A stretch of 64,000 nucleotides of DNA, from NCBI RefSeq assembly GCF_036511935.1, contig NZ_AP028878.1, positions 3,596,001-3,660,000 of the forward strand, in the 5' to 3' direction. Both the position numbers and the translations under genes were made by a program. This DNA comes from Marinobacter nanhaiticus D15-8W (GTDB lineage Bacteria > Pseudomonadota > Gammaproteobacteria > Pseudomonadales > Oleiphilaceae). Below the pieces are notes generated by a model, which was not told where the DNA came from, made no database searches, and was given only the letters and a program-made list of their open reading frames with translations. Positions 1-64,000 of the stretch are shown here, in pieces (positions within the stretch are counted from its first letter, which is position 1; the number at the start of each line of letters is the position of its first letter).

Positions 1-201
1 ATCCGGCAAACCACGCGCCCGGTCACGGAGTTCATCGAGCCCCTTGAGTTCTTCGCCGGTCATTTGCTCACTCGCCGGAACAAACTCACTGGGCATCCAG
101 AGCTTGCGTTCCTTCAGGTGGCGGTCCATCAGCTCCTCGACCAGCGGCTCGAGGGAAGCCAACGCTTCGGTTTTCTTGCTCGGGACCATTGCTACGTTCA
201 T
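1..201 (-). CDS. acyl-ACP desaturase, N-terminal part (runs off the window)
   Basis: The reverse strand from 201 to 1 is open for 67 codons, starting with ATG and continuing past the window edge. The protein begins MNVAMVPSKK and carries LEPLVEELMDRHL followed by a Trp-containing stretch and FVPASEQ. This layout (LEPxVEExxxRHL, then W-x-P-x-E-F/Y-VP) is what I know from the N-terminus of soluble di-iron acyl-ACP desaturases, which introduce a double bond into ACP-bound fatty acids. The metal-binding ExxH motifs lie beyond the window, so the call rests only on the N-terminus. It is divergent from the next gene, with 366 bases between. Confidence 0.55.
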   Translation of the reverse strand, partial: MNVAMVPSKKTEALASLEPLVEELMDRHLKERKLWMPSEFVPASEQMTGEELKGLDELRDRARGLPD

Positions 202-444
202 TGCCCTTACCTCAATTCGTTGCTTGGACCTGAAGCCGATAAGGAAAAGTCGCTCCCTACCCATCGGCGCACAATTGTTACGGCCATATATGCAAACTAG
301 CATTCGCGGGTATACGTCAGCAAACCCTACCAGCACCTATATCCATAACAGGGTAACTGCTTTCGGCTCTTGGCACAGCTTACGTACGGGAAAGAATATA
401 CAGAGTACAAATGTACGCTAAAACTTAATTAACCCATCATAATA

Positions 445-473
445 ATGTCATACAAATTTCATTTAACTGTCAT
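445..473 (+). promoter_or_regulatory. Pho box: three direct 7-mers at 11-bp spacing
   Basis: ATGTCAT (445-451), ATTTCAT (456-462) and CTGTCAT (467-473) start exactly 11 bp apart, separated by four-base A/T-rich linkers (one has a single C). PhoB monomers bind 7-mers close to CTGTCAT at 11-bp spacing, so this is a three-monomer PhoB site. It lies about 95 bp before a gene for a phosphate-binding-protein homologue, which fits phosphate-starvation induction. The rest of 202-567 holds no gene that I can support. Confidence 0.75.
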
Positions 474-567
474 ATTGCGGAGATAGAATCGGCGCTTCGC
501 AGGCCGACCAAAGGCCCTGTCAGTCCATCAGTTATTTGTCGTCCAACAAGGGTTTTTCACCCAGCAA

Positions 568-1941
568 GTGTTTGTGAGCCAGAGAGTATCCGCCGTGCAG
601 AATGCTGTCGTACGCCGCCTTAGAGAGTTGTTCACGCTTTTTTTTATTGCCGCTTTACTGACCGTCCCGGGCATAGTCGCGGCGAACGACCTTGAAATTC
701 ACGGTTCCAACACGGTCGGGGCGGCCCTCGCACCGGCCCTGATCTCCGGCTTCCTCAAACAACAGGGCGCAAGCGATGTGCAGATACAGGACGCTACCCA
801 GGAGAATGAGAAGCAGATAACAGCCCAACTCAGCGGGGATCGTTTCGAGGCCAGGGTTGCGGCCCATGGCTCCAGCACCGGCTTCAAGGGACTGGCATCC
901 GGCGCGGCACAGATCGCGGCGGCGTCCCGACCAGCCAAGCAGAAAGAAGTGGATCTGATGGCGTCGCAGACCGACCTGCGCGCACGCAAAAGCGAGCACA
1001 TCATCGCCATCGACGGCCTGGCCATCCTGGTGCACCCGTCCAATCCATTGGCCAAGCTGGACAAGGTTACGCTGGCCAGGATCTTTGCCGGCCAGATCGA
1101 CAACTGGCAGGCCCTCGGCGGCCGCAACCTGCCCATCCATGTCTATGCCCGTGACGAGCGTTCGGGCACCTGGGACACTTTCGCCAGCCTGGTACTGGGC
1201 GATAACTATTCACTGACCGCTGAAGCCAAGCGCTACGAATCCAACGACCAGCTTTCCGACGATGTGAGCAAAGATCCCGCCGGCATCGGCTTTGCTGGTC
1301 TTGCTTCGGTCCGTGACAGTAAGGTAGTGGCCATTTCCGACGGCGAATCCGCAGCCTTGCTACCGACTCGCCTGAATGTCGCCACCGAGGATTATCCTCT
1401 ATCCCGCCGCCTCTATCTCTACTCCCTGGGTGCTGCGGACAACCATACGACTACAGCGTTCCTGGAATTCGTCCAGGGCAGCGCCGGGCAGGATATCGTC
1501 CAGGAAACGGGCTACGTATCGCAGAACATCCAGTCAGTGGAAGACAGCCTCGGCGACAGTGTGCCGCAAAGCCTTAAGACGTTGACCGCCCACTACCGGC
1601 GACTGAGCGTCAACTTCCGCTTTACCGAAGGCCGCACCAAGCTGGACAACAAGGCGCACCGGGACCTGGAGCGGCTCAAACAGTTCCTGGACGATCACGA
1701 AGCCAAGGGCAGCGATCTCATGCTGATCGGCTACGCGGACAAACAGTCGAACGAACTACGAGCGCAGATGATTTCGGAATTGCGGGCACTGGCAGTGAAG
1801 AAGGCCCTGCGCGACGAACAGGCCGTGAACGTGCAGGCCTACACCGGATACGGCCACTACGTGCCCGTCGGCGGCAGCGGGGGGTCGGAAGGAGCCAGCC
1901 GCAATGGACGCGTTGAGGTTTGGTTCCGTAAAGCAGAATAA
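568..1941 (+). CDS. PstS-like substrate-binding protein fused to an OmpA domain
   Basis: 457 residues from a GTG start. A signal peptide (about residues 18-39, hydrophobic core ending ...VAAND) precedes a PBP-like domain (about 40-330) that opens IHGSNTVG and contains the phosphate-binding-protein hallmark DERSGTWDTF. After about residue 345 comes an OmpA-type peptidoglycan-binding domain, with FTEGRTKLDNKA, LMLIGYAD and a final SRNGRVEVWF. This suggests a periplasmic phosphate-binding protein anchored to peptidoglycan or the outer membrane rather than one feeding a nearby ABC transporter. No pstCAB genes are adjacent. The Pho box upstream supports a role in phosphate starvation. The exact start is uncertain: another GTG lies at 574. 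Confidence 0.8.
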   Translation: MFVSQRVSAVQNAVVRRLRELFTLFFIAALLTVPGIVAANDLEIHGSNTVGAALAPALISGFLKQQGASDVQIQDATQENEKQITAQLSGDRFEARVAAHGSSTGFKGLASGAAQIAAASRPAKQKEVDLMASQTDLRARKSEHIIAIDGLAILVHPSNPLAKLDKVTLARIFAGQIDNWQALGGRNLPIHVYARDERSGTWDTFASLVLGDNYSLTAEAKRYESNDQLSDDVSKDPAGIGFAGLASVRDSKVVAISDGESAALLPTRLNVATEDYPLSRRLYLYSLGAADNHTTTAFLEFVQGSAGQDIVQETGYVSQNIQSVEDSLGDSVPQSLKTLTAHYRRLSVNFRFTEGRTKLDNKAHRDLERLKQFLDDHEAKGSDLMLIGYADKQSNELRAQMISELRALAVKKALRDEQAVNVQAYTGYGHYVPVGGSGGSEGASRNGRVEVWFRKAE

Positions 1942-1956
1942 CGCGCGCAATGCCGC

Positions 1957-2525
1957 CTATTCAGCAGCAGGCACGTAACGCTCCAGCGAGAGTCGACGGG
2001 TCGTCCCAGCACACGGTCCGACAACGCCGCATCGCTTACACCGCGGGATGGCGTTAACGCCCCGACCAGCGCAGAGAACAGCAGTACGGCCTGTTCATCG
2101 GCGTTCTCGTCCGGCAGGGGTTTGGCAATCTCATCCAGCCTCGATTCGACCAGCGCGTCCGTGGTGGTGCTGGGCTTGCCCTTCTGGCCAAGCTCGGCCG
2201 CCATGGTGGGCAGTGGACATCCCACCTCCGGCTTTTCGCGATGAACAGACGACAGGCAGGTGGAAATGAATGCCCTTAACGCGTCGTCATTGGCAAAGGC
2301 TGCTGCGGCGTTGGCATTCGCCTCCTCGGACGCCTGCTTTAGGGCTGCCTCCACGAGCGCATCCTTGGATTTGAAATGGGCATAGAAGCCACCGCGGGTC
2401 AAACCCAGCGATTTCATAAGCGGTTGCCCGCCCGTGGCACCAACCCCGTCCTGGCGGAAGCGTCGGGCAGCTTCCTCGATGATGCACTGGTGCGTCTTTT
2501 CCTTGTGGTCTTCGGGATACCGCAT
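1957..2525 (-). pseudogene. TetR/AcrR family regulator, C-terminus frameshifted
   Basis: ATG at 2525. The N-terminus has the TetR helix-turn-helix: IIEEAARRFRQDG, a recognition region LMKSLGLTRGGFYAHF and then KSKDALVEAAL. The C-terminal ligand domain continues to SDRVL, after which the open frame runs into unrelated sequence and overlaps the 3' end of the gene before it. One extra G in the run at 2005-2007 (CCC on the + strand) restores TTRRLSLERYVPAAE and a stop at 1957, a normal TetR length of about 189 residues with no overlap. A single-base loss in a homopolymer, real or from sequencing, is the simplest reading. The target is unknown. Confidence 0.7.
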
Positions 2526-2769
2526 ACTCGATCAACTCCAGAACCAGAACCTATCCGCCGGGTCCTCGGCGGGCATATTTGGATTCAAGGTATCATTTAG
2601 CATCAGCCGCCGACGCGTTTGAGCAACGCGTCCCGCGCTGGTTACTCATTCGACCCCCACCATCGCCCCGGCGTCGCAACATTCACTTACAAAAAACCAA
2701 GAAGTTCCTATATTCCCTAGACATTTCGGTTCCTAAACTCCGATCAGGCGGCTTACATCTTTCAATGGA

Positions 2770-4428
2770 GTGCTTGTCATTCGCTTCCTGCTTTCCCATA
2801 TGTTCAGTCTGCGCCTGATCGTCGTGGCGCTGGGTCTGGTGATCGCTTTTTGGAGCGCTCACTTGCCCCTGATTGACTGGATTGACCACGCGCTCTTCCA
2901 GACCCTCTGGGATGTTCCCGCCAACGCCAAGGACGCCGAAGTTCCCCTCCCCGGCCCCGCGTTCGACAGTTATCTCCAAGCCCATGACCTACACCAGCCT
3001 GCCTGGCTGAATTACCTAATCGATGGTTTGCTGTTCGGCGGCGTGTTGTTACTGACCCTCGGCGTACCCGCGTTGGGGACTGGCCTGACGGTTGCTGTCA
3101 TGGGGCTGATCGGCGCGGCGCTGGTCGTAGGCCAAGCTGTCATGCTGCTTTACCAGGAGACATGGATACCACTGGGTGAGATCTATGCACTACTGATTCC
3201 CGGGTTTGTCGTTATGCTGTTCTGGATGCAGCCGCACCGGGAAATCCGCGACCTGAGAGAGAATGTGCGGGAAGCCCGCTATCACTTGGGTCGCCTGCTA
3301 CTCCAGCAGGGCCAGCCCGACGATGCGTTGGACGTGCTGGCCGATTGTCCACCGTCGCAACAGACCCTGGAACTGCAGTACGACATTGCCATCCAGCAGG
3401 AGCGAAAGCGCCAGTACGATGCTGCGGCACGAACCTACGAGCAGATCATGGATCAGCGCAAAGGCTTCCGGGATGTCAAGAATCGCCTGCAGGCGCTGGA
3501 GAAAATCAACGCCGGCAGCACAGGCACCACGCCACCGACCGTGTTCGATGCCACCAGCACGCTTGTCCTGCCGGATCAGTCCGTATCCAAGCCTACCCTG
3601 GGCCGCTACGAAATCGAGCGCGAAATAGGCCGGGGCGCAATGGGGGTCGTATACCTCGGGCAGGATCCCAAGATCGCGCGCAGGGTCGCCATCAAGACCT
3701 TCAGCTACGCCCAATTCGACGGCGCCGAGCTGAAGGAACTCAAGAGCCGCTTCTATCGCGAAGCGGAAGCCGCAGGCCGTCTGAACCACCCCGCCATCGT
3801 CACGGTCTACGATGTAGGCGAGGAAGCGGACCTGGCTTTCATCGCAATGGACTATGCCGAGGGCAAACCGCTAAGCGCCTACGGCCGCCGCGACAGGTTG
3901 CTGAAGTTACCTGTCGTACTCGACGTGCTGGCACGGGTCGCCGAGGCACTCGATTACGCGCACAAACAGAAAATCGTCCATCGCGACATCAAGCCGGGCA
4001 ACATCATCTACGACGCCAGGAGCGGAGATGTGAAGATCACCGACTTCGGTATTGCCAAAATCGCCGACGACTCCCGCACACGAACCGGCAATGTCATGGG
4101 CAGCCCGCTCTACATGTCGCCGGAACAACTCAAGGGGCAACGGATCAGCGGCACCTCTGACGTCTATAGTCTCGGCGTCACACTCTACAAACTGGTCTCC
4201 GGCGAAACACCTTTCAACGCCGATACGCTCGCCAACCTGACCTACCAGATTCTCAACAAACGCCCCCGCAGTGTCCGAGAGTTCAATCCGGAGCTGCCGG
4301 ACGGTGTAGTACGACTCATCAACAAGGCAATCCAGCGGGAGCCATCCAAGCGCTTCGCCAGCGCTGGGGCCATGGCCGAAGCCCTGCGTAGGGCCGCTGT
4401 GCGCGAAGGTAGCAAGGAGGCTTCCTGA
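2770..4428 (+). CDS. membrane-anchored Ser/Thr protein kinase with TPR-like segment
   Basis: 552 residues. The N-terminal 160 residues hold four hydrophobic segments and look like a reduced sensor region. Residues about 165-245 are helical and TPR-like (EARYHLGRLLLQQGQPDDAL). A Hanks-type kinase domain fills about 278-540, with the GRGAMG glycine loop, the lysine in VAIKTF, HRDIKPGN catalytic loop, DFGIAK metal-binding motif and MSPEQ. Unusually the kinase is C-terminal to the membrane part. It overlaps the PP2C phosphatase by one base and an FHA protein follows, forming a phospho-signalling trio. No type VI secretion genes are nearby, although this trio is known from such loci. The GTG start at 2770 has a poor ribosome site; ATG at 2800 is possible. 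Confidence 0.88.
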   Translation: MLVIRFLLSHMFSLRLIVVALGLVIAFWSAHLPLIDWIDHALFQTLWDVPANAKDAEVPLPGPAFDSYLQAHDLHQPAWLNYLIDGLLFGGVLLLTLGVPALGTGLTVAVMGLIGAALVVGQAVMLLYQETWIPLGEIYALLIPGFVVMLFWMQPHREIRDLRENVREARYHLGRLLLQQGQPDDALDVLADCPPSQQTLELQYDIAIQQERKRQYDAAARTYEQIMDQRKGFRDVKNRLQALEKINAGSTGTTPPTVFDATSTLVLPDQSVSKPTLGRYEIEREIGRGAMGVVYLGQDPKIARRVAIKTFSYAQFDGAELKELKSRFYREAEAAGRLNHPAIVTVYDVGEEADLAFIAMDYAEGKPLSAYGRRDRLLKLPVVLDVLARVAEALDYAHKQKIVHRDIKPGNIIYDARSGDVKITDFGIAKIADDSRTRTGNVMGSPLYMSPEQLKGQRISGTSDVYSLGVTLYKLVSGETPFNADTLANLTYQILNKRPRSVREFNPELPDGVVRLINKAIQREPSKRFASAGAMAEALRRAAVREGSKEAS

Positions 4429-5174
4429 TGACGCTAATCGCAACCGGAATGACCGATATCGGTACTCGCAGGGTCAGCAACCAGGACGCCATCGCCTGGC
4501 ACGTTTCTCCCGACGGCACCCGAGCCATGGGCATCGTGGCTGACGGTATGGGAGGCTACAAAGGTGGTGAGATCGCCAGCCAAGTCGCCGTCAACGTGAT
4601 TACCCAGACACTGGCGCCCTTGGTGAACCAGCCCGTACCGGATGATGTCCAGGTGGCCGCCGTGCGCGAGGCCATCGACGATGCCAACGAACAGATTCAT
4701 GCCCTGCGGGAGGAAGACGCGGCCCTCGGCAGCATGGGAACCACTGTCGTGGTCAGTTGGGTCCAGGGCGACAGTGCACTAATCGCCCACATCGGCGATT
4801 CGCGCTGCTATCAGCTCAGCGACGACGGACTGACCCGAAAAACCCGCGACGATACGGTTGTCCAGAACATGATCGACGACGGCAGCATTACCGAGGCCGA
4901 AGCGCCCCGTATGCCGTTTCGCAACGTGCTGACCCAGGCCCTGGGCTCTACCGAAAAAGCCGAGCCCAGCCTCACCCGCGTCAGGATGCAGCGTGGCGAT
5001 CGTCTTATCCTCTGTTCCGACGGCCTCACCGACGCCGTACCCGAAACCGACTGGCCACACGTGATGAACAGCGGCCAGCCCCTGCGCCAACAGGCCCAGT
5101 CACTGGTGAACATCAGCCTCGACAACCAGGCAGCGGACAATGTGTCCGTCGTACTTATTCTCAAGGAGTCATGA
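4428..5174 (+). CDS. PP2C-type protein Ser/Thr phosphatase
   Basis: 248 residues, a full single-domain bacterial PP2C. Metal-binding motifs are visible: ADGMGGYKGGE near residue 38, HIGDSRCY near 121, CSDGLTD near 190 and the final DNVSVVLI. It is expected to reverse phosphorylation by the kinase encoded immediately upstream, using two Mn/Mg ions. The gene starts within the kinase stop codon and ends one base before the FHA gene, so the three are co-translated. No signal peptide; cytoplasmic. Confidence 0.93.
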   Translation: MTLIATGMTDIGTRRVSNQDAIAWHVSPDGTRAMGIVADGMGGYKGGEIASQVAVNVITQTLAPLVNQPVPDDVQVAAVREAIDDANEQIHALREEDAALGSMGTTVVVSWVQGDSALIAHIGDSRCYQLSDDGLTRKTRDDTVVQNMIDDGSITEAEAPRMPFRNVLTQALGSTEKAEPSLTRVRMQRGDRLILCSDGLTDAVPETDWPHVMNSGQPLRQQAQSLVNISLDNQAADNVSVVLILKES

Positions 5175-5175
5175 C

Positions 5176-5529
5176 ATGGCAACGCTTTCCCAATTGGTCG
5201 ATAACCTGGTGGCAACGACCTTTGAACTGGATGGGCCCCGTGTTCGCATAGGCCGCCATCCGGAGAACGATGTCCAGATCGACGAAATTTCCGTCAGCAG
5301 CCGCCATGCCTTCATCGACGTGGAGCCCAACGCCTATCTCGAAGGCACGACGGACTACTTCATCAGCGACAACAACAGCACCAACGGCACCTTCGTCAAC
5401 GACATCCGCCTGACCGAGCGCCAGCGCCTGAACAATAACGACGTGGTACGCATTGGCTGGAATATCTTCCGCTTCGTCGACGAGGACGAGAACACGCTGG
5501 AGAAGACCGCTTTTATCCTCGAAGAATAA
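5176..5529 (+). CDS. FHA domain protein
   Basis: 117 residues starting ATG at 5176, one base after the phosphatase stop. The forkhead-associated signature is clear: RIGRHPENDVQI, then SVSSRHAFI and NNSTNGTFVN, with NDVVRIG near the end. FHA domains bind phosphothreonine, so this is the likely reader or substrate of the upstream kinase. A short acidic tail (DEDENTLEKTAF) carries a threonine that could be a phosphorylation site. Longer upstream starts in this frame lie inside the phosphatase gene and are unlikely. Confidence 0.9.
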   Translation: MATLSQLVDNLVATTFELDGPRVRIGRHPENDVQIDEISVSSRHAFIDVEPNAYLEGTTDYFISDNNSTNGTFVNDIRLTERQRLNNNDVVRIGWNIFRFVDEDENTLEKTAFILEE

Positions 5530-5548
5530 TCCTCCAGAATTCCGTAGG

Positions 5549-5581
5549 ATAGCGCGCCACATCCCGCCTATGGCGCGCTAT
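5549..5581. terminator. hairpin after the kinase operon
   Basis: An 11-bp perfect stem (ATAGCGCGCCA paired with TGGCGCGCTAT) encloses an 11-base loop, about 20 bases after the FHA stop codon. The following bases are only weakly T-rich, so termination strength is uncertain. Confidence 0.55.
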
Positions 5582-5642
5582 ACTCTGTCCGGCTGCAGCG
5601 AATAGACCTGAATACGATCGACAATCGAACCGGGACCGGGCC

Positions 5643-6926
5643 GTGGACGAACTGACCCAGACTTTCCTTGCGACCAACCAGACCGCAATCAATCTAGCCG
5701 TCGCCCTGTTACTGGGTGCGTTGATCGGACTGGAACGCGGCTGGGAAGCCCGGGAGAAGAAGGCCGGCGAGCGCATTGCCGGCATCCGGACCCATGCCCT
5801 GACCGGTCTGCTGGGTGGGATTGGCGCGCTGCTTTCACAAACCCTGAGCCCCTGGATTTTCCCGATCATGTTCCTTGGGTTGATCGGCATTTGCCTGGTA
5901 GCTTACCGGACCCGTACTGCCGATGTTCGGGACTACAGTATTACCGGCATCATCGGGCTGTTGCTCACCTTCTGCTATGGCGCTGTCGCCGTCGCTGTGG
6001 ATCTTGCCCTGGCCACTGCCGCGGCGGTGGTCACGGCAATCATCCTCGACAACAAGCGAGAGATTCACGGCCTGGTCAATCAACTCCAGTCCCACGAGCT
6101 GGATGCCGCCCTGAAGCTGCTGCTGATTTCCGTGGTCATGCTGCCGCTATTACCCAACGAGCCCATGGGTCCGGGGGGCGCACTGAATCCTTACGAGATC
6201 TGGTGGATGGTGGTACTCATTGCTTCGGTCTCGTTCGTAGGCTACTTCGCAATCCGACTCGGGGGCACCGAAAAGGGCTTGCTGTTTACCAGTCTGTTCG
6301 CCGGGCTCAGCTCCTCCACGGCACTGACGCTCCACTTTTCCCGCCAGTCCCGTGAAGCCCGGGACATCAGCCCGGTGCTCGCTGCGGGTATCCTGCTGGC
6401 CTGTGGCACCATGTTTCCCCGTATCCTGGTCTATTGCGCCCTCATCAACCGGGACCTGTTACCGGCTTTGCTGTGGCCGGTGGTGGTTATGGCCATGATG
6501 CTGGTGGTCCCCGCGCTGGTGATCTGGCGCATGCACCGTGAAGGCCTGACGGTGGCCCAGCCGTCTCTGACCAAGAACCCGCTGGACCTGAAATCGGCGC
6601 TGGTATTCGGGGTTTTGCTGACGGTCATTCTCGCACTGGGCGAATGGCTGCGGGCGTGGCTGGGCGATGCCGGGATCTATGTGCTTGCGGCGACTTCGGG
6701 CGTTGCGGACGTCGACGCGATAACCCTGTCGCTCACCCGGATGTCACAGATTTCCATCGACGCTCAGACAGCCGTGATTGGCATCGTGCTGGCTGCCTCC
6801 GTTAACAATATCGTGAAATCGGGTATCGCCCTGTCTATCGGCACCCGCGCTCTGGGACTGCGGGTGATCGTGCCGATGCTACTGTCGCTGGTTGCGGGGC
6901 TAGCGACGGCCTGGGCGTTGGTGTAG
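5643..6926 (+). CDS. MgtC/SapB family membrane protein with DUF4010
   Basis: 427 residues from GTG. The first 150 residues match the MgtC/SapB pattern (ALLLGALIGLERGWEARE, then a GIRTHALTGLLGG segment). The remainder has about eight further hydrophobic helices typical of DUF4010, including the glycine-rich FAGLSSSTALT and ATSGVADVDAITLS stretches. The function of this long form is not established; short MgtC proteins affect magnesium stress and ATP synthase. It stands alone between a terminator and a short PEP-CTERM gene. A second, short MgtC homologue is at 34325-35014. Confidence 0.85.
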   Translation: MDELTQTFLATNQTAINLAVALLLGALIGLERGWEAREKKAGERIAGIRTHALTGLLGGIGALLSQTLSPWIFPIMFLGLIGICLVAYRTRTADVRDYSITGIIGLLLTFCYGAVAVAVDLALATAAAVVTAIILDNKREIHGLVNQLQSHELDAALKLLLISVVMLPLLPNEPMGPGGALNPYEIWWMVVLIASVSFVGYFAIRLGGTEKGLLFTSLFAGLSSSTALTLHFSRQSREARDISPVLAAGILLACGTMFPRILVYCALINRDLLPALLWPVVVMAMMLVVPALVIWRMHREGLTVAQPSLTKNPLDLKSALVFGVLLTVILALGEWLRAWLGDAGIYVLAATSGVADVDAITLSLTRMSQISIDAQTAVIGIVLAASVNNIVKSGIALSIGTRALGLRVIVPMLLSLVAGLATAWALV

Positions 6927-7145
6927 CGTCTTCATTGTAAACTTTCTGGTACAGATTGCCTGAATGTCTCCAAGCTCTGGCAGTCGCGCCTTTGTGGCAC
7001 ATCACTGGGATTGCGGCGCTGTCGGGGCGTCAGATTATTTTACGGCTCTGTCCGGTCGCTATTCCAAGCCGTTCATTCGGTATCGGTTTTTTCCGGGCCT
7101 GGAATATGCAGCCCTTAAGACGAGCCGTCATCGAGGAATGCTGTC

Positions 7146-7316
7146 ATGAACAGGCTATGGTTGTTTGTTATCCCGTCCCTTGCGCCTTTCTACGCACTAG
7201 CACAGGACAGCACACCTGTGGAGGTTCCGGAACCGGGGACTTTGGGCTTACTGGTTACGGCCGTTGTCGCTATCTACCTCGTCCATCGATTCAAGAAATC
7301 ACATAAACGGCGGTAG
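7146..7316 (+). CDS. very short PEP-CTERM protein (56 residues)
   Basis: ATG at 7146 follows a good ribosome site (GAGGAA at 7132-7137). The protein has a signal peptide (MNRLWLFVIPSLAPFYALA), a linker of about eight residues (QDSTPVEV) and at once the sorting signal PEPGTLGLL, a hydrophobic helix and the basic tail HRFKKSHKRR. That is the PEP-CTERM architecture (Pro-Glu-Pro, transmembrane helix, basic cluster) processed by exosortase, but with almost no passenger domain. It could be a peptide precursor, a decoy substrate or a mis-sized start. The basic tail is longer than usual. No exosortase gene is in the window. A conventional PEP-CTERM protein is at 58476-59156. Confidence 0.72.
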   Translation: MNRLWLFVIPSLAPFYALAQDSTPVEVPEPGTLGLLVTAVVAIYLVHRFKKSHKRR

Positions 7317-7417
7317 GACTAGAGAGACGAAATAGACAACAGCCCCCCCCGGAAGCCACCGCATCACGGGCGACCCTCCAACGCGCCGCCCGACGCCTAG
7401 CTCAGTGTTATTTTAAC

Positions 7418-8488
7418 CTACCGCGCTGCCTCAAACCGGCGGATACGCTCTTCGGTCAGCGGATGTGAAGAGACCAGCCCTTCCAGGTGCGAAAGCCAAC
7501 CGTTATCCTTCTCGGCCGATACGCTCCCTTCCTGATGCCCGGCCTCATCCAGACCTTGTCCGTGACTGTCTTCCAGACGCTGCATAATGCTGATGAAGTA
7601 CATGGGTTCGATGTTCTGGGCCTGCATGAGACCGAGGGCGTAGGTATCCGCTTCGCGCTCCATATCCCGTGAATAGGCCAGCGACATCAGTACCGCGGGG
7701 ACGGACACCGTAGTATCGGCAAAGGCCGAGAGATCGCCGGTCATCATCACGATCACCCAGAAGACCAGCGATGACTGTACAACGCCCGTCATACCATGGT
7801 TGTGGACGACGTGGCCAATCTCATGTGCCAGAACAGCCGCCAGTTCCTCATCATTCTCGGCCATTACGACCAACGCATCGGTGAAAATGATGGTGCCGTC
7901 CGGCAACGCCATGGCATTAGCGCCGATCGATTCGCTGCTGCGAAACTCCACGTTCAAGGGAAGCTCGGGGTGCAGAAGAAGCAACGGTGCGAAGTGATCA
8001 TGCACTCGTTCCTGCACGTGCTCGGGCAGCTCGGAAGGCGAGAACAACTGCATATCCATGGATCTCAGGGTAGATGCGCTGACCGTCGCCTTGACCGACT
8101 GGGGCATCAGGTCGGCAACAACCCTGGAGGTCCAAGGCACGCCGTAGAAAAAGGTGAAAAGGGTGACCGCAACTGTAATGACCGCCGCGACCAGGATCAG
8201 TCCCAGGTGGTTCTCGAGCCGATGGATGAAGCCATTCAGACGGCCGGGTTTGAAGTGCAGGACCAACCGATCCACGCCGTCGTTGTCCGAGGTCTCGAAG
8301 ACCCCGTCATCCGGCAGGTAGACATAACGCGGCGTATTGCCCACCCGAGGGGACACCTTGATGCTGTTCCAACTCATTGCCTGCTCGCCGCCGCCGGACA
8401 CCAGGCAGAGCGCATCGCCGGCAACGGCCAGTTGGGCCGTTTGCCGGCGGGAGTCGGCGCCCGTGTAGAAATCGCCCTCCAAGCGCAT
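7418..8488 (-). CDS. M48 family zinc metalloprotease
   Basis: 356 residues if started at ATG 8488, which leaves one base after the stop of the upstream DUF898 gene (TGA-T-ATG). The first 100 residues form a small beta-rich region, then a hydrophobic anchor (about 110-130), then the protease domain with HEIGHVVHNHG (HExxH zinc site) and YSRDMEREADTYAL, whose glutamate is the third ligand. The family includes YcaL and LoiP, which act in envelope protein quality control. Coupling to DUF898 suggests a shared envelope role. Longer in-frame starts overlap the upstream gene and are less likely. Confidence 0.88.
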   Translation of the reverse strand: MRLEGDFYTGADSRRQTAQLAVAGDALCLVSGGGEQAMSWNSIKVSPRVGNTPRYVYLPDDGVFETSDNDGVDRLVLHFKPGRLNGFIHRLENHLGLILVAAVITVAVTLFTFFYGVPWTSRVVADLMPQSVKATVSASTLRSMDMQLFSPSELPEHVQERVHDHFAPLLLLHPELPLNVEFRSSESIGANAMALPDGTIIFTDALVVMAENDEELAAVLAHEIGHVVHNHGMTGVVQSSLVFWVIVMMTGDLSAFADTTVSVPAVLMSLAYSRDMEREADTYALGLMQAQNIEPMYFISIMQRLEDSHGQGLDEAGHQEGSVSAEKDNGWLSHLEGLVSSHPLTEERIRRFEAAR

Positions 8489-8489
8489 A

Positions 8490-9914
8490 TCAGAACGCGG
8501 CAATGCCAACGTCGAAGGCGTCGCCCAGTTCCTGGCCCAGGGCACTAGTGCGCTTATCTTCGGCTGCGACGAAATGATCCAGGTCGCCGTCGACGATCAT
8601 TGCGGTACAGGAGGCCCGATAGCGAGCCATGCGCACCTTTGCCCAAGGCGTGAACAGGCCCGCGGTGAGCATGACCAGGAAGCTGTTGCTGATATAGATC
8701 CAGATCATGCGGCCCGGCTGCAGATCCGAGGAGAAGGTGTGCCCTTCAAGCGACAAGCTGTTTACGTAGAGGTTGGTCATACCTGCCATGAAGTACCCGA
8801 TCACCGCAATATAGCCGACCACCGCAATCAGCGTGCCCAACACCACGTGGAACAGTTCGCCGCCGATCCAGGCCACCAGGCCAAAGACCAGCCCCATCAG
8901 GATGCCCTTGCCAAAAAAGCTGTAGTACTGACCGGCTGTAGAGTTCAGCAGGAATGGCGTGGTGCCGAAACGACTACCGTTGGCAATGAACCGGTGAGTC
9001 TTCAGTGTCACGAAAGGCGTGAGCAGCATAAAGGTAAAGAGGTTCAGCAGTGGCCACACGAACAGCGCCATTAGGGCTTCGACATACTTACCTTCAAAGT
9101 CGAAACGGACGTTGCGATACGCACTGTTGATCGACTGGAACCGCAGGGAACGAATTACTATCCAGGGCATGGCGAAGATAAAGCCGATACCCAGGAGGAT
9201 CGACGCCTCGACGTAGAGATTTGAAAGCACCACGAACACCACCAGGATGGCCAGCGCGAGCAAACGCCCCTTGAGTATCGTGATCGGATCGGCCAGGTAC
9301 TGGAAGCTGGCGTTATCGAGGCGCGTGTTGCCGTAGAAATACTGGTTGTTGCGTACCGTAGCCCAGGCGGAATAGATCCCCAGGGTCACGATGGTCAGCA
9401 GGATATTGATGATCCAGATACCGAAATACTCGCCGCCGTTACCAGTAAACTCGATGGGGGCTTCCCGCAAGTGGCCGGTTTCAGCAGGTTTGGCAACAGG
9501 ACGTTTCGGCGGCACTCGGTTCGCGGACTTGGATACCGCTGCGGGCTGTGTCGACTCGGGAGTGGGCGCGGCTTCCTCGGCCTCCTCCGCCTTCGCCTCC
9601 ATCGGCTCTACCGACAGCGACGCGGCCCTGGGTGCTTCAACCGAGCGCTTGGACTCAGGTTCGGCCACCATTTGCGGCGCCGCGACCGGAACGATCTCGA
9701 CGTCGGCTCCCGCCTTGATCAGGCGATCCCTGTAGCGATTGGCGTCGTCGAAGGAAAGATCGGTCTTGAGCGTGCGGATGGTGCCGTCGAACAGGGACTC
9801 GACGCGCTCATCGGAGATACGGAACAACCCCTGGAGGTTGTTCTTGACGTCAGTCGCCTCGAAACCGTCGAGCGTCTCGCCGGCAAACTGGATGCGGTAT
9901 AACTCTGTAGTCAT
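8490..9914 (-). CDS. DUF898 (YjgN-like) multi-pass membrane protein
   Basis: 474 residues. Residues 1-75 form a small soluble domain (TTELYRIQFAGETLDGFE), followed by a Pro/Ala/Glu-rich linker to about 150. The rest is a DUF898 membrane domain with about eight helices and two repeats of the family motif: IYSAWATVRNNQYFYGNTRL and FTPWAKVRMARYRASCTAM. YjgN-type proteins have no known biochemical function. The gene is first in a two-gene operon with the M48 protease, separated by a single base pair. Confidence 0.85.
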   Translation of the reverse strand: MTTELYRIQFAGETLDGFEATDVKNNLQGLFRISDERVESLFDGTIRTLKTDLSFDDANRYRDRLIKAGADVEIVPVAAPQMVAEPESKRSVEAPRAASLSVEPMEAKAEEAEEAAPTPESTQPAAVSKSANRVPPKRPVAKPAETGHLREAPIEFTGNGGEYFGIWIINILLTIVTLGIYSAWATVRNNQYFYGNTRLDNASFQYLADPITILKGRLLALAILVVFVVLSNLYVEASILLGIGFIFAMPWIVIRSLRFQSINSAYRNVRFDFEGKYVEALMALFVWPLLNLFTFMLLTPFVTLKTHRFIANGSRFGTTPFLLNSTAGQYYSFFGKGILMGLVFGLVAWIGGELFHVVLGTLIAVVGYIAVIGYFMAGMTNLYVNSLSLEGHTFSSDLQPGRMIWIYISNSFLVMLTAGLFTPWAKVRMARYRASCTAMIVDGDLDHFVAAEDKRTSALGQELGDAFDVGIAAF

Positions 9915-10238
9915 GCTTCACCCTGCTACGGAGTCTCTGATGGACTCCTTATCATTTCCATGATGACGCGCCAGTCATTGCGACTCCACGCGCCGCACGT
10001 GCTTCCCTGCTTCCGCAGCGGCTGCATGATCGAAAGTTAACAGAACTTCATGATTTGTGGGTAAAGTTTGGCTACAGAACTGTTAAAAAACTTAAAATAT
10101 TCACCTTTTAATAGCTAACCCTCTGTATTTTATGGCACCAAGTACATGAAATTCCGGTAACTGTCGATAAAGGTGGCACGCTAAAGCAAAGCGGTGTATT
10201 TTTGCCCGCGCCAAGGAAGACCAACAGGAACCGAAAAC
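9915..10238. other. intergenic region between divergent genes
   Basis: 324 bases between the divergent DUF898 and SPFH genes. The part from about 10080 to 10130 is strikingly A/T-rich and probably holds promoter elements for the SPFH gene, but I could not assign boxes with confidence. No gene, RNA or repeat was recognised. Confidence 0.4.
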
Positions 10239-11648
10239 ATGGACCAGGCAGTAAAGACCCCCCTTATCTCCACCCTCTCCACTTCGCTTTTCAGCGGCCT
10301 GAAGAAGTACTTCATGGGTATCGTGGGCGCGCTGGTCGCGCTGATGCTCGCCATGTCGTCATTCTTCACGACCGAACTCGGTTACACCTATGTCGTGCAG
10401 GACACCCTGTTCGGCACCATCCGGGTATTCACCGAACCCGGCGTGCATTTCAAGGTGCCGATGTTCTCCAACGTGTACACCTACAACCAGGCGATGACGC
10501 TGAATTTCGGTAATCAGGAGAACGGCGAAGTCATTCGCGCGACTCGCCAGCTGACTGAAGTGGAAGTCCAGTTTGCCGACACCTACACCGCGCGTATTCC
10601 GGCCACTTTCCGTTTCAAGCTCTCGGGCGATCCGGAAAAGGTCGTCGCCATGCACCGGGAGTTCCGCAGCTACGATAATCTGATCGACTCGCTGTTGCTG
10701 AAAAATGCCAAGAACGTCACCGTCGTGACCGCCACCCAGTACACCGGCGAAGAATTTTTCCAGGGCGGACTGAACAAATTCAAGGTGCAACTCGAAGACC
10801 AACTGCAAAACGGCCTTTACCAGACCGAGCGCCGCCAGGTGGAAGTCGAGCAGACCGATTTGGCTGCCGTTTCGTCTGATAACGATGATGCCGACCGGCT
10901 GGAGCGCAAGATACAGCTGGTCTGGAAGAATATTATCCTGCAAGACAATTCCGGTCAGGCGATGCGACTGGCCAACCCCCTGGATTCCTATGGTATCCAG
11001 GTTCGTCAGGTCACCATCGGTCGCCCGATTCCGGAAAAACGCCTGGACGAGCTGCTGGTGAAGAAGAAAGACCTGGTCGCCAAGCGTATTACCGCCATCC
11101 AGGCCCAGGAAACCGCCAGGGCTGAAGCCAAGACGGCCCAGCTGGAAAAGGAAATCGAGAAAGCCCGCGCGATCCAGGATGCCCAGCGCGCCAAGGAACT
11201 GGCGATCATTTCAAAGCAGAAAGAAGTTGAAATGGAGCGACAGCAAGCCGAGTTGGAACGGGTCCGCAAGGAAAAGGAACAGGCCGTCGCCGTGCTTGAG
11301 AAGGAAACCCAACTGGAAATCGCCACGGCTGAGCGTGATATCCAGAAAGCCAATGCGGAAGCCGCAACCTACGCCGCCAAAGCAATCCGCGAGAAAGGCC
11401 TGGCAGAAGCGGAAGTCGCCAAGGCCCACCTCTTGGCCAAACAGGCGGCAAAGGATATCTACATGGCTGAAATCCAGCGCGATATCGCAGGTGTCATGTA
11501 TCCGGCGCTGAAGGAAACCCAGATCAAGATGCCTGAATACTACGTCGGCGACGGCAGTGCCACGCCGGTCAGCAGCCTCGACGTGTTTACCAGCCTGGGC
11601 GCCATGGATCATCTCAAGAAGACCATGGCCGCTACACCCACCAACTGA
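10239..11648 (+). CDS. SPFH/band 7 domain protein
   Basis: 469 residues from ATG 10239. One N-terminal membrane segment (about 28-47, GIVGALVALMLAMSSFFTTE) is followed by an SPFH domain starting GYTYVVQDTLFGTIRVFTEP. After about residue 270 there is a long charged coiled coil (AQETARAEAKTAQLEKEIEK and following), as in HflK/prohibitin-like proteins that scaffold membrane microdomains. The C-terminal tail (ALKETQIKMPEYYVGDG) is flotillin-like. It is a single-gene unit closed by a hairpin. The specific partner is not evident from the neighbours. Confidence 0.85.
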   Translation: MDQAVKTPLISTLSTSLFSGLKKYFMGIVGALVALMLAMSSFFTTELGYTYVVQDTLFGTIRVFTEPGVHFKVPMFSNVYTYNQAMTLNFGNQENGEVIRATRQLTEVEVQFADTYTARIPATFRFKLSGDPEKVVAMHREFRSYDNLIDSLLLKNAKNVTVVTATQYTGEEFFQGGLNKFKVQLEDQLQNGLYQTERRQVEVEQTDLAAVSSDNDDADRLERKIQLVWKNIILQDNSGQAMRLANPLDSYGIQVRQVTIGRPIPEKRLDELLVKKKDLVAKRITAIQAQETARAEAKTAQLEKEIEKARAIQDAQRAKELAIISKQKEVEMERQQAELERVRKEKEQAVAVLEKETQLEIATAERDIQKANAEAATYAAKAIREKGLAEAEVAKAHLLAKQAAKDIYMAEIQRDIAGVMYPALKETQIKMPEYYVGDGSATPVSSLDVFTSLGAMDHLKKTMAATPTN

Positions 11649-11680
11649 TAGCGGCTACGGCCACCGACCGATAGTGCAAA

Positions 11681-11705
11681 CGTCCTGCGGGCCCTCCGCA
11701 GGACG
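11681..11705. terminator. hairpin after the SPFH gene
   Basis: A perfect 10-bp stem (CGTCCTGCGG with CCGCAGGACG) around a 5-base loop, 33 bases after the stop codon. No T-run follows, so it may stabilise the transcript end rather than act as a strong intrinsic terminator. Confidence 0.5.
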
Positions 11706-11973
11706 AAATTCAGTGCCAAGTCATACCGCCCCCTGACAAACCTTTCCTGACGTTCACCTCGATGTCATTGAATTGACGTCGCCCTCTGTCCAGAATCAAT
11801 GACACACCGATAATAATTCCCCTGGCCGGACTCACCTGCCCGCATTCAGGTTTGCCCGCATTTTCTAAAAAGCTCGGTTCCGCATGGAAGCAGCCGTTAT
11901 TTTTGCCGGCTGCGAGATCCGCATGTTCCGAATGACGTATTTCGAATGACTGACAACGGACAATGGAGGCGCC

Positions 11974-12969
11974 ATGAAAACCCGGAAGTTTGGCAATACG
12001 GATATCGAAGTCACACCTGTCGGCCTGGGCACCTGGGCTATCGGCGGCTGGATGTGGGGCGGCACGGATGAGGCCCAGTCCATCGACACTATTCACGCCG
12101 CGATCGATAAAGGCATCAAGCTGATCGATACCGCGCCGGTCTACGGCTTCGGCCGCTCCGAAGAGATCGTCGGTAAGGCGCTGGCCGGCGGTCGACGCGA
12201 CCAGGTCGTGTTGGCCACCAAAGTCGCCATGAACTGGAACGACGACGAAAGCGTCTGGCGTGATGCCCGCGCCGAGCGTATCCAGAAGGAGGTGGAAGAC
12301 TCGCTCCGCCGCCTGCAGACAGACACCATCGACATATACCAGATTCACTGGCCCGATCCGGTCACGCCGATGGAGGAAACCGCCAAGGCGATGGAGAAGC
12401 TGCTCAAGGATGGCAAGATCCGGGCAATCGGGGTCAGCAACTTTACGCCGCAGGACATGGACGAGTTCCAGAAGTTCGCGCCGCTGCATAGCCTGCAGCC
12501 ACCCTATAACCTGTTCGAGCGAGGCATCGAGGATGATGTCCTGCCCTACTGCGTGGACAAGGGCATCGCGACGATCACCTACGGCGGTCTCTGTCGCGGC
12601 CTGCTGTCCGGCAAGATGAGTAAGGATAGCGAATTCGAAGGTGACGACCTGCGCAATAACGATCCCAAGTTCCAGGGGGAACGGTTCGAGCAGTACCTTA
12701 ACGCAGTGTCCGCGCTTCAGGATTACGCCGAAAGCAACTATGGCAAATCCGTGCTCGCCCTAGCGCTTCGCTGGCTGATCGACCGCAAGGGTGTAACAAC
12801 GGCTCTCTGGGGCGCCCGCCGTCCCGATCAACTGGACCCGGTCAGCAATGTCGAAGGCTGGTCCCTGTCAGACGAAGACATGAAAGCGATCGACGGCATC
12901 CTCGATCAGCACATCAAGGATCCGGTCGGCCCCGAATTCATGGCACCGCCGAGCCGCGAGGAGCGATAG
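11974..12969 (+). CDS. aldo/keto reductase
   Basis: 331 residues, ATG preceded by GGAGG (11963-11967). A TIM-barrel AKR with the catalytic tetrad visible: Asp in IDTAPVYG, Tyr in the same motif, Lys in VVLATKVAMNW and His in YQIHWPDP. The cofactor end carries GVTTALWGARRPDQL, typical of NADPH binding. Length and opening (MKTRKFGNTDIEVTPVGLGT) match the bacterial general-stress AKR group such as YhdN/GSP69. The natural carbonyl substrate cannot be told from sequence. It is monocistronic. Confidence 0.9.
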   Translation: MKTRKFGNTDIEVTPVGLGTWAIGGWMWGGTDEAQSIDTIHAAIDKGIKLIDTAPVYGFGRSEEIVGKALAGGRRDQVVLATKVAMNWNDDESVWRDARAERIQKEVEDSLRRLQTDTIDIYQIHWPDPVTPMEETAKAMEKLLKDGKIRAIGVSNFTPQDMDEFQKFAPLHSLQPPYNLFERGIEDDVLPYCVDKGIATITYGGLCRGLLSGKMSKDSEFEGDDLRNNDPKFQGERFEQYLNAVSALQDYAESNYGKSVLALALRWLIDRKGVTTALWGARRPDQLDPVSNVEGWSLSDEDMKAIDGILDQHIKDPVGPEFMAPPSREER

Positions 12970-13097
12970 CCGTCTGAGCAATATGACGGATTTGTCAGCC
13001 GGTCCCCTGCCATAGGCGGACCGGCTATACTGGCGCGAGATGTACGTTAGCTTTCACGGAGCATCCCATCCGAGCCCGCGCCAAGACCCTGCTGAAG

Positions 13098-13739
13098 TTG
13101 ACCCTGGAATTCGCCATGCCGCTGGTCGTGGTGGCCGTGCTCGCCTGGCTCATCAGTGGCTACAGGGTGCTGGTACCCAACCCACCCGCCAATCCCGACA
13201 ATATCTGCGATGTCTTCGAGGAGTACCCCGAGTGGTACGACTACGCAGCGGAATCTCGCGATCGCTGGGGTACGCCGATCCCGACCCAGATCGCGTTCGT
13301 GCGTCAGGAATCAGCCTTCCAGAGCTATATCCGGCCTGAGCGCACCCGCCTGTTCGGCATTATTCCCTGGACCCGCCCATCCACGGCGTTTGGATATGCC
13401 CAGGCCCTGGATCCGGCCTGGTCGGAATACATGGCCGACGCCGGCAGCGTTTTCGCCGAGCGGTCACAGATGAAACATGCCCTCGATTTCATCGGCTGGT
13501 ATAACCACCGAACCCACAAACAGCTGGAATTACCGCTCGACAACACCCGTGATCTCTACCTTGCCTACCACGAAGGACCGACCGGTTTCAGGCGGCAAAC
13601 CTACAAGCAACGCCCATGGGTCCAGCGGGTGGCGAACCGCGTTACCAGCCATGCCTTGACCTATACAGCGCAACTTGAGCAGTGCGAGGCAGAACTTCGC
13701 TGCCGGCATTTCTACCAATTCTGGCCGTTCTGCGAATGA
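13098..13739 (+). CDS. lytic-transglycosylase-like (SLT) protein
   Basis: About 213 residues. One N-terminal hydrophobic anchor (MPLVVVAVLAWLISGY) is followed by a lysozyme-like domain with FVRQESAF (the putative catalytic Glu in RQES), FGYAQALDPAWSEY and YHEGPTGF. The pattern matches SLT-fold transglycosylases that cleave peptidoglycan from the periplasmic face. The C-terminus has a pair of cysteine-containing segments (EQCEAELRCRHFYQFWPFCE), probably disulphide-linked. The start is unclear: TTG at 13098 or ATG at 13116. In-frame sequence upstream (RARAKTLLK) reads as a plausible basic N-terminus without an obvious start codon. Confidence 0.75.
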   Translation: MTLEFAMPLVVVAVLAWLISGYRVLVPNPPANPDNICDVFEEYPEWYDYAAESRDRWGTPIPTQIAFVRQESAFQSYIRPERTRLFGIIPWTRPSTAFGYAQALDPAWSEYMADAGSVFAERSQMKHALDFIGWYNHRTHKQLELPLDNTRDLYLAYHEGPTGFRRQTYKQRPWVQRVANRVTSHALTYTAQLEQCEAELRCRHFYQFWPFCE

Positions 13740-13747
13740 GCCGATGA

Positions 13748-14482
13748 TCAGTGCGTGTGGCCATCGGCGTAGTGGTCGTCCTCTTCCGCTGATGCAGCCT
13801 TCGTTGCCTTCTGCGACGCCTCCCCCTGACTATCGTGATGGCCCGGCTCGCCATGACCTTCAGAGTCGTCACCGGCATGGCCAGAAGCCGGCGTTGAATC
13901 GTGGTGCCCACCACCGTCCATCATCGCCCGCATATTCCCGTGGTCGTGATCATGGCCATCGTTCGCCATCCCATCCTGGCCTTTCGTCGGCTGGACCAGC
14001 TGCGCATACTCATCCTCGGAAAGACCGGGTAGCTCTTTCAGGAAGGCAACGATTTCCCACAGGGCCTCATCGTCGTGGGTGGGGCCCCACGCCGGCATGC
14101 CCGTCATGCGAATACCGTTCTTGATGATCCAGAACTGTCGCGCCGAGTCGTGGTGGCCTCCCTCGGCCAGGGCCGGGGGCGTCGGGTTCAGTCCGGTGCG
14201 GATCAGACTGGAATCCAGCCCCGGCTTCAGGTGGCACGCAGCACAGAGCGCGTCGTACGCCTGCGCCCCACGTCGAACCATCGACTCATCATCCAGATTT
14301 GGCACGTCGATCCCGTCCGAGCGAGCAGCGACTGAGCTATGCATGGCCTGATGCAGCGCCCATCGTCCAGCCGCTGTATGATCCTCAGTGGCCGCAACGT
14401 TGTACATGCCGCTAAAAACAAACGACACCACACCCAGGACAAGAACAGCCAGCGTCGTGAGCACGCCAAGAAAGAATTTCAT
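13748..14482 (-). CDS. c-type cytochrome with His-rich tail, copper operon
   Basis: 244 residues. An N-terminal signal or anchor (LTTLAVLVLGVVSFVFSG) precedes one haem-binding CAACH (about residue 83), with likely axial Met in GIRMTGMPAWGPTHDDEALW. The last 75 residues are rich in His, Asp and Gly (GHDHDHG, GGGHHDS, DDHYADGHTH), suggesting metal binding. It is the last gene of the run cupredoxin-copA-copB-cytochrome on this strand, so a role in periplasmic electron transfer during copper oxidation or tolerance is inferred. The family is the mono-haem cytochrome c553/c6 type. Confidence 0.82.
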   Translation of the reverse strand: MKFFLGVLTTLAVLVLGVVSFVFSGMYNVAATEDHTAAGRWALHQAMHSSVAARSDGIDVPNLDDESMVRRGAQAYDALCAACHLKPGLDSSLIRTGLNPTPPALAEGGHHDSARQFWIIKNGIRMTGMPAWGPTHDDEALWEIVAFLKELPGLSEDEYAQLVQPTKGQDGMANDGHDHDHGNMRAMMDGGGHHDSTPASGHAGDDSEGHGEPGHHDSQGEASQKATKAASAEEDDHYADGHTH

Positions 14483-14562
14483 TGATCTCTCCAGTCGGTT
14501 TTATTTTTGGAATGGCCAGGCCCAGTGAACCCGGCTCCATCGTTCGACAATGTCCTGGACCG

Positions 14563-15297
14563 TCAGAAAACCAGCCGCGTCCCGACTACGACAAACCAGT
14601 CTTCCGTACTTCCACCGCCAACTTCAGCAAGGTCCTTCGTATCGCCATACTTACGCTCATGTACCACGCCGATATAAGGTGAGAACAAACGATCGATAAC
14701 ATCATAGGACAGACGGGCCCCAAGCTCGGTACTCGCAAGTCCCTGTCCCAGGCCAATCTCCTTGTCCTCGGAAAAGGCCACTGTTGTATCCAATCCCAGA
14801 TTCAGGATTAGATGATTGGTGAGCAGGAGTTCGTACTCGGCATCAAGTTCCGCCGAAGCATCCCCTTCATCACTCACATAGACACTGGCATCGACTTCAA
14901 ACCAGTATGGAGCAAGCCCGGCGATACCCAGCACACCGTATGTGCGGTCTGGCCCTTCCGGCGTGTCGACCCTGATACCCAGTTTGGCATCGAAGAAATC
15001 CGAAATCGGTTTCTGCAGCAGAAGCTGGTTTTCCAGGGATTCGTAGGCCTGCTCCTCAATCTCATACTCGCCCTTGGTCAACCAGCGGAACTTGAGTTCA
15101 TCGGAACCATAGAATGCGTCGGCATCCCAGACGCCCAGCTCGGCGTCGTCATCGCTGTAGCGGTATTCAAGTTCCTCCACCTGGACACCCCAGAAATGGC
15201 TGTAGGTGTGTCCGCCCCGCTCTTGCGCGGTGACAAGTCCGGGTAGCAGCATCATCGAGCCTATAAGCAGGGACAGCGTAACAACCTGCTTCTTCAT
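14563..15297 (-). CDS. copB: CopB copper resistance outer-membrane protein
   Basis: 244 residues with a signal peptide (LSLLIGSMMLLPGLVTAQ). The mature part alternates short amphipathic strands and acidic turns, with LKFRWLTKGEYE, the EQAYESLENQLLLQKPISDFFDAKLGIR block and a final FVVVGTRLVF ending in Phe, as in outer-membrane barrels of the CopB family. The usual His/Met-rich N-terminal segment is missing here, so this is a short form. Its start overlaps the end of copA by four bases. CopB is thought to take part in copper sequestration or export across the outer membrane. Confidence 0.88.
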   Translation of the reverse strand: MKKQVVTLSLLIGSMMLLPGLVTAQERGGHTYSHFWGVQVEELEYRYSDDDAELGVWDADAFYGSDELKFRWLTKGEYEIEEQAYESLENQLLLQKPISDFFDAKLGIRVDTPEGPDRTYGVLGIAGLAPYWFEVDASVYVSDEGDASAELDAEYELLLTNHLILNLGLDTTVAFSEDKEIGLGQGLASTELGARLSYDVIDRLFSPYIGVVHERKYGDTKDLAEVGGGSTEDWFVVVGTRLVF

Positions 15298-17192
15298 GCA
15301 TCACCTCCCTGGCTGACTTCATCTGCGCCGGTCACCTGATCCGGCCCGCCTTCGACGATCACTTTGCGGAACATGCCTGACGCGGCGTGGTACGAAAGAT
15401 GGCAATGGAATGCCCATTGGCCCGGCGCATCGACTTCCGTCTCCATAAAGACGGTGGTCCCCGGCTGTACGCTGATCACGTGTTTAACCGGGTTCCACTG
15501 GCCCGCCCCAACATCGAGGATCGACCACATGCCGTGCAGGTGCATCGGGTGCGTCATCATGGTTTCGTTGACGAATTTGAAGCGTACCCGTTCACCGTAT
15601 GTCAGACGGATGGGCTCGGCGTCCTCGTATTTGATGCCGTTGATGCTCCAGCTATAGCGCTCCATGTTACCGGTCAGCCGCAACTCGATCTCCCGCGTGG
15701 GTTCACGATCGTCGTAGAGTGGTTTCTGCGCCCGCAGGTCGGCGTAGGACAGGAACTTTCCGCCGTTGGCCGCCGTCGGTATCAGGCCGCTACCCGGCGC
15801 ATAGAAAGGATCGGTCGCGGCTTCCGTGGAAACCATCGCGCTGTGCCCCATAGCGTCGTGATTCATCGAAGCCTGCGCCGGTTCCCCATGCGCCATAGGC
15901 CCGTCATGCCCGGAATGGTCACCGGCTGGCATGGGTTGATGATCGTTGGCCGTACCATGACTCATTCCGTGATTCGCCCCGTGACCCATGGTGCTATGGT
16001 CCATCACAGCCGGGTCCATCACGGCCTGGTTCATATCGGCATGCGCCATCTCACTGTGTTTCATCGCGCCGTGATCCGTTGCACTGTGCCCGGTCATCCC
16101 GGCATCCATCACGTGCCCACCATGGTTACCATGATCCATACCGGGCATACCTGACATATCCGCCATCGTCAGTAACGGAGGAGCGCGCCGTTCGGGAACA
16201 TCGGCAACCATGCCTTCTTTCGGCGCCAGCGTTCCGCGGGCATAACCGGACCGCCCCATGGATTCGGCAAAAATCGTGTAGGCACGTTCTTCGCGCGGCC
16301 GAACGATCACATCGTAGGTTTCGGCCACGCCGATGCGGAACTCATCGACGGTTACCGGCTGAACATTGTTGCCGTCCGCTTCCACAACAGTCATTTCCAG
16401 TCCGGGAATACGGATGTCGAAGTAGGTCATGGCTGATGAGTTGATAAAGCGCAGCCGAATCCGCTCACCGGGCTGGAACAGGCCGGTCCAGTTCTGGGCC
16501 GGCCCTTTGCCGTTAATCAGGCCAGTGAAACCCTGCACGTCCTCGATATCTGCTTTCATCATTCGCATGTCGCCCCACATCAGACGGTCCTGCAGCGTTG
16601 CCCAGAACCCCTTTTGGTCCGACTCTGCAAAGAAATCCCCAACGGTTTGCTGATGGCGGTTGTAATAATCCGGCATCATCTTAAGGTTGCGCATGATGCG
16701 CTCGCCGCTATGGGGATGTTTGTCGGTCAACTGCACGACATATTCCCGGTCGTAACGGAACGGCTCACGCCCTTCAGGCTCGATCACGATGGCGCCATAC
16801 GCACCGTTGGGCTCCTGGAAGCCAGAATGGCTGTGGAACCAGTAGGTGCCACTTTGGACGATGGGGAACCGATAGGTGAACGTCTCGCCCGGCGCGATCC
16901 CCGGATAGCTGATCCCGGGGACGCCGTCCTGTTCATAGGGCAGGATAAGTCCATGCCAGTGAATCGAGGTGGTGACATCCAGGTTATTGGTGACGTTGAT
17001 GGTGACCGTCTCGCCTTCTTTGAAGCGCAGGGTCGGTCCCGGCGACTGCCCGTTATAGCCGATACCTTCACGGGCGAAGTCGCCGGTATCAATCATGACC
17101 CGGTCGACTGTAATGTCATACTCACCAGCCTCAAGCGCCAGCGGCGCCAACAGCACACCCAGCGTGGCTGTCAGTCGCAATAGAAACCTCAT
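15294..17192 (-). CDS. copA: CopA-type multicopper oxidase
   Basis: 632 residues with signal peptide (ATLGVLLAPLALEAGE). All four copper motifs are present: HWHGLILPYEQDG, WFHSHSGFQ, THPMHLHGMW and AFHCHLSYHAASGMF. Between the second and third cupredoxin domains (about residues 345-460) lies a long insertion made almost only of Met, His, Gly, Asp and Ala (MDHGNHGG, MDHSTMGHG, MSHGTANDHQPM and similar), like the methionine-rich copper-binding repeats of PcoA/CopA. The protein oxidises Cu(I) in the periplasm. It follows the cupredoxin gene after about 57 bases. Confidence 0.95.
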   Translation of the reverse strand: MRFLLRLTATLGVLLAPLALEAGEYDITVDRVMIDTGDFAREGIGYNGQSPGPTLRFKEGETVTINVTNNLDVTTSIHWHGLILPYEQDGVPGISYPGIAPGETFTYRFPIVQSGTYWFHSHSGFQEPNGAYGAIVIEPEGREPFRYDREYVVQLTDKHPHSGERIMRNLKMMPDYYNRHQQTVGDFFAESDQKGFWATLQDRLMWGDMRMMKADIEDVQGFTGLINGKGPAQNWTGLFQPGERIRLRFINSSAMTYFDIRIPGLEMTVVEADGNNVQPVTVDEFRIGVAETYDVIVRPREERAYTIFAESMGRSGYARGTLAPKEGMVADVPERRAPPLLTMADMSGMPGMDHGNHGGHVMDAGMTGHSATDHGAMKHSEMAHADMNQAVMDPAVMDHSTMGHGANHGMSHGTANDHQPMPAGDHSGHDGPMAHGEPAQASMNHDAMGHSAMVSTEAATDPFYAPGSGLIPTAANGGKFLSYADLRAQKPLYDDREPTREIELRLTGNMERYSWSINGIKYEDAEPIRLTYGERVRFKFVNETMMTHPMHLHGMWSILDVGAGQWNPVKHVISVQPGTTVFMETEVDAPGQWAFHCHLSYHAASGMFRKVIVEGGPDQVTGADEVSQGGDA

Positions 17193-17249
17193 ATCAGAAC
17201 CTCAGTAATAGTCTTCCAGTACAGCGTTGTCTGTGAGACGGGTCGTCGT

Positions 17250-17804
17250 TTATTCGACAGCGACGTCGCCCACCATGCCAGCTGCGTAGTGACCCGGTAC
17301 GTTGCAGGCAAACTCAATGGGCTGGGCCCCGGCTTGAGCGAATGTCCAGGCGATCTCGGCCTCTTCGCCCGGTGCCAGCAGAACCCGGTGCGGCGCCGCA
17401 TGCGACATCGAATGACCGTTGCCCATTCCCTCAGTCATCATCGAGCGATTCAGCTTATTGCCCTGGATGACGCCATGGGCCACGAACATCTGCATCTCAT
17501 CATCGGATGCAGCGTGGGTTTCCGGCGTACCGAGACTGAATTCGTGGACGAGGTTGCCCTTGTTGGAAATCCTGAACAGCACTGTTTCTCCGGGCTCCAC
17601 AGACAAGCTTTCCGGCTCGAAGTAGTTATCGTGCATCACCACATTGATGGTTCGCCCGGCGGCCGACACTTGCGCCGGACTACCGAAGTTGGCGTGACCG
17701 GAGTGACCACCATGGGCGCCGGCGGCGTGGGACGCGACCGGCAAAATGGAGAGAGCCATAACCATGACGCCTACAAGTGCCTGTCGTGACTTGAATTGGT
17801 TCAT
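17250..17804 (-). CDS. cupredoxin (plastocyanin/azurin-like), copper operon
   Basis: 184 residues, signal peptide ending ASHAAG, then a His-rich patch (AHGGHSGHANF). The cupredoxin fold shows the VEPGETVLFRISN strand, HEF as first copper-ligand region and a C-terminal FACNVPGHYAAGM with Cys, His and Met ligands of a type 1 site. An unusual insertion between them is Met-rich (NRSMMTEGMGNGHSMSH). It is the first gene of the copper operon and starts about 220 bases from the divergent regulator gene. It probably carries periplasmic copper or electrons. Confidence 0.87.
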   Translation of the reverse strand: MNQFKSRQALVGVMVMALSILPVASHAAGAHGGHSGHANFGSPAQVSAAGRTINVVMHDNYFEPESLSVEPGETVLFRISNKGNLVHEFSLGTPETHAASDDEMQMFVAHGVIQGNKLNRSMMTEGMGNGHSMSHAAPHRVLLAPGEEAEIAWTFAQAGAQPIEFACNVPGHYAAGMVGDVAVE

Positions 17805-17939
17805 TTCCTATCCTCGAATACGCTCATAACGAGACAGCGCCATTACCCAAAGCGACGGTACCGCTGCCTGAATCGGTCTTTAATATGCGCGCCCAAGCTG
17901 AAACCATGCTGAATTCCTGATTTTTATTTTTGCGCCCGG

Positions 17940-17956
17940 TTCAGTCCGGTTTCAGT
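17940..17956 (+). promoter_or_regulatory. putative response-regulator box, TTCAGT-N5-TTCAGT
   Basis: Two identical TTCAGT hexamers start exactly 11 bp apart (17940 and 17951) in the gap between the copper operon and the regulator gene. Direct repeats at this spacing are typical of OmpR-family binding sites. A similar box (TTCATT-N5-TTCAGT) lies before the complex-I-like operon at 20079-20095. Confidence 0.5.
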
Positions 17957-18025
17957 TATATGCACTAGACTTGTAAAACCATCTAACTTTATGAAAAGTC
18001 TGAGAACGCGGAGCCAAGGAGAGCC

Positions 18026-18691
18026 ATGAGACTGCTTCTGGTAGAAGATGATGCAATGCTTGTGGAGACCCTGAAGAAGGGGTTGGCCGATGCCGGTTTT
18101 GCCGTCGACTGGGTTGGGACCGTGTCTCACGCCAAATCGTTGGGTCTACAGGAACAATACCGCGCGGTCATACTGGATATGGGGTTGCCCGACGGAGACG
18201 GATTGCAGGTGCTGCGTTACTGGCGCCAGCATCACAACAACGTCCCCGTCCTTATTCTGACTGCACGCAGCGATTGGCAGGACAAGGTCAACGGCCTGAA
18301 GGCCGGCGCCGATGACTACTTGGCCAAGCCCTTCCATACCGAAGAGTTGGTCGCCCGTATTCATGCGTTGGTAAGACGAAGCGAAGGGCGCAGCGACTCC
18401 CGCATCCGTGTCGGAGACTATGCCCTGGATGAAGACCGCCAACAGGTACAGACCACGGATGGAGAATGGCACACCCTGACGGGCACCGAATTTCGTCTGT
18501 TACGGTGCCTGATGACGCGCCCGGGCCGGTTACTCTCGAAAGACGAGTTAATGGAACAGCTCTACAGTCTGAAAGACGAGCCGGCACACAATACGATCGA
18601 AGCGTACATTCGGCGCCTGCGACTGATTGTCGGCCGTGATGCCATTTCGACACAACGCGGACAGGGCTACAGCTTCAATGCCAAATCCTGA
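18026..18691 (+). CDS. OmpR-family response regulator, probable copper regulator
   Basis: 221 residues; ATG preceded by AAGGAGAG. Receiver domain (1-115) has the acidic pair in VEDDAML, phosphoacceptor Asp in VILDMGLPDGDG, the Thr in LILTARS and the Lys in LAKPFHTEEL. A winged-helix domain (about 125-220) ends NTIEAYIRRLR..GQGYSF. It is divergent from the copper operon and overlaps the next gene, a sensor kinase, which argues for a CopRS/CusRS-like copper-sensing pair. By sequence it could equally be called PhoP-like, so the copper role is inferred from position. Confidence 0.88.
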   Translation: MRLLLVEDDAMLVETLKKGLADAGFAVDWVGTVSHAKSLGLQEQYRAVILDMGLPDGDGLQVLRYWRQHHNNVPVLILTARSDWQDKVNGLKAGADDYLAKPFHTEELVARIHALVRRSEGRSDSRIRVGDYALDEDRQQVQTTDGEWHTLTGTEFRLLRCLMTRPGRLLSKDELMEQLYSLKDEPAHNTIEAYIRRLRLIVGRDAISTQRGQGYSFNAKS

Positions 18692-20048
18692 CGGCATAGT
18701 GAACCGGGCAGGCTATTCCCTGCGTGCAAAACTCCTGCTCTGGCTGTTGCCACTGATGGTGGTGTTCATGTGGGGAGCATGGCTGATCCACGGCGCATTG
18801 CTCGATCGCATGACAGCCGATTTCGTAGAGTCGCGTCTTCGCCAGGAAGCCCGGTTTCTGGAGCGCCAACTTGAGGAAGCAGCGCCGTCAGAGGACTTGG
18901 CGTACACCGCTGGACGCTACTTCGAAGACGTTTTCCACCACGCCTTCGCCATTCGCCTGGGGCACCGAACCTACTTGTCGTCGACCCAACTGGCATCGGT
19001 TCTCGAGCCGGCCCTTGAGGAACAAGGCACCCGCTTTCTTCGAGCCGGTGGTGGGTCGATGCCAGAACTCCTGCTTTTCCGTCACGTCGCAAGGATGGGT
19101 GACGAGCCTCTGGTGATCGTGGTCGCCGAAGACCTGACGACATTACGCGACAGTCAATCCGAGCTCCACGCCTGGACGGCGGCGGTCGCCATTGGTCTGC
19201 TCGGCGTATTGATCGTTCTCGTACTGTTGGCCGTCTACCTTGCACTTAAGCCGGTTCGCTCCCTACAGGGTTCCCTGCAGGCCTTTCAGGAAGGTCGCCA
19301 GGCGCGGCTGGAACTGACGGCGCCTCGCGAATTTTTGCCATTGATCCGCCAGATAAACCACCTCCTTGACCGACTCGATCAGCGGTTGGAGCGCTCGCGT
19401 CAAGCCCTCGCAAACCTGTCCCACAGCATCAAGACGCCTATAGCGGCGATCCAGCAAGCGCTGGAAGATACCCAACGCCCGCTGGACGACGATTATCGTC
19501 GACGGCTGGCGGCCCGCTTATCGGACATAGACCACCAACTCGAAGCGGAGATGCGCCGTACCCGGTTCGCGGGGCCGGATGTCGGCAAACAGGCACATCC
19601 GGTTCAACAGGCGCACGATCTCGTCTGGATGCTGGGCCGGCTCCACCCCGAAAAGAACTTCGAGCTCAATACCGATCTGCCAAACGAGTTCACGTGGTCC
19701 GTGGAAGAACATGACCTGAGCGAGATGCTTGGCAACCTGCTGGACAACGCGGGCAAATGGGCCAACCGACATGTCAGCGTGACTATCATCCAGCGCCAGA
19801 ATATCCTCGCTATCACGGTCACTGACGATGGGCCCGGCGTAGCCGCCGAAGAACTCCCTACACTCGGAACCCGCGGCCTGAGACTCGACCAGCAAAAACC
19901 CGGTCACGGGCTGGGGCTTGCGATTGTTCGTGACCTCATCGCCCGATACGAGGGACGCTTGGGTTTCAGGCAGGGCGATGTGGGCGGGCTGGTAGTGACA
20001 TTGGAACTCCCCCGTCCCGGCTTCGGTCGGGGATTGCCGAACGCATGA
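18678..20048 (+). CDS. sensor histidine kinase partner of the copper-linked regulator
   Basis: 456 residues if started at ATG 18678, inside the last codons of the regulator gene. Two membrane segments (about 15-36 and 170-192) bracket a periplasmic region of about 130 residues. Then come HAMP-like sequence, the phosphorylation His in LANLSHSIKTPIAAI, the N box GNLLDNAGKWA, TDDGPGV and GHGLGLAIVRDLIA. The periplasmic region lacks obvious Met/His clusters, so direct copper sensing is not apparent. It resembles PhoQ/CusS-type kinases in layout. Confidence 0.87.
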   Translation: MPNPDGIVNRAGYSLRAKLLLWLLPLMVVFMWGAWLIHGALLDRMTADFVESRLRQEARFLERQLEEAAPSEDLAYTAGRYFEDVFHHAFAIRLGHRTYLSSTQLASVLEPALEEQGTRFLRAGGGSMPELLLFRHVARMGDEPLVIVVAEDLTTLRDSQSELHAWTAAVAIGLLGVLIVLVLLAVYLALKPVRSLQGSLQAFQEGRQARLELTAPREFLPLIRQINHLLDRLDQRLERSRQALANLSHSIKTPIAAIQQALEDTQRPLDDDYRRRLAARLSDIDHQLEAEMRRTRFAGPDVGKQAHPVQQAHDLVWMLGRLHPEKNFELNTDLPNEFTWSVEEHDLSEMLGNLLDNAGKWANRHVSVTIIQRQNILAITVTDDGPGVAAEELPTLGTRGLRLDQQKPGHGLGLAIVRDLIARYEGRLGFRQGDVGGLVVTLELPRPGFGRGLPNA

Positions 20049-20078
20049 CGACTCCCATTCGATTACACCTAGGTTATT

Positions 20079-20095
20079 TTCATTTTCAGTTCAGT
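20079..20095 (+). promoter_or_regulatory. putative response-regulator box before the complex-I-like operon
   Basis: TTCATT (20079-20084) and TTCAGT (20090-20095) start 11 bp apart with a further overlapping TTCAGT at 20085. The pattern matches the box at 17940-17956 in one half-site exactly and in the other with one mismatch. It lies about 150 bases before the first gene of the nuo-like operon. Control by the adjacent OmpR-type regulator is a hypothesis. Confidence 0.35.
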
Positions 20096-20247
20096 TTGGC
20101 TAACTACACTCATGTTACGGAATGTAAACGCGTTTAAGGAGAGTCGTTTCTAGGAATGGCTAACCCAGACGGTCGCCAATCCCTCAAATACAAAAGAGTT
20201 TGTTTCCCGACATCGCCGAACTCGCGTACGGATACACGGACACTGGC

Positions 20248-20604
20248 ATGGAACTGAAACAATTACTGGTCCTGCTGATCGTTGCGCTTATTACCGCCGC
20301 CTTCGGTCTCTGGATCCAGCGTACCCCCAGACCATCGAAACACCCCATCACCTGGCCCCAGCGGGCACCCTTCCTGGGCGGCGGGCAGCCGGACACGCAT
20401 GCCTGGTCGCGGTTCCACGTGCGCTACTACCCCATGACGCTGCTGCTCATCGCCTTCGAAATGGAGATGATGTTCATGTATCCCTGGGCCGTGGTCTACG
20501 TGTCAGAGGGCATCAAGGCCCTGTCCGAAATGGGCATGTTCCTCGGCATCCTCTCCATCGGCATCCTCTACGGCTGGCGCGAGGGGGCATTCAAATGGCA
20601 ATGA
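20248..20604 (+). CDS. NuoA-like subunit of a complex-I-like membrane complex
   Basis: 118 residues from ATG 20248 (an in-frame TTG at 20200 would give 134). Three membrane helices. The subunit A signature FHVRYYPMTLLLIAFEMEMM matches the F-x-V-x-Y-Y...LLF-D-x-E block of NuoA, with Glu at both acidic positions (FEME where enterobacterial NuoA has FDVE). It is first in an eight-gene operon of complex-I homologues and overlaps the next gene by 10 bases. In standard complex I this subunit borders the quinone channel. Confidence 0.85.
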   Translation: MELKQLLVLLIVALITAAFGLWIQRTPRPSKHPITWPQRAPFLGGGQPDTHAWSRFHVRYYPMTLLLIAFEMEMMFMYPWAVVYVSEGIKALSEMGMFLGILSIGILYGWREGAFKWQ

Positions 20605-21896
20605 AATGGCTGCAAAAGCAGGCCGGACGCGCGCCCTTGCCGGTGTTTCCGATCATCGGCCGCGGCGGTGAGGCGACGCTCGATGCACTGCATCTTTCTC
20701 CGGGCGTCGAGATCACAGCTTCCCCCAGACACGCCAGGGCCTTGGTGGTGCTGGGTACCGTCGAACCCTACGACCATGATGCCCTCAAGCGGGTTCACGA
20801 CCAGGTGCCTGTCCCGCGGATCAGCCTCTGGTGCGGCAACACGCCGGTCCCGGAGGAGCTACGCAGCTCGGCCATCAAGACAACAGCGCCGGAAGAACTC
20901 GTGGAACGCGCCAGGGTCGCCTACCGGAAGCTGATCAGTGGCGAACATGCCGGCGACATCAACCTCTGCCTCGACGAGCCCCCGGCGCCCTGGAAGGGGC
21001 TGGGGGACGGTCACGGTGGAGAAGGCATGATGGGCGGCAAGCCCTACGGACGCCCCATGGCTATGCCGGAGGACGACCTGCGCGACGGCCTGCAGCTCGA
21101 CCCGCTGGATTTCACCCTGGGTCCGTTTTCGTCCCTATTACCGCCAGGCATGAGCGCTCGCATCAAACTTCACGGTGACGTCATTGCTGACTTCGAGGTT
21201 ATTTCCAAGCCCTATCCACGTACGCTCCCGGACGTGTTCTATCAAGCACAGCGACGCCCGGTACCACTGGCCGACCTGGAGCTGGCCCGTGCCGGGTATC
21301 ACCTGCGCCGGTTGAGCCATGCCTTGCAAATCAACGGTCTCGGCGCCTATGCCACACGTCTGCGCCGGCGTGCCGCGCACCTGCGTCCGGACCAGCCCAA
21401 GGGCGAGCTGGCGCCGGCTTCCGTGTGGCGTTCGCTATTCAGGTCGGCCGGCGCCCATCAAGGCGTCGTGACCGGCGACAGCGTGGCGAGACTGCGCGGC
21501 TCCGCAGCCCGGGCTGCAGGTGCGAACACCGACAGTCGCAGCCAGGACCCAGCCTATACCTCCCTGGGGTTCCAGCCAGTGGTCCAACACTCTGGCACCT
21601 GTGGCGCACGCTGGAAACAGTGGCTCGACGAAGCAGACCAAGCCCTGAAGCTGGCCCTCTCCGCGCATAAGAACGAAGCCTTGAGTTCGCCGTCCCATAT
21701 CGTGGAATCCCCGCTGGGACCGCTGACGAAGTCTGACCCGCCTGTGGACTGTAGCGACCTCCTGCCGTCACTGCTTGTCGGCCTGGAATGGAGCGAGGCC
21801 ATGTCGGTCATCGCCAGCCTGGACCTGGCGGCTGTCGATGAGGGCGCGGCTCCCAATGAAACAGGGACTGCCGATGAAGGAGGGGCCATATCATGA
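20595..21896 (+). CDS. degenerate NuoB-NuoD-like fusion protein
   Basis: 433 residues. Residues about 15-125 align with NuoB: ASPRHARALVVLGTV and VHDQVPVPRISLWCGN correspond to the family's SPRxAD...VAGT and YDQMPEP...GSCAN. The paired cysteines of the N2 cluster are replaced by Gly-Gly (GRGGEATLDAL), and the PGCPPRP loop is gone (KTTAPEELVERA). Residues about 155-260 resemble the start of NuoD (LDFTLGPFSSLLPPGMSARI, then LHGDVI), but the quinone-site GPQHPSTHG has become GPFSSLLPPG. A Gly/Met/His linker (DGHGGEGMMGGKPYGRP) joins them. The last 170 residues have no recognised counterpart. No N2 cluster can form; the role is probably structural or conformational. Confidence 0.7.
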   Translation: MAMKWLQKQAGRAPLPVFPIIGRGGEATLDALHLSPGVEITASPRHARALVVLGTVEPYDHDALKRVHDQVPVPRISLWCGNTPVPEELRSSAIKTTAPEELVERARVAYRKLISGEHAGDINLCLDEPPAPWKGLGDGHGGEGMMGGKPYGRPMAMPEDDLRDGLQLDPLDFTLGPFSSLLPPGMSARIKLHGDVIADFEVISKPYPRTLPDVFYQAQRRPVPLADLELARAGYHLRRLSHALQINGLGAYATRLRRRAAHLRPDQPKGELAPASVWRSLFRSAGAHQGVVTGDSVARLRGSAARAAGANTDSRSQDPAYTSLGFQPVVQHSGTCGARWKQWLDEADQALKLALSAHKNEALSSPSHIVESPLGPLTKSDPPVDCSDLLPSLLVGLEWSEAMSVIASLDLAAVDEGAAPNETGTADEGGAIS

Positions 21897-22818
21897 CGGT
21901 AGATCTTCTTCTCGGCTCCGTATGCACGGTACTCGCGGCGCTGTTCATCGGTATCTATTGTGTCGCGGCGATGGATAGCGCCGTGTATACACGTATCACC
22001 GGCGCCTATGGCCGCAATAGCCTGATGGCGCCGCTGCAGGATGCGGCGAGCCTCTGGTACGCCCCGAAAACCAGACTGAAGCACCCGATCGCGCTGCCTG
22101 GAGACTCGCTCCCGTCCTATATCTGGTATTGGCCGCCATGGGACTGGCCCTCGTGCCCTGGACCGCCGACTTCGTGCCGGTAGACCTGACCACGGGCATC
22201 GTTCTCTGGGGCGCGTTGGAGCCTTTGGCCACCGTGGTTATATTCCTGCAGGGCTGGGCCCCGAACGCCCACTTTCCGCTGATTGGCGCCTATCGATATG
22301 TCTCTCTGGGGCTGTCCTACATCCTGGTAAGCATGTTCGTATTGATCGGCGTTGCGTTGCCTGCGGAATCCCTGCAGGTCAGTGCCGTCGTCGAGTCTCA
22401 GGCGGAACTGTGGAATGTCATCCGCCAGCCGCTCGGACTACCGCTGTTCCTGCTCGTCGGGCTTGGTATCAGCTTCTGGGGCCCACTGAACTTTGCAGAT
22501 TCCGACGACCTGGCGGGCGGCGCATCCTCCGAAGCATCAGGCCGGACTCGCCTGCTCTGGCAGATGGGACGCGCGGCGATGCTCGTCGCCTTCGCCGCCA
22601 TCGGTGCTTCCGCCTTCCTGGGCGGTTGGCAGGGGCCGTGGCTGCCTGGCCCCGTGTGGGTGATCCTTAAGACGCTGGCCGTGCTATTCGCGCTAATCCT
22701 TCTCGGACACCATCTGCCGCGCCCGTCACCGGAACGTTTCCTGACTCTTGCCTGGGTGGTCCTGCTGCCGCTGGCCTTCGTGGACCTGGCCTGGGCCGGT
22801 GTGGAGGCCTTGTTATGA
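21893..22818 (+). pseudogene. NuoH-like subunit, interrupted by a one-base frameshift
   Basis: The first reading frame (21893 onward) gives LLGSVCTVLAALFIGIYCVAA and PLQDAASLWYAPK, as in NuoH. After the A-run at 22067-22070 it leaves the family pattern. Adding one A restores NQTEAPDRAAWRLAPVLYLV and continues to 22818, ending in seven or so helices. Total length would be about 308 residues, normal for NuoH. The loop that normally reads P-F-D-x-P-E-A-E and lines the quinone chamber is GPLNFADSDDLAGGA here, so its Glu residues are lost. Since the rest of the operon is intact, sequencing error or slippage is as likely as true loss. Confidence 0.75.
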
Positions 22819-23423
22819 GTGCCGTCGATATCGTCTTTTTTATCAACGCCGCCATTGCCATCTACGCCGGTTGGCGCGTGTTCGTCACGGATTCCATGGT
22901 GCGCGCCTCGTTCTTCCTGCTGGTCTCGTTCCTGGCGGTGGGCGTGATCATGCTGCTGCTGGCGGCTATTTACCTCGGTGTGGCGCTGTTCTTCATGATG
23001 GCCGTGGAAATGATGGTGATGGCGCTATTCATGGTCATGTTCATGATGAATCCGGCCGGCTTGAACCCGATGAAGATGGTGCATCAGGAAAAGGTGGCCA
23101 TCGGCGTGGGCGTTGTGGCTTTCGTGGCACTTGGTGCCGTCGCGCTGTTCGGTGAATTTCCCAGCCGCCCCGTGCCAGAGGGCCTGGAGCCAGTGGTTTC
23201 ACTGGGTCACGAACTGCTCGGGGATTCCATGCTCGTCTTCGAATCCGCCGGCGTGACCCTGCTGGCGACGATGATCGCGGTGGTCATGCTCACCAGTCAC
23301 AAAGGTCGCTACGGCGACGCGAACGAAGGTTCCCAGCCGCCGGGTCTGGAACCCGGTGGCGATCCGGCGGATAAGCCGCCCGAGGACGAGGGCGGCGGAC
23401 ACCACCATCATCACTGCCATTGA
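22815..23423 (+). CDS. NuoJ-like subunit with a His-rich C-terminal tail
   Basis: 202 residues, starting four bases inside the nuoH-like stop. Five membrane helices follow the NuoJ pattern, including VRASFFLLVSFLAVGVIMLL and IYLGVALFFMMAVEMMVMA; the latter has an unusual number of Met residues. The C-terminal 35 residues form a hydrophilic tail ending DEGGGHHHHHCH, a potential metal-binding cluster absent from ordinary NuoJ. Neighbours are the nuoH-like and nuoK-like genes; a GGAGAG ribosome site for nuoK sits at 23459-23464. Confidence 0.85.
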   Translation: MSAVDIVFFINAAIAIYAGWRVFVTDSMVRASFFLLVSFLAVGVIMLLLAAIYLGVALFFMMAVEMMVMALFMVMFMMNPAGLNPMKMVHQEKVAIGVGVVAFVALGAVALFGEFPSRPVPEGLEPVVSLGHELLGDSMLVFESAGVTLLATMIAVVMLTSHKGRYGDANEGSQPPGLEPGGDPADKPPEDEGGGHHHHHCH

Positions 23424-23468
23424 CCTCCTGGCGCGAGGTTTGGCCGATACAGAGACAAGGAGAGCTCC

Positions 23469-23774
23469 ATGACACTGGCTACACTCCTGATCCTTGCCGC
23501 CGCGCTGATTGGCATCGGCCTCTATGGCGCGTTCTCGCAGCAGTCCTTCGTCATGCTGATGATGGGGCTGGAACTCATCCTCAATGGCGCCATGCTGGCC
23601 GCTGTCAGTTTCTGGGCGCTGACCGGTGGCGGCGCACCCGAGGGACAGCTGTTGACCATCATCGTCATGGCGGTGATGGCGATCGAGATGGCCATGGGCT
23701 TCGCCCTGGTAATCTCCGTCTATCGCGCCAAGCAGGCTGACATGACCGAAGCCCTGGACGGATTGAAACAGTGA
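23469..23774 (+). CDS. NuoK-like subunit
   Basis: 101 residues, normal NuoK length, three helices. Both family glutamates are retained: one in MMGLELILNGAML, the other in MAIEMAMGFALVISVYR, equivalent to Glu36 and Glu72 of E. coli NuoK, which take part in proton translocation. ATG follows AAGGAGAG with good spacing. The stop overlaps the start of the nuoL-like gene. Confidence 0.92.
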   Translation: MTLATLLILAAALIGIGLYGAFSQQSFVMLMMGLELILNGAMLAAVSFWALTGGGAPEGQLLTIIVMAVMAIEMAMGFALVISVYRAKQADMTEALDGLKQ

Positions 23775-25645
23775 TGCTCTGGTTGGTTCCACTTTTCCCT
23801 ATCGTTGCCAGCCTGCTGCTGTATGGTTGGTGGCAACGGACATCCTCTCGCCCGGCGCTTGCGGGGTCGGCCGCCGGCGTGGTCGCGGTTACGCTCGCAT
23901 TGGTGATATTCGCGGAAGCGTCAGGTTGGACAGGAACACTGACCTGGAGCGATACGCTCAGCCTGCAGATCGGCTTCACGCCGATGACGCACCTGGCGGC
24001 ACTGGTCGTACCACTGGTGGCCGCGCCTATCATTTTCTACGCTGCTGTTCACGAACCGGCGCAACGCCTGGGCCGGCTCGTTGCGCTGCTGGTGGCCTTC
24101 ACCGGCGCGATGGAGTTGATCATCCTCGCCCGTGATCTGCTGAGCCTATTGATTGCCTGGGAAATCGTCGGGGCTTTGTCCTGGGCGCTGATTGGCCATG
24201 ACTTTAACGACCGCGGAAAAGCCCGTAACGCCTCACAGGCGTTCATGACCACCCGCACCGGCGATCTGGGCCTCTACCTGGCGGCGTTCATCGCTTTCTC
24301 ACAAACCGGCAGCCTGGCCTACGCCGATCTCGCGCAAATGAGTCCGGAGGCCATGAGCCTATTTGCCGCCGGTGTCACCCTGGCGGCGCTGAGCAAATCG
24401 GCTCAGGTGCCGTTCGCGCCCTGGCTGTTCTCAGCGATGTCCGGCCCGGCGCCGGTCTCAGCCCTGCTCCATGCGGCAACCATGGTGGCCGCCGGGGTTA
24501 TCCTGCTGGCGCAATTCCAGCCTATCCTGGCGAGTGTAGCCTGGCTCGGACCGCTGCTGATCGCGGCCGGTCTGACCACGGCGCTGGCCGGCGGTCTCGT
24601 GGCGGCCGCATCGCCTCACGCCAAACGTCTACTGGCAGGCTCCACATCCGCCCACTACGGGCTGATGTTTATCGCCATCGGCGCGGGCTACCCCGCAATC
24701 GCCTTGACCCACTTTGCCATGCATGCGCTGATGAAAGCGCCTCTGTTCCTGACTGCAGGTATAGCCGGCCAGAGAGCGGGCTCCTATGAACTTGGCGAAA
24801 TAGCAGGCACATCACTACCCAAGGGACTTCGGCCCGCTTCCCTGGTCGCCGTACTTGCCCTTGCCGGCCTCGTACCGCTCGGCCCGGCCTGGAGTAAGGA
24901 GGCAGTCGTCACATCCGCAGGCCTGGCTGCTCCGTGGCTGGCCATTCTCGTCGCTCTCGCGGGCGGCCTCAGCGCGCTTTATGCTGCGCGCTTTCAGGGG
25001 TGTCTCTTTCCCCGTTTAGTCGACGTAAAAACAGGCCCCGACCCGGCCCACGAGTCCCACGGCGGGTTACAACGTGCGCCGATCTATTTCCTTGTCGTGC
25101 TGGTGCTCCTGAGCAGCGCAATCTGGCTGCCAGCAGTGCATAGCACGGTAGGTCAATGGCTGGTGACCGCCTTTCCATCGACCAAGCTTTGGGAGTTTGC
25201 CGTTTCCCTGCTGCTTGTGCTGGCCGGTCTTTACCTTGGCCGGCGCCTGGCCACCCGCGAGTTGACTGGCCAGTCGCAATCCGGCGCCATTCGCCGTTTC
25301 CTGACCCAATGGATGCTGCTGCCCCGGGCGGCCCGATTGTTCGTCGTAAAACCCGTCGATGGTCTGGCGAACGCGCTGGCCTCGTTTGATACACGCGTGG
25401 TCGATGCCGGTATTCGCGTAACGGCTCGCCTGACGCTCTGGCTATCCAACGTGGGCAGCCGATCGATCGAGTGGCTGTTCGACGGACTGCCTGAGGGCCT
25501 GGCCCAGCTTTCCGGCAAGGCCGGCGAGAGCACACGCCAGCTGCAGTCCGGCATGCTGCACCACTACTACAGCCTGATCGCCATTGGCATTGCCGCCATG
25601 GTTCTTATCCTGATTCTGGGCATGATCACAGGAGGATTATCTTGA
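23771..25645 (+). CDS. NuoL-like antiporter-type subunit
   Basis: 624 residues, GTG at 23771 or ATG at 23774. It has the Proton_antipo_M core with about 14-16 helices. Proton-channel residues are present: Glu in LLIAWEIVGALSWALIGHDF, Lys in LSKSAQVPFAPWLFSAMSGP and the HAATMVAAGV histidine. The C-terminal extension after residue 480 is amphipathic and contains the expected lateral-helix region before a last membrane segment (SLIAIGIAAMVLILILG). It could also be compared with DabB or MrpA, but the neighbours fit complex I. Confidence 0.9.
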   Translation: MMLWLVPLFPIVASLLLYGWWQRTSSRPALAGSAAGVVAVTLALVIFAEASGWTGTLTWSDTLSLQIGFTPMTHLAALVVPLVAAPIIFYAAVHEPAQRLGRLVALLVAFTGAMELIILARDLLSLLIAWEIVGALSWALIGHDFNDRGKARNASQAFMTTRTGDLGLYLAAFIAFSQTGSLAYADLAQMSPEAMSLFAAGVTLAALSKSAQVPFAPWLFSAMSGPAPVSALLHAATMVAAGVILLAQFQPILASVAWLGPLLIAAGLTTALAGGLVAAASPHAKRLLAGSTSAHYGLMFIAIGAGYPAIALTHFAMHALMKAPLFLTAGIAGQRAGSYELGEIAGTSLPKGLRPASLVAVLALAGLVPLGPAWSKEAVVTSAGLAAPWLAILVALAGGLSALYAARFQGCLFPRLVDVKTGPDPAHESHGGLQRAPIYFLVVLVLLSSAIWLPAVHSTVGQWLVTAFPSTKLWEFAVSLLLVLAGLYLGRRLATRELTGQSQSGAIRRFLTQWMLLPRAARLFVVKPVDGLANALASFDTRVVDAGIRVTARLTLWLSNVGSRSIEWLFDGLPEGLAQLSGKAGESTRQLQSGMLHHYYSLIAIGIAAMVLILILGMITGGLS

Positions 25646-27129
25646 TTCTGACCGCCGCACTGGTCGTACCCTTACTTGGCGCATTGGCCCTCGCCCTTTG
25701 GCCCGGTTGGTCGCGATCGGCGGCGCGGGCCTTTGCGGTGGTCACCACGCTGGTACCGCTGCTGCTGATGGTTATCGCCTGGAGTCGGTTCGACACGGGC
25801 GGCAGCATGTTCCAGTTGGTCGAGGAGGTCGACTGGGTACCCTCACTGGGGATGGGGTTCCGCCTGGGCGTCGATGGCATCGCCCTGGCCGTGGCCGCCA
25901 TGACGGCGCTGCTTTTCACCGGTGCCGCAGCCTATCCGGTCGACACCCGGGGTGCCGCACGCCAGTACTATGCCTGGATCCTGTTCCTGGAAATGGCCTC
26001 CCTCGGTGTGTTCCTTGCCTTGGACCTGCTGCTCTTCTACGTCTTCTTCGACCTCACCCTGGTAGGCATGTACTTCCTGATCGGCCGCTGGGGCCACGGC
26101 GAGCCCCAGTCCGCAGCGCTGAAGTTCTTCCTGTATACGCTGTTTGGCTCATTGTTCCTGCTACTGGCGATTCTCGGCCTCTACCTTTCCGCGGACCCGC
26201 TGACCTTCGACATGCGCGAGCTGATCCAACAGCAACCGCTGGCCGGCGCAGGCACGTTTGCCGGTGTGGTGATGGCCGCCTTCCTGCTGGGCTTCATCAT
26301 CAAGACACCGCTGGTGCCATTCCATACCTGGCTGCCGCGGGCCCACGTGGATGCCCCAGCCCCGGCCTCCGCCATCCTGGCCGGCGTCCTGCTGAAAATG
26401 GGCACCTACGGTCTGATCAGGATTCCCTACAGCATGATGGCTGAGACCTTTGCTGCCTGGGCCTTGCCGCTCGGCATCCTCGCACTGGTCTCCATTCTCT
26501 ATGGCGCCCTGGTGGCTCTGGGACAGAAGGACATCAAACAGCGCATTGCCTATACCTCGATCAACCACATGGGCTATGCGGTGCTGGGTATTGCGGCGGC
26601 AGGCGCCCTGCTCGATGGTAGCGAGACCGCCCGCTCCATGGCGCTGATCGGCGCGACGGTCGAGATGGTGGCCCACGGTCTGATCACCGGTGCGCTCTTC
26701 CTGATCGCCGGGTCCTTCTGGCAGCGTGGCGAGACCTATCGTCTGGCGGATTACGGAGGTCTCTCCGGACGAACGCCTAAACTGGCCGGGATGACCACCG
26801 TGGCAGCCTTCGCCAGCCTGGGCCTTCCCGGGTTGGCCGGGTTCGTCGCCGAGTTCCATATTTTCGTGGGGACATTCGGCGTGTATCCATGGCTGGCTGC
26901 TATCGGGCTGCTGGGCATCCTGATTACGGCCGCGCTGTTCCTGCGGATGTTGCAGTCGTTGTTCTTCGGCCAACTGCCCGAACGCTGGAATACGATGGCT
27001 GACCTGAAGACCAGCGAAATCGCCGTCTTGGGCGTATTCATGGTGCTGGTCGTCTTGATCGGCGTCTATCCGGCGTTCCTGCTCGACATCATCAATACAT
27101 CCGCGCGCTGGCTCGTGGGAGGCGGCTGA
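25642..27129 (+). CDS. NuoM-like antiporter-type subunit
   Basis: 495 residues. The TTG start at 25642 is chosen because AGGAGG (25630-25635) lies at ideal distance and it overlaps the nuoL-like stop. Core motifs are FIIKTPLVPFHTWLPRAHVD with the channel Lys, and LLKMGTYGLIRI with the second Lys. The helix-5 position that is Glu in E. coli NuoM (FFFWEMMLVPMYFL) reads FYVFFDLTLVGMYFL, that is, Asp. It is therefore likely still a working proton or ion channel subunit. Confidence 0.92.
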   Translation: MILTAALVVPLLGALALALWPGWSRSAARAFAVVTTLVPLLLMVIAWSRFDTGGSMFQLVEEVDWVPSLGMGFRLGVDGIALAVAAMTALLFTGAAAYPVDTRGAARQYYAWILFLEMASLGVFLALDLLLFYVFFDLTLVGMYFLIGRWGHGEPQSAALKFFLYTLFGSLFLLLAILGLYLSADPLTFDMRELIQQQPLAGAGTFAGVVMAAFLLGFIIKTPLVPFHTWLPRAHVDAPAPASAILAGVLLKMGTYGLIRIPYSMMAETFAAWALPLGILALVSILYGALVALGQKDIKQRIAYTSINHMGYAVLGIAAAGALLDGSETARSMALIGATVEMVAHGLITGALFLIAGSFWQRGETYRLADYGGLSGRTPKLAGMTTVAAFASLGLPGLAGFVAEFHIFVGTFGVYPWLAAIGLLGILITAALFLRMLQSLFFGQLPERWNTMADLKTSEIAVLGVFMVLVVLIGVYPAFLLDIINTSARWLVGGG

Positions 27130-28541
27130 TGCCTGTCGCTGATCTCTTGCCGGAACTGGTCCTGCTGATCGGCGCCGCTGTCATCATCGTCACGGCGGCT
27201 TTCCTGCCCCATCGTCTGCATGGGCTTTGCGCCCTGCTGGCAACTGGCGTACTGGTCGCCAGCGCGGGGCTGGTGGTGACCGGCTGGTCGAGGCCAGACC
27301 ACCTGACATTTGCCGGCGTCTGGGCACTGGATGGTGCAGCCCGGTTCGCCAAGCTGCTGATTATCTCTAGCGGCGTTGCCTCGGCGGCACTTTCTCCCCA
27401 CTGGATGGCCACGGACCGCCGACACGGGGAATATTACGGCCTCCTGCTATTCGCGGTGCTGGGCGCGATCATGATGGCATCGGCCGCCGACACCATGGAA
27501 CTCGTCGTGGGTGTCCTGCTGTCTTCGGTGACGGGATATGCACTGGTGGGCTATCACCGGCAGTGGAGCCCGGCGCAGGAAGCCGCCATGAAGTATTTCC
27601 TGGTGGGCGCGCTGGCCAACGCGCTGCTGGTGATTGGTGTCGTTCTATTGTTTGGTCTGACGGGGGCCACCGGCTATACCGAAATGGCTGGCCGATTGGC
27701 AGAGAATCCCGACCCCTGGGTGGTGATCACTGCGCTGGTGCTCATCCTGATCGGGCTTGGGTTCAAGTTAGGTGCCAGCCCTGCACACATGTGGATGCCC
27801 GATGTGGCCCAGGGGGCGCCTGCGCCGGTCGCTGCGCTGGTCACGGTGATTACCAAGGTGGGTGCCGCCGTCGCCCTCGCCCGCCTGGCAGCCGTTCTGC
27901 CGGAAGCCATTCCCTGGCGTTGGGCGATCGCACTGATGGCGGTAGTGACGATGACCTGGGGTAACCTGGCAGCGCTCTGGCAATCGAATCTCAGACGGCT
28001 TCTGGGATGGTCGGCCATCTCCCAGTCGGGCTACGCGCTGGTCGCAATCGCTGTTCTGGGAGCGACTGAACAGGCATTGCCGGCCCTCATGGTCATCCTG
28101 ACCGCCTACGCCATCGCCAACCTGGCCGCCTTCTCGGTTGTGACCCACCTACGCGGCCGGACCGAACTTGCTGACTACCGCGGCCTTGCTCAACAGCGGC
28201 CTTGGGCGGCGGCCGTACTTATCCTGGCGCTGCTCTCGTTTCTGGGTCTACCACCGCTCGTAGGGTTCTTTGGCAAGCTTCTCGTATTCGGGGCCGCTAT
28301 TGATGGCGGTTATACCTGGCTAGCGGTGGCAGCAGTGATCAACACCGTGGTATCCCTGTTCTATTACCTTCGGGTGATCGCGCCAATGGTATTTGGCACG
28401 CCGGAAGATACGTCTGCTCAACTGGGTTGGCCGTCAGCGGTCACCATGGTGATCACCGGCCTAATGGTGGTGTTTCTGGGCCTGGGAATCGAAAGCCTGA
28501 TAGGACTCGCCCGAGACGGAACCCTTCTCCTGCTTCGTTAA
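27129..28541 (+). CDS. NuoN-like antiporter-type subunit, last gene of the operon
   Basis: 470 residues; start overlaps the nuoM-like stop (TGATG). It keeps the channel Lys in GLGFKLGASPAHMWMPDVAQ and the second in VITKVGAAVALAR. The helix-5 Glu of NuoN appears lost: the GVE-type motif reads VVGVLLSSVTGYALVGY. C-terminal SFLGLPPLVGFFGKLLVF is typical. The gene ends convergently, its TAA overlapping the stop of the CAP-domain gene on the other strand. Confidence 0.9.
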   Translation: MPVADLLPELVLLIGAAVIIVTAAFLPHRLHGLCALLATGVLVASAGLVVTGWSRPDHLTFAGVWALDGAARFAKLLIISSGVASAALSPHWMATDRRHGEYYGLLLFAVLGAIMMASAADTMELVVGVLLSSVTGYALVGYHRQWSPAQEAAMKYFLVGALANALLVIGVVLLFGLTGATGYTEMAGRLAENPDPWVVITALVLILIGLGFKLGASPAHMWMPDVAQGAPAPVAALVTVITKVGAAVALARLAAVLPEAIPWRWAIALMAVVTMTWGNLAALWQSNLRRLLGWSAISQSGYALVAIAVLGATEQALPALMVILTAYAIANLAAFSVVTHLRGRTELADYRGLAQQRPWAAAVLILALLSFLGLPPLVGFFGKLLVFGAAIDGGYTWLAVAAVINTVVSLFYYLRVIAPMVFGTPEDTSAQLGWPSAVTMVITGLMVVFLGLGIESLIGLARDGTLLLLR

Positions 28542-29131
28542 CGGGGAGCGGCGAAAACCTCGGTCCAATAGCGCGGGTAGTCTGCATTCTCCGATTCCAC
28601 TCGTGCTGCACCGAACTCGGTGAACCTCGGGTTCATAATATTGGCGCAATGTCCGGCGCTGGACAGCCAGCCGGCAGTCACCTCGTCCGGCGACGCATAG
28701 CCGCCAGCGATATTTTCTCCAACCGCACTCCAGGCGTACCCAGCCGCCTCAACTCGATCGGAGACGCCCAATCCGTTGGAGCCGGTATGGCTGATGAAAT
28801 TGTTGGTCGCCATGTCTTCGCTGTGAGTCGAGGCCGCCTGCTCCAGGCCGCAAGAATAGGTTAGAGAACCGGCTGCAGCGTAGCTCTGATCACCGCACAT
28901 CCGCGCCTCCGAACGGGCCGCATTCACCAACCTCAACAGTTCCGCCTGGTATGCTTCCGGTTCGCAGTTACCGTCAGGCCCGTTGGCGCTTCCGCCCTCA
29001 TCTGCCGATCCACTGGCGTCCTGGTTTTCTTCAGCAACAGAAGCAACGTCGCCCCCGTCAGAGCCACCACAGCCTGCCAATAATCCCGCGAAGAACAACA
29101 CCGATACCGTGGGCAACATCGAGCGCATCAT
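28538..29131 (-). CDS. CAP-domain lipoprotein
   Basis: 197 residues from ATG 29131, chosen because it opens a lipoprotein signal (MMRSMLPTVSVLFFAGLLAGC with lipobox LAGC). An acidic, Ser/Gly-rich spacer follows. The CAP/SCP domain (about 65-197) shows the bacterial signature: LLRLVNAARSEARMCG, then ASTHSEDMATNNFISHTG and VGENIAGG, with HCANIMNPRFTEFGAA. The family's His/Glu cavity residues are present, but function is unknown; some homologues are secreted hydrolases. Its stop codon overlaps that of the nuoN-like gene. Confidence 0.88.
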   Translation of the reverse strand: MMRSMLPTVSVLFFAGLLAGCGGSDGGDVASVAEENQDASGSADEGGSANGPDGNCEPEAYQAELLRLVNAARSEARMCGDQSYAAAGSLTYSCGLEQAASTHSEDMATNNFISHTGSNGLGVSDRVEAAGYAWSAVGENIAGGYASPDEVTAGWLSSAGHCANIMNPRFTEFGAARVESENADYPRYWTEVFAAPR

Positions 29132-29283
29132 TTCACCTGTACTTGGGTCGGGGAGGACAATAGTGGTTCGGGCCCAAAATATAGCGCAAACACGAAGAAT
29201 GTACTTCTGTCGGCGTTGCAGACCCTTTGTTGGGCCACGTTGCATGACAGACACTCTATTTCGAGCCAAACCACCGAGCATAA

Positions 29284-29313
29284 GAAAAGGGTACCGGCAA
29301 CCGGCACCCTTTC
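29284..29313. terminator. inverted repeat with A/T ends, between the CAP and barrel genes
   Basis: AAAGGGT-A-CCGG, loop CAA, CCGG-C-ACCCTTT: a 12-bp stem with one mismatch. On the minus strand it is followed by TTTTC, so it can terminate transcription of the barrel gene that ends at 29395. Confidence 0.6.
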
Positions 29314-29394
29314 CTGACTTTAGACTTGCTGTCGGCCGTTCGCTGAAAACGCCTTTTTCATGCGGTCGATGGCCGACGGGTTGCGACCCCGTGA

Positions 29395-29967
29395 TCAGAA
29401 CATATAGTTCAGACCCACACGGGCGGTGTCGAAATCGGGCCCATCGTTGGTGACCTGACCATTGAAATCATCTTCATCGATGTCGACGTTGTAACGGTCA
29501 TATTCAGCGTACGCGGTCAGACTCTCCGTAACACGGAAGTCCACACCGGCACCCACTACGGGGCTGACCTCATCATAGGTTTCATCTTCATCGAAGGCAT
29601 CCACGTCATAGGAGTAGACGAAGGCACCTGCCTTACCGTAGATACCAAAGCTCTCAGTCAATGGAAAACGGCCTTTCGCGGAAAGGGCCAAGCCCTTCAG
29701 ATCACCGTTGACCTCATCGTCTTCGCCAAACTCGCCGAAATCGAGGTAATCCCCTTCCAGTGCGAAGTACTGGTTGAACTGGTAACCCACTGTGCCGGCG
29801 AATAGGTCGTTTTCATCGTCGAATTCGCCACCGTGGGATTTGAAGCCACCGTAACTCCCCCCGATGTACAACCCTGAGTTATCACGCTCCTGCGCCATGA
29901 CCGCCGGCGCGGTGAACACTGCTGCACTGAAAAGCGTGACACATGCAAGATTAGCCTTATGGTTCAT
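29395..29967 (-). CDS. outer-membrane beta-barrel protein (OmpA-like porin family)
   Basis: 190 residues from ATG 29967. Signal peptide ends APAVMAQE. The mature chain is an eight-stranded barrel in pattern: GLYIGGSYGGFKSHG at the start, alternating strands separated by very acidic turns (EFDDENDLF, DAFDEDETYDE) and a final ARVGLNYMF with terminal Phe recognised by the BAM complex. The acidity of the loops suits a marine or halophilic host. No peptidoglycan-binding domain is attached. The function is not evident. Confidence 0.85.
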   Translation of the reverse strand: MNHKANLACVTLFSAAVFTAPAVMAQERDNSGLYIGGSYGGFKSHGGEFDDENDLFAGTVGYQFNQYFALEGDYLDFGEFGEDDEVNGDLKGLALSAKGRFPLTESFGIYGKAGAFVYSYDVDAFDEDETYDEVSPVVGAGVDFRVTESLTAYAEYDRYNVDIDEDDFNGQVTNDGPDFDTARVGLNYMF

Positions 29968-30253
29968 AACGATTCTTACCCCGTAGGTTTCGTCCATGGA
30001 ATCTACCCGGCATATCCCGTTGGATAACAATTCCGAGCGATGTGAATTCACGGTACCGGAACTCACGGAGCGTATGGGTTAAAACGGGAATACGTTTTAT
30101 TAATCATCACGTTAGATTAATTAAGCGCCATCTTTCGGGTATTGGGTGGCAAGCGATGTGTAAAAACCGCCGTCAGACGCCCCAAGGCTGTCTAGAATGA
30201 AATAATACCCGGCAGGAAAGACGATATTGAAAGGCTAACCGTTGGAGAATGCC

Positions 30254-30850
30254 ATGCTCCGCCTGTTTGTCGGCCTGGAACTACCGAACAGTATCAAGCA
30301 CCAACTCGCCACCCTGCGCACCGAGATATCGGGCGCCAAGTGGCAGACGCCGGAACAGATGCACCTCACCCTCTGCTTCATCGGCAATGTGGATGACGAG
30401 CGTCTGGATGCCATCTATGACGCACTCTATGGCGCTACCGTGGAGCCCTTCACCCTGGCCGTAGACAGGCTGGGCATGTTCGGCTCGCGGATGCATCCCA
30501 AGACGCTCTGGGCGGGTGTGTCACCGGAAGCACCGGTGGTGCAGCTGCATGAGGATATCGTTCGATGTCTGGCAGGCATCGGTCTGGAACCCTGGGAGAA
30601 TGCCTACCGACCGCATATCACCCTCGCCCGATTCCGCCGCCGGCGTTCGCGTCAACTGGTGGTCCGGCAGGACAAGAAGGTGGAATCCCCCGCCATTAAC
30701 CAGTTTCTCTCGCAGAACGACAATCTCGAATTGCCCGAATTCCAGGTGAGTCATATCAGTCTGTTTAGTAGCACCCAGCGGCCTGAAGGCTCCCATTACC
30801 AGATTATCGGCCGCTTCCCTTCCGACGGACCAAACGATCCGCTGAAGTGA
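30254..30850 (+). CDS. thpR: RNA 2',3'-cyclic phosphodiesterase
   Basis: 198 residues from ATG 30254 (a TTG at 30242 is also in frame). Both HxTx motifs of the 2H phosphoesterase family are visible: MHLTLCFIGN (about residue 40) and YRPHITLARF (about 125). The opening MLRLFVGLELP and the length match ThpR/LigT, which hydrolyses 2',3'-cyclic ends of RNA and can ligate tRNA halves in vitro. Single-gene unit. Confidence 0.93.
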   Translation: MLRLFVGLELPNSIKHQLATLRTEISGAKWQTPEQMHLTLCFIGNVDDERLDAIYDALYGATVEPFTLAVDRLGMFGSRMHPKTLWAGVSPEAPVVQLHEDIVRCLAGIGLEPWENAYRPHITLARFRRRRSRQLVVRQDKKVESPAINQFLSQNDNLELPEFQVSHISLFSSTQRPEGSHYQIIGRFPSDGPNDPLK

Positions 30851-30868
30851 GCATCTTCCAATCCGGCA

Positions 30869-32623
30869 TCATTCCAGGCGGAGCATGCGTGCCAGGTTGT
30901 CGCGCATGGCCTCAGCAACCTCACGTCCGGCCAGGCCTTCGGCGACGCGGATTTTCTTGTCGCCAGACTTGACGTCCAAGTGAAAGAACTCGGTCATCCG
31001 ATGGCCCTGGGTCATCGAGCCGGCATTCGTCAGCACCAGTTGATCCCGGCTCTGCAGCGCGCCCTGACGCTTCCATAACGCCAATCCACACCAATAGCGA
31101 ACCGTCTGCACCCGGTTGTTCGCCACCTTTGCTTCGAGGGAGCGCCCGGCCATAAATAACGCACCAACCGCCATGGGGAACCCAAACAACCCGAACACAA
31201 GAGACATCAGGTACAGCATGACGCCTTCCTCAGCCGCAGCGATAAACAGCCCAACCGACCCGCCGGAAAATGCAATGCCGGCAACAAGCAGGGCCAGGGT
31301 CATCCCAGGGTTACGTCCTGCACGACTGCGGATGAGCATACCCGCACCAAAGGGCTCCACATCGATTTGCTCGGCAGCCGCACTGGCCGCTTCAACCTCG
31401 GCCTTGCGCGCCGCACGTTCAATGTGCTCCTTCGGCAAGGTCACGACAGAGGTATTCGTGCCGCGCTCAACCGGAACCTGGTAGGTGCGTTCCAGCGGCA
31501 CCGGTTTCTGGGGGCCATCGATAATGACGCGCCAGAGCACCCGGTTGCGGCCTGAGGCATCCGTCGCCGGAAGATCCGTCGGCGGACAGAAGCAGAAGCT
31601 GACCACGGCGCCGGTGCCTTCGTTATAGGCATGGGGCGTCTGCTGCTCCTGCCAGATAATGGATTCGCTCCTTCTGCTATTCTTACCGGAACTGGTGCGC
31701 ACACGCACGCATTGCAGGGTTACCTGCCAGGGCACATCCACGTCAGGTCGCGACAGACGGATACGACCGCCGATATCGCCGCCCACTTGGCCGGGACTGG
31801 GATCGAGGACCAGCGGCACCGGGCCGTAATAACGCCAATTGCGGCGCGTGGTCCAGGCCATGCGCGCCAGCCAGAGACCTGCCAGTGGAAATACCAGCAC
31901 CAACAGGACCAGCCAATTGTCCTGGTCGACTTCCTTGGGGATGGCCAACACGCCGGGCAGGCTCATACCAAGGAACATGATGGCCATAAAGGCGAATAAC
32001 CAGTGGCCATGGCGTTCAGACGAGAAAATGACGTCCTCCCCGTTCACCTTACCCCGATTGCGGATTCGGCCTAACAGCATGATGCCGACACCGACGGCCA
32101 CGAACAGGCCACCGAAAAGCACGGTAAAAAACAGCTTGTCGCAACGGAGCTCCCGCACCAGTAGGCTCTGGGCCGGATCGTTGGGGTTCACCCAGATATT
32201 GACCGGCCCCTGCTGCCCTGCCCGTTTCATGCGGTAGACGAGATTGGAGTGGTAGTCACCGATATTGTCGCTGCCAGTGTCGTACCCCGCCCGATCACCC
32301 ATATAGTCGCGCCCGTTGAACCGGTAGCGATAACGAGTCTCTACCGACCAGGTCGTACTGTCATCGCCGTAATGGGTACGCAGTTCGATATGTTCGAGAG
32401 TCGCCGGCACCCGTTGCCAGCCGGCGCTGGTGAAATGCTCATACAGGGTCGATAGCGGACTGAACACGATAACGGCGAGACCCGCCAGCAGGAATGCCAG
32501 CCCGAATAGGTTCAGTGCCAGCCGTCCTTTCTTCTTCTGGCGTTCGTCCTCGTTTCCTTCCCCGTGTGAAAGGCCACTCTTTCCGCTGTTTTTGACCGTA
32601 CTATCCATCCAGTGCCTGTCCAT
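30869..32623 (-). CDS. DUF3592 domain membrane protein
   Basis: 584 residues. A basic N-terminus is followed by a hydrophobic segment (LFGLAFLLAGLAVIVFSPL) and a DUF3592-type region with FTSAGWQRVPATLEHIEL, VETRYRYRFNGRDY and a VNPNDPAQSLL strand. Further paired helices occur at about 175-195, 220-270 and 430-500. A soluble domain between them (about 280-420) has no match I recognise. The family's function is unknown. No operon partners are visible. Confidence 0.75.
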   Translation of the reverse strand: MDRHWMDSTVKNSGKSGLSHGEGNEDERQKKKGRLALNLFGLAFLLAGLAVIVFSPLSTLYEHFTSAGWQRVPATLEHIELRTHYGDDSTTWSVETRYRYRFNGRDYMGDRAGYDTGSDNIGDYHSNLVYRMKRAGQQGPVNIWVNPNDPAQSLLVRELRCDKLFFTVLFGGLFVAVGVGIMLLGRIRNRGKVNGEDVIFSSERHGHWLFAFMAIMFLGMSLPGVLAIPKEVDQDNWLVLLVLVFPLAGLWLARMAWTTRRNWRYYGPVPLVLDPSPGQVGGDIGGRIRLSRPDVDVPWQVTLQCVRVRTSSGKNSRRSESIIWQEQQTPHAYNEGTGAVVSFCFCPPTDLPATDASGRNRVLWRVIIDGPQKPVPLERTYQVPVERGTNTSVVTLPKEHIERAARKAEVEAASAAAEQIDVEPFGAGMLIRSRAGRNPGMTLALLVAGIAFSGGSVGLFIAAAEEGVMLYLMSLVFGLFGFPMAVGALFMAGRSLEAKVANNRVQTVRYWCGLALWKRQGALQSRDQLVLTNAGSMTQGHRMTEFFHLDVKSGDKKIRVAEGLAGREVAEAMRDNLARMLRLE

Positions 32624-32648
32624 GTTTTGGTTGTTTTACGGACAGAGT

Positions 32649-34256
32649 CTAGCGGCTAGTGGTGGAGATATGTGTAGCAAAATGTTGATGAAGGAATGGG
32701 CGGAACGCATCCATACCGGCCGCTGCCGACGTCACGTCCGGACGGATGCCCCTACGAAAACCCGGTAGGATCGTATCGCCCGTTGCCACAAACGGCTCAA
32801 GCAACTCAAGGTTTCCGCTGATCAGGTGGACAGGCACATCGCGGCTGGTATTGTCTCCGGTCACTAACGGTGCCGCCTGGTGATCACCCAACAAGACCAG
32901 CAACGCATTGTCGTCGAGATGACGGACAGCGTAGTCCGCGGCGACGGCCAACGCGTAGTCCACGGCCTGGATGTAGTGCTGGCGCACGCGCTCCGGATCC
33001 CGCCACAGGCTGGCCGGCGTCTCGCCGGCATCGCGCCAGGATTCGAACACCTCGCCGCTGCCGATCCGCTGCCAGTCGTCCAGTACCGGCAGGATGGGTA
33101 CCCAGGGCGCATGGCTACTGATCAGCGCCAATTCAGCAAACACGGGCCCCTTCGCAGGCTTCCGCACCTGCCGCTCGAACCAGGACCAGGTGTATTGGTC
33201 GGGCATGGTCACCCAGTTCAGTGGCGGTCCGGTGTAGCCCATACGACCGGCGTCGTAGATGCGGCTGTAGCGCAGTTGACGACCTTCCGGCCAGGGCTTG
33301 GTAATGGCGGGCATCACCGCCACGGCGTCATGCCCGGTCTGGCGGAAATCGTCGATCAGGGTGGGATAGTTGCTGGAAAGGAGAATCTCGTAATCCAACT
33401 GACTGTCCACCCAAAGTCCGCTAAGCAACGTGGCGTGCGCCAGCCAGGACTGCCCGCCTTGAACCGGTGAACGCAGGCGACCGCTGACCACGTGCAACCC
33501 AGCCTTTGCAAAGGCGCTATCCATGGCCGCGAGCCGCTTATTTAGCACGTCACGGTAACGCGGGTCGGTCAGTGTCGAAACACCGTAGGACTCGATAAAC
33601 CCCAGCATCACATCATGACCGTCCAGGCGATCCAATGCCACCGGACCGCCCTGCAGATCGACCGCCTGCGGCGAGCCCACCCGCTGATCGAAAGTTTGCG
33701 TTGCCTCGTGGGTTTCCATGGCCAGAGTGATCTGCCGCACCAGCAGCTCGCCACCGCCCAGCGTTACCGGAACCGCGTTGACCGGTACCAGGACAAGCCC
33801 GACAGCAGCACCGCCAAGCACAGCCCAGGCATGCTTCAAGGGCGGCGGGCGACGCATGACCCGGACCAGGAGCGTCCGCACCAGCCAGGCCGCCCCAATC
33901 ACCCAACCGACTATCAGGACACCCACAAGAACGGTGAGCGCGATGCCAAGATTGGTCACCATCAGGTTGAGGCTCTTCTGCAAAAGTCCTGCATCCAGGT
34001 AGAGATTCAGCGGGCGCCCCAGGGTTTGCAGCAGCAAGGCGCTGGCAATGGCGAGGAGGGTTAGGGTCGCGTAGGCCGCGCCGACCACCCAGGCCAGCCG
34101 ATGGCTCCAACGGCTACTCGGAATCAACGCGAATAGCCCGACGAGCACCAGGGCCTCAAGCGCAACCCAAGGTAGCCGTCCCGCACCCGGCAACTGCAAA
34201 CCGATGAAAAGGGCATTCAGGACGAATAAGATGGTCAGGACACGCAACGCGGACAT
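32649..34256 (-). CDS. LtaS-like membrane sulfatase/phosphotransferase
   Basis: 535 residues. Five N-terminal helices (to about 175) precede an alkaline-phosphatase-superfamily domain. A likely nucleophile region is GGQSWLAHATLLSG, and metal-site segments are DVMLGFIESYG, ALISSHAPWVP and LLGDHQAAP. The layout matches LTA-synthase/EptA-type enzymes that move phosphoalcohol groups on the outer face of the inner membrane. Whether it modifies lipid A, osmoregulated glucans or something else cannot be said. Confidence 0.8.
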   Translation of the reverse strand: MSALRVLTILFVLNALFIGLQLPGAGRLPWVALEALVLVGLFALIPSSRWSHRLAWVVGAAYATLTLLAIASALLLQTLGRPLNLYLDAGLLQKSLNLMVTNLGIALTVLVGVLIVGWVIGAAWLVRTLLVRVMRRPPPLKHAWAVLGGAAVGLVLVPVNAVPVTLGGGELLVRQITLAMETHEATQTFDQRVGSPQAVDLQGGPVALDRLDGHDVMLGFIESYGVSTLTDPRYRDVLNKRLAAMDSAFAKAGLHVVSGRLRSPVQGGQSWLAHATLLSGLWVDSQLDYEILLSSNYPTLIDDFRQTGHDAVAVMPAITKPWPEGRQLRYSRIYDAGRMGYTGPPLNWVTMPDQYTWSWFERQVRKPAKGPVFAELALISSHAPWVPILPVLDDWQRIGSGEVFESWRDAGETPASLWRDPERVRQHYIQAVDYALAVAADYAVRHLDDNALLVLLGDHQAAPLVTGDNTSRDVPVHLISGNLELLEPFVATGDTILPGFRRGIRPDVTSAAAGMDAFRPFLHQHFATHISTTSR

Positions 34257-34324
34257 CCTATCGATGGAGAGGTTTCTACAGAATACGTTGGCAGAGTCAG
34301 GCGGGATTCACAAAGGCTGGATCA

Positions 34325-35014
34325 TCAGGCACTGATGGGCGCGATGCGAAACTCTATGATCGGCTGGGTGATCTCCAGCGTCTCAGCGAGCCGCGCGGCG
34401 CTGGTTTCGTCGATTGAACACAGCACCATCTTGTGTCGGCGCACCTGCTTCTCCGCATAGACCCGGTAGCTGAAGTTGGCGATGCTGAACCCATGCCGCT
34501 CGATCAGCTCCCGGACCAGGGTTTCATTCATGTCCGCCCCATAGGCGAACTGCACATCGAAGTGATAGAACACCTGCGTCGGCATCCGGCTCTCCACCCA
34601 ACGAAACAGCGCAAGGACCATCACTGCCATTACCAGCGACAACACCAACGGGTAGTAGAAGCCGATACCCGCGAGTATGCCGATAGAAGAGGTTATCCAG
34701 ATGGATGCGGCCGTGGTGAGTCCACGAACCGTCAGCCCCTCCTTGACGATCACCCCCGCGCCGAGGAAGCCGATACCGGTCATGATGCCCTGAGCCATGC
34801 GAGTCGGGTCGAGGCGGACGCCGTCCATGGAATCGGGTACCCAGTAGGATTCGTAGACGGTAACCAGCATCAGCAGGCTGGAGGCGAGACAAACGAGTGT
34901 GTGTGTTCTGAAGCCTGCAGGCCGACCGTGGAATGAGCGCTCGTAGCCAACGATGGCACCAGCCGCCAATGCGACCAGCAGACGTAATGCAATTTCCAGT
35001 TGGTCTCCGCTCAA
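34325..35014 (-). CDS. MgtC/SapB family membrane protein
   Basis: 229 residues. The N-terminal membrane domain has the MgtC pattern: LLVALAAGAIVGYERSFHGRP, FRTHTLVCLASSLLML and GIGFLGAGVIVKEG. A C-terminal soluble domain of about 80 residues (VFYHFDVQFAYGADMNETLV) is ACT-like, as in MgtC. Family members inhibit ATP synthase under magnesium limitation or support intracellular survival. No Mg-responsive leader was recognised upstream. Confidence 0.9.
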   Translation of the reverse strand: MSGDQLEIALRLLVALAAGAIVGYERSFHGRPAGFRTHTLVCLASSLLMLVTVYESYWVPDSMDGVRLDPTRMAQGIMTGIGFLGAGVIVKEGLTVRGLTTAASIWITSSIGILAGIGFYYPLVLSLVMAVMVLALFRWVESRMPTQVFYHFDVQFAYGADMNETLVRELIERHGFSIANFSYRVYAEKQVRRHKMVLCSIDETSAARLAETLEITQPIIEFRIAPISA

Positions 35015-35181
35015 TCCACTCTCTCCCTGATGACCTATCCCTGAATTTCAGAGTAGCAAAGAAAAAGACCATCGAAGCGTTCACCCTGTAGCAGGATACC
35101 GAGGTACGGGAGTACGCTGGTGATTATCGAGCCAGGACTATTCCGAACCGGCTATTGGCATCTACACAAGGAGAAAGTGCT

Positions 35182-35433
35182 ATGTTTCTATCGGTACAGA
35201 TCAGCCATTACCCGCTCAAGGACGATTACAAACCGAGTATCAAGGAAGTGATCCAACGGCTCTCGAAGAGTGGCCTTGAGGTTTACCCCAACCAGATGAG
35301 CACACAGGTTTTCGGGGAATTCGATCAAGTGATGCAGGTGCTGTCCGATACCATGAAGTGGTCTTTCGAGGCACATGGGAAGGCGGTGTTTACGGTTAAT
35401 TTCCTGGAGGGTGATCGGCGGCCCAAGCGCTAA
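35182..35433 (+). CDS. YkoF-like thiamine/HMP-binding family protein
   Basis: 83 residues from ATG 35182, preceded by AAGGAG (35168-35173). The sequence MFLSVQISHYPLKDDYKP, VYPNQMSTQVFGEFDQV and a final AVFTVNFLEGDRR fits the small ferredoxin-like fold of the YkoF/MTH1187 family that binds thiamine or its pyrimidine part. It stands alone with no thiamine genes nearby, so the ligand is only presumed. Confidence 0.75.
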   Translation: MFLSVQISHYPLKDDYKPSIKEVIQRLSKSGLEVYPNQMSTQVFGEFDQVMQVLSDTMKWSFEAHGKAVFTVNFLEGDRRPKR

Positions 35434-35525
35434 GGCCAGTTCATACCGTTAATACGCTTGCGTCAAACTGCCCTGCGCGGACCGCGGTATGGTTCGTACC
35501 CCGCCGATCATAGGCTGAAGCACTT

Positions 35526-36797
35526 CTATTGCGGGTTCAAGTCGACGTCGATTTCAGTTCCAGATTCCCCACTCTGGACAACGTTGAGCTGCCAGCCCTG
35601 GCGCTCACAGATCAGTTGGACGATTAGTAGTCCAAAACTGCTTTCCTGAAAGCTGCTTCTGGAAGTCAGAACCGGCTGGGTAAGGCGTTCAGTAATATGA
35701 TGGGGAAGACCATCACCGTAATCGCGGATACGCAAGCGCCCAGGGAAGGTTTCGATGTCTACGCCATACCGTGTGTGTTTCAGCGCATTCAACAGGAGAT
35801 TTCGCAGTAGCATCCGCAATAGCGCCGGGTCGGTCGTGACGGTCTGATCGGGCTGTTTGGGAACAAATCGGAGTCTCTCCCGGTAATCGCCCTGGCTACT
35901 CTCCAGTTCTTCAAGCGTATCCTCGATGCTGTTGTTCAAGCTCAGTTTTCGGTACTCGTCGCTATCGATACTGCCCCGCGCCAGTTTCAGCAGGATATCC
36001 ACATCGCTGTGCATACCATCCGTCGCACGTCGGATGCGACCGAGGGTACGGCGATCCGCCTCGGAAAGCGTGCCCCGTTTTTCGATTATATCCAGCGCCC
36101 CCGTCATCACGGCCAGCGGTGTCCGCAATTCGTGACTGGCCAGTTTGACGAATGACTTCTCGCGTTCGACGAACGCCTCGATGGCATCCAGGAACCGGTT
36201 GAACGCATTGGCAATATCGGCAAATTCCGTGTCGGCATAGCGTGTATCCAGCCGACGCATGGATTTGGCAGGTTCAGTCGCCTGGATCTGCGATGTAAGC
36301 CTGTGCAATGGATTGACCAGGTGCTTGGCACTCAGTCTGGAAATGACGAAACCGACAACCGCCATACCCAGGAGCACGCCAAGCACCGTCAGTTGCGACA
36401 GCAGCTCCTGATCTTCCATGATGGAGATGTCCTGCGACAGGTACAGGCGTCCGGCCGGCTCATCGACGTCCCGAACCAGTACGAGGTAGGTGGCATCGGG
36501 AAGTTCGAGCTCAGCTGAGTACGGTACCGGTTTGTCGCGCAAATAGTCCGGCAGTAGTGCCTCACTCTCTCCTTCTGGCAGATAAAACGCACGCAGTCGC
36601 GCAGTACGCCAACTCTGGGAAACAGGGCGCTCGATCTGGTTAAGGAAAAAGGCCTGTTCCTCCGTTAGCTCGAGGTTGAGGATGGTGTCTTCCATATCTT
36701 CGTAGAAGAGCTCGATGGCGACGATGGATAGCAGCGCTGTCACCAGGCTGACACCGAACAGGTACCGAAAAAGGCGCCGTGCGAGGGATTGTTTCAC
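35526..36797 (-). CDS. sensor histidine kinase of the glycosyltransferase-linked system
   Basis: 423 residues. Two membrane segments (about 13-30 and 140-160) surround a periplasmic region of about 105 residues. HAMP-like sequence, then the His in FVKLASHELRTPLAVMTGAL, an N box (LLLNALKHTRYG), RDYGDGLP and a shortened SSFGLLIVQLICERQGW G2 box follow. The C-terminus is compact. The gene overlaps the regulator's stop by four bases. Position beside ArnT-like transferases suggests control of surface glycan modification in a PmrAB-like way; this is inferred. Confidence 0.87.
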   Translation of the reverse strand: MKQSLARRLFRYLFGVSLVTALLSIVAIELFYEDMEDTILNLELTEEQAFFLNQIERPVSQSWRTARLRAFYLPEGESEALLPDYLRDKPVPYSAELELPDATYLVLVRDVDEPAGRLYLSQDISIMEDQELLSQLTVLGVLLGMAVVGFVISRLSAKHLVNPLHRLTSQIQATEPAKSMRRLDTRYADTEFADIANAFNRFLDAIEAFVEREKSFVKLASHELRTPLAVMTGALDIIEKRGTLSEADRRTLGRIRRATDGMHSDVDILLKLARGSIDSDEYRKLSLNNSIEDTLEELESSQGDYRERLRFVPKQPDQTVTTDPALLRMLLRNLLLNALKHTRYGVDIETFPGRLRIRDYGDGLPHHITERLTQPVLTSRSSFQESSFGLLIVQLICERQGWQLNVVQSGESGTEIDVDLNPQ

Positions 36798-37531
36798 CTT
36801 GCGGATAGTTCCTCTTCGGTGGGTGGATCGAGCCGGTACCCCCGTCCATACACCGTTTTGATGAGGCCATGGCCGAGCGACTTTTGCAGGGCCTGGCGCA
36901 ACGAGTAGATATGGGTACGCAGCGTGTGCCCCTCTTCACCGGAGCTGTCACCCCAGATGGACTCGTTCAATACCTCATGTCCGAGGAAATTCGGGTAGGC
37001 CCGTATCAGCAACTCGAACAAACGGGCCGGTATACCCGTCAGCTCAGCCTTGAGGCCATTCAGCTCGACCTGGAGCGTCCCGGGATCGAAATGAACCGGA
37101 CCGGCCTGCAGGCCGGGGGTTCGTGGCCTGAACCGTCGGTGCAACGCCTCGATCCGCAGTTGAAGTTCGCGCAGTTCGAAGGGCTTCACCAGGTAGTCAT
37201 CGGCACCGCACGTGAACCCTCGCTCCTTGTCGGCGATGGCTCCCCTGGCCGTCATCAGGATAATAGGTGTGGCGCATTGCAGGTCCCGCCGTATTCGCTC
37301 ACAGATATCAAAGCCGGAAACGCCCGGTAGCATGAGATCGAGCACGATAACGTCATACTGATTGGTCGCCAGCAGGTGCAGCGCGGTCAGGCCGTCCGCG
37401 GCAAAATCGAGTGCATATCGCTCCTCACCGAGAAACTCAAAAAGGTTCTCGGCAAGATCAACCTGGTCTTCCACCACCAGTATCCGTAACGGGCCTGTCG
37501 TTTCAGGGTAAGCACCGGCACTATGGGTCAT
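36794..37531 (-). CDS. OmpR-family response regulator of the glycosyltransferase-linked system
   Basis: 245 residues. Receiver (about 13-125) with VEDQVDLAEN, phosphoacceptor Asp in VIVLDLMLPGVSGFD, the Thr in ILMTARG and the Lys in YLVKPFELRELQ. Winged helix at about 145-235 (LLIRAYPNFLGHEVLNESIW, then GRGYRL). The gene is five bases downstream of the first ArnT-like gene and overlaps the sensor kinase gene, so this pair is co-transcribed with the transferases it may regulate. Confidence 0.88.
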   Translation of the reverse strand: MTHSAGAYPETTGPLRILVVEDQVDLAENLFEFLGEERYALDFAADGLTALHLLATNQYDVIVLDLMLPGVSGFDICERIRRDLQCATPIILMTARGAIADKERGFTCGADDYLVKPFELRELQLRIEALHRRFRPRTPGLQAGPVHFDPGTLQVELNGLKAELTGIPARLFELLIRAYPNFLGHEVLNESIWGDSSGEEGHTLRTHIYSLRQALQKSLGHGLIKTVYGRGYRLDPPTEEELSAR

Positions 37532-37535
37532 GTAT

Positions 37536-39011
37536 TCATCCCTCCGTTCGGCTCATCTGTTCACCAAACTGGAGCAGCACGTAACGCCGGTTTTCCGTGG
37601 CCACCTGAGTGGACGCCGGTAATTGTTGGAGGACAACCGGTTCCTCCTGTTTTGGCACTGCAAGAAAGTACCGCTGGAACTGACCGCTTTCGCGCATACG
37701 CAATACGTCATCTAGCGAGGCTTGTACCGCATTTCCACGGGAATAGAACCCCGCGGAAAACGGCAAGTCATCGAGGTAAAAGAGTTGGCTATCGCCCGGG
37801 CGGCTTTGCGAGGCGTAATACTCCGCAATCACCTGCTCTGTTTTCAGTGCCGCCTGGCTCGCTGTCATGATGATAGCAAATACCGTTGTCAGGAAGGGAA
37901 CAGCAACCATGGCCGGAAACGCGAGCTTGTCGGCTTCGCGGCGTCTCCGCTCATAGAACGCGATGCCATTGGCCATGACGATGGCCGAAAACGGTAACGA
38001 GGGCAGCACATAGGTCCACAGCGTGTTACTGGCCATCGTAAAGAACAGCAGAGGCGCCAGCGCGGAGAGCACGATGAACTGCATGTATTTGTCGAAATCC
38101 AGGAACTTGCACAGTGTCCGGCGGTAACCCTTGACCAACCCCGCCAGCAAGCCGACCGCCACGATAATTCCCCAGGGAAATGAAGCCCATAACCAGAAGA
38201 CCCAAATCATCCCTTTGGGGCGCACATGGGCGCTACCATACATATCGCCCGCCCAGCCCGGATCGATAAAGCGTTTGATGTGCTCGCCCACGATGAAGTA
38301 GTCCAGAAATCCGGGCGTCTTGAATTCCGCCGCGATGTACCAGGGCAGAACGAGCGCCAGGGTCAGCAGGGTGCCACGGAACCATGGCAGGTCGCGCAGA
38401 TGGAAATACCAGCGACAGCGAAAGACACTCCACAACGCAACCGGGAGGCCGACCAGCACCACCGCGAGAGGCCCTTTCGCAAGCATACCGATGACCAGCC
38501 CAACGAAGAACAACCAGCGCCACACAGCGCCCCGTTGGGCCACCACCATCCCGAAGCTGACCAGGCTCAAGGTTGTCCCCAGCGCGAGGAACGGATCGGT
38601 CATCACCGCACCCGCACTGATATAGGTAAGCGCCATGGTGGACAGGATCAGCGCGGACCAGCGCGCAATTCTCTCGTTATACGCAACCAGCGCATAACGC
38701 CAGGTCAGCCAGACGATGGCAACGATACAAAGCCAGGAGGGCAGCCGCAGGGCAAACTCATTAAGCCCAAACAGCTTGATGGCCCCAGCTTGTGCCCAGA
38801 ACGACAACGGCGGTTTTCCCCAGAAAGGCACACCAGCTTCAAACCACGGCGTGATCCAGTCGTTCGTTTCCACCATTAACCGGGCAATCTCGGCGTAGCG
38901 AGGCTCTGTCGTGTCCACGAAAGGGAAGATGGCCATGCTCAGCAGACGGCTGGCCAGAATCGCAACCAGAACGGCAACCCATGTACCGGGTCGTCTAGCC
39001 CAGCTCGACAT
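37536..39011 (-). CDS. ArnT-like (PMT family) glycosyltransferase
   Basis: 491 residues from ATG 39011, which overlaps the GT2 gene by 17 bases. About eleven membrane helices. The GT83 signature is in the first periplasmic loop: PFVDTTEPRYAEIARLMVET with the D/E pair, then WFEAGVPFWGKPPLSFW. These enzymes transfer a sugar from a polyprenyl phosphate to lipid A or another envelope acceptor. The GT2 and GtrA genes upstream could supply and flip the lipid-linked sugar. Confidence 0.87.
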   Translation of the reverse strand: MSSWARRPGTWVAVLVAILASRLLSMAIFPFVDTTEPRYAEIARLMVETNDWITPWFEAGVPFWGKPPLSFWAQAGAIKLFGLNEFALRLPSWLCIVAIVWLTWRYALVAYNERIARWSALILSTMALTYISAGAVMTDPFLALGTTLSLVSFGMVVAQRGAVWRWLFFVGLVIGMLAKGPLAVVLVGLPVALWSVFRCRWYFHLRDLPWFRGTLLTLALVLPWYIAAEFKTPGFLDYFIVGEHIKRFIDPGWAGDMYGSAHVRPKGMIWVFWLWASFPWGIIVAVGLLAGLVKGYRRTLCKFLDFDKYMQFIVLSALAPLLFFTMASNTLWTYVLPSLPFSAIVMANGIAFYERRRREADKLAFPAMVAVPFLTTVFAIIMTASQAALKTEQVIAEYYASQSRPGDSQLFYLDDLPFSAGFYSRGNAVQASLDDVLRMRESGQFQRYFLAVPKQEEPVVLQQLPASTQVATENRRYVLLQFGEQMSRTEG

Positions 39012-40023
39012 ACTGCAGCTCCTCGCGCCTGGTTCTCTGAGACGAGCCAGCGACCGCCGTGTTTTCGATAATGTCCCGCGTGAGGTAGATCGGTCGTTGT
39101 TTTGATTCGACGTACGTCTTGCCGACGTATTCACCCACGATCCCGATGCCAAGAAGCTGGATGCCGCCCAGGAAGGTGATGATGGCTACCAGTGACGGAT
39201 AACCGCTCGTGATATCCCCCAGGATCGTGGCCTTGACCACGATCCAGAGCCCGAACACCGCTCCCAGCGTGGCGGCAATCAGCCCGGTTGCGGTAGCCCA
39301 CCGCAGGGGCGCGGCGGAAAATGAGGTGAGCCCCTCCAGCGCAAGTCCAAGCAAACCGAGGAAGTCCCACTTGGTGGTTCCCGCGGCTCGCGGCTCCCGG
39401 TCATAGGGAACAACCACGGTCGGCATACCAACCCAGGCAAACAACCCTTTCATATAGCGATTACGTTCGTTCAGGCTAAGCAGGGCGTTGACCGCCCGAC
39501 GACTCATCAGCCGGAAGTCACCGGTGTCTACCGGAATCGGGGAGCGGCAGGCACGGTTGAGCAAGCGATAGAACATGTATGCGCTGAAACGTTTGAACCA
39601 ACCTTCCCCTCGCCGCGAACGACGCTGCATGAGCACGACATCGACGCCCTCTCGCCAGCGCGCCACCATATCCGGAACCAGTTCAGGCGGATCCTGCAGG
39701 TCTGCGTCCATAATGAGCACGCCCTCACCTCTCGCATGCTCCAGGCCTGCGGTGAGCGCTGCTTCCTTGCCGAAGTTGCGGCTCAACCGGACCAGGCGAA
39801 TCCGTTTTTCGCGGCGAATCGTGTCGATGAGAAATTCCGCGCTCCCGTCATCGCTGCCATCGTCCACAAATACCAGCTCCCAGCTCATCTCCAGATTGGA
39901 GACGACGGGCAGCAGACGTTCCAGCAGCAGCGGCAGCATCGCGCGCTCATTGAAGAACGGAATTACGATCGACAGCAGGCTTTTGGAACGGGCCAGGTGT
40001 GGATGGGGATGCACTTTATTCAT
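38995..40023 (-). CDS. GT2 polyprenyl-phosphate glycosyltransferase (GtrB/ArnC-like)
   Basis: 342 residues from ATG 40023; longer in-frame starts overlap the GtrA gene. GT-A core: SIVIPFFNERAMLPLLLERL, VFVDDGSDDGS, LSRNFGKEAALTAGLEHARG and the DADLQDPPEL metal motif. Two C-terminal membrane helices follow (about 230-290), as in GtrB and ArnC. It is expected to put a sugar onto undecaprenyl phosphate at the cytoplasmic face. GtrA and an ArnT-like transferase flank it. Confidence 0.92.
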   Translation of the reverse strand: MNKVHPHPHLARSKSLLSIVIPFFNERAMLPLLLERLLPVVSNLEMSWELVFVDDGSDDGSAEFLIDTIRREKRIRLVRLSRNFGKEAALTAGLEHARGEGVLIMDADLQDPPELVPDMVARWREGVDVVLMQRRSRRGEGWFKRFSAYMFYRLLNRACRSPIPVDTGDFRLMSRRAVNALLSLNERNRYMKGLFAWVGMPTVVVPYDREPRAAGTTKWDFLGLLGLALEGLTSFSAAPLRWATATGLIAATLGAVFGLWIVVKATILGDITSGYPSLVAIITFLGGIQLLGIGIVGEYVGKTYVESKQRPIYLTRDIIENTAVAGSSQRTRREELQYVELG

Positions 40024-40034
40024 GGAAACAAACC

Positions 40035-40433
40035 TCAATCGTTGAACACGAGCCTCTCGTATAGGAGGTAGTTCATTCCGGTAACCAACGCTGTCGTCAC
40101 AACCTGTGCGGGTATGACATCGAGCCCCAGCAAGTGGTGGAGCACTGCGAACACGCCAAGATTGGCCAGCCAGCTTGCAGCGCATGCGTTCAGATAAAGC
40201 CAAAGGGCTCGTCCATGGGGCGCATCGCTGCGAAAGGTCACCCGACGCTGCAATCCGTAATTGATTGCTGCTCCGGTCACAGCACCTGCCGTCGTTGCCC
40301 ATATCGCACTTACACCGGTCTGGATGAGCAGTGCCATCGTTGCCCAGTGCATCGCTGTGGAAAAACCGCCACAACATGCAAAACGCACTACGCGGTAGAT
40401 GGCAGGTCCCTGCCCCGGAATCTCAATTCTCAT
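40035..40433 (-). CDS. GtrA family membrane protein
   Basis: 132 residues from ATG 40433 (GTG at 40442 adds three). Four helices in GtrA order: VRFACCGGFSTAMHWATMAL, TTAGAVTGAAINYGLQRRVTF, WLANLGVFAVLHHLLG and a final helix ending YLLYERLVFND. GtrA proteins are thought to flip undecaprenyl-phosphate-linked sugars. It is the first gene of the gtrA-GT2-ArnT-like-regulator-kinase unit, 36 bases after a conserved upstream motif. Confidence 0.87.
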   Translation of the reverse strand: MRIEIPGQGPAIYRVVRFACCGGFSTAMHWATMALLIQTGVSAIWATTAGAVTGAAINYGLQRRVTFRSDAPHGRALWLYLNACAASWLANLGVFAVLHHLLGLDVIPAQVVTTALVTGMNYLLYERLVFND

Positions 40434-40468
40434 GGCCGACACCTTAACGAAGGGGTGGTGAGGCGGGT

Positions 40469-40501
40469 GTTCAGGAAATGTCAGAAAAAGATCAAACCGC
40501 G
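40469..40501 (-). promoter_or_regulatory. shared motif before the GtrA unit (copy 1)
   Basis: On the minus strand GGTTTGA, three variable bases, then TTTTCTGACATTTCCTGAAC. The same block occurs at 44173-44205 before the other glycosyltransferase unit. CTGA is repeated 10 bp apart, as in OmpR-type sites. It may be bound by the regulator encoded at 36794-37531; this is inferred. Confidence 0.5.
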
Positions 40502-40534
40502 CCCAATCAGGCCGTCAATGGTAAAAATCAGGTT

Positions 40535-40745
40535 CATGGCGGATTAGCGTGACGTGGAGCCGGGAGTCCTCCGCACCAGTCGTAAGACCATGGGCACCTT
40601 CGGCGCCTCAGAAGCTGAAACATCTGCTACATGCTCGAGTTAGCTGGAAAATGTAGCCGACGCTTCAGCTTCGGAGCAGCCCGCCGGGCTGCCCATTCGC
40701 GGAATGCTTTGCGTTACGCGGGTCCCCGCTAAAGTGCGATGAACT
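40535..40745. repeat. dispersed intergenic repeat, copy A (uninterrupted)
   Basis: About 210 bases between the two glycosyltransferase units. It shares its left part (GGTTCATGGCGGATTAG, CACCTTCGGCGCCTCAGAAG, GGAAAATGTAGCCGACGCTT) and right part (GGAATGCTTT, CCCGCTAAAGTGCGATG) with 57740-58130. It codes for nothing recognisable. The remainder of the 353-base gap before the GtrA gene holds only the shared upstream motif. Confidence 0.75.
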
Positions 40746-40786
40746 GAAAATTATCGGGCACAGGCCGATGGGGTCGACAATCCGGG

Positions 40787-42544
40787 TCAGCCGCGCTGGG
40801 GAATCCAGCGCCCGGGTTTGGGTGTATAGAACTGTCGCTTCCGCTCGGGTGCGGTACAGTCCTCCGCCTGCTGCTCGGGGCCCAGCAACAGCCAGCGTTC
40901 TCCGTGCGCCACACCCAGATCCACTGCACCTGCCTGGGTGAAACAGTTCAAAGGTTTGTCTTTCGAGACCAGAACGAACCGCTGTTGTCCTTCGGTCATC
41001 CATTGCCAGGCGTTGCGTTCATCCTGTTCGTACTCGGCTCCAAACCCGAAATGCGTGATGTCGAGTCGTGAAAACAGAATGTACTGCTCCCTGAAGTCGA
41101 TAATGCCCAGGGAGGCGTCCGGTCCAAGCCTTGCTTCTGCAGCAGCGAGTATATTGCGAGGGGTGCGTAGCGGTTCGAGCAAGGTGTAGCCCCACGTCGA
41201 GTACAGCAACCAGGTCACCATCAGCGCTGCGAACAGCCGCTCCAACGGGGGCCGTCGCCAGAGTATGGCTAGCGCCAAGGCCCATACGACGCCCACCGTA
41301 GCGACAAAAAGACCAGCCGCGTGGAGTGCGCCCGAATCCTGGCTGTAGCGGGCCACTTTTGTCACCAATGCGGGATAGTTATTCCAGGCGAGGACACCCA
41401 CGACGACCAGCGCAAGCGACAATAGTAGTTGAATGGCGGTTATTACCGGCGAGAACCATCGCGCTGGCTCACGGGCATCGGTGATCGCCGCGAGCGCCAG
41501 GGCGAACATGGGCAAGGCCGGTAGAACGTAGACGCCACGCTTACCCGGACTCAGACTGAAAAAGACGATAACCAGCGCTACCCACGCCAGTAGCACCACC
41601 ACCTCCGGGTACCGTCGAAGCGACTCGCGCGTCGATCGCAGGTGCGCCAAAAAAAGCAGCGGCAGGGGGAACCAGAGCGCTGGAATAACGTTGACGATAA
41701 AGTAGTACCAGGGCTGGATATGCCCCCAGGAATCGGCGTAACGCTCACCGGTCTGCTTGAACAGGATATTGTCCCGGTAGGCAATGGCCTCCGGCGTGTT
41801 CACCGCGTCCACATACAGCATCATCGGTATCACCCAGACTGCAGCGACAGCCAACATAACCACCGGTCCGAGTGCTGCCCGCCAACGCAAGCTCTTTTCG
41901 AAGCCCCCCTGTTGCCGCCAACGGATAAACAGCAGGGGCAGCATCATGAGCGCGGGGAGAAAACCAACCCCCTTGGTGATGATGCCTAAACCCATGAAAC
42001 CCCAGGCCGAGAAATACCATCCCCAGGCCGGGCCCGCGAAAAAATGACGGACCAGCCCGTAGCAGCCGAGCGTGATCCAACACGCCACCATGGCGTCGAT
42101 CTGGGCGGACTTGGCCTGCATCAGGAACTGGGGCGCCAGCATCAGAAGAAATGCGGCGAGAACGGCGACCCGCTGGTTCCACAGTCGACACCCGAGATCG
42201 TAGACCGCGACCAGCGTGATCAACCCGCAGATCGCGTTGGGCAGCAGGAAAGCAAGCTTCAGATTGCCCGTCAGCCAATACACGGCGGCAATAGTCCACA
42301 TGAAGACCGGCGGTTTATCCGGGTAGAACTCTCCGCCCCGCATGGGAATCAGCCATTGGCCTGAGTCGACCATCTCCCGGGCAATTTCCGCAAATCGCGG
42401 CTCATCGGCTGGCCAGGGCGAGCGCAGGCCAATGCCTACAAAAATAAGCACGCTGGCGACCGCCAGCAGGAGCACCAATAGCCGCTGCTGGGACAGTTTC
42501 AGTGCTTGGTGCTGCATAGCGCCGGAGATCGGGTGAGACGACAT
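40787..42544 (-). CDS. ArnT-like (PMT family) glycosyltransferase, second copy
   Basis: 585 residues, about twelve helices in the first 470. The catalytic first loop reads SPWPADEPRFAEIAREMVDS followed by GGEFYPDKPPVFMW, the GT83 pattern with adjacent D and E. The C-terminal 110 residues form a soluble domain (EQYILFSRLDITHFGFGAEY, then TPKPGRWIPQRG). It is related to, but not a recent duplicate of, the transferase at 37536-39011. It ends a unit with a TVP38-like protein and a GT2 enzyme. Confidence 0.88.
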   Translation of the reverse strand: MSSHPISGAMQHQALKLSQQRLLVLLLAVASVLIFVGIGLRSPWPADEPRFAEIAREMVDSGQWLIPMRGGEFYPDKPPVFMWTIAAVYWLTGNLKLAFLLPNAICGLITLVAVYDLGCRLWNQRVAVLAAFLLMLAPQFLMQAKSAQIDAMVACWITLGCYGLVRHFFAGPAWGWYFSAWGFMGLGIITKGVGFLPALMMLPLLFIRWRQQGGFEKSLRWRAALGPVVMLAVAAVWVIPMMLYVDAVNTPEAIAYRDNILFKQTGERYADSWGHIQPWYYFIVNVIPALWFPLPLLFLAHLRSTRESLRRYPEVVVLLAWVALVIVFFSLSPGKRGVYVLPALPMFALALAAITDAREPARWFSPVITAIQLLLSLALVVVGVLAWNNYPALVTKVARYSQDSGALHAAGLFVATVGVVWALALAILWRRPPLERLFAALMVTWLLYSTWGYTLLEPLRTPRNILAAAEARLGPDASLGIIDFREQYILFSRLDITHFGFGAEYEQDERNAWQWMTEGQQRFVLVSKDKPLNCFTQAGAVDLGVAHGERWLLLGPEQQAEDCTAPERKRQFYTPKPGRWIPQRG

Positions 42545-42548
42545 AAAC

Positions 42549-43217
42549 TCAGGAATCCTCGGACAGCGGGGTGGTTAGCAGACGATTGCGGTGCTGTTGC
42601 AGCAGATAGCCCCCCAGGAGCGATGCGACGATGAACAGGGCCACGCTCAGGGCGAACTGGTAGTGATCGGCGTTACCAATGCCGGCGCCCGCCAGTGCGA
42701 ACACCAGCATCTGCGGCAGGTAACCGAGTCCACTCCCCATCAGAAAAGGTAAAAACCGGATGTGAGAGCACCCGGCAATGAGATTGGTCGCCAGGTTGCT
42801 GCCTATCGGCAGCAAGCGGACGACCAGGATCTTGGTCATCGTCTTTTGCTGAAAGAGACGGTCGAAGCGCTCCATCCGCTGACCGAAGCGGTCCGCCAGC
42901 GAGCGTTGCAGAAGAATGCGCGCAACGAAGAAGCAAAGGGTCGCTCCGAGCACGGTTACGGCGGTTGAGATCACCGTGCCATACACCGGAGAGAGGGCAA
43001 ATCCGAGAACAAAGGCCAGCAGTTGTCGCGGCCCACCCAGCGCCGTATACAGCGTCCCTGCCCCCATCACAGCAACAAGACCAGAAAGGCCCCTCGCCTG
43101 TATGAAGCCCGCAACCTGCTTTTCATCGGAGAGGAAATCCAGCCAGCCTTGCCTGACGGCAATCAACGCCAGACCGCCCATTACGGCGAACGCCAGCCAT
43201 CGGGGCCAGTTGCGCAT
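42549..43217 (-). CDS. TVP38/TMEM64 (DedA-like) membrane protein
   Basis: 222 residues from ATG 43217, one base after the stop of the GT2 gene. Five to six helices with the family core LGGPRQLLAFVLGFALSPVYG and the RLLPIGSNLATNLIAGCSHI re-entrant segment. Members of this superfamily are linked to lipid scrambling and undecaprenyl-phosphate recycling, which would suit its place between two polyprenyl-sugar enzymes. Longer starts in this frame overlap the GT2 gene. Confidence 0.87.
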   Translation of the reverse strand: MRNWPRWLAFAVMGGLALIAVRQGWLDFLSDEKQVAGFIQARGLSGLVAVMGAGTLYTALGGPRQLLAFVLGFALSPVYGTVISTAVTVLGATLCFFVARILLQRSLADRFGQRMERFDRLFQQKTMTKILVVRLLPIGSNLATNLIAGCSHIRFLPFLMGSGLGYLPQMLVFALAGAGIGNADHYQFALSVALFIVASLLGGYLLQQHRNRLLTTPLSEDS

Positions 43218-43218
43218 A

Positions 43219-43965
43219 TTAACCAGGCCCCATATCCCGTGGCTCCACGATCTGGGCAACACGCGTTCGGTGTAGCAGCCACATCACACCCGCCAGATCA
43301 ATCAGGCCGGCCCACGCCCGATTCCAGACATTGTATTTGGAGTTCCCCCGGGTTCGGTCGCGATGGTTAACCTGGACGATTTCGATATCGCCGCCGATGC
43401 CTTTCACCAGCGCCGGGATAAACCGGTGACCGTGGTTAAACCAGGGCAGTTTGAGGAATGTCGACTTCGGGAAGAGCTTCAGACCGCAGCCGGTATCCGG
43501 TACGCCATCTTTCAACAGCGCACTGCGAATCCGGTTGGCCAGCCGTGACTGGAATCGCTTCCATGCGGTGTCCTTGCGCTTGTGCCTGAAACCTGCAATA
43601 CAGAAATCCTTACCCTGAAGGTTGGCGGCTTGGCTCAAGAGGGTCGGAATATCGGCAGGATCGTTCTGGCCGTCGCCATCCATCGTGACGATCAGTTCGC
43701 CCCGAGCGGCACGGATGCCGGTCTGTATCGCGCCACTCTGCCCAATGCTCTGCGCATGCCGGACAACCTGTATGGCGCACCCGGCCTCTCTGGCTGCCAC
43801 TAGCGCTGCACCCGACGTGAGATCGTTACTCCCATCGTCGACAACGACAATTTCGAAGTTTGTATGCTCGCGCAGTATCCGATGGGTTTCAGCGATGAGC
43901 GGGCCGATACTGCCCTGTTCGTCTTTGGCAGGAATAACGACGGAAACGGATGGGCATGAATCCAT
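43219..43965 (-). CDS. GT2 glycosyltransferase, DPM1-like
   Basis: 248 residues. Polyprenyl-phosphate sugar synthase features: SVSVVIPAKDEQGSIGPLIA, IVVVDDGSNDLT, GQSGAIQTGIRAARGELIVT and the metal motif MDGDGQNDPADI. The C-terminal GNSKYNVWNRAWAGLIDL is the family's usual end without long membrane helices. It would load a sugar on a polyprenyl phosphate for the ArnT-like transferase two genes downstream. First gene of its unit. Confidence 0.9.
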   Translation of the reverse strand: MDSCPSVSVVIPAKDEQGSIGPLIAETHRILREHTNFEIVVVDDGSNDLTSGAALVAAREAGCAIQVVRHAQSIGQSGAIQTGIRAARGELIVTMDGDGQNDPADIPTLLSQAANLQGKDFCIAGFRHKRKDTAWKRFQSRLANRIRSALLKDGVPDTGCGLKLFPKSTFLKLPWFNHGHRFIPALVKGIGGDIEIVQVNHRDRTRGNSKYNVWNRAWAGLIDLAGVMWLLHRTRVAQIVEPRDMGPG

Positions 43966-44426
43966 AACGAGCGACCAGAGATTAGTTAATACCGCCTATA
44001 GGAGTAGCGCAGAAAAACATCACATCTGGCCTGGGTACGACACTCAATTGCTGGCCACTTATAAGTTTAGGACAGCCCTAAATTTATGGCCAAAAGGACC
44101 CGTCGACGGCGCCAAGAACGAAAGTCTCTGCGTTCACAGCCGCAAAGGTAACCAAAGGGGTGTAAAACGAGCGTTCAGGAAATGTCAGAAAATAGTCAAA
44201 CCACGGTGTCGACGACAAACGACGCCTTGAGGTTGATAGGCAGTGACAGGCTCACCTGACGTAGGCAGGCACTGGAAAGCAGATAACAGGACTAATCCCG
44301 TTGTAAGTCAAAGTAGCCAGAGAAGTTCAGTGTTGGTTGGATAGTGGCGAAGGTGTCCGATTAAGCACCGGACACCTCGTACCGGGAGATTCAAGCAACA
44401 GTCTGGGTGGTGCCAACGGCACTTTC
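43966..44426. other. intergenic region with upstream motif
   Basis: 461 bases between the GT2 gene start and the end of the M14 gene. Apart from the shared motif (44173-44205) and A/T-rich stretches near 44040-44080 that could hold the GT2 promoter, nothing was recognised. Confidence 0.4.
44173..44205 (-). promoter_or_regulatory. shared motif before the GT2/TVP38/ArnT-like unit (copy 2)
   Basis: Minus-strand GGTTTGA, three variable bases, TTTTCTGACATTTCCTGAAC, the same block as at 40469-40501. It lies about 210 bases before the GT2 start, further than copy 1, so a long leader or an extra promoter is implied. Confidence 0.5.
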
Positions 44427-45350
44427 CTAACGGTGGGCAAGCGCGTAGTTGATCGCCGCACACACCGCGGCAACCTGCGAGGCATTACACTGTTCGGGAG
44501 TTACTTGGGGGCTGTCGGGATAGACCTCGGTGGTCGTTCGGTAGGGGGCATCGGTGATACCGGCGCACAATCCCATCTGCTTAAGCGGATACTGGATGAC
44601 GCCCCGAGCAACCATCGGTGAGCCGAAGAGTTCGCCGCTGTCATCGGCCGGAGCGATATGGGTCACTCGCTCCACCGCCTCAATCACCGCCTGCTGGAAT
44701 TCAGGACTCGGCTTCTCCATGTCATCGACCAGGTAGAAGCCGTCGGGAATCCCGCCCGGTTCGAACGGCTTACCGTCGCGGGCAGCCAGCGCCGGGCGAA
44801 ACTCAGTCTCGTCGGTATCGGTGGTCTCGTGCAGGTCGATATGCATCAGTACACGATCGCGGAGGGGTGCCAAGAGCCGCACGAGTGCCGCCGACTCCCC
44901 AGCAGAACCGTCATCGCGGAACGACCGGTTCGGGTCGACCGCGTTCGGGTTCCACCGATGGATACGCTCGTAAGCCCAGGGGCTGACGCAAGGCGCGACC
45001 AGCAGGTTGACGCGGTCCGCGTAGTCCGCCGCATACTGGTCGACGAACTGCAGGGCGCCATGAACACCGCTGGTTTCATAGCCGTGCACCCCACCCGTCA
45101 CCAGCACGACCGGCCGATCATCTCGCCACTCGCGGCTGCGGATCGTCATCAACGGATAACTCTCGGAGCCATAGTCCAGGTGGCCATATTCTTCGACGTC
45201 AAAGCGCGAACGCAGCCGATCGACCACACTCAGCACATCAGAGGCATAACTGCGTTGACGGGTCTGTCGTGACAACCACTCGGCGCGTTCCTCGTCGCCC
45301 CAGGGAAGACCGGGGGTGCCGATTGGATAAGGTGCGGGAGCAGTCGTCAT
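44427..45350 (-). CDS. M14 family zinc carboxypeptidase/deacylase
   Basis: 307 residues from ATG 45350. The zinc site follows the M14 order: VTGGVHGYETSG (H-x-x-E), then RWNPNAVDPNRSF and the third ligand in MHIDLHETTDTDE. A C-terminal glutamate in RTTTEVYPDS is a candidate general base. The family includes succinylglutamate desuccinylase, aspartoacylase and small carboxypeptidases; the substrate is not evident. It lies at the left edge of the accessory island and reads away from it. Confidence 0.87.
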   Translation of the reverse strand: MTTAPAPYPIGTPGLPWGDEERAEWLSRQTRQRSYASDVLSVVDRLRSRFDVEEYGHLDYGSESYPLMTIRSREWRDDRPVVLVTGGVHGYETSGVHGALQFVDQYAADYADRVNLLVAPCVSPWAYERIHRWNPNAVDPNRSFRDDGSAGESAALVRLLAPLRDRVLMHIDLHETTDTDETEFRPALAARDGKPFEPGGIPDGFYLVDDMEKPSPEFQQAVIEAVERVTHIAPADDSGELFGSPMVARGVIQYPLKQMGLCAGITDAPYRTTTEVYPDSPQVTPEQCNASQVAAVCAAINYALAHR

Positions 45351-45511
45351 ATTCTGTATTCTCCGGTGATGGCCAAAGGAGGGGCATTCTAGCATTCGGG
45401 CCTGAGCTCGCAATCAGGACAAAGACCGCCCGGAAGGACGACTCCCGCCCTAGATCGAGTGACTACTCGAACGCCAAAGTCTTGGTGTGAGTATCTCTTT
45501 ATCGCGCTTGA

Positions 45512-45531
45512 ATGCGCATTATTATGCGCAT
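45512..45531. promoter_or_regulatory. paired ATGCGCAT operator before ccdA
   Basis: Two copies of the palindrome ATGCGCAT (45512-45519 and 45524-45531) separated by TATT, about 38 bases before ccdA. Toxin-antitoxin operons are usually autoregulated by the antitoxin-toxin complex binding such sites. Confidence 0.55.
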
Positions 45532-45568
45532 AAGTTGACGCGATCAATTGATCAGCCACGGGGGGCCA

Positions 45569-45814
45569 ATGGCCGAACTCTACAACGCAGACGCACCCAA
45601 AAAAGCAGCCAATCTCTCGATTAATAGCGATCTGCTGCGTAAGGCCCGAGAGCTGAACATTAACTTGGCCGCTACTCTGGAGCGAGCATTAAAAGAAGAG
45701 CTTTCCAAGCGCGAAGCAGCCCAGTGGGTCGAAGAAAATCGCGCTGCGATCAAAAGTTACAATGATTTTGTAGAAAAACATGGATGCTTCGGCGACGAAT
45801 TCAGGGAGTTTTGA
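45569..45814 (+). CDS. ccdA: CcdA-type antitoxin
   Basis: 81 residues from ATG 45569. Ribbon-helix-helix N-terminus (KKAANLSINSDLLRKARELN) and a toxin-binding C-terminus (AQWVEENRAAIKSYNDFVEK, then GCFGDEFREF), closely following CcdA of plasmid F in layout. The stop overlaps the toxin start (TGATG). It would neutralise the CcdB gyrase poison and repress the operon. Because the toxin next door is frameshifted, the antitoxin may now be an orphan. Confidence 0.88.
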   Translation: MAELYNADAPKKAANLSINSDLLRKARELNINLAATLERALKEELSKREAAQWVEENRAAIKSYNDFVEKHGCFGDEFREF

Positions 45815-46132
45815 TGGCACAGTTCGACGTGTATCCGAACCCAAGCAAAACTAGCAAAGCGCACTATCCTTACCTTGTCGATATTCAGAGCAGCCTGCTG
45901 AGCGAACCGGCAGCTCGCATCGTTATCCCCCTTAGGAAAACGCGCGGCGTTTGGTGGCGAAACCATGCAAGGACTCACGCCGGAAATTAGTTTTGCCGAC
46001 CAAGAACTTTTGCTATTAACCCCACAAGTTTCCTCCGTGCCCGAGAAGTATCTCAAAAGGCCTGTGGGTTCCCTCTCGCACTTTAGGGATCAGATTGTTG
46101 GAGCTCTGGACCTTGCAATCACGGGTATTTAA
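45814..46132 (+). pseudogene. ccdB: CcdB-type gyrase toxin, frameshifted
   Basis: ATG at 45814. The first 43 codons read MAQFDVYPNPSK and LVDIQSSLLSEPAARIVIPL, the CcdB pattern. At 45946-45947 an extra G puts the frame out, giving an early stop at 45990. Removing it yields KTRAFGGETMQGLTPEI, then LTPQVSSVPEKYLKRPVGSL and RDQIVGALDLAITGI, the correct CcdB C-terminus with the gyrase-binding end. The full length would be 105 residues, normal for the family. Either toxin loss, which a cell can tolerate with the antitoxin present, or a sequence error. Confidence 0.85.
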
Positions 46133-46205
46133 CGCCCGGCTTTGGAATCGAGGCAAAGCTTGGGGAAAAGGCATCGCTATACCTGCTATCGTCAGCGCTT
46201 TTTCC
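46130..46205. other. possible degenerate attC site
   Basis: AACGCCCGGCTTTGG at 46131-46145 resembles the conserved side of the attC sites at 46301, 48505 and 51157 (AACGC, about five bases, CTTTG). The opposite arm could not be matched with confidence. The ccdB stop codon lies at the site's edge. Nothing else was seen between 46133 and 46300. Confidence 0.3.
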
Positions 46206-46300
46206 CAACATCCACTTCATCTATATCACACTCTTTCAGTGCTACTGCACCAGGGGAAGTTCACTGCCTTCTTGATCATGCGTACTTCCTTGGTGCTTAT

Positions 46301-46384
46301 AACGCTTTTTGTTTAGCGGCGCCCCGACCGGAGCGTCCGGTGGAATCCGCAGGCCGGAACAAACTACAACAAGCTGTTAAAAAG
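46301..46384. repeat. integron attC site of the small membrane protein cassette
   Basis: Read on the minus strand: CTTTTTAAC, an imperfect hairpin with CCGGACGCTCCGGTCGG near its tip, then GCCGCTAAACAAAAAGCGTT. R'' (GACTTTTTAAC) is complementary to the 5' end of the same cassette (GTTAAAAGTC at 46655-46664 minus) apart from one extra A, which is the expected property of a cassette. The ORF stop abuts R''. Confidence 0.6.
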
Positions 46385-46624
46385 TCAGCAGCCACCATCA
46401 CCTCCCCCGGAGTCACCACCTCCAAAGAAACCGCCGAACGATACATCCCCACCTGATGAGGATGAACGTCCACTGATTCTGGTTGAGAGCCAAATTACAA
46501 AGGCCAGAAGAAGAAAACCGAAAACGAATGGGGCGAGAAAACCGGTGAGTATGGAGCCTGATTTGAGGTCAATGACATGCCAGAGACACCAAAGGGCTGC
46601 CGCATAGATCAAAAACCATTTCAT
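46385..46624 (-). CDS. small Gly/Ser-rich membrane protein, integron cassette
   Basis: 79 residues; ATG preceded by GGGAGGG with good spacing. Two membrane helices (MKWFLIYAAALWCLWHVIDL, then LTGFLAPFVFGFLLLAFVIW), then a tail of Ser, Gly and Asp (SGRSSSSGGDVSFGG, GGDSGGGDGGC). I do not recognise the family. The start is about 40 bases from the cassette boundary and the stop abuts attC, so it fills one cassette. Codon use is less GC-rich than core genes. Confidence 0.7.
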   Translation of the reverse strand: MKWFLIYAAALWCLWHVIDLKSGSILTGFLAPFVFGFLLLAFVIWLSTRISGRSSSSGGDVSFGGFFGGGDSGGGDGGC

Positions 46625-46664
46625 AAATCTATCCCTCCCTGGGCCTGCCTAGCAGACTTTTAAC

Positions 46665-48504
46665 GAGGCTGTAGAAAAACCCAATTCTGAGTCGTTTCCA
46701 CCCGCCGTTTCAGTTGTTCTTTTGTTTACCCGCCATTGGCGAATGCGTTGTTCTTATTTGTCGGAAGTAGCCGTTTAGTCCCAAGTTTCGCCGCTGCGTC
46801 ACCTATAGCGCATTCAGCAGCGCGGTTTGGTGGGTCTTCTGCCCTCCCCAGTCAGGCCGCCAATCGCCCATAATTCGCCAGCTTCTCGATATTGTGAACC
46901 AGACAGTAAAGCTGCCACTGGCCCTGTACCTTTCGCTTACCGCGCAGACTGAAGCGGTTCAGCCGTTTGGTCGTACCGATGTTGCCGAACACCGGCTCCA
47001 CCACCGACATCCGGTGACTGTAGATCGCTTTACCCTGCGGGCTATCCACCCGATGCTTCATCCAGTCGGTGTAGTTCGGCAGGCGCTTGGTCTCGATGGT
47101 GAACGAGACCTGCCTTCCCGAGCCTTTGCGATGGTCGGCAGACGCCGGATTCTGCATGCACTGATGCTTCTTCGGGCAATGCCGACATTGCAGCAAACGA
47201 CCTTCGAAGTGCACCCGGCTTTTGCCACTCTCAGCCTCGCGGGTGCCCTGGTAACTGATCGCGTTACCCGCGGGGCAGATGCACGTCAGGTTCACCGGGT
47301 CGAACTGGAATTCGCTCGCCGGGATGGTCTTCTTCCTCCCTGTGGCCAGTAGGTCCTGGTGGCGCTTGCCGTACTTGTCCTTCTGGTGGGCGAACTTCGG
47401 GTCCCGGCTGCGGAACTGATTGTCCGGGATATAGCCGTTGATCTGACGCTCATGCAGGTACCGCATGTTGTCTTCGTTGGCGAAGCCGGTGTCGGCGGTG
47501 ACGATGGTGCCTTGCTGGTAGATGCTGTCGGCAATACCCAGCTTCCTATAACGGGCTTCGACTGTCTCCAGCACCGGTTGCAGGGTGTGATGTTCCTGGC
47601 CTTCGCCGAAGGCCTGGGCGTCGATGATGACCTGGTGTTTCTTATCCACGGTGGCCACACCGTTATAGCCCTGGATCGTGCCCTTACCGGTGGTCATCTT
47701 GGCACTCTCGTTATCGGTCAGGTTGCTCTTCACTTCCTTGTTCCGCTTCCCCCGGCCCCTCCTTGGGCGGTTCGTCTTTAGGAAGCGGTCCACTTTGGTC
47801 ATGGCCTCATCCAGCGAGAGAATGGTTTTGGCCCGGCGGATATCCCGGTCCAGTTCGGCTTCGGTCTCCGCTTCGTCCCGCGCGTAGTGTTCACGCAGGT
47901 GGTGGCGGATCAGGCGCCGCAGCTTCTCCCGCTTCTCGCCGAGCTCCTTGAAGGTGCCGGACCACTCCTTGCTGGCGTTGGAGGACATCTTGCAACCGTC
48001 GATGGCAAAGAGTTCGTTGCCCAACAGGCCCTGCTCGTGACACACCAGCAGCACTTGCTCGAACAAATCCTCGATCTCATCGGCATGGCCGCTGACGAAC
48101 TTTGCCAGTGTGGTGAAGTGCGGCACCGTATCGCAGGACAGTGCCTTGAAGATGATGTTGGTCTCGCAGCACCACTGCATCTCGCGGCTGGAGGTGATGC
48201 CCTTGGAGTAGGCGAACAGGATGATCTTCAGCAGGATGGCGGGATCGTAGGCCAGCCGACCGGTGTCTTCGTTGCGGTACTTGGGGTGAAACACCGATAG
48301 GTCCAGCCTGTGTTCGATCAGGTAGTGGATCGCATGTTCGAAGGTGCCGGGCTGGAGCTGATCCTGGTAGTTGATAACGACCATCGCGTCCTGGTCGTAG
48401 TTGTAGTGCTTGAAGCGGGGCATGAAAGACGGTCCTTGTCGGCCAGCGATGACTCGATGCTACCAAAGCACGAGCGGCGATTCCGGGACTTTTTCTACAG
48501 CCTC
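46665..48504 (-). mobile_element. IS1182-family insertion sequence, copy 1
   Basis: 1840 bases bounded by 15-bp inverted repeats GAGGCTGTAGAAAAA (46665-46679, and its complement at 48490-48504), flanked by a direct AAC (46662-46664 and 48505-48507). It carries one transposase gene. It sits immediately after the AAC of an attC R-box, separating that site from the cassette to its left. The second copy occupies the same position of another attC site. Confidence 0.85.
46852..48423 (-). CDS. IS1182-family transposase, copy 1
   Basis: 523 residues, full length. DDE-type catalytic residues are visible: Asp in LFAIDGCKMSSNA, Asp in TIVTADTGFANE and Glu in RMSVVEPVFGNIGTTKRLNR. A Cys-rich zinc-binding stretch (CICPAGN, RLLQCRHCPKKHQCMQ) precedes the Glu, as in the family. 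N-terminal half is nearly identical to copy 2, the C-terminal half is diverged. Appears intact. Confidence 0.93.
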   Translation of the reverse strand: MPRFKHYNYDQDAMVVINYQDQLQPGTFEHAIHYLIEHRLDLSVFHPKYRNEDTGRLAYDPAILLKIILFAYSKGITSSREMQWCCETNIIFKALSCDTVPHFTTLAKFVSGHADEIEDLFEQVLLVCHEQGLLGNELFAIDGCKMSSNASKEWSGTFKELGEKREKLRRLIRHHLREHYARDEAETEAELDRDIRRAKTILSLDEAMTKVDRFLKTNRPRRGRGKRNKEVKSNLTDNESAKMTTGKGTIQGYNGVATVDKKHQVIIDAQAFGEGQEHHTLQPVLETVEARYRKLGIADSIYQQGTIVTADTGFANEDNMRYLHERQINGYIPDNQFRSRDPKFAHQKDKYGKRHQDLLATGRKKTIPASEFQFDPVNLTCICPAGNAISYQGTREAESGKSRVHFEGRLLQCRHCPKKHQCMQNPASADHRKGSGRQVSFTIETKRLPNYTDWMKHRVDSPQGKAIYSHRMSVVEPVFGNIGTTKRLNRFSLRGKRKVQGQWQLYCLVHNIEKLANYGRLAA

Positions 48505-48573
48505 AACGCTTTGGCTTTGCGGCGTGCCGGAGCGGCAGCGTAGGTACGTCCGCCAACAGCCAATGGTTATGAG
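48505..48573. repeat. integron attC site split by IS copy 1
   Basis: Minus strand: R'' CTCATAAC, arm TTGGCTGTTGGCGGACGT, tip, arm GCCGCAAAGCCAA and GCGTT. The two arms pair imperfectly with unpaired bases, the attC hallmark. R'' is the exact complement of GTTATGAG, the 5' end of the same cassette (49308-49315 on the minus strand). The IS inserted between the GTT end and the next cassette's start. Confidence 0.72.
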
Positions 48574-49292
48574 AGCTCATCATTTCCCGCTACTTTTAGA
48601 GCAAGCTCAGAAAGAGTTTTTTCACGAAGTGCATCGTCAGCAATTCGCGATGCAACTACACTGGCGAGCAATATCTGATGGGTATCGACTAATCTCGAAT
48701 GAAACCCACCCAGGTGCTGCGTCGCTGATGCATGCATCTTTAGAAAAATTGCAGCTACGTAGCTCGTCAGGAAAGTACCGATAGCTCCGAGAACGGCCGT
48801 AATTATCTTCGCGTCTAATGTAGATGCATAGTTAATTACCGCGTAGAGCGTTGCCAATATTAGCCCTAAGCCAATAAGCATACAGCCAATGCCAACTAAA
48901 AATATCCAAGAGTTCTGACTAAGATTTAGGCCATAATATCTTTGCAGTTGAGCATCATTTAGCCGGAGCGTCTTCTCAGCTTTCGTTTCAATCTGAGTCC
49001 GTTCAAATTGCTGTAAATCGACCTCAAACTCAAGCTCCCTTATCTCCTGTTCTATATCTCTAACTCGCCCGCGAAGGATCGGAATCATGCCCACCGGAAT
49101 CACAATATAGGCCAGCACTAAAGGTAATATTCTTGTAGGAATATCCGACGTCCACGCAAAGGCTGGCACAATTACGGACAAAGTTAGCGAGATAAAAATT
49201 GCAATATAAAAGGAGCCTTGAACCTTCCTGCGCCGAACTTTGCGTTCCGCGAGGCGCTCTTCCATACGGTCTTTTTTAGACTCTACTTCCAA
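48567..49292 (-). CDS. membrane protein resembling the TRADD-N-associated TM domain family, integron cassette
   Basis: 241 residues from TTG 49292 with GGAG at about eight bases. A charged coiled N-terminus, a helix pair (about 28-70), a coiled coil (REIRELEFEVDLQQFERTQI), then RYYGLNLSQNSWIFLVGIGC with a second helix pair (about 128-185) and a helical tail (KMHASATQHLGGFHSRLVDT). The order Y-x-x-x-L-x-Q-S, two helices, then F/M-x-x-x-x-x-A helix recalls the membrane domain found next to TRADD-N-like domains in bacterial conflict systems. The A/T-rich codon use differs from neighbours. Stop codon lies inside attC. Function unproven. Confidence 0.55.
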   Translation of the reverse strand: MEVESKKDRMEERLAERKVRRRKVQGSFYIAIFISLTLSVIVPAFAWTSDIPTRILPLVLAYIVIPVGMIPILRGRVRDIEQEIRELEFEVDLQQFERTQIETKAEKTLRLNDAQLQRYYGLNLSQNSWIFLVGIGCMLIGLGLILATLYAVINYASTLDAKIITAVLGAIGTFLTSYVAAIFLKMHASATQHLGGFHSRLVDTHQILLASVVASRIADDALREKTLSELALKVAGNDELS

Positions 49293-49315
49293 GATAAATC
49301 TCCGTTACTCATAAC

Positions 49316-51156
49316 GAGGCTGTAGAAAAACCCAATTCTGAGTCGTTTCCACCCGCTGTTTCAGTTGTTCTTTTGTTTACCCGCCATTGGCGGATGCGTT
49401 GTTTTATTTCCGACAATAGCCGCGCACTCCAAGTTTTTTGCCGCTTAGTCAGCTATAGCGCATTCAGCGGCGCTATAGCATGGCTCTCCCACCTGCCCTT
49501 CGGTCAGGCTGCCAACTGCCCGTAATTGGCCAACTTCTCAATATTATGAACCAGACAGTAAAGCTGCCACTGGCCTTGCACTTTCCGTTTACCCCGCAGA
49601 CTGAAGCGGTTCAGCCGTTTGGTGGTGCCGATATTGCCGAACACCGGCTCCACCACCGACATTCGATGGCTGTAAATTTCTTTGCCTTGGGGGCTATCCA
49701 CCCGGTGCTTCATCCAGTCGGTGTAGTTCGGTCGGCGCTGGGTCTCGATGGTGAACGAGACCTGTCTTCCTTTGCCTTTCCGATCGTTGGCCGCCTCCGG
49801 GTTCTGCATGCAGCGGTGCTTCTTCGGGCAGTGTCGGCACTGCAGTAAACGGCCCTGGAAGTAGGTTCGGCGCTGGCCGTTCTGATCGACCTTGGTTCCG
49901 TGGTATTGGAGGGATTCGCCGGCGGGACAGATACAGGTGAGGTCCACCGGGTCGAACTGGAATTCGCTCGCGGGGATGGTCTTCTTCCACCCTGTGGCCG
50001 GTCGGTCTTGATGGCGCTTGCCGTACTTGGCTTTCTGGTGCTGGAACTTCGGGTCCCGGCTGCGGAACTGGTTGTCCGGGATATAGCCGTTGATCTGACG
50101 CTCATGCAGGTACTGCATATTGGCTTCGTTGGCGAAGCCGGTATCGGCGGTGATGACCGTACCGTGTTGATAGATGCTGTCGGCAATACCCAGCTTCTTA
50201 TAGCGAGCTTCGACGGTTTCCAGGACCGGTTGCAGCGTGTGATGCTCCTGGCCTTCGCCGAAGGCCTGGGCGTCGATGATGACCTGGTGTTTCTTATCCA
50301 CCGTGGCGACACCATTGTAGCCCTGGATCGTGCCCTTGCCCGTGGTCATCTTGGCACTCTCCTTATCGGTCAGGTTGCTCTTCACTTCCTTGTTCCGCTT
50401 CCCCCGGCCCCTCCGTGGGCGGTTCGTCTTTAGGAAGCGGTCCACTTTGGTCATGGCCTCATCCAGCGAGAGAATGGTTTTGGCCCGGCGGATATCCCGG
50501 TCCAGTTCGGCTTCGGTCTCCGCTTCGTCCCGCGCGTAGTGTTCACGCAGGTGGTGGCGGATCAGGCGCCGCAGCTTCTCCCGCTTCTCGCCGAGCTCCT
50601 TGAAGGTGCCGGACCACTCCTTGCTGGCGTTGGAGGACATCTTGCAACCGTCGATGGCAAAGAGTTCGTTGCCCAACAGGCCCTGCTCGTGACACACCAG
50701 CAGCACTTGCTCGAACAAATCCTCGATCTCATCGGCATGGCCGCTGACGAACTTTGCCAGTGTGGTGAAGTGCGGCACCGTATCGCAGGACAGTGCCTTG
50801 AAGATGATGTTGGTCTCGCAGCACCACTGCATCTCGCGGCTGGAGGTGATGCCCTTGGAGTAGGCGAACAGGATGATCTTCAGCAGGATGGCGGGATCGT
50901 AGGCCAGCCGACCGGTGTCTTCGTTGCGGTACTTGGGGTGAAACACCGATAGGTCCAGCCTGTGTTCGATCAGGTAGTGGATCGCATGTTCGAAGGTGCC
51001 GGGCTGGAGCTGATCCTGGTAGTTGATAACGACCATCGCGTCCTGGTCGTAGTTGTAGTGCTTGAAGCGGGGCATGAAAGACGGTCCTTGTCGGCCAGCG
51101 ATGACTCGATGCTACCAAAGCACGAGCGGCGATTCCGGGACTTTTTCTACAGCCTC
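49316..51156 (-). mobile_element. IS1182-family insertion sequence, copy 2
   Basis: 1841 bases, same ends (GAGGCTGTAGAAAAA) and same AAC flanks (49313-49315 and 51157-51159) as copy 1, same orientation. Together the copies bracket one cassette (48567-49292), giving a composite-transposon-like arrangement. About 740 bases at the transposase 5' side are almost identical between copies. Confidence 0.85.
49504..51075 (-). CDS. IS1182-family transposase, copy 2
   Basis: 523 residues with the same catalytic pattern: LFAIDGCKMSSNA, VITADTGFANEANM and RMSVVEPVFGNIG. Up to about residue 290 it differs from copy 1 by a single residue (LTDKES against LTDNES); beyond that differences are frequent, for example ATGWKKTIPAS and GESLQYHGTKVDQNGQ. 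Looks intact. Confidence 0.93.
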   Translation of the reverse strand: MPRFKHYNYDQDAMVVINYQDQLQPGTFEHAIHYLIEHRLDLSVFHPKYRNEDTGRLAYDPAILLKIILFAYSKGITSSREMQWCCETNIIFKALSCDTVPHFTTLAKFVSGHADEIEDLFEQVLLVCHEQGLLGNELFAIDGCKMSSNASKEWSGTFKELGEKREKLRRLIRHHLREHYARDEAETEAELDRDIRRAKTILSLDEAMTKVDRFLKTNRPRRGRGKRNKEVKSNLTDKESAKMTTGKGTIQGYNGVATVDKKHQVIIDAQAFGEGQEHHTLQPVLETVEARYKKLGIADSIYQHGTVITADTGFANEANMQYLHERQINGYIPDNQFRSRDPKFQHQKAKYGKRHQDRPATGWKKTIPASEFQFDPVDLTCICPAGESLQYHGTKVDQNGQRRTYFQGRLLQCRHCPKKHRCMQNPEAANDRKGKGRQVSFTIETQRRPNYTDWMKHRVDSPQGKEIYSHRMSVVEPVFGNIGTTKRLNRFSLRGKRKVQGQWQLYCLVHNIEKLANYGQLAA

Positions 51157-51231
51157 AACGCGGAGCTTTGCGGCAATTTTGGAGCCGCGAAGCGGCGGAG
51201 AAATTGTCCGGCAACAGCGTATTGTTGGATG
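51157..51231. repeat. integron attC site split by IS copy 2
   Basis: Minus strand: R'' CATCCAAC, arm GCTGTTGCCGGACAATTT, tip with CCGCCGCTTCGCGG, arm AAATTGCCGCAAAGC, then GCGTT. It shares GCTGTTG-x-CGGAC and GCCGCAAAGC-NNN-GCGTT with the site at 48505-48573, so both belong to one attC family. Confidence 0.72.
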
Positions 51232-51252
51232 TCGACGACTGGTAGATAGAAA

Positions 51253-51772
51253 TCATGATAAAGCTCTTAGCGCTTCGTATTCTTCTCGATTGTAGTCATT
51301 CATCGCGAGAAACCACTCTTCAAAAGACGGGAACTGCTCTACGAGCCCTCCAGCGAACCAATACACGACACCGGGCTGTTCCGACTCTGAGCGCCCAATT
51401 GCAAACACATCAATATCTATAGAAGACGCTGCGAATGGGAGCAGCTCAGCAGACTTGGCCCCGCAAAGAGGGCGTGTATCCCCTAAGGACTCCAGCAAGA
51501 CTACAGCCCGGGCATGTTTCGTTCCCGCGACTAGATCTTTTGTTCCAAAAACGTCCACCGCTTGGAAGAAACTACGCCAGCCATCAACGTGAGCCAGAAA
51601 ATCCCTGTGAGCTTGGTCGAGCCTTGATCCCAATTGGGGCCTCCGCATCCTCAATAGCTCGCGGAGAGGCGGCCATCTCTGGGTAGCAGTGCTCCCACAG
51701 GCGTTCCTCATCCACCTCAGCAATTTTCTGCTTTATCAGATGGGCAATGCCAATTTCCCGCTTCCAATCCAC
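51253..51772 (-). pseudogene. SUKH (SMI1/KNR4) family protein, frameshifted
   Basis: GTG at 51772 opens MDWKREIGIAHLIKQK and EERLWEHCYPEMAASPRAIE, the SUKH start. Near 51629-51639 the frame changes; in the next frame the fold continues LDQAHRDFLAHVDGWRSFF, DVFAIGRSESEQPGVVYW and PSFEEWFLAMNDYNREEYEA. One base too many, probably in GGG (51629-51631) or CCCC (51636-51639), explains it. The repaired protein would be about 172 residues. SUKH proteins are often immunity proteins against nuclease toxins. It fills the rightmost cassette. Confidence 0.75.
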
Positions 51773-51819
51773 AAGAACTCATTCCAAACATGAGGACATT
51801 TTCAACACCCAACAGCCAA

Positions 51820-51841
51820 TTATACGAACGCGTTCGTATAA
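51820..51841. repeat. 22-bp perfect palindrome, copy 1
   Basis: TTATACGAACG followed by its exact inverse. Followed by CATTCGTATAACTCC at 51846-51860. The core GAACGCGTTCGTATAAC recurs at 52067-52083. Confidence 0.65.
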
Positions 51842-51936
51842 CACCCATTCGTATAACTCCAAAGAAAACGCTCTGATAATCAACGAAATTCACCTATGAA
51901 ATCAGAGCCCTAAGGGCATTCCACGCAAACGCAGCC

Positions 51937-51993
51937 GGAGTTATACGCCCGCCGGAAGCCTCTCCGCCACCTATATTTGAAACGTATAACTCC
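51937..51993. repeat. GTATAACTCC repeats, inverted pair
   Basis: GGAGTTATACG at 51937-51947 and CGTATAACTCC at 51983-51993 are perfect inverted copies, between the two palindromes. No gene is recognised in 51773-52125 apart from these repeats. Confidence 0.55.
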
Positions 51994-52054
51994 AATCCAA
52001 GTGTGTCCACTTTCCAAACGTATCAAATGGTTACACCGCTAAATCATGGAGATC

Positions 52055-52088
52055 CCGGAGTTTTGCGAACGCGTTCGTATAACTCCGG
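52055..52088. repeat. 34-bp imperfect palindrome, copy 2
   Basis: CCGGAGTTTTGCGAACG pairs with CGTTCGTATAACTCCGG with two mismatches. Same core as at 51820-51841, 234 bases away. Confidence 0.65.
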
Positions 52089-52125
52089 CCTGCACGGCGG
52101 AATAGGAGCAGAGGTGAAGGGCGGG

Positions 52126-52809
52126 CTAGAGCGCCCGATACCGACGCTCAGGCCGCCCGACGGAGCCGTAGGTTACTTCAGCCGTCAGCTCCTCTGAGCT
52201 CACCAGGTACTCCAGGTAGCGTCGGGCGGTTGTGCGTGACGCGCCGATCTCCTGCCCTACCGCTTCGGCACTCCAGTCGCCGGGCGCTTTAACGACGTCG
52301 CGGATCTTGTCGAGGGTGAGTGGATCGATGCCCTTGGGTAGGCGCGATGCGGATTCGCTGGTGGGTTCGGGTTGGCTGCGTGGCAGGAGGGCGTCCACTT
52401 CTTCCTGGGCCACATTATTCAGGCTGTCGAGGGTTTCGAGATGCTGGCGATAGCGCTGGATGGCGGCTTGCAGGCGCTCGAAGACGAGGGGCTTGAGGAT
52501 GTAGTCGAAGACGCCGCCGCGAAGGGCGCTGCGTAGGGTATCGACTTCCTTGGCGGCGGTGATGAGGATGACGTCGCTGGGGCTATCCCCGGCGCGTAGT
52601 TCGCGCAGCAGTTCCAGGCCGCTGCCGTCCGGGAAATAGACGTCCAGCAACACCAGGTCGGGCTGGAGTACGTCGATCTGGTCCCGGGCGTCAGCCAGGG
52701 TGTGGGCGATGCCGCAGAGTTCTACGGCGTCCAGACGCTCGACGAAACGGCGCTGGATTTCGGCGATCTGGCGATCGTCTTCGACAATCAACAGGCGAAT
52801 GGACTTCAA
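52126..52809 (-). CDS. CitB/DcuR-family response regulator
   Basis: 227 residues. Receiver with IVEDDRQIAEIQ, phosphoacceptor Asp in LVLLDVYFPDGSGLELL, VILITAAKEVDTLRSA and the Lys in ILKPLVFERLQA. The C-terminal domain is the CitB-type helix-turn-helix (APGDWSAEAVGQEIGASRTTARRYLEYL), not OmpR-like. It overlaps the sensor kinase gene by four bases and the pair is divergent from tctCBA, so it probably activates tricarboxylate uptake. Confidence 0.9.
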   Translation of the reverse strand: MKSIRLLIVEDDRQIAEIQRRFVERLDAVELCGIAHTLADARDQIDVLQPDLVLLDVYFPDGSGLELLRELRAGDSPSDVILITAAKEVDTLRSALRGGVFDYILKPLVFERLQAAIQRYRQHLETLDSLNNVAQEEVDALLPRSQPEPTSESASRLPKGIDPLTLDKIRDVVKAPGDWSAEAVGQEIGASRTTARRYLEYLVSSEELTAEVTYGSVGRPERRYRAL

Positions 52810-54458
52810 GACGCGTTTACCTCCGATTGTCCGGGAGATGGCGACGGTTTGGGTGTCTTCGAAAGATACAGTGTAAACCGACTGCCTGAGGGCTGCAGGG
52901 ATTCGACAGTCACCGATCCGCCCCAGCGATCGACGAACTGGCGCACCAGATAAAGGCCGATGCCATGATCGCCATCCTGTTTGTTGGTGACGCCGCGCTC
53001 GAAGATGCGTTCGTGCTGATCCGGCGGGATGCCGGGACCCTGATCCTCCACTTCAAAAATCAGGTCGTGGCCGAGGTCGGTCATGCTCAGGTGTACGAGG
53101 CCGCCTTCGCCGTGGAACTGGCGGGTCGCTTCCAGGGCGTTGTCGATCAGGTTACCGAGCACGCTGACCAGCTGGTCCCGCGGCAGTTTTGGCGGCACGT
53201 CCGCCATCTGGCTGTCCGGGTCGATGACAAGCTTGAGGCCCATCTCCCGGGCGCGGTTGTACTTGCCCAGCAGGCAGCCTGCAAGAACCGGGTCGGGCAC
53301 TGCTTCCAGCAGCAGGTGGATGAGGGCCTGGTGATCGCTGACTTCGTTGCCGATCAGGGCCAGGGCCTCTTCGTTGGCACCGATCTGGATCAGCCCGGCG
53401 ATGGTATGCAGCTTGTTGGAATATTCGTGGGTCTGACTGCGCAGGGTGTCGGCGTATTGCTGGATGCGGGTGAGCTGTCGGCTGACCTGGTCCAGTTCGT
53501 CACGCAGGCGGAAACTGGCCACCACACCAATAGTTTCGTCGCCCTGCTTCACCGGCAAACGGTTGACGATCATCTGCTGCCCCTGGAGCCACACTTCCTG
53601 ATCGAACGCGGACTCGCCGGTTTCCAATGCCGTCATCAGGTTGTTCTCGGGCAGAATGCGCTCGATTGGCTGGCCAGCCAAACGGGTATCCGGGTCCAGA
53701 CCCAGGGTCTCGATGGCCGTGCGGTTGAACGTGGTGACGATGCCGTCGCGATTGATGGCGATGATGCCCTCCCGTACCGACTGCAGGGTGGCGTCCCTTT
53801 CCTGGAACAGCGCGGCAATCTCTTCAGGCTCCAGACCGAAGATCGCCCGCTTGAAGCGCCCGGCAATGATGATCGCCGCGAGCACGCTGCCCAGTAGCAT
53901 CATGCCCATAACCGTGTAGAGCACCCTGTTGTAGCGCTGGATCACGGAAAAAACTTGGTCCAGCGAGTAGCCCACCGAGACGATGCCGATAATCTCGCCG
54001 TTGCTCACATCGACGATCGGCGCCTTGCCGCGCATGGACAGCCCCAGACTTCCGAGTGCCTTGGCGACGTAGGCCTGCCCTTGTTCCAAGGCCAGCGTAC
54101 CGCTGTCGCCATCGTCGTCCGCCATGGAATGGCCAAGACGGTCCGGGTCAGGATGGGCCAGGCGGATGGCGTTGTGGTCGCCGATGACGATAAACAGCGC
54201 TTCGTTGGTCTCCGCCAGACGCTCGCTGAGGGCCATCAACGACTCGGTATCGCGCTCGCGGACGCCTTGGATGACCGCGGGCATGGCAGCAACGGTCTTG
54301 GACACCATCAGCGCACGCTGGCCGATCTCGTCGTACAGGGATTCGCTCAGGTAGTAACCGGCGAAACCGCCGATCAATCCGGTCTGGAGCGCACTGACCA
54401 GCCCCAGGACGATGATCATCCGGGTTTTGAGTTTGAGCTTTCGGTAGGCAAACGGCAT
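52806..54458 (-). CDS. CitA/DcuS-like sensor histidine kinase
   Basis: 550 residues from ATG 54458. Two membrane segments (about 12-34 and 168-190) enclose a periplasmic Cache-type domain, with IGDHNAIRLAHPDPDRLGHS as in CitA/DcuS citrate or C4-dicarboxylate sensors. A PAS domain (about 200-320, ATLQSVREGIIAINRDGIVT), the phosphorylation region RSQTHEYSNKLHTIAGLIQI (motif SHE-Y-S-N-x-L-H typical of the family), and an ATPase with NLIDNALEATR and GIGLYLVRQFVDRWGG follow. The likely ligand is a tricarboxylate. Confidence 0.92.
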   Translation of the reverse strand: MPFAYRKLKLKTRMIIVLGLVSALQTGLIGGFAGYYLSESLYDEIGQRALMVSKTVAAMPAVIQGVRERDTESLMALSERLAETNEALFIVIGDHNAIRLAHPDPDRLGHSMADDDGDSGTLALEQGQAYVAKALGSLGLSMRGKAPIVDVSNGEIIGIVSVGYSLDQVFSVIQRYNRVLYTVMGMMLLGSVLAAIIIAGRFKRAIFGLEPEEIAALFQERDATLQSVREGIIAINRDGIVTTFNRTAIETLGLDPDTRLAGQPIERILPENNLMTALETGESAFDQEVWLQGQQMIVNRLPVKQGDETIGVVASFRLRDELDQVSRQLTRIQQYADTLRSQTHEYSNKLHTIAGLIQIGANEEALALIGNEVSDHQALIHLLLEAVPDPVLAGCLLGKYNRAREMGLKLVIDPDSQMADVPPKLPRDQLVSVLGNLIDNALEATRQFHGEGGLVHLSMTDLGHDLIFEVEDQGPGIPPDQHERIFERGVTNKQDGDHGIGLYLVRQFVDRWGGSVTVESLQPSGSRFTLYLSKTPKPSPSPGQSEVNAS

Positions 54459-54539
54459 GAACAAACAGCAGATTTCTTCTATGTTGTTGAAAGAGGTTAA
54501 ATCACGGGCTGCGGTTTTGCCCGTGAACTTTATGAACAA

Positions 54540-54570
54540 AACGCGTTTAAAGTTTTTAAAAAGCTTTACG
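54540..54570. promoter_or_regulatory. A/T-rich near-palindrome in the regulator/tctC gap
   Basis: TTTAAAGTTTTTAAAAAGCTTT lies between the divergent kinase and tctC genes and is the most A/T-rich part of the 248-base gap. It could be the binding site of the CitB-type regulator, whose family uses A/T-rich sites. Not verified. Confidence 0.35.
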
Positions 54571-54706
54571 ATCACAAACTTCAGGGAAATTCCTTATTTC
54601 CCTACGCTGCGAGCTGAGTCGTCCGCTGCCGCCATGCCTGGCGCCTAAGGGGAACATCTCGCAACGAGTCACCCCTGGACGGCACAACAACAAAACAGAG
54701 GTGACA

Positions 54707-55687
54707 ATGATGTTTATCAAACGATGCCTGTCTTTGGTGGCAATGGCCACTTTCAGTTTGTCTGCCCTTGCATGGGAACCTTCCGGCAAAGTCGAATGTA
54801 TCGCGCCTGCGGATCCGGGCGGCGGATGGGACTTCACCTGCCGTAGCGTAGGTAACGTCATGGAACAGCTGGACATCGTACCCGGCAGCGTCCAGACCAT
54901 TAACATGGCCGGCGCCGGCGGCGGTGTCGCCTACGCCCACACCGTGAGCAAGCGTGCAGGTGAAGAGCAGGTGCTGGTTGCTGCGTCCACCGCAACTACG
55001 ACCCGCCTCGCCCAGGGCCAGTTCCCGGGTATGGATGCCGACATGGTCAACTGGATCGGTGCATTGGGTGCCGACTACGGCGTTATCGCTGTTTCCAAGG
55101 ACTCTGAGTACAAAGATCTGCCCGCGCTGATGGACGCACTGAAAGAAGATCCGCGCAGCGTGAAGTTTGCCGGCGGTAGCGCCAAAGGCGGATGGGACCA
55201 CCTCAAGGTCCTGATCGCAGCCAAGGCAGCCGACGTGGACGCCCTGCCGCGCATTCCCTACCTATCGTATAACAACGGCGGCGAAGCCATGACCCAAGTG
55301 GTCGGCGGACATGTTGACGCCTTCACCGGTGACATCAGCGAAGCCCAGGGCTTCATGGAGTCCGGCGACCTGCGCGTGCTGGCCGTTCTTTCCGAAGAAC
55401 GCCTGCCGGGCAAGTACTCCGACATCCCGACCGCACGTGAACAGGGTATCGATGCCCTCGGTCCTAACTGGCGCGGCTTCTACATGCCGACGGATATCTC
55501 CGACGACGCCAAGCAATACTGGATCAAGTCGATGGACACCATCTACGAAAGCGACGAGTGGAAGAAAGTCATGACCCAGAACGGCCTGATGCCTTTCCAC
55601 ATGAGCGCTGACGAGTTCGAGAGCTTCGTTAAGGAGCAGATCCAGTCTATCGAAGACCTGTCCAAGGACATTGGGCTGATCCGCTGA
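54707..55687 (+). CDS. tctC: TctC-type tricarboxylate-binding protein
   Basis: 326 residues from ATG 54707 (or 54710), after AGAGGTGA. Signal peptide ends SALAWEP. Bug-family periplasmic binding protein with the opening KVECIAPADPGGGWDFTC, the sugar-acid pocket PGSVQTINMAGAGGGVAY and FAGGSAKGGWDHLKVL, ending IQSIEDLSKDIGLIR. It delivers citrate or a related acid to TctAB. The stop overlaps the tctB start. Confidence 0.92.
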   Translation: MMFIKRCLSLVAMATFSLSALAWEPSGKVECIAPADPGGGWDFTCRSVGNVMEQLDIVPGSVQTINMAGAGGGVAYAHTVSKRAGEEQVLVAASTATTTRLAQGQFPGMDADMVNWIGALGADYGVIAVSKDSEYKDLPALMDALKEDPRSVKFAGGSAKGGWDHLKVLIAAKAADVDALPRIPYLSYNNGGEAMTQVVGGHVDAFTGDISEAQGFMESGDLRVLAVLSEERLPGKYSDIPTAREQGIDALGPNWRGFYMPTDISDDAKQYWIKSMDTIYESDEWKKVMTQNGLMPFHMSADEFESFVKEQIQSIEDLSKDIGLIR

Positions 55688-56142
55688 TGACTACCTTGAA
55701 CGACCGTATCTTCGGCGTTCTGATGATCGTCCTGGCCATCGCGTATGGCTGGGGCGCGACTCAGCTGCCCGAACCTTTCGGTGGGTCCGAGGCCGTCGGA
55801 CCCGAAACCTTCCCGCTGCTGTTGGCCGTGGTGCTGGGACTCTCCAGCCTGTACATGGTGGTCCGTCCCGATCCCGATAACGCGTGGCCCTGGAGCCGCA
55901 CGGGGGTAGAGCTGGTCATCGCCGTGGTCGTGCTGGTGCTCTATGCCATGCTCCTGCAGCCGCTGGGTTTCATCATCAGCACCACACTCGCCGTTGGCAC
56001 GCTGTGCTGGCGCATGGGCGCGCGTCCGGTTAAGGCATTTATTACCGGCGGCGTGGCTGGTGTCGTGGTGTTCCTCCTGTTCAACTTTGCGCTCGACCTG
56101 GCGCTACCGTTGGGCCTGCTTGATTTCATGGAGGCCAACTGA
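55687..56142 (+). CDS. tctB: TctB-type small membrane subunit
   Basis: 151 residues, four helices, with the conserved PEPFGGSEAVGPETFPLLLA loop that marks TctB, and a last helix ending ALDLALPLGLLDFME. It is the short membrane partner of TctA. Start and stop overlap the neighbouring genes by one base each. Confidence 0.92.
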   Translation: MTTLNDRIFGVLMIVLAIAYGWGATQLPEPFGGSEAVGPETFPLLLAVVLGLSSLYMVVRPDPDNAWPWSRTGVELVIAVVVLVLYAMLLQPLGFIISTTLAVGTLCWRMGARPVKAFITGGVAGVVVFLLFNFALDLALPLGLLDFMEAN

Positions 56143-57665
56143 TGGAAACCCTTAGCTTCCTGATGGACGGCTTCGCCGTCGCGCTGCAGCCTGAAAACCT
56201 GATGTTTGCCCTGCTGGGTGCATTCCTCGGCACACTGATCGGCGCCCTGCCGGGACTTGGCCCCGCAAACGGCGTGGCGATCCTGATCCCGCTGGCCTTC
56301 ACCCTGGGCCTGCGTCCGGAAACCGCCCTGATCATGCTTACGGCGGTCTATGCCGGCGCGATGTACGGCGGACGGATATCGTCGATCCTGCTGAATATTC
56401 CCGGTGACGAACCGGCGATGATGACCTGCCTTGACGGCTATCCCATGGCAAAGAAGGGCAAGGCTGCCGAAGCACTGGCCATCTCTGCTATCGCCTCCTT
56501 TATGGGCAGCCTGATTGCCACCATAGGCCTGATCCTGCTGGCGCCGATCCTGGCCCGGTTCGCACTGACGTTCGGCCCGGCGGAGTATTTCGCGCTCTTC
56601 CTGCTGGCGTTTGCCACCCTTGGCGGCATTACTGGCAAGAATCCCATGAAGACGGTGGTCGCTGCGGCTATCGGCCTGATGATCGCCACTGTCGGCATCG
56701 ACAATACCGGCGTACAGCGTTTCACCTTTGGCACGCTGGAACTCTATGAAGGCGTGGACTTCATCATCGCCATCGTCGGTCTCTTCGCCATCTCCGAACT
56801 GCTGTTCTTCATCGAGGACAAGGCCGGTGGCGGCAAGGAGAAGATGACCGTCAACAAGCTCAAGCTGAGCTTCTCAGATATTCGGGGCATCATGCCTTCG
56901 TGTTTCCGCGGCGGTGTCCTCGGCTTTATCGCGGGGGTCCTTCCCGGCGCTGGCGCCTCCCTGGGCAGCTTCATCGGCTACACCCTGGAAAAGAAAGTGG
57001 TCGGCAAGAAAGGCTACTTCGGCGAGGGTGATCCGCGTGGTGTGGCTGGCCCCGAAGCCGGCAACAACGGGGCTTCAAGTGGTGCACTCGTTCCCATGCT
57101 GACGCTGGGCGTACCCGGTAGCGGTACTACAGCCGTGCTGCTGGCCCTGCTGATCTCGATGAACATCACGCCAGGCCCGCTGATGTTCACCCAGAACGCC
57201 GACATTGTCTGGGGTGTCATTGCTGCGCTGCTGATTGGCAACTTCCTGCTTCTGGTGCTGAACATTCCGCTGGTCGGCATATTCGTGAAGCTGCTGTCGG
57301 TTCCGCCGATGTACCTGCTGCCGATCGTGACCATGGTGGCCTTCGTTGGTATCTACTCGATCAGCAATACCACCTTCGACCTCTATTTCATGGTTGCTTT
57401 CGGAGTTGCCGGCTACATTTTCCGCAAACTCGAGATCCCGCTGGTGCCCATTATCCTTGGTCTGTTGTTAGGACCGGAGATGGAAAAGAACCTGCGTCAC
57501 GCGCTGGATATTTCAGACGGCGACTGGACGGTACTGTGGGAAAGCGGGTTGGCTATCGGCCTCTGGGTCTTTGCCGGTCTCGGGCTGATCCTGCCGTACA
57601 TCATCGGCCCGATCCTGCGCCGCCGGATGAACTCGGCAGTCAAGGAGATGCCCACCTCCGACTAA
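56142..57665 (+). CDS. tctA: TctA-type large membrane subunit
   Basis: 507 residues, about eleven helices. Two copies of the TctA motif are present: LIGALPGLGPANGVAILIPL near residue 35 and VLPGAGASLGSFIGY near 265, plus MYGGRISSILLNIPGDEPAM and TLGVPGSGTTAVLL. It is the transport channel of the tripartite tricarboxylate transporter, driven by an ion gradient. A strong terminator follows 38 bases later. Confidence 0.95.
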   Translation: METLSFLMDGFAVALQPENLMFALLGAFLGTLIGALPGLGPANGVAILIPLAFTLGLRPETALIMLTAVYAGAMYGGRISSILLNIPGDEPAMMTCLDGYPMAKKGKAAEALAISAIASFMGSLIATIGLILLAPILARFALTFGPAEYFALFLLAFATLGGITGKNPMKTVVAAAIGLMIATVGIDNTGVQRFTFGTLELYEGVDFIIAIVGLFAISELLFFIEDKAGGGKEKMTVNKLKLSFSDIRGIMPSCFRGGVLGFIAGVLPGAGASLGSFIGYTLEKKVVGKKGYFGEGDPRGVAGPEAGNNGASSGALVPMLTLGVPGSGTTAVLLALLISMNITPGPLMFTQNADIVWGVIAALLIGNFLLLVLNIPLVGIFVKLLSVPPMYLLPIVTMVAFVGIYSISNTTFDLYFMVAFGVAGYIFRKLEIPLVPIILGLLLGPEMEKNLRHALDISDGDWTVLWESGLAIGLWVFAGLGLILPYIIGPILRRRMNSAVKEMPTSD

Positions 57666-57703
57666 GTCAAATCACCTTCTACGATGATCTGTCATCGGTG
57701 CTT

Positions 57704-57739
57704 GGGGTATCCGGCTTTGCCAGATACCCCCTTTTTTTT
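57704..57739 (+). terminator. intrinsic terminator of tctCBA
   Basis: Perfect 8-bp stem GGGGTATC/GATACCCC around an 11-base loop, followed by C and eight T residues (57732-57739). Confidence 0.92.
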
Positions 57740-58130
57740 GGTTCATAGCGGATTAGTGTGATGGCCCCCCTGCACGAGTCGTGACAACGTGGGCACCTTC
57801 GGCGCCTCAGAAGCTGAAGCATCTGCTACATGCTCGAGTTATCTGGAAAATGTAGCCGACGCTTTAGAGGGTGTTGCAAAAGTAGCCGTATCTCCAAAGT
57901 ACCGGCATAAACTCCCTCTCCCCTCGCGGGAGAGGGCCGGGGAGAGGGGGCAGCGTCGTCAGGCGCCCATCGTTGCCAGATCCGACTTCGAGCGAGGCTT
58001 TCGCCTCGTCCCCCTCTCTCCAAACCTCCGCTCCGCGCCCCAGCCCGTCGCCAGAGGCTCAGGGCGTTCCGGCGGGCTGCCTGTTCCCGGAATGCTTTCC
58101 GTTAGGCATATTCCCGCTAAAGTACGATGC
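57740..58130. repeat. dispersed intergenic repeat, copy B (interrupted)
   Basis: The left part (to about 57865) and right part (about 58068-58130) match copy A at 40535-40745. Between them lies an insertion of about 200 bases that includes CCCTCTCCCCTCGCGGGAGA-type inverted sequence (57912-57950) and a second near-palindrome CGAGCGAGGCTTTCGCCTCG. The rest of the 810-base gap to the next gene shows only the sigma-54-like promoter. Confidence 0.75.
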
Positions 58131-58364
58131 ACCTTTTTCTGGCCGCATTTTTGCGGCCTCCGATTGAGTGATCATCTTCCCTTGCGCCGACGACCGCCTC
58201 ATCGGCCCTTCACTGAAGAACTGTATCAATTCCGGAACAGCGTCAGGAAAATAGACACCCATTCCCGCCTGCCCGAAGCGCTCTGTTGATTTTCTTTACA
58301 TAGCACCCGGTTCGAAACCTCTCCAAATAAACATAAGCTAATGATTAGAAATAAAATTCCATAC

Positions 58365-58382
58365 TTGGAGCGTTTTGTGCTT
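58365..58382 (+). promoter_or_regulatory. possible sigma-54 promoter of the PEP-CTERM gene
   Basis: TTGGAGCG-TTTT-GTGCTT: the GG (58367-58368) and GC (58379-58380) are exactly 10 bases apart as sigma-54 requires. It differs from consensus TTGGCACG-N4-TTGC at three positions. A sigma-54 activator gene is 4 kb downstream. Confidence 0.45.
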
Positions 58383-58475
58383 ATTGCTGCGGACTAGAGC
58401 AGTATCCCGCACCTAGCCCATTCAGCGGAGTCGGGACTGGAAATCAAGGAATGTAGTCAAGTCAAGGAGAGTAGT

Positions 58476-59156
58476 ATGAGAGGTTCTCGCAGTCTGGCCC
58501 TGGGTGCCCTGTTGTGCCTGACCGTAAGTACAGCACAGGCTGGCATCATCGACTTCACCGACGCCCTCTGGCAGAGCAACCTGAGCGGCGACACGTCTTC
58601 CAGTAAAACCCGTACGATCGAAGGCATCGACGTTACCATTACCGCCATTGGCGGCCAGGGTACGCTGACCTTCACTGATTTCGACGGTTCGGACGATGCA
58701 CCTTGCGGCACCATTCTGGCCTGCGACACCGATGGTGCCGGCAACGGCGACGACGAAGTTACCTTTGGCGTAGGCGGAATGAACAATGTCGAGCGCATCC
58801 TGGTCACTTTCTCCCAGGCGCTGGACGTTACGAACCTGCACTTTTTCGACCTGTTCCCAAGCACGGCCAACTCAGGCGACTCGCAAACCGAGAAAGCCCA
58901 GTGGGTCGTTAACGGCACCAGTGTTGGCCAGGTCCTCGACGGCTACCTGAACAGCGGCTACGCCGAAACCGGTAACCTGGGTTACACCGACGTGACTTCG
59001 ATCGTATTCTTCGCTGATACGGCCCGCATCGCTTCCCCGCGCAATACCGACTTTGCGGTTGCCGGCATTAGCTTCGCATCCGTCCCCGAGCCCGCCACCC
59101 TTGGCCTATTGGGCCTTGGACTTGCCGGTCTGATCCTGCGCCGTAAGGCCAGCTGA
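58476..59156 (+). CDS. PEP-CTERM sorting-domain protein
   Basis: 226 residues. Signal peptide (SLALGALLCLTVSTAQAG), a beta-rich extracellular domain of about 175 residues with acidic and Thr-rich turns, then the sorting signal VPEPATLGLLGLGLAGLILR with basic end RRKAS. Such proteins are cut and anchored or released by an exosortase in bacteria with exopolysaccharide biofilms. The mature domain is not one I can name. RBS AAGGAGA at 58463-58469. Confidence 0.92.
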   Translation: MRGSRSLALGALLCLTVSTAQAGIIDFTDALWQSNLSGDTSSSKTRTIEGIDVTITAIGGQGTLTFTDFDGSDDAPCGTILACDTDGAGNGDDEVTFGVGGMNNVERILVTFSQALDVTNLHFFDLFPSTANSGDSQTEKAQWVVNGTSVGQVLDGYLNSGYAETGNLGYTDVTSIVFFADTARIASPRNTDFAVAGISFASVPEPATLGLLGLGLAGLILRRKAS

Positions 59157-59175
59157 AGTCGGCTAGAGCACCGAG

Positions 59176-59202
59176 CGCCCCGCCACCAAGCGGGGCGTTT
59201 TT
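59176..59202 (+). terminator. intrinsic terminator of the PEP-CTERM gene
   Basis: CGCCCCGC (59176-59183), 6-base loop, GCGGGGCG (59190-59197), then TTTTTC. Confidence 0.9.
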
Positions 59203-59289
59203 CGTTCAGCTCGCCAAAAAGCCGATTCTACTTCCGCAGCCGATGCGCGAAACTGGTAGTCACCTCTCCTGCCGCAGGGCGCCAGTGAC

Positions 59290-60342
59290 ATGGACCAGAC
59301 CAAGCCTTTCCTCTCAGCTCAACCGTCGATTCACTCGCAACCTATCGATGCTCGTATCGAGTGGTTGATGGACCTGAGCCGCAAGCATTCCGCCAGTTTC
59401 TGCAGTCCGGATAACCATCTTGCCCGCCGGCGTTACCTGGCAGAGCACAACACCCTGATCGTCGCCCTGAAATGCATGGACGGGCGCATCCATCTGCCCT
59501 ATGCGACGCAGACGCCCATAGGCGTGATCAACCCGTTCCGTAACCTTGGCGGAATTTTCAACCTGGGGTGGCCCTATCTCGGGGATATGGTATCCGATAC
59601 GGTCCAGGAGGCCATCCAGGAAGGCCGGCGCGTGCTGATCATCATCACCTACCACTTCTCGCGGGGCGAGAAAGCACGGGGTTGTGCAGGCTTCAATTGC
59701 GACAAGGCCGCAGCCATCGCCCACGCCTACGAGATCAGGAAACAGCTTGAAGTCCTGTTCGGTACCACCCACCAGACCGTCTATCCGCTGGTTTGCGGCT
59801 TCGAGACCGATGAAGATGCCCTGATTCTCCACGGACCAGATACCGAGGTGCTCGACCTGGCTTCGGTCGGCGTATCGGAAACAGACACCCTGCAGCCCCG
59901 GATCACCGCCCTGCTCCATGATATGCCGCCGGAAGTCCTGCGCGACCTGTTGCCCCTGGTAGAAGGCAATGTCCGCCATATTGCCAAGATGCGCGATACG
60001 GCGCGTGAGCTGGATATCGAGCACCGGGAGTGGGTTATCTGCGTGGGTCGTGGCTTCGATTTCCTGCACGTACCGAACGTGGCTCTCATCATCGGTCCCT
60101 ATAGCCCCGACCTTGCCCACCCGATACGCACCGCCGCCACCATCATCCGCAACAACATGGACAGCGGCCGCATTCCCGATGACGGCTTCCTGCTCTTGTC
60201 GTCGTCGCCCTATCTTGAGCCCGGTACACAGAAAGCCCGTGCGAGCCTGAAATCCCACTTCCTGATGGAATTTGCCGCTGACGTGATTACCCACGCCTTC
60301 CCGAAATGGGGAACAGGATGGTTGCGAAGAGCGCCGTACTGA
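59290..60342 (+). CDS. CsoSCA-like carbonic anhydrase homologue
   Basis: 350 residues. A beta-type carbonic anhydrase metal site can be traced: ALKCMDGRIH (Cys and the Asp-Arg pair), IITYHFSRGEKARGCAGF (His and, ten residues on, Cys). Cys...His...about ten residues...Cys is the spacing seen in the carboxysome shell enzyme CsoS3/CsoSCA. The FRNLGGIFNLGWPYLGDMVS and RGFDFLHVPNVALIIGPYS stretches also fit that family as I recall it. No carboxysome, RuBisCO or shell genes are nearby, so it is a stand-alone relative. Catalysis (CO2 hydration) is inferred. Confidence 0.55.
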   Translation: MDQTKPFLSAQPSIHSQPIDARIEWLMDLSRKHSASFCSPDNHLARRRYLAEHNTLIVALKCMDGRIHLPYATQTPIGVINPFRNLGGIFNLGWPYLGDMVSDTVQEAIQEGRRVLIIITYHFSRGEKARGCAGFNCDKAAAIAHAYEIRKQLEVLFGTTHQTVYPLVCGFETDEDALILHGPDTEVLDLASVGVSETDTLQPRITALLHDMPPEVLRDLLPLVEGNVRHIAKMRDTARELDIEHREWVICVGRGFDFLHVPNVALIIGPYSPDLAHPIRTAATIIRNNMDSGRIPDDGFLLLSSSPYLEPGTQKARASLKSHFLMEFAADVITHAFPKWGTGWLRRAPY

Positions 60343-60446
60343 ACTGGTACGAACGTAAGCTGGAACTCCTGTAGGCCGGCGCTTGCACGAACACGCCCCG
60401 GCTGTTGCCGCCACTACTTACCGGGACTCCTTACGCCTACTTCGAG

Positions 60447-61007
60447 TCAGCGGCTATTCGACTGGATCCACTCAATGACTTCCTCTGCATGCCCATCGGG
60501 TGGGAAAACCGGATAGAACACCTTGCGAATGGTTCCATCGACGGCGATCAGCGTCAGACGCTTGATCAGGCGGTTCCCTTCAAACTCGAAGGTCGGCAGT
60601 TTCAACGCCCCGGCGAGCGCGAACCCCTCGTCGTGCAATAGCGGGAACGTCAGCTCCAGCCGTCCGGCCGCTTCTTTCTGCTCGTCCGTCGATTGGGCAC
60701 TGGCGCCAAACACGGTAGCGCCGAGAGCCTTGAGCTCGCCGTAGTGGTCGCGGAAATCGCAGGCCTGGGGCGTGCAGCCCTTGGCACCGGGAATATCCCC
60801 CCACCCTGCAGCCGTCGGTCTGTCGGGACTACCGATGCGCGGGTAGAAATAGACCACCACGACGCCGGACAAGCGGGAAAGGTCGACAACGTCGCCTTCG
60901 GTGCTGGGCATGGGTACGGAGGGCAACCTCATGCCTTCGAGGTGGTCGCAGGCGCCATCGTCGACCGGCACGGGCAGGCCTTCAGAGAACGGGGTTTGTC
61001 TTGTCAT
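60447..61007 (-). CDS. peroxiredoxin (AhpC/TSA, Bcp-like)
   Basis: 186 residues. The thioredoxin fold with VVVYFYPRIG, then the peroxidatic cysteine in AKGCTPQACDFRD and a resolving-cysteine candidate two turns on. Typical Arg in LIKRLTLIAVDG. The order matches Bcp/PrxQ-type peroxidases, which reduce organic and hydrogen peroxides. It has a 30-residue N-terminal extension. Single gene. Confidence 0.85.
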   Translation of the reverse strand: MTRQTPFSEGLPVPVDDGACDHLEGMRLPSVPMPSTEGDVVDLSRLSGVVVVYFYPRIGSPDRPTAAGWGDIPGAKGCTPQACDFRDHYGELKALGATVFGASAQSTDEQKEAAGRLELTFPLLHDEGFALAGALKLPTFEFEGNRLIKRLTLIAVDGTIRKVFYPVFPPDGHAEEVIEWIQSNSR

Positions 61008-61283
61008 GGGTTATTCTTCCGGGTTCGCGAACGGTGTCATGATGAGGATTCATGATGATTATTGGCGATACGAAGGCTGGCAGCAATCACCGAGCGCAAG
61101 CCCTATCCGCGAGGCGTTGCTGGCGGCCCCTGTTCGTATCTCTTCATGAAGACCACCCCGACCCGGAATAGCAAGCGGTCATTCCTGCGGCGTCGATAAG
61201 CCTGTTTGTCGGCACATGCAACGATCTGGCAGAGACCGACTACAGGCTCGATAAATCATCTTCAGAACGGAGGCTATCGAGTT

Positions 61284-62177
61284 ATGACCCCATCCAAAGG
61301 CTCGCCACTCAAGGATCCGAGAACCCTATACCCCAAGCCCGAATTCCCAAGCCAGCAGCAGCCCATACCTGGCCGCGAGGACAAGATGCGCCCGGTACCG
61401 GACCACGGAGAGGATAGTTATCGCGGCACCGGGAAGCTGGAAGGTTGTACAGCGCTGGTAACCGGCGCAGACAGCGGCATCGGTAAGGCAGTGGCATTGG
61501 CGTATGCCCGCGAGGGCGCCGATGTCGCCTTTACCTATTTGACCGAGGACCAGGACGCGCGGAACACCGCTGAACTGATCCATGCCGAGGGCCGCAAGGC
61601 GCTGGTAATCAAGATGGACCAAACCGATCGCAAAGCCTGCGACCACGTTATACAGCGAGTCGTCGATGAGTTCGATGGTCTGGATATCCTCGTAAACAAC
61701 GCCGCCTTCCAGATGAGCTATGAGAAGATGGCGGATATTCCCGACGAGGAGATCAAATGGGCGTTCAGCACCAACATCGAAGCCCTGTTCTACCTCTGCC
61801 GCGCGGCCCTGAAGCATATCCCGCCAGGGGGCAGCATCATCAATACGACTTCGATCCAGGCGTTCAAGCCAAGCGTGAATCTCGCGCCCTATGCGGCAAC
61901 CAAGGCTGCCATCGCCAACTTCACGCTGGCCCTGGCGGAGGAGGCCATTGAGCAAGGTGTTCGGGTCAATGGCGTGGCACCTGGACCCGTCTGGACGCCG
62001 TTAATCCCGTCCACCTTCCCGCCTGAAAAGGTGGAAGGCTTTGGTGGCAACACGCTGTTTGGACGTCCGGCACAGCCTGCGGAAGTCGCGCCGCTGTATG
62101 TCTTCCTCGCCTCTCCCGCTGCCAGTTTCGTAGCTGGCGAGATTTACGGCGTCACTGGCGGCAGCAAGCAGCTCTAG
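61284..62177 (+). CDS. short-chain dehydrogenase/reductase
   Basis: 297 residues from ATG 61284 (GGAGG nearby at 61269). A Pro-rich N-terminal extension (KPEFPSQQQPIPGREDKM) precedes the Rossmann domain with TGADSGIGKAV, NNAA, the Ser in NTTSIQAF and the YxxxK site in PYAATKAAIA. The extension and SIQAFKPS match the YhdF/GSP39 type of general-stress SDRs. The substrate is unknown. No co-transcribed partner. Confidence 0.92.
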   Translation: MTPSKGSPLKDPRTLYPKPEFPSQQQPIPGREDKMRPVPDHGEDSYRGTGKLEGCTALVTGADSGIGKAVALAYAREGADVAFTYLTEDQDARNTAELIHAEGRKALVIKMDQTDRKACDHVIQRVVDEFDGLDILVNNAAFQMSYEKMADIPDEEIKWAFSTNIEALFYLCRAALKHIPPGGSIINTTSIQAFKPSVNLAPYAATKAAIANFTLALAEEAIEQGVRVNGVAPGPVWTPLIPSTFPPEKVEGFGGNTLFGRPAQPAEVAPLYVFLASPAASFVAGEIYGVTGGSKQL

Positions 62178-62196
62178 GCGTCCAGCGCGGGAGACG

Positions 62197-63651
62197 CTAT
62201 GCGTCTTCCCGCTCGTAATCGCGCAGCCGGTTGTAGAGGGTCTTCAGGCTGACCCCGAGCACCTGTGCTGCGCGATCCTTGCGACCACCGGTTTCCTTCA
62301 GCGTCGCCAGGATGAGGTTCTTCTCCATTTCTGCCACCGAGGTGCCGATATTGACGGTCAGACTCGGGCCACTCTCGCCGTGTGTACTCGCGGGTTCACG
62401 GATCTCGGCCGGCAGGTCGTCTATTCGGATAGTGCCATCCGCCATGATGTGGGCACGCTGGATGACGTTCCGGAGTTCCCGCAGATTGCCCGGCCAGTGG
62501 TAGTCTTCAAGCACCCTTAATGCTTCAGGAGCGAGCTGGGTATTGCAGTCCGCCTCGGCATTCAACTCTTCAAGGAATCGGGCCGCCAGTAACGGGATAT
62601 CCCCTTCACGCTCACGAAGCGGCGGCAGCCTGATGGGAAAAACCTGGATACGGTAGAGCAGGTCCGCGCGCAAATTGCCGGCTTCGACTTCCTGTTCCGG
62701 CATCCTGTTGGAGGCACAAACGACCCGCACATCCGCCTGCTGGGCACGGCTGCTCCCGACGCGCACGAACTCGTGGGTTTCCAGCACGCGAAGCAGTTTC
62801 ACCTGAAGCTCCAGGGGCATCTCGGTAATTTCGTCCAGGAACAGGGTGCCGCCATGGGCGCGTTCGAACACACCCTGATGATCCTTTACGGCGCCGGTAA
62901 AGCTGCCCTTGTCATGGCCAAACAGTTCGCTCTCGATAAGCTGCGGGGAGATCGCCCCGCAATTGACCGGCAGGAACGGCTTGTCCCTGCGGTTACTCTG
63001 TTCATGGATGGCGCGCGCCACCACTTCTTTACCCGTTCCGCTATCGCCCGTAACGAGCACCGCTGCGGACGTAGGCGCTACCCGGCGGATCTGTTCGGCG
63101 ATGGACCGCATGGTTGGGGAATCGCTCAGCACCAGATCCCAGGCGCTGGCTTCGGGTTCGTCGGCCTCGGTATTACGTGGATGACGGCTATCCGAAGGCT
63201 CGGTTTCGGGGTCGAGCCGAGTCGATTGTTCCTCATGCGCTGGCCCGCGCAGGGTCGCCCAGAGATGTTCGGTGCGAACCGGATTCTCCAGATAAGCCGA
63301 GGCGCCGCGAGCCCTCGCCTGCTGGGCAAACAGACCTCGCTCGTCCTGGCCGATGACCACGACCCTGGCCCCCTGCTTCGCAGCTTCTTCGACCAGCGAC
63401 AGATCGCTTGCCGTTCCGCGCCCCACGTCCAGCACGGCCAGGCCCGGTTTTAGCTCCCGTAGTACCTGCAATGCATAGCCTGCATTCTGCGTAAAGGTGG
63501 CCGTGCAGTTACGCGTATCGGGTATTTCGGACAGGTTGAGGGAGGTATCGGCATGGCCCAGAACCAGCATGTGGTTCGCGGCGACGGGAGGCGCGTCGTC
63601 GGAAGGGTATCCGGCGGAACAGGAGGTTTTTGAATCCTCTATCACGCTCAT
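62197..63651 (-). CDS. NtrC-type sigma-54-dependent response regulator
   Basis: 484 residues. A receiver-like N-terminus (about 25-140) has one Asp candidate ([14 protein letters not shown]) but lacks the usual acidic pair. The AAA+ domain (about 175-400) has [14 protein letters not shown], the sigma-54 contact GSFTGA and [10 protein letters not shown] Fis-type helix-turn-helix ends the protein ([20 protein letters not shown]). Such activators govern exopolysaccharide and PEP-CTERM genes in several exosortase-bearing bacteria; that role here is inferred from the PEP-CTERM gene 3 kb away. Confidence 0.88.
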
Positions 63652-64000
63652 CCTTCACGCTCCTTGCAGTCACATTCAACTGACGGCGGGTTTCATTCGA
63701 CTGAAAACGAGGCGGTCAAACGAAACTGCTTTATGGTGGAGAATGTAGTTTTCGATCCTTGAAACACCTTCGACCAACCTTTTTTCGTGACTTAAGAGCA
63801 CCGATTGGCCGCGAGGTAAAGACTTCACCTCTACCCTATAGCGCCCGCTTCCAGTCCCGCATTAACCCAGGTTGAAGCCTCTTTAACGGATCCGTTGGGG
63901 AGGGTTCGATAGGTCCACCCCCATTCTCTGTACCTAACAACCGATAGCGCTCCAACGGCAAACTTTGCAACACGACTTGTAGGATTTACCGACCGAAAAC
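63652..64000. other. terminal intergenic region
   Basis: 349 bases upstream of the NtrC-type gene. No gene, RNA or repeat was recognised. The following gene, if any, starts beyond the window. Confidence 0.4.

Follow-up and report, generated by a model that had tools for sequence, protein, structure and literature searches.

The multisubunit Mrp Na+(K+)/H+ antiporter is a non-redox proton machine composed of NuoL/M/N/K-type subunits, and it is not known to contain a NuoH-, NuoA-, or B/D-like subunit. Mbh, Mbs, and FHL are redox enzymes that retain the proximal cluster, and the Cu(I) exporters represented by P1B-type ATPases and CusCBA use methionine-based Cu(I) paths. We analyzed a 64,000-nucleotide stretch of the Marinobacter nanhaiticus D15-8W genome (the window), which carries an operon resembling respiratory complex I (NuoA-N, NDH-1): It encodes A, H, J, K, L, M, and N subunits and a B/D-like protein in nuo order. 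A precedent for a complex I–type proton subunit with a cytosolic non-redox partner is DAB2, which drives CO2 hydration with the PMF; in contrast to the operon, DAB2 is a DabA/DabB pair with a carbonic anhydrase–like partner, and the abstract of its description has no metal-export theme (PMC13144422). That the operon product acts as an NADH:quinone enzyme is very improbable. Because the redox parts have been lost, metal-binding residues have been gained, and copper genes are frequent neighbors, its probable task is to move copper or to respond to it rather than to oxidize NADH. A literature search returned no recognized description of this complex, and the main text of two copper-gene inventories names no NADH or quinone oxidoreductase (PMC8478169 and PMC9948745).

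Composition and conservation of the operon

A sequence-only reading of the window had placed homologues of NuoA, H, J, K, L, M, and N and a B/D-type protein, in this order, between positions 20248 and 28541, which our analysis confirmed:

20248..20604, + strand, A subunit (NuoA/ND3-like; PF00507, E 5.7e-23)
20595..21896, + strand, B/D fusion of 433 aa with a NuoB-like N-terminal part, a metal-motif linker, and a NuoD-like C-terminal part (PF00346, 20.2 bits; nuoB_fam, 18.9 bits)
20991..21095, + strand, residues 133-167 of the fusion, a linker carrying the motif GMMGG..PYGR..MAM (A1 alignment; A2 alignment; pLDDT < 50)
21893..22183, + strand, H subunit (NuoH/ND1-like), first of two overlapping frames (single-frame H intact in relatives)
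22129..22818, + strand, H subunit, second reading frame (PF00146, E 1.6e-35)
22815..23423, + strand, J subunit (NuoJ/ND6-like), gains of Met in 11 columns and of Glu and His, His-rich tail (PF00499, E 1.2e-16)
22995..23084, + strand, Met-rich TM3 and next loop of J (TM3 assigned by alignment to E. coli NuoJ)
23469..23774, + strand, K subunit (NuoK/ND4L-like; PF00420, E 5.4e-15)
23771..25645, + strand, L subunit (antiporter-like), channel residues kept (PF00361, E 7.8e-39)
25642..27129, + strand, M subunit (antiporter-like), Lys234, Lys265, and Glu407 kept, Glu144 replaced by Asp (TIGR01972, 478.5 bits, above the cut-off)
27129..28541, + strand, N subunit (antiporter-like), Lys kept, Glu133 lost (PF00361, E 5.2e-55)

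As that reading had it, neither the NADH module (E, F, and G) nor the connecting C and I subunits are encoded between the operon genes, which sets the operon apart from complex I. Its description as eight overlapping genes held for six of the seven junctions, but J and K lie 45 bases apart, and H is not a single open frame in the window, being split into two overlapping ORFs. All 39 other members of the family with an extracted H carry it as one frame of 298 to 323 codons (the H of G1072 was excluded). Intact copies of the operon occur, for example, in Halomonas sp. KO116 and Nitratireductor rhodophyticola. Thus, the copy in the window may be defective or mis-sequenced, and since H of the relatives lies in a single frame, a programmed frameshift was ruled out as a family trait.

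The family order, A–(B/D fusion)–H–J–K–L–M–N, is conserved and mobile. Our comparison comprised 41 members: Pseudomonadota account for 40, and the remaining one lies on an actinomycetotal plasmid (Rubrobacter). Counts by sub-family cover that of the window (23 members in the count made for M) and a sister sub-family (18 members in the count of linker motifs). Gene order was identical in all 11 loci of the initial search, the conservation that the sequence-only reading had proposed to look for, and also constant among the members available whole. Taken together with dN/dS values of 0.016 to 0.114 between the operon genes and those of the nearest relative found (G150; for H, the second frame only), this indicates an operon beyond chance. 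A decaying or accessory membrane arm, carried as a passenger on copper islands without a function of its own, would fit the split H of the window, the broken M genes of L004 and G554, and the truncated remnants in Martelella, G018, and Xanthobacter; against the dN/dS values, the constant order, and the many residues invariant across two phyla, we regard this as highly improbable. In a wide alphaproteobacterial sample, 38 of 385 genomes passed E 1e-9, and all except G394 scored at most 53 bits, so by score alone no clear new member was found. An assignment of the intermediate matches to ordinary B/C/D fusions was dropped; two of them, L084 and L085, carry PF19335 domains.

Redox motifs and channel residues

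The fusion scores below both family cut-offs (24 bits for PF00346 and 142.7 bits for nuoB_fam). Its AlphaFold model, with a mean pLDDT of 82.7, matched NuoD-type chains in Foldseek, and a NuoB-type chain appeared at rank 48. The top match was chain L of an archaeal MBS complex, a likeness to the Mbh/Mbs/FHL group. In NuoB, cluster N2 involves a tandem cysteine pair (CC) and two further cysteines. We found that the CC pair is absent from the entire fusion frame in 38 of 38 members found by pattern (L200, L201, and G1072 fall outside the pattern), and the A1 alignment of the fusion contains no conserved cysteine. The quinone histidine motif GPxHPxxHG, present in E. coli and in the canonical CD protein of the window's own genome, is absent from all 40 fusions tested (the 38 found by pattern plus L200 and L201, with G1072 excluded). 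In H, the glutamate equivalent to E. coli E157 has been lost in 39 of 39 members. These losses bear out the earlier claim that the cluster- and quinone-binding parts of the B-, D-, and H-like subunits are altered.

Apart from the operon, the same genome has a canonical nuo locus that yielded B, CD, A, H, and J to N and includes an F-type match. Thus, the redox genes found elsewhere in the genome have a membrane arm of their own. PF01512, a NuoF-type but not NuoF-specific profile, had matches in each of 16 genomes, namely 15 carriers and that of the G018 remnant, and one match of G000 was located in the canonical nuo locus. The claim that the complex is not driven by NADH:quinone chemistry is supported by the missing N2 and quinone motifs and by the separate nuo locus.

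Of the channel residues, Glu144, Lys229, Lys342, and Lys399 of L are present in 40 of 40 members; in M, Lys234 is found in 40 of 40, and Lys265 and Glu407 each in 39 of 40, with one gap. Lys217, Lys247, and Lys395 of N are likewise retained (40/40). K carries Glu36 in all 41 members, while residue 72 is Glu in 37 and Asp in 4; as the earlier reading stated, both glutamates are present in the window. Its statement that L, M, and N keep most channel residues stood for the L set, the lysines and Glu407 of M, and the lysines of N, but not for the glutamate equivalent to E. coli E133 of N, which is found in none of 40 members, or for Glu144 of M, which is Asp in all 23 members of the window's sub-family. 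Judging by the retained residues, the complex may translocate ions. The MrpA-G set is not known to include H-, A-, B-, or D-like proteins, in contrast to the operon, which has A-, H-, and B/D-like genes.

With both Glu157 of H and Glu133 of N gone, the wire linking redox chemistry to proton pumping is cut at both ends. This bears on a scheme in which copper held by the linker replaces N2, and electrons from Cu(I) or delivered via a cupredoxin pass to an acceptor while protons are pumped. Metal-binding modules between the B- and D-like parts occupy the former N2/quinone place, and cytochrome c and cupredoxin genes adjoin some loci, as such a scheme would have it. However, it is made quite improbable by the two lost glutamates, the missing GPxHPxxHG motif, the lack of a cofactor chain in the operon, and the location of the partners, as cupredoxins are periplasmic, whereas the fusion is expected to be cytosolic, given the topology of NuoB and NuoD.

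Gained residues and the linker of the fusion

When 35 members were compared, 18 gained Met columns were found in A, J, and K together, as opposed to one in H, L, M, and N (none in H, L, or N and one in M; Fisher test, p 2e-13, with approximate column totals). Seventeen of the 18 columns were counted again in the 41 members including Rubrobacter: 16 of them are invariably Met (41 of 41), and K73 is Met in all but one member (40 of 41). Among 20 canonical homologues, Met is almost absent from these positions. Some rows of this control set are of L length (715 to 731 aa) and are probably wrong picks (c_L100 for M, c_L100 and c_L102 for N). Their effect is confined to the canonical columns of M and N and to the corresponding tree branches, which they lengthen. 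By E. coli numbering, the gained Met residues lie at positions 80, 82, and 85 of A and at 30, 66, 69, and 73 of K, which would place the gained columns within the E-channel. They are accompanied by S65H in A and by A62E, R85H, and T132E in J, each in 41 of 41 members. On TM3 of J, the gained Met residues cluster on one helix face (p 0.003 for five chosen of six, post hoc; p 0.02 for all six); the same test was not significant for K (p 0.07) or A (p 0.86).

The linker is modeled with low confidence and is probably disordered. At the same site, the sister sub-family houses PF19335 heavy-metal-binding domains with His runs, detected in the linker of all three proteins scanned (E 2.6e-28, 3.5e-44, and 2.8e-28), and copies of a PF19335-type motif occur in 18 of 18 members. 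The link of the family to metal is strong. Neither the Met/His gains nor the metal-binding linker had been noticed in the sequence-only reading, which also missed the copper neighborhood.

Copper genes around the operon and a possible role in copper export

Upstream of A, the window contains copper-resistance genes and three copies of a direct repeat, the only ones within the window:

14563..15297, - strand, CopB (43% identity to an annotated copper resistance protein B)
15294..17192, - strand, CopA-type copper-resistance multicopper oxidase (50% identity to an annotated "copper resistance system multicopper oxidase")
17250..17804, - strand, cupredoxin (35% identity to an annotated plastocyanin/azurin-family protein)
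17898..17913, - strand, 11-bp direct repeat TTCAK-N6-TTCAG facing the cupredoxin and CopA-type genes (motif scan)
17940..17955, + strand, the same repeat 5' of copR (motif scan)
18026..18691, + strand, CopR-type response regulator (51% identity to the regulator annotated in the copper cluster of Halomonas KO116)
18627..20048, + strand, CopS-type sensor kinase with its end 200 bases from the start of A (41% identical to its Halomonas KO116 counterpart)
20079..20094, + strand, the same repeat 5' of A (motif scan)

The repeat is thus common to the operon and cop promoters, and it marks a second cop island of the host as well; a longer version had no match in the genome. Since the known CusR/CopR sites of Pseudomonas, as given in PMC11195947, are palindromes, the regulator of the direct repeat is putative. 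A perfect 7-base dyad, as expected of a palindromic operator, was absent 5' of A in 10 of 13 loci, and the dyads of L005, L007, and L013 have no sequence in common.

Among the 20 loci of the window's sub-family that remained after removal of panel sources and near-copies, 11 have copper-resistance genes next to them, compared with 1 of 20 random 20-kb stretches and 0 of 22 canonical nuo loci. For the other 9 of these 20, and for 10 of the 18 loci in the sister sub-family, a convincing copper gene is missing from the visible flanks, some of which end with the contig; of the eight copper-positive loci in the sister sub-family, three depend on P-type ATPases of only 34 to 40% identity. Genomic company and a common promoter element, the marks of a copper-resistance determinant, were thus found in about half of the loci. 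Named plasmids show annotated copper contexts around the operon; on the Rubrobacter plasmid, a P-type ATPase, a metal-sensitive regulator, and a copper ion binding protein precede it. The earlier suggestion of coupling to another input was right in outline, and the evidence points to copper.

We slightly favor a descendant of complex I without redox chemistry that would handle Cu(I) most likely, and possibly Ag(I), as a proton-driven exporter. Such an eight-subunit membrane complex would hold the cytosolic B/D fusion at the former quinone site and cluster N2, its linker capturing Cu(I) through the Met motif or through heavy-metal-binding domains and His runs. Cu(I) would then pass to the Met/His residues gained in loops of A and J where the arms meet. 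From there it would move along the Met ladder, which TM3 of J would form together with A and K next to the glutamates kept in the former E-channel, and emerge in the periplasm, where CopA, CopB, and the cupredoxin would take over. Inward proton flow through L, M, and perhaps N would pay for export. That this amounts to an unrecognized class of metal transporter, with a soft-metal relay in place of the redox input and antiporter subunits whose proton flow is coupled to the export of Cu(I)/Ag(I), and that plasmids spread the family across Alpha- and Gammaproteobacteria and Actinomycetota, is jointly an evenly balanced proposition.

The Met ladder by itself gives no direction, and the same path could run inward for copper uptake or feed copper enzymes. 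This is improbable, as the neighbors at other loci (CueR, a heavy-metal P-type ATPase, and CopAB) serve detoxification, and the metal-binding domains are on the presumed cytosolic side, like those of exporting P-type ATPases. Alternatively, the metal might be a switch rather than cargo, opening an Mrp-like exchange of H+ against Na+/K+ that restores pH or membrane potential under copper stress. The retained antiporter residues of L and M fit this, as do a K+ channel-type gene 5' of the operon in Acuticoccus and on two Martelella plasmids, homologues of this gene close to the operon in Palleronia, G442, and G990, and an APC-type permease that several of these cop clusters encode. We nevertheless consider it rather unlikely, because gains of Met in 18 columns of three membrane subunits suit a path more than a single switch site, and the genome already has a separate locus that we name Mrp-type from two PF00361 matches, one of them in a 939-codon frame. 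As for export itself, the observations that count against it include the loci with no convincing copper gene in view, the helix-face results for K and A, the P-type ATPase already present in the second cop island (49% identical to a heavy-metal one), the absence of the repeat 5' of A in several relatives, and the split H of the window.

If a proton-driven copper exporter is the correct reading, the operon would represent a natural decoupling of complex I, an experiment that researchers in the field would like to have, in which the antiporter arm was kept, the redox arm was lost, and another process acts at the same spot. It would offer a redox-free system for studying how the E-channel and TM3 of J communicate with L, M, and N. 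It would further be a mobile machine of a new type for resistance to copper and possibly silver, one whose current annotation as "NADH-quinone oxidoreductase subunits" misleads genome-based counts of respiratory enzymes. Compared with P1B-type ATPases and CusCBA, the family shares metal-binding domains of the PF19335 type, but the operon encodes neither an ATPase nor an RND protein, and its membrane part is a complex I arm. A PF19335-type motif is also present in a P-type ATPase near the G990 locus.

Operon composition and the canonical enzyme of the host

The eight-gene operon described by the sequence-only reading is present, with homologues of the Nuo subunits A, B/D (a fusion), H, J, K, L, M and N in that order, except that H lies in two overlapping frames.

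Genes of the operon in the window (G000:C1:3596001-3660000) and their profile matches
20248-20604, A: Pfam complex I family, above cut-off
20595-21896, B/D fusion: NuoD 20.2 bits and NuoB 18.9 bits, both under cut-off
21893-22183, H first frame: no Pfam match
22129-22818, H second frame: Pfam complex I family, above cut-off
22815-23423, J: Pfam complex I family, above cut-off
23469-23774, K: Pfam above cut-off; one NuoK model (NCBIfam) passed, 59.8 vs 57
23771-25645, L: Pfam complex I family, above cut-off
25642-27129, M: Pfam above cut-off; TIGR01972 passed, 478.5 vs 263.8 bits
27129-28541, N: Pfam complex I family, above cut-off

The split of H is specific to the window copy, as the gene is whole in 39/39 relatives extracted. 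It may reflect a sequencing error or decay, and if it is real, the window copy may be inactive. The other operon genes are under purifying selection when compared with G150, the closest relative found (dN/dS 0.016-0.114).

NCBIfam scores of the operon proteins were mostly under the equivalog cut-offs, with M and K exceeding theirs, and the B/D fusion was hardly recognisable by profile models. Foldseek aligned the fusion model (built on an alignment of 12 family members; mean pLDDT 82.7, with low confidence in linker residues 133-167) with NuoD-type chains over ~380 columns (best E 2.1e-6, TM ~0.4, rmsd 7-17 Å) and placed a NuoB-type chain at rank 48, while the fusion sequence profile matched NuoB of solved complex I over ~40 columns (best E 1e-7). 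Database records label the operon genes as NADH-quinone oxidoreductase subunits and the fusion as "hypothetical protein" or "heavy metal-binding domain-containing protein". No recognised description of this complex was found in the open-licence PubMed Central literature searched, and we rate the operon as a variant within the complex I superfamily that lacks a description there.

The host genome (G000) also carries a canonical nuo locus, which yielded B, CD, A, H, J, K, L, M and N, and a locus that looks like Mrp.

Related loci elsewhere in the host genome
2205655: CD-type gene, canonical nuo locus
2207198: F-type match, canonical nuo locus
2214006-2218336: L/M/N, canonical nuo locus
1640351-1644409: candidate Mrp locus

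The sequence-only reading would have given way to matching redox partners encoded elsewhere in the genome; it stands on this point because the redox genes located in the host (B, CD, and an F-type match) adjoin their own membrane arm, which is canonical. Matches to PF01512, a family that is not NuoF-specific, were present in 16/16 genomes tested.

Two sub-families with different linkers

The A-BD-H-J-K-L-M-N order is present in eleven GTDB-genome loci (three Marinobacter, Jiella, two Fulvimarina, Aurantimonas, Palleronia, Stakelama, and two MAGs). Seven subunits were joined into an alignment of 45 taxa and 2252 columns, and the unrooted tree built from it set the 25 members known at that stage apart from 20 canonical sets, and two sub-families apart from each other, both with ultrafast bootstrap 100. 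The window's sub-family (23 members analysed) also includes plasmid copies in Halomonas, Vreelandella, Roseivivax, and Acuticoccus, and truncated ones in Martelella. The second (18 members analysed), first detected through weak matches in the phylum sample, was found by plasmid search in Paracoccus, Nitratireductor, Sulfitobacter, Roseovarius, Thioclava, and two Rubrobacter records (Actinomycetota; one examined).

The linker of the fusion distinguishes the two. The exact pattern GMMGGxPYGRxMAM is present in 22/23 members of the window's sub-family, G1072 being the non-matching one. The same linker in the second sub-family is occupied by one to five copies of a heavy-metal-binding motif, YxCPMHPEV...PGxCPKCGM (18/18), identified by Pfam as PF19335 in the three proteins scanned (E 2.6e-28, 3.5e-44, and 2.8e-28). 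Long His-rich runs mostly accompany this motif. The window's J ends in a His-rich tail (23391-23420), and the fusion, too, has a His-rich C terminus at the Jiella, Fulvimarina, and Aurantimonas loci (L006-L009).

The operon is rare, patchy, and often plasmid-borne, as expected of a mobile trait. In the window's family, 8/163 genomes match, host included, two of them weakly (G018, a remnant, and G030, of the second sub-family); in its order, 4/194 match. The phylum sample gave 5/398 matches at 290 bits or more, host included, and four further ones from the second sub-family (G352, G394, G492, and G526). Twelve of 248 genomes match in the family of G394, and an even sample of its class gave a clear full match in G394 alone among 385.

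Truncated remnants retaining A and part of the fusion (L034, L035, L088, and L204) occur on Martelella plasmids, in G018, and on Xanthobacter pXAUT01, where they adjoin copper, metal, or transposase genes. At L031, a Vreelandella sulfidaeris plasmid record, most of the operon and the cop genes are broken into short frames, which suggests low-quality sequence.

Copper genes and a shared promoter repeat

CopRS lies immediately upstream of the window operon in the same direction, and one side of the operon holds a cytochrome c (29% match), CopB, a CopA-type oxidase, and a cupredoxin. Copper proteins of four annotated plasmid loci served as a search panel, which matched at 17/24 loci of this sub-family known at that stage, remnants included; four of these were the panel sources and three were near-copies of them. 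With these seven dropped and three later loci added at a looser threshold, 11/20 loci were positive, or 10/20 without L011, whose single match is one CueR-type protein. Among controls, 0/22 canonical nuo loci were positive (17-20 kb, with flanks shorter than the family's), as was 1/20 stretches of 20 kb picked at random from five genomes that carry the operon, through a 31% P-type ATPase match. The difference from random stretches gave p 6e-4, with family stretches of 11-36 kb set against 20 kb.

In the second sub-family, 8/18 loci were copper-positive overall. The panel matched 0/5 of the first loci; a P-type ATPase was near 4/7 of the next, three being weak panel matches (34-40% identity); and copper genes were present at 4/6 annotated plasmid loci, with none at Paracoccus and Thioclava. 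At the Rubrobacter locus, genes for DUF305, a heavy-metal P-type ATPase, a metal-sensitive regulator, and a copper ion binding protein precede the operon.

A direct repeat, TTCAK-N6-TTCAG, is post hoc because it was first spotted by eye upstream of A (window, G150, and Halomonas). The window contains three sites vs 0.15 expected, two between the divergent cop genes and one upstream of A, and Halomonas KO116 contains five vs 0.07, before copC, a plastocyanin gene, an oxidase gene, a permease, and A. Of 35 sites across the host genome, six fall within 12 kb at 3435414-3447785. This stretch, which played no part in the discovery of the repeat, belongs to a second copper island (L197, G000:C1:3432000-3451999) encoding CopRS, CopAB, an APC permease, and a heavy-metal-type P-ATPase. 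The repeat also precedes A in G467, G473, L031, and the G018 remnant; L003, L004, L005, G098, and the first-found alphaproteobacterial loci have no copy immediately before A, and in G554 it is on the opposite strand only. We consider it very probable that the operon is linked to metal.

Ergothioneine binds copper. The ergothioneine gene egtB follows the operon in a group of Halomonadaceae-type loci (L030, L031, L069, L070, and L071), with egtD also at L030, and an egtB match lies upstream at the Jiella locus (L006). In several alphaproteobacterial loci (L033, L034, L035, L012, L067, and L178), the neighbours of the operon include a small K+-channel-like gene.

Residues lost and gained

The cluster- and quinone-binding parts, already described as altered in the window, are altered in every fusion searched: the CC of the N2 cysteines is absent from 38/38, and GPxHPxxHG is found in 0/40 tested. 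H Glu157 (E. coli numbering; 39/39), N Glu133 (40/40), and A Glu51 (41/41) are also lost, while A Asp/Glu79, A Glu81, K Glu36, and K Glu/Asp72 are kept. According to passages of PMC8357420 on the E. coli structure, H Glu157 and A Asp79 face the cavity where TM3 of J has its pi-bulge, and J Glu55-K Glu36-K Glu72-N Glu133 is a possible proton chain. The chain is therefore cut at both ends here, with its middle kept.

Among 35 members, 18 columns of A (3), J (11), and K (4) turned to Met, as did one of M and none of H, L, or N (Fisher p 2e-13, with approximate column totals). A recount in 41 members, which left out one insertion column of J, covered 17 of the 18: 16 were Met in 41/41 and K73 in 40/41. 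These counts are not independent events, as members are related and some near-identical (L030, G554, and G473; L086 and L087), and the Rubrobacter copy is the sole witness from another phylum. Canonical sets are non-Met at these columns, except for J81 (2/20) and J138 (1/20). Mean Met content in the two sub-families was 8.1 and 11.2% in J (4.1% canonical), 9.3 and 8.8% in K (4.0%), and 8.0 and 4.1% in A (3.0%), and was under the canonical level in L, M, N, and H. Further gains, each in 41/41, are Glu62, His85, and Glu132 in J and His65 in A.

Judged from sequence, the simplest reading is proton-driven Cu(I)/Ag(I) export, which we hold to be an even bet or marginally better. The fusion would take the place of the former quinone cavity and present metal ligands to the cytosol, the Met/His/Glu positions would extend from it into the membrane via J, A, and K, and the proton path would be retained in L and M. 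In the main rival explanation, the metal would instead act as the switch of an antiporter. If transport by the complex is true, it would represent a new class of metal transporter.

Five of six gained Met in J TM3 share one helix face (p 0.003, selected post hoc; p 0.02 for all six positions), with a weaker result in K (p 0.07) and none in A (p 0.86); no comparable Met series was present in the TM3 stretch of the solved NuoJ chains listed. In passages of PMC7613608, ND6 (J) TM3 gates the link between the quinone site and the antiporters, and the ND3 (A) and ND6 loops form part of the peripheral-arm interface. The gained His residues of A and J appear to sit in these interface loops.
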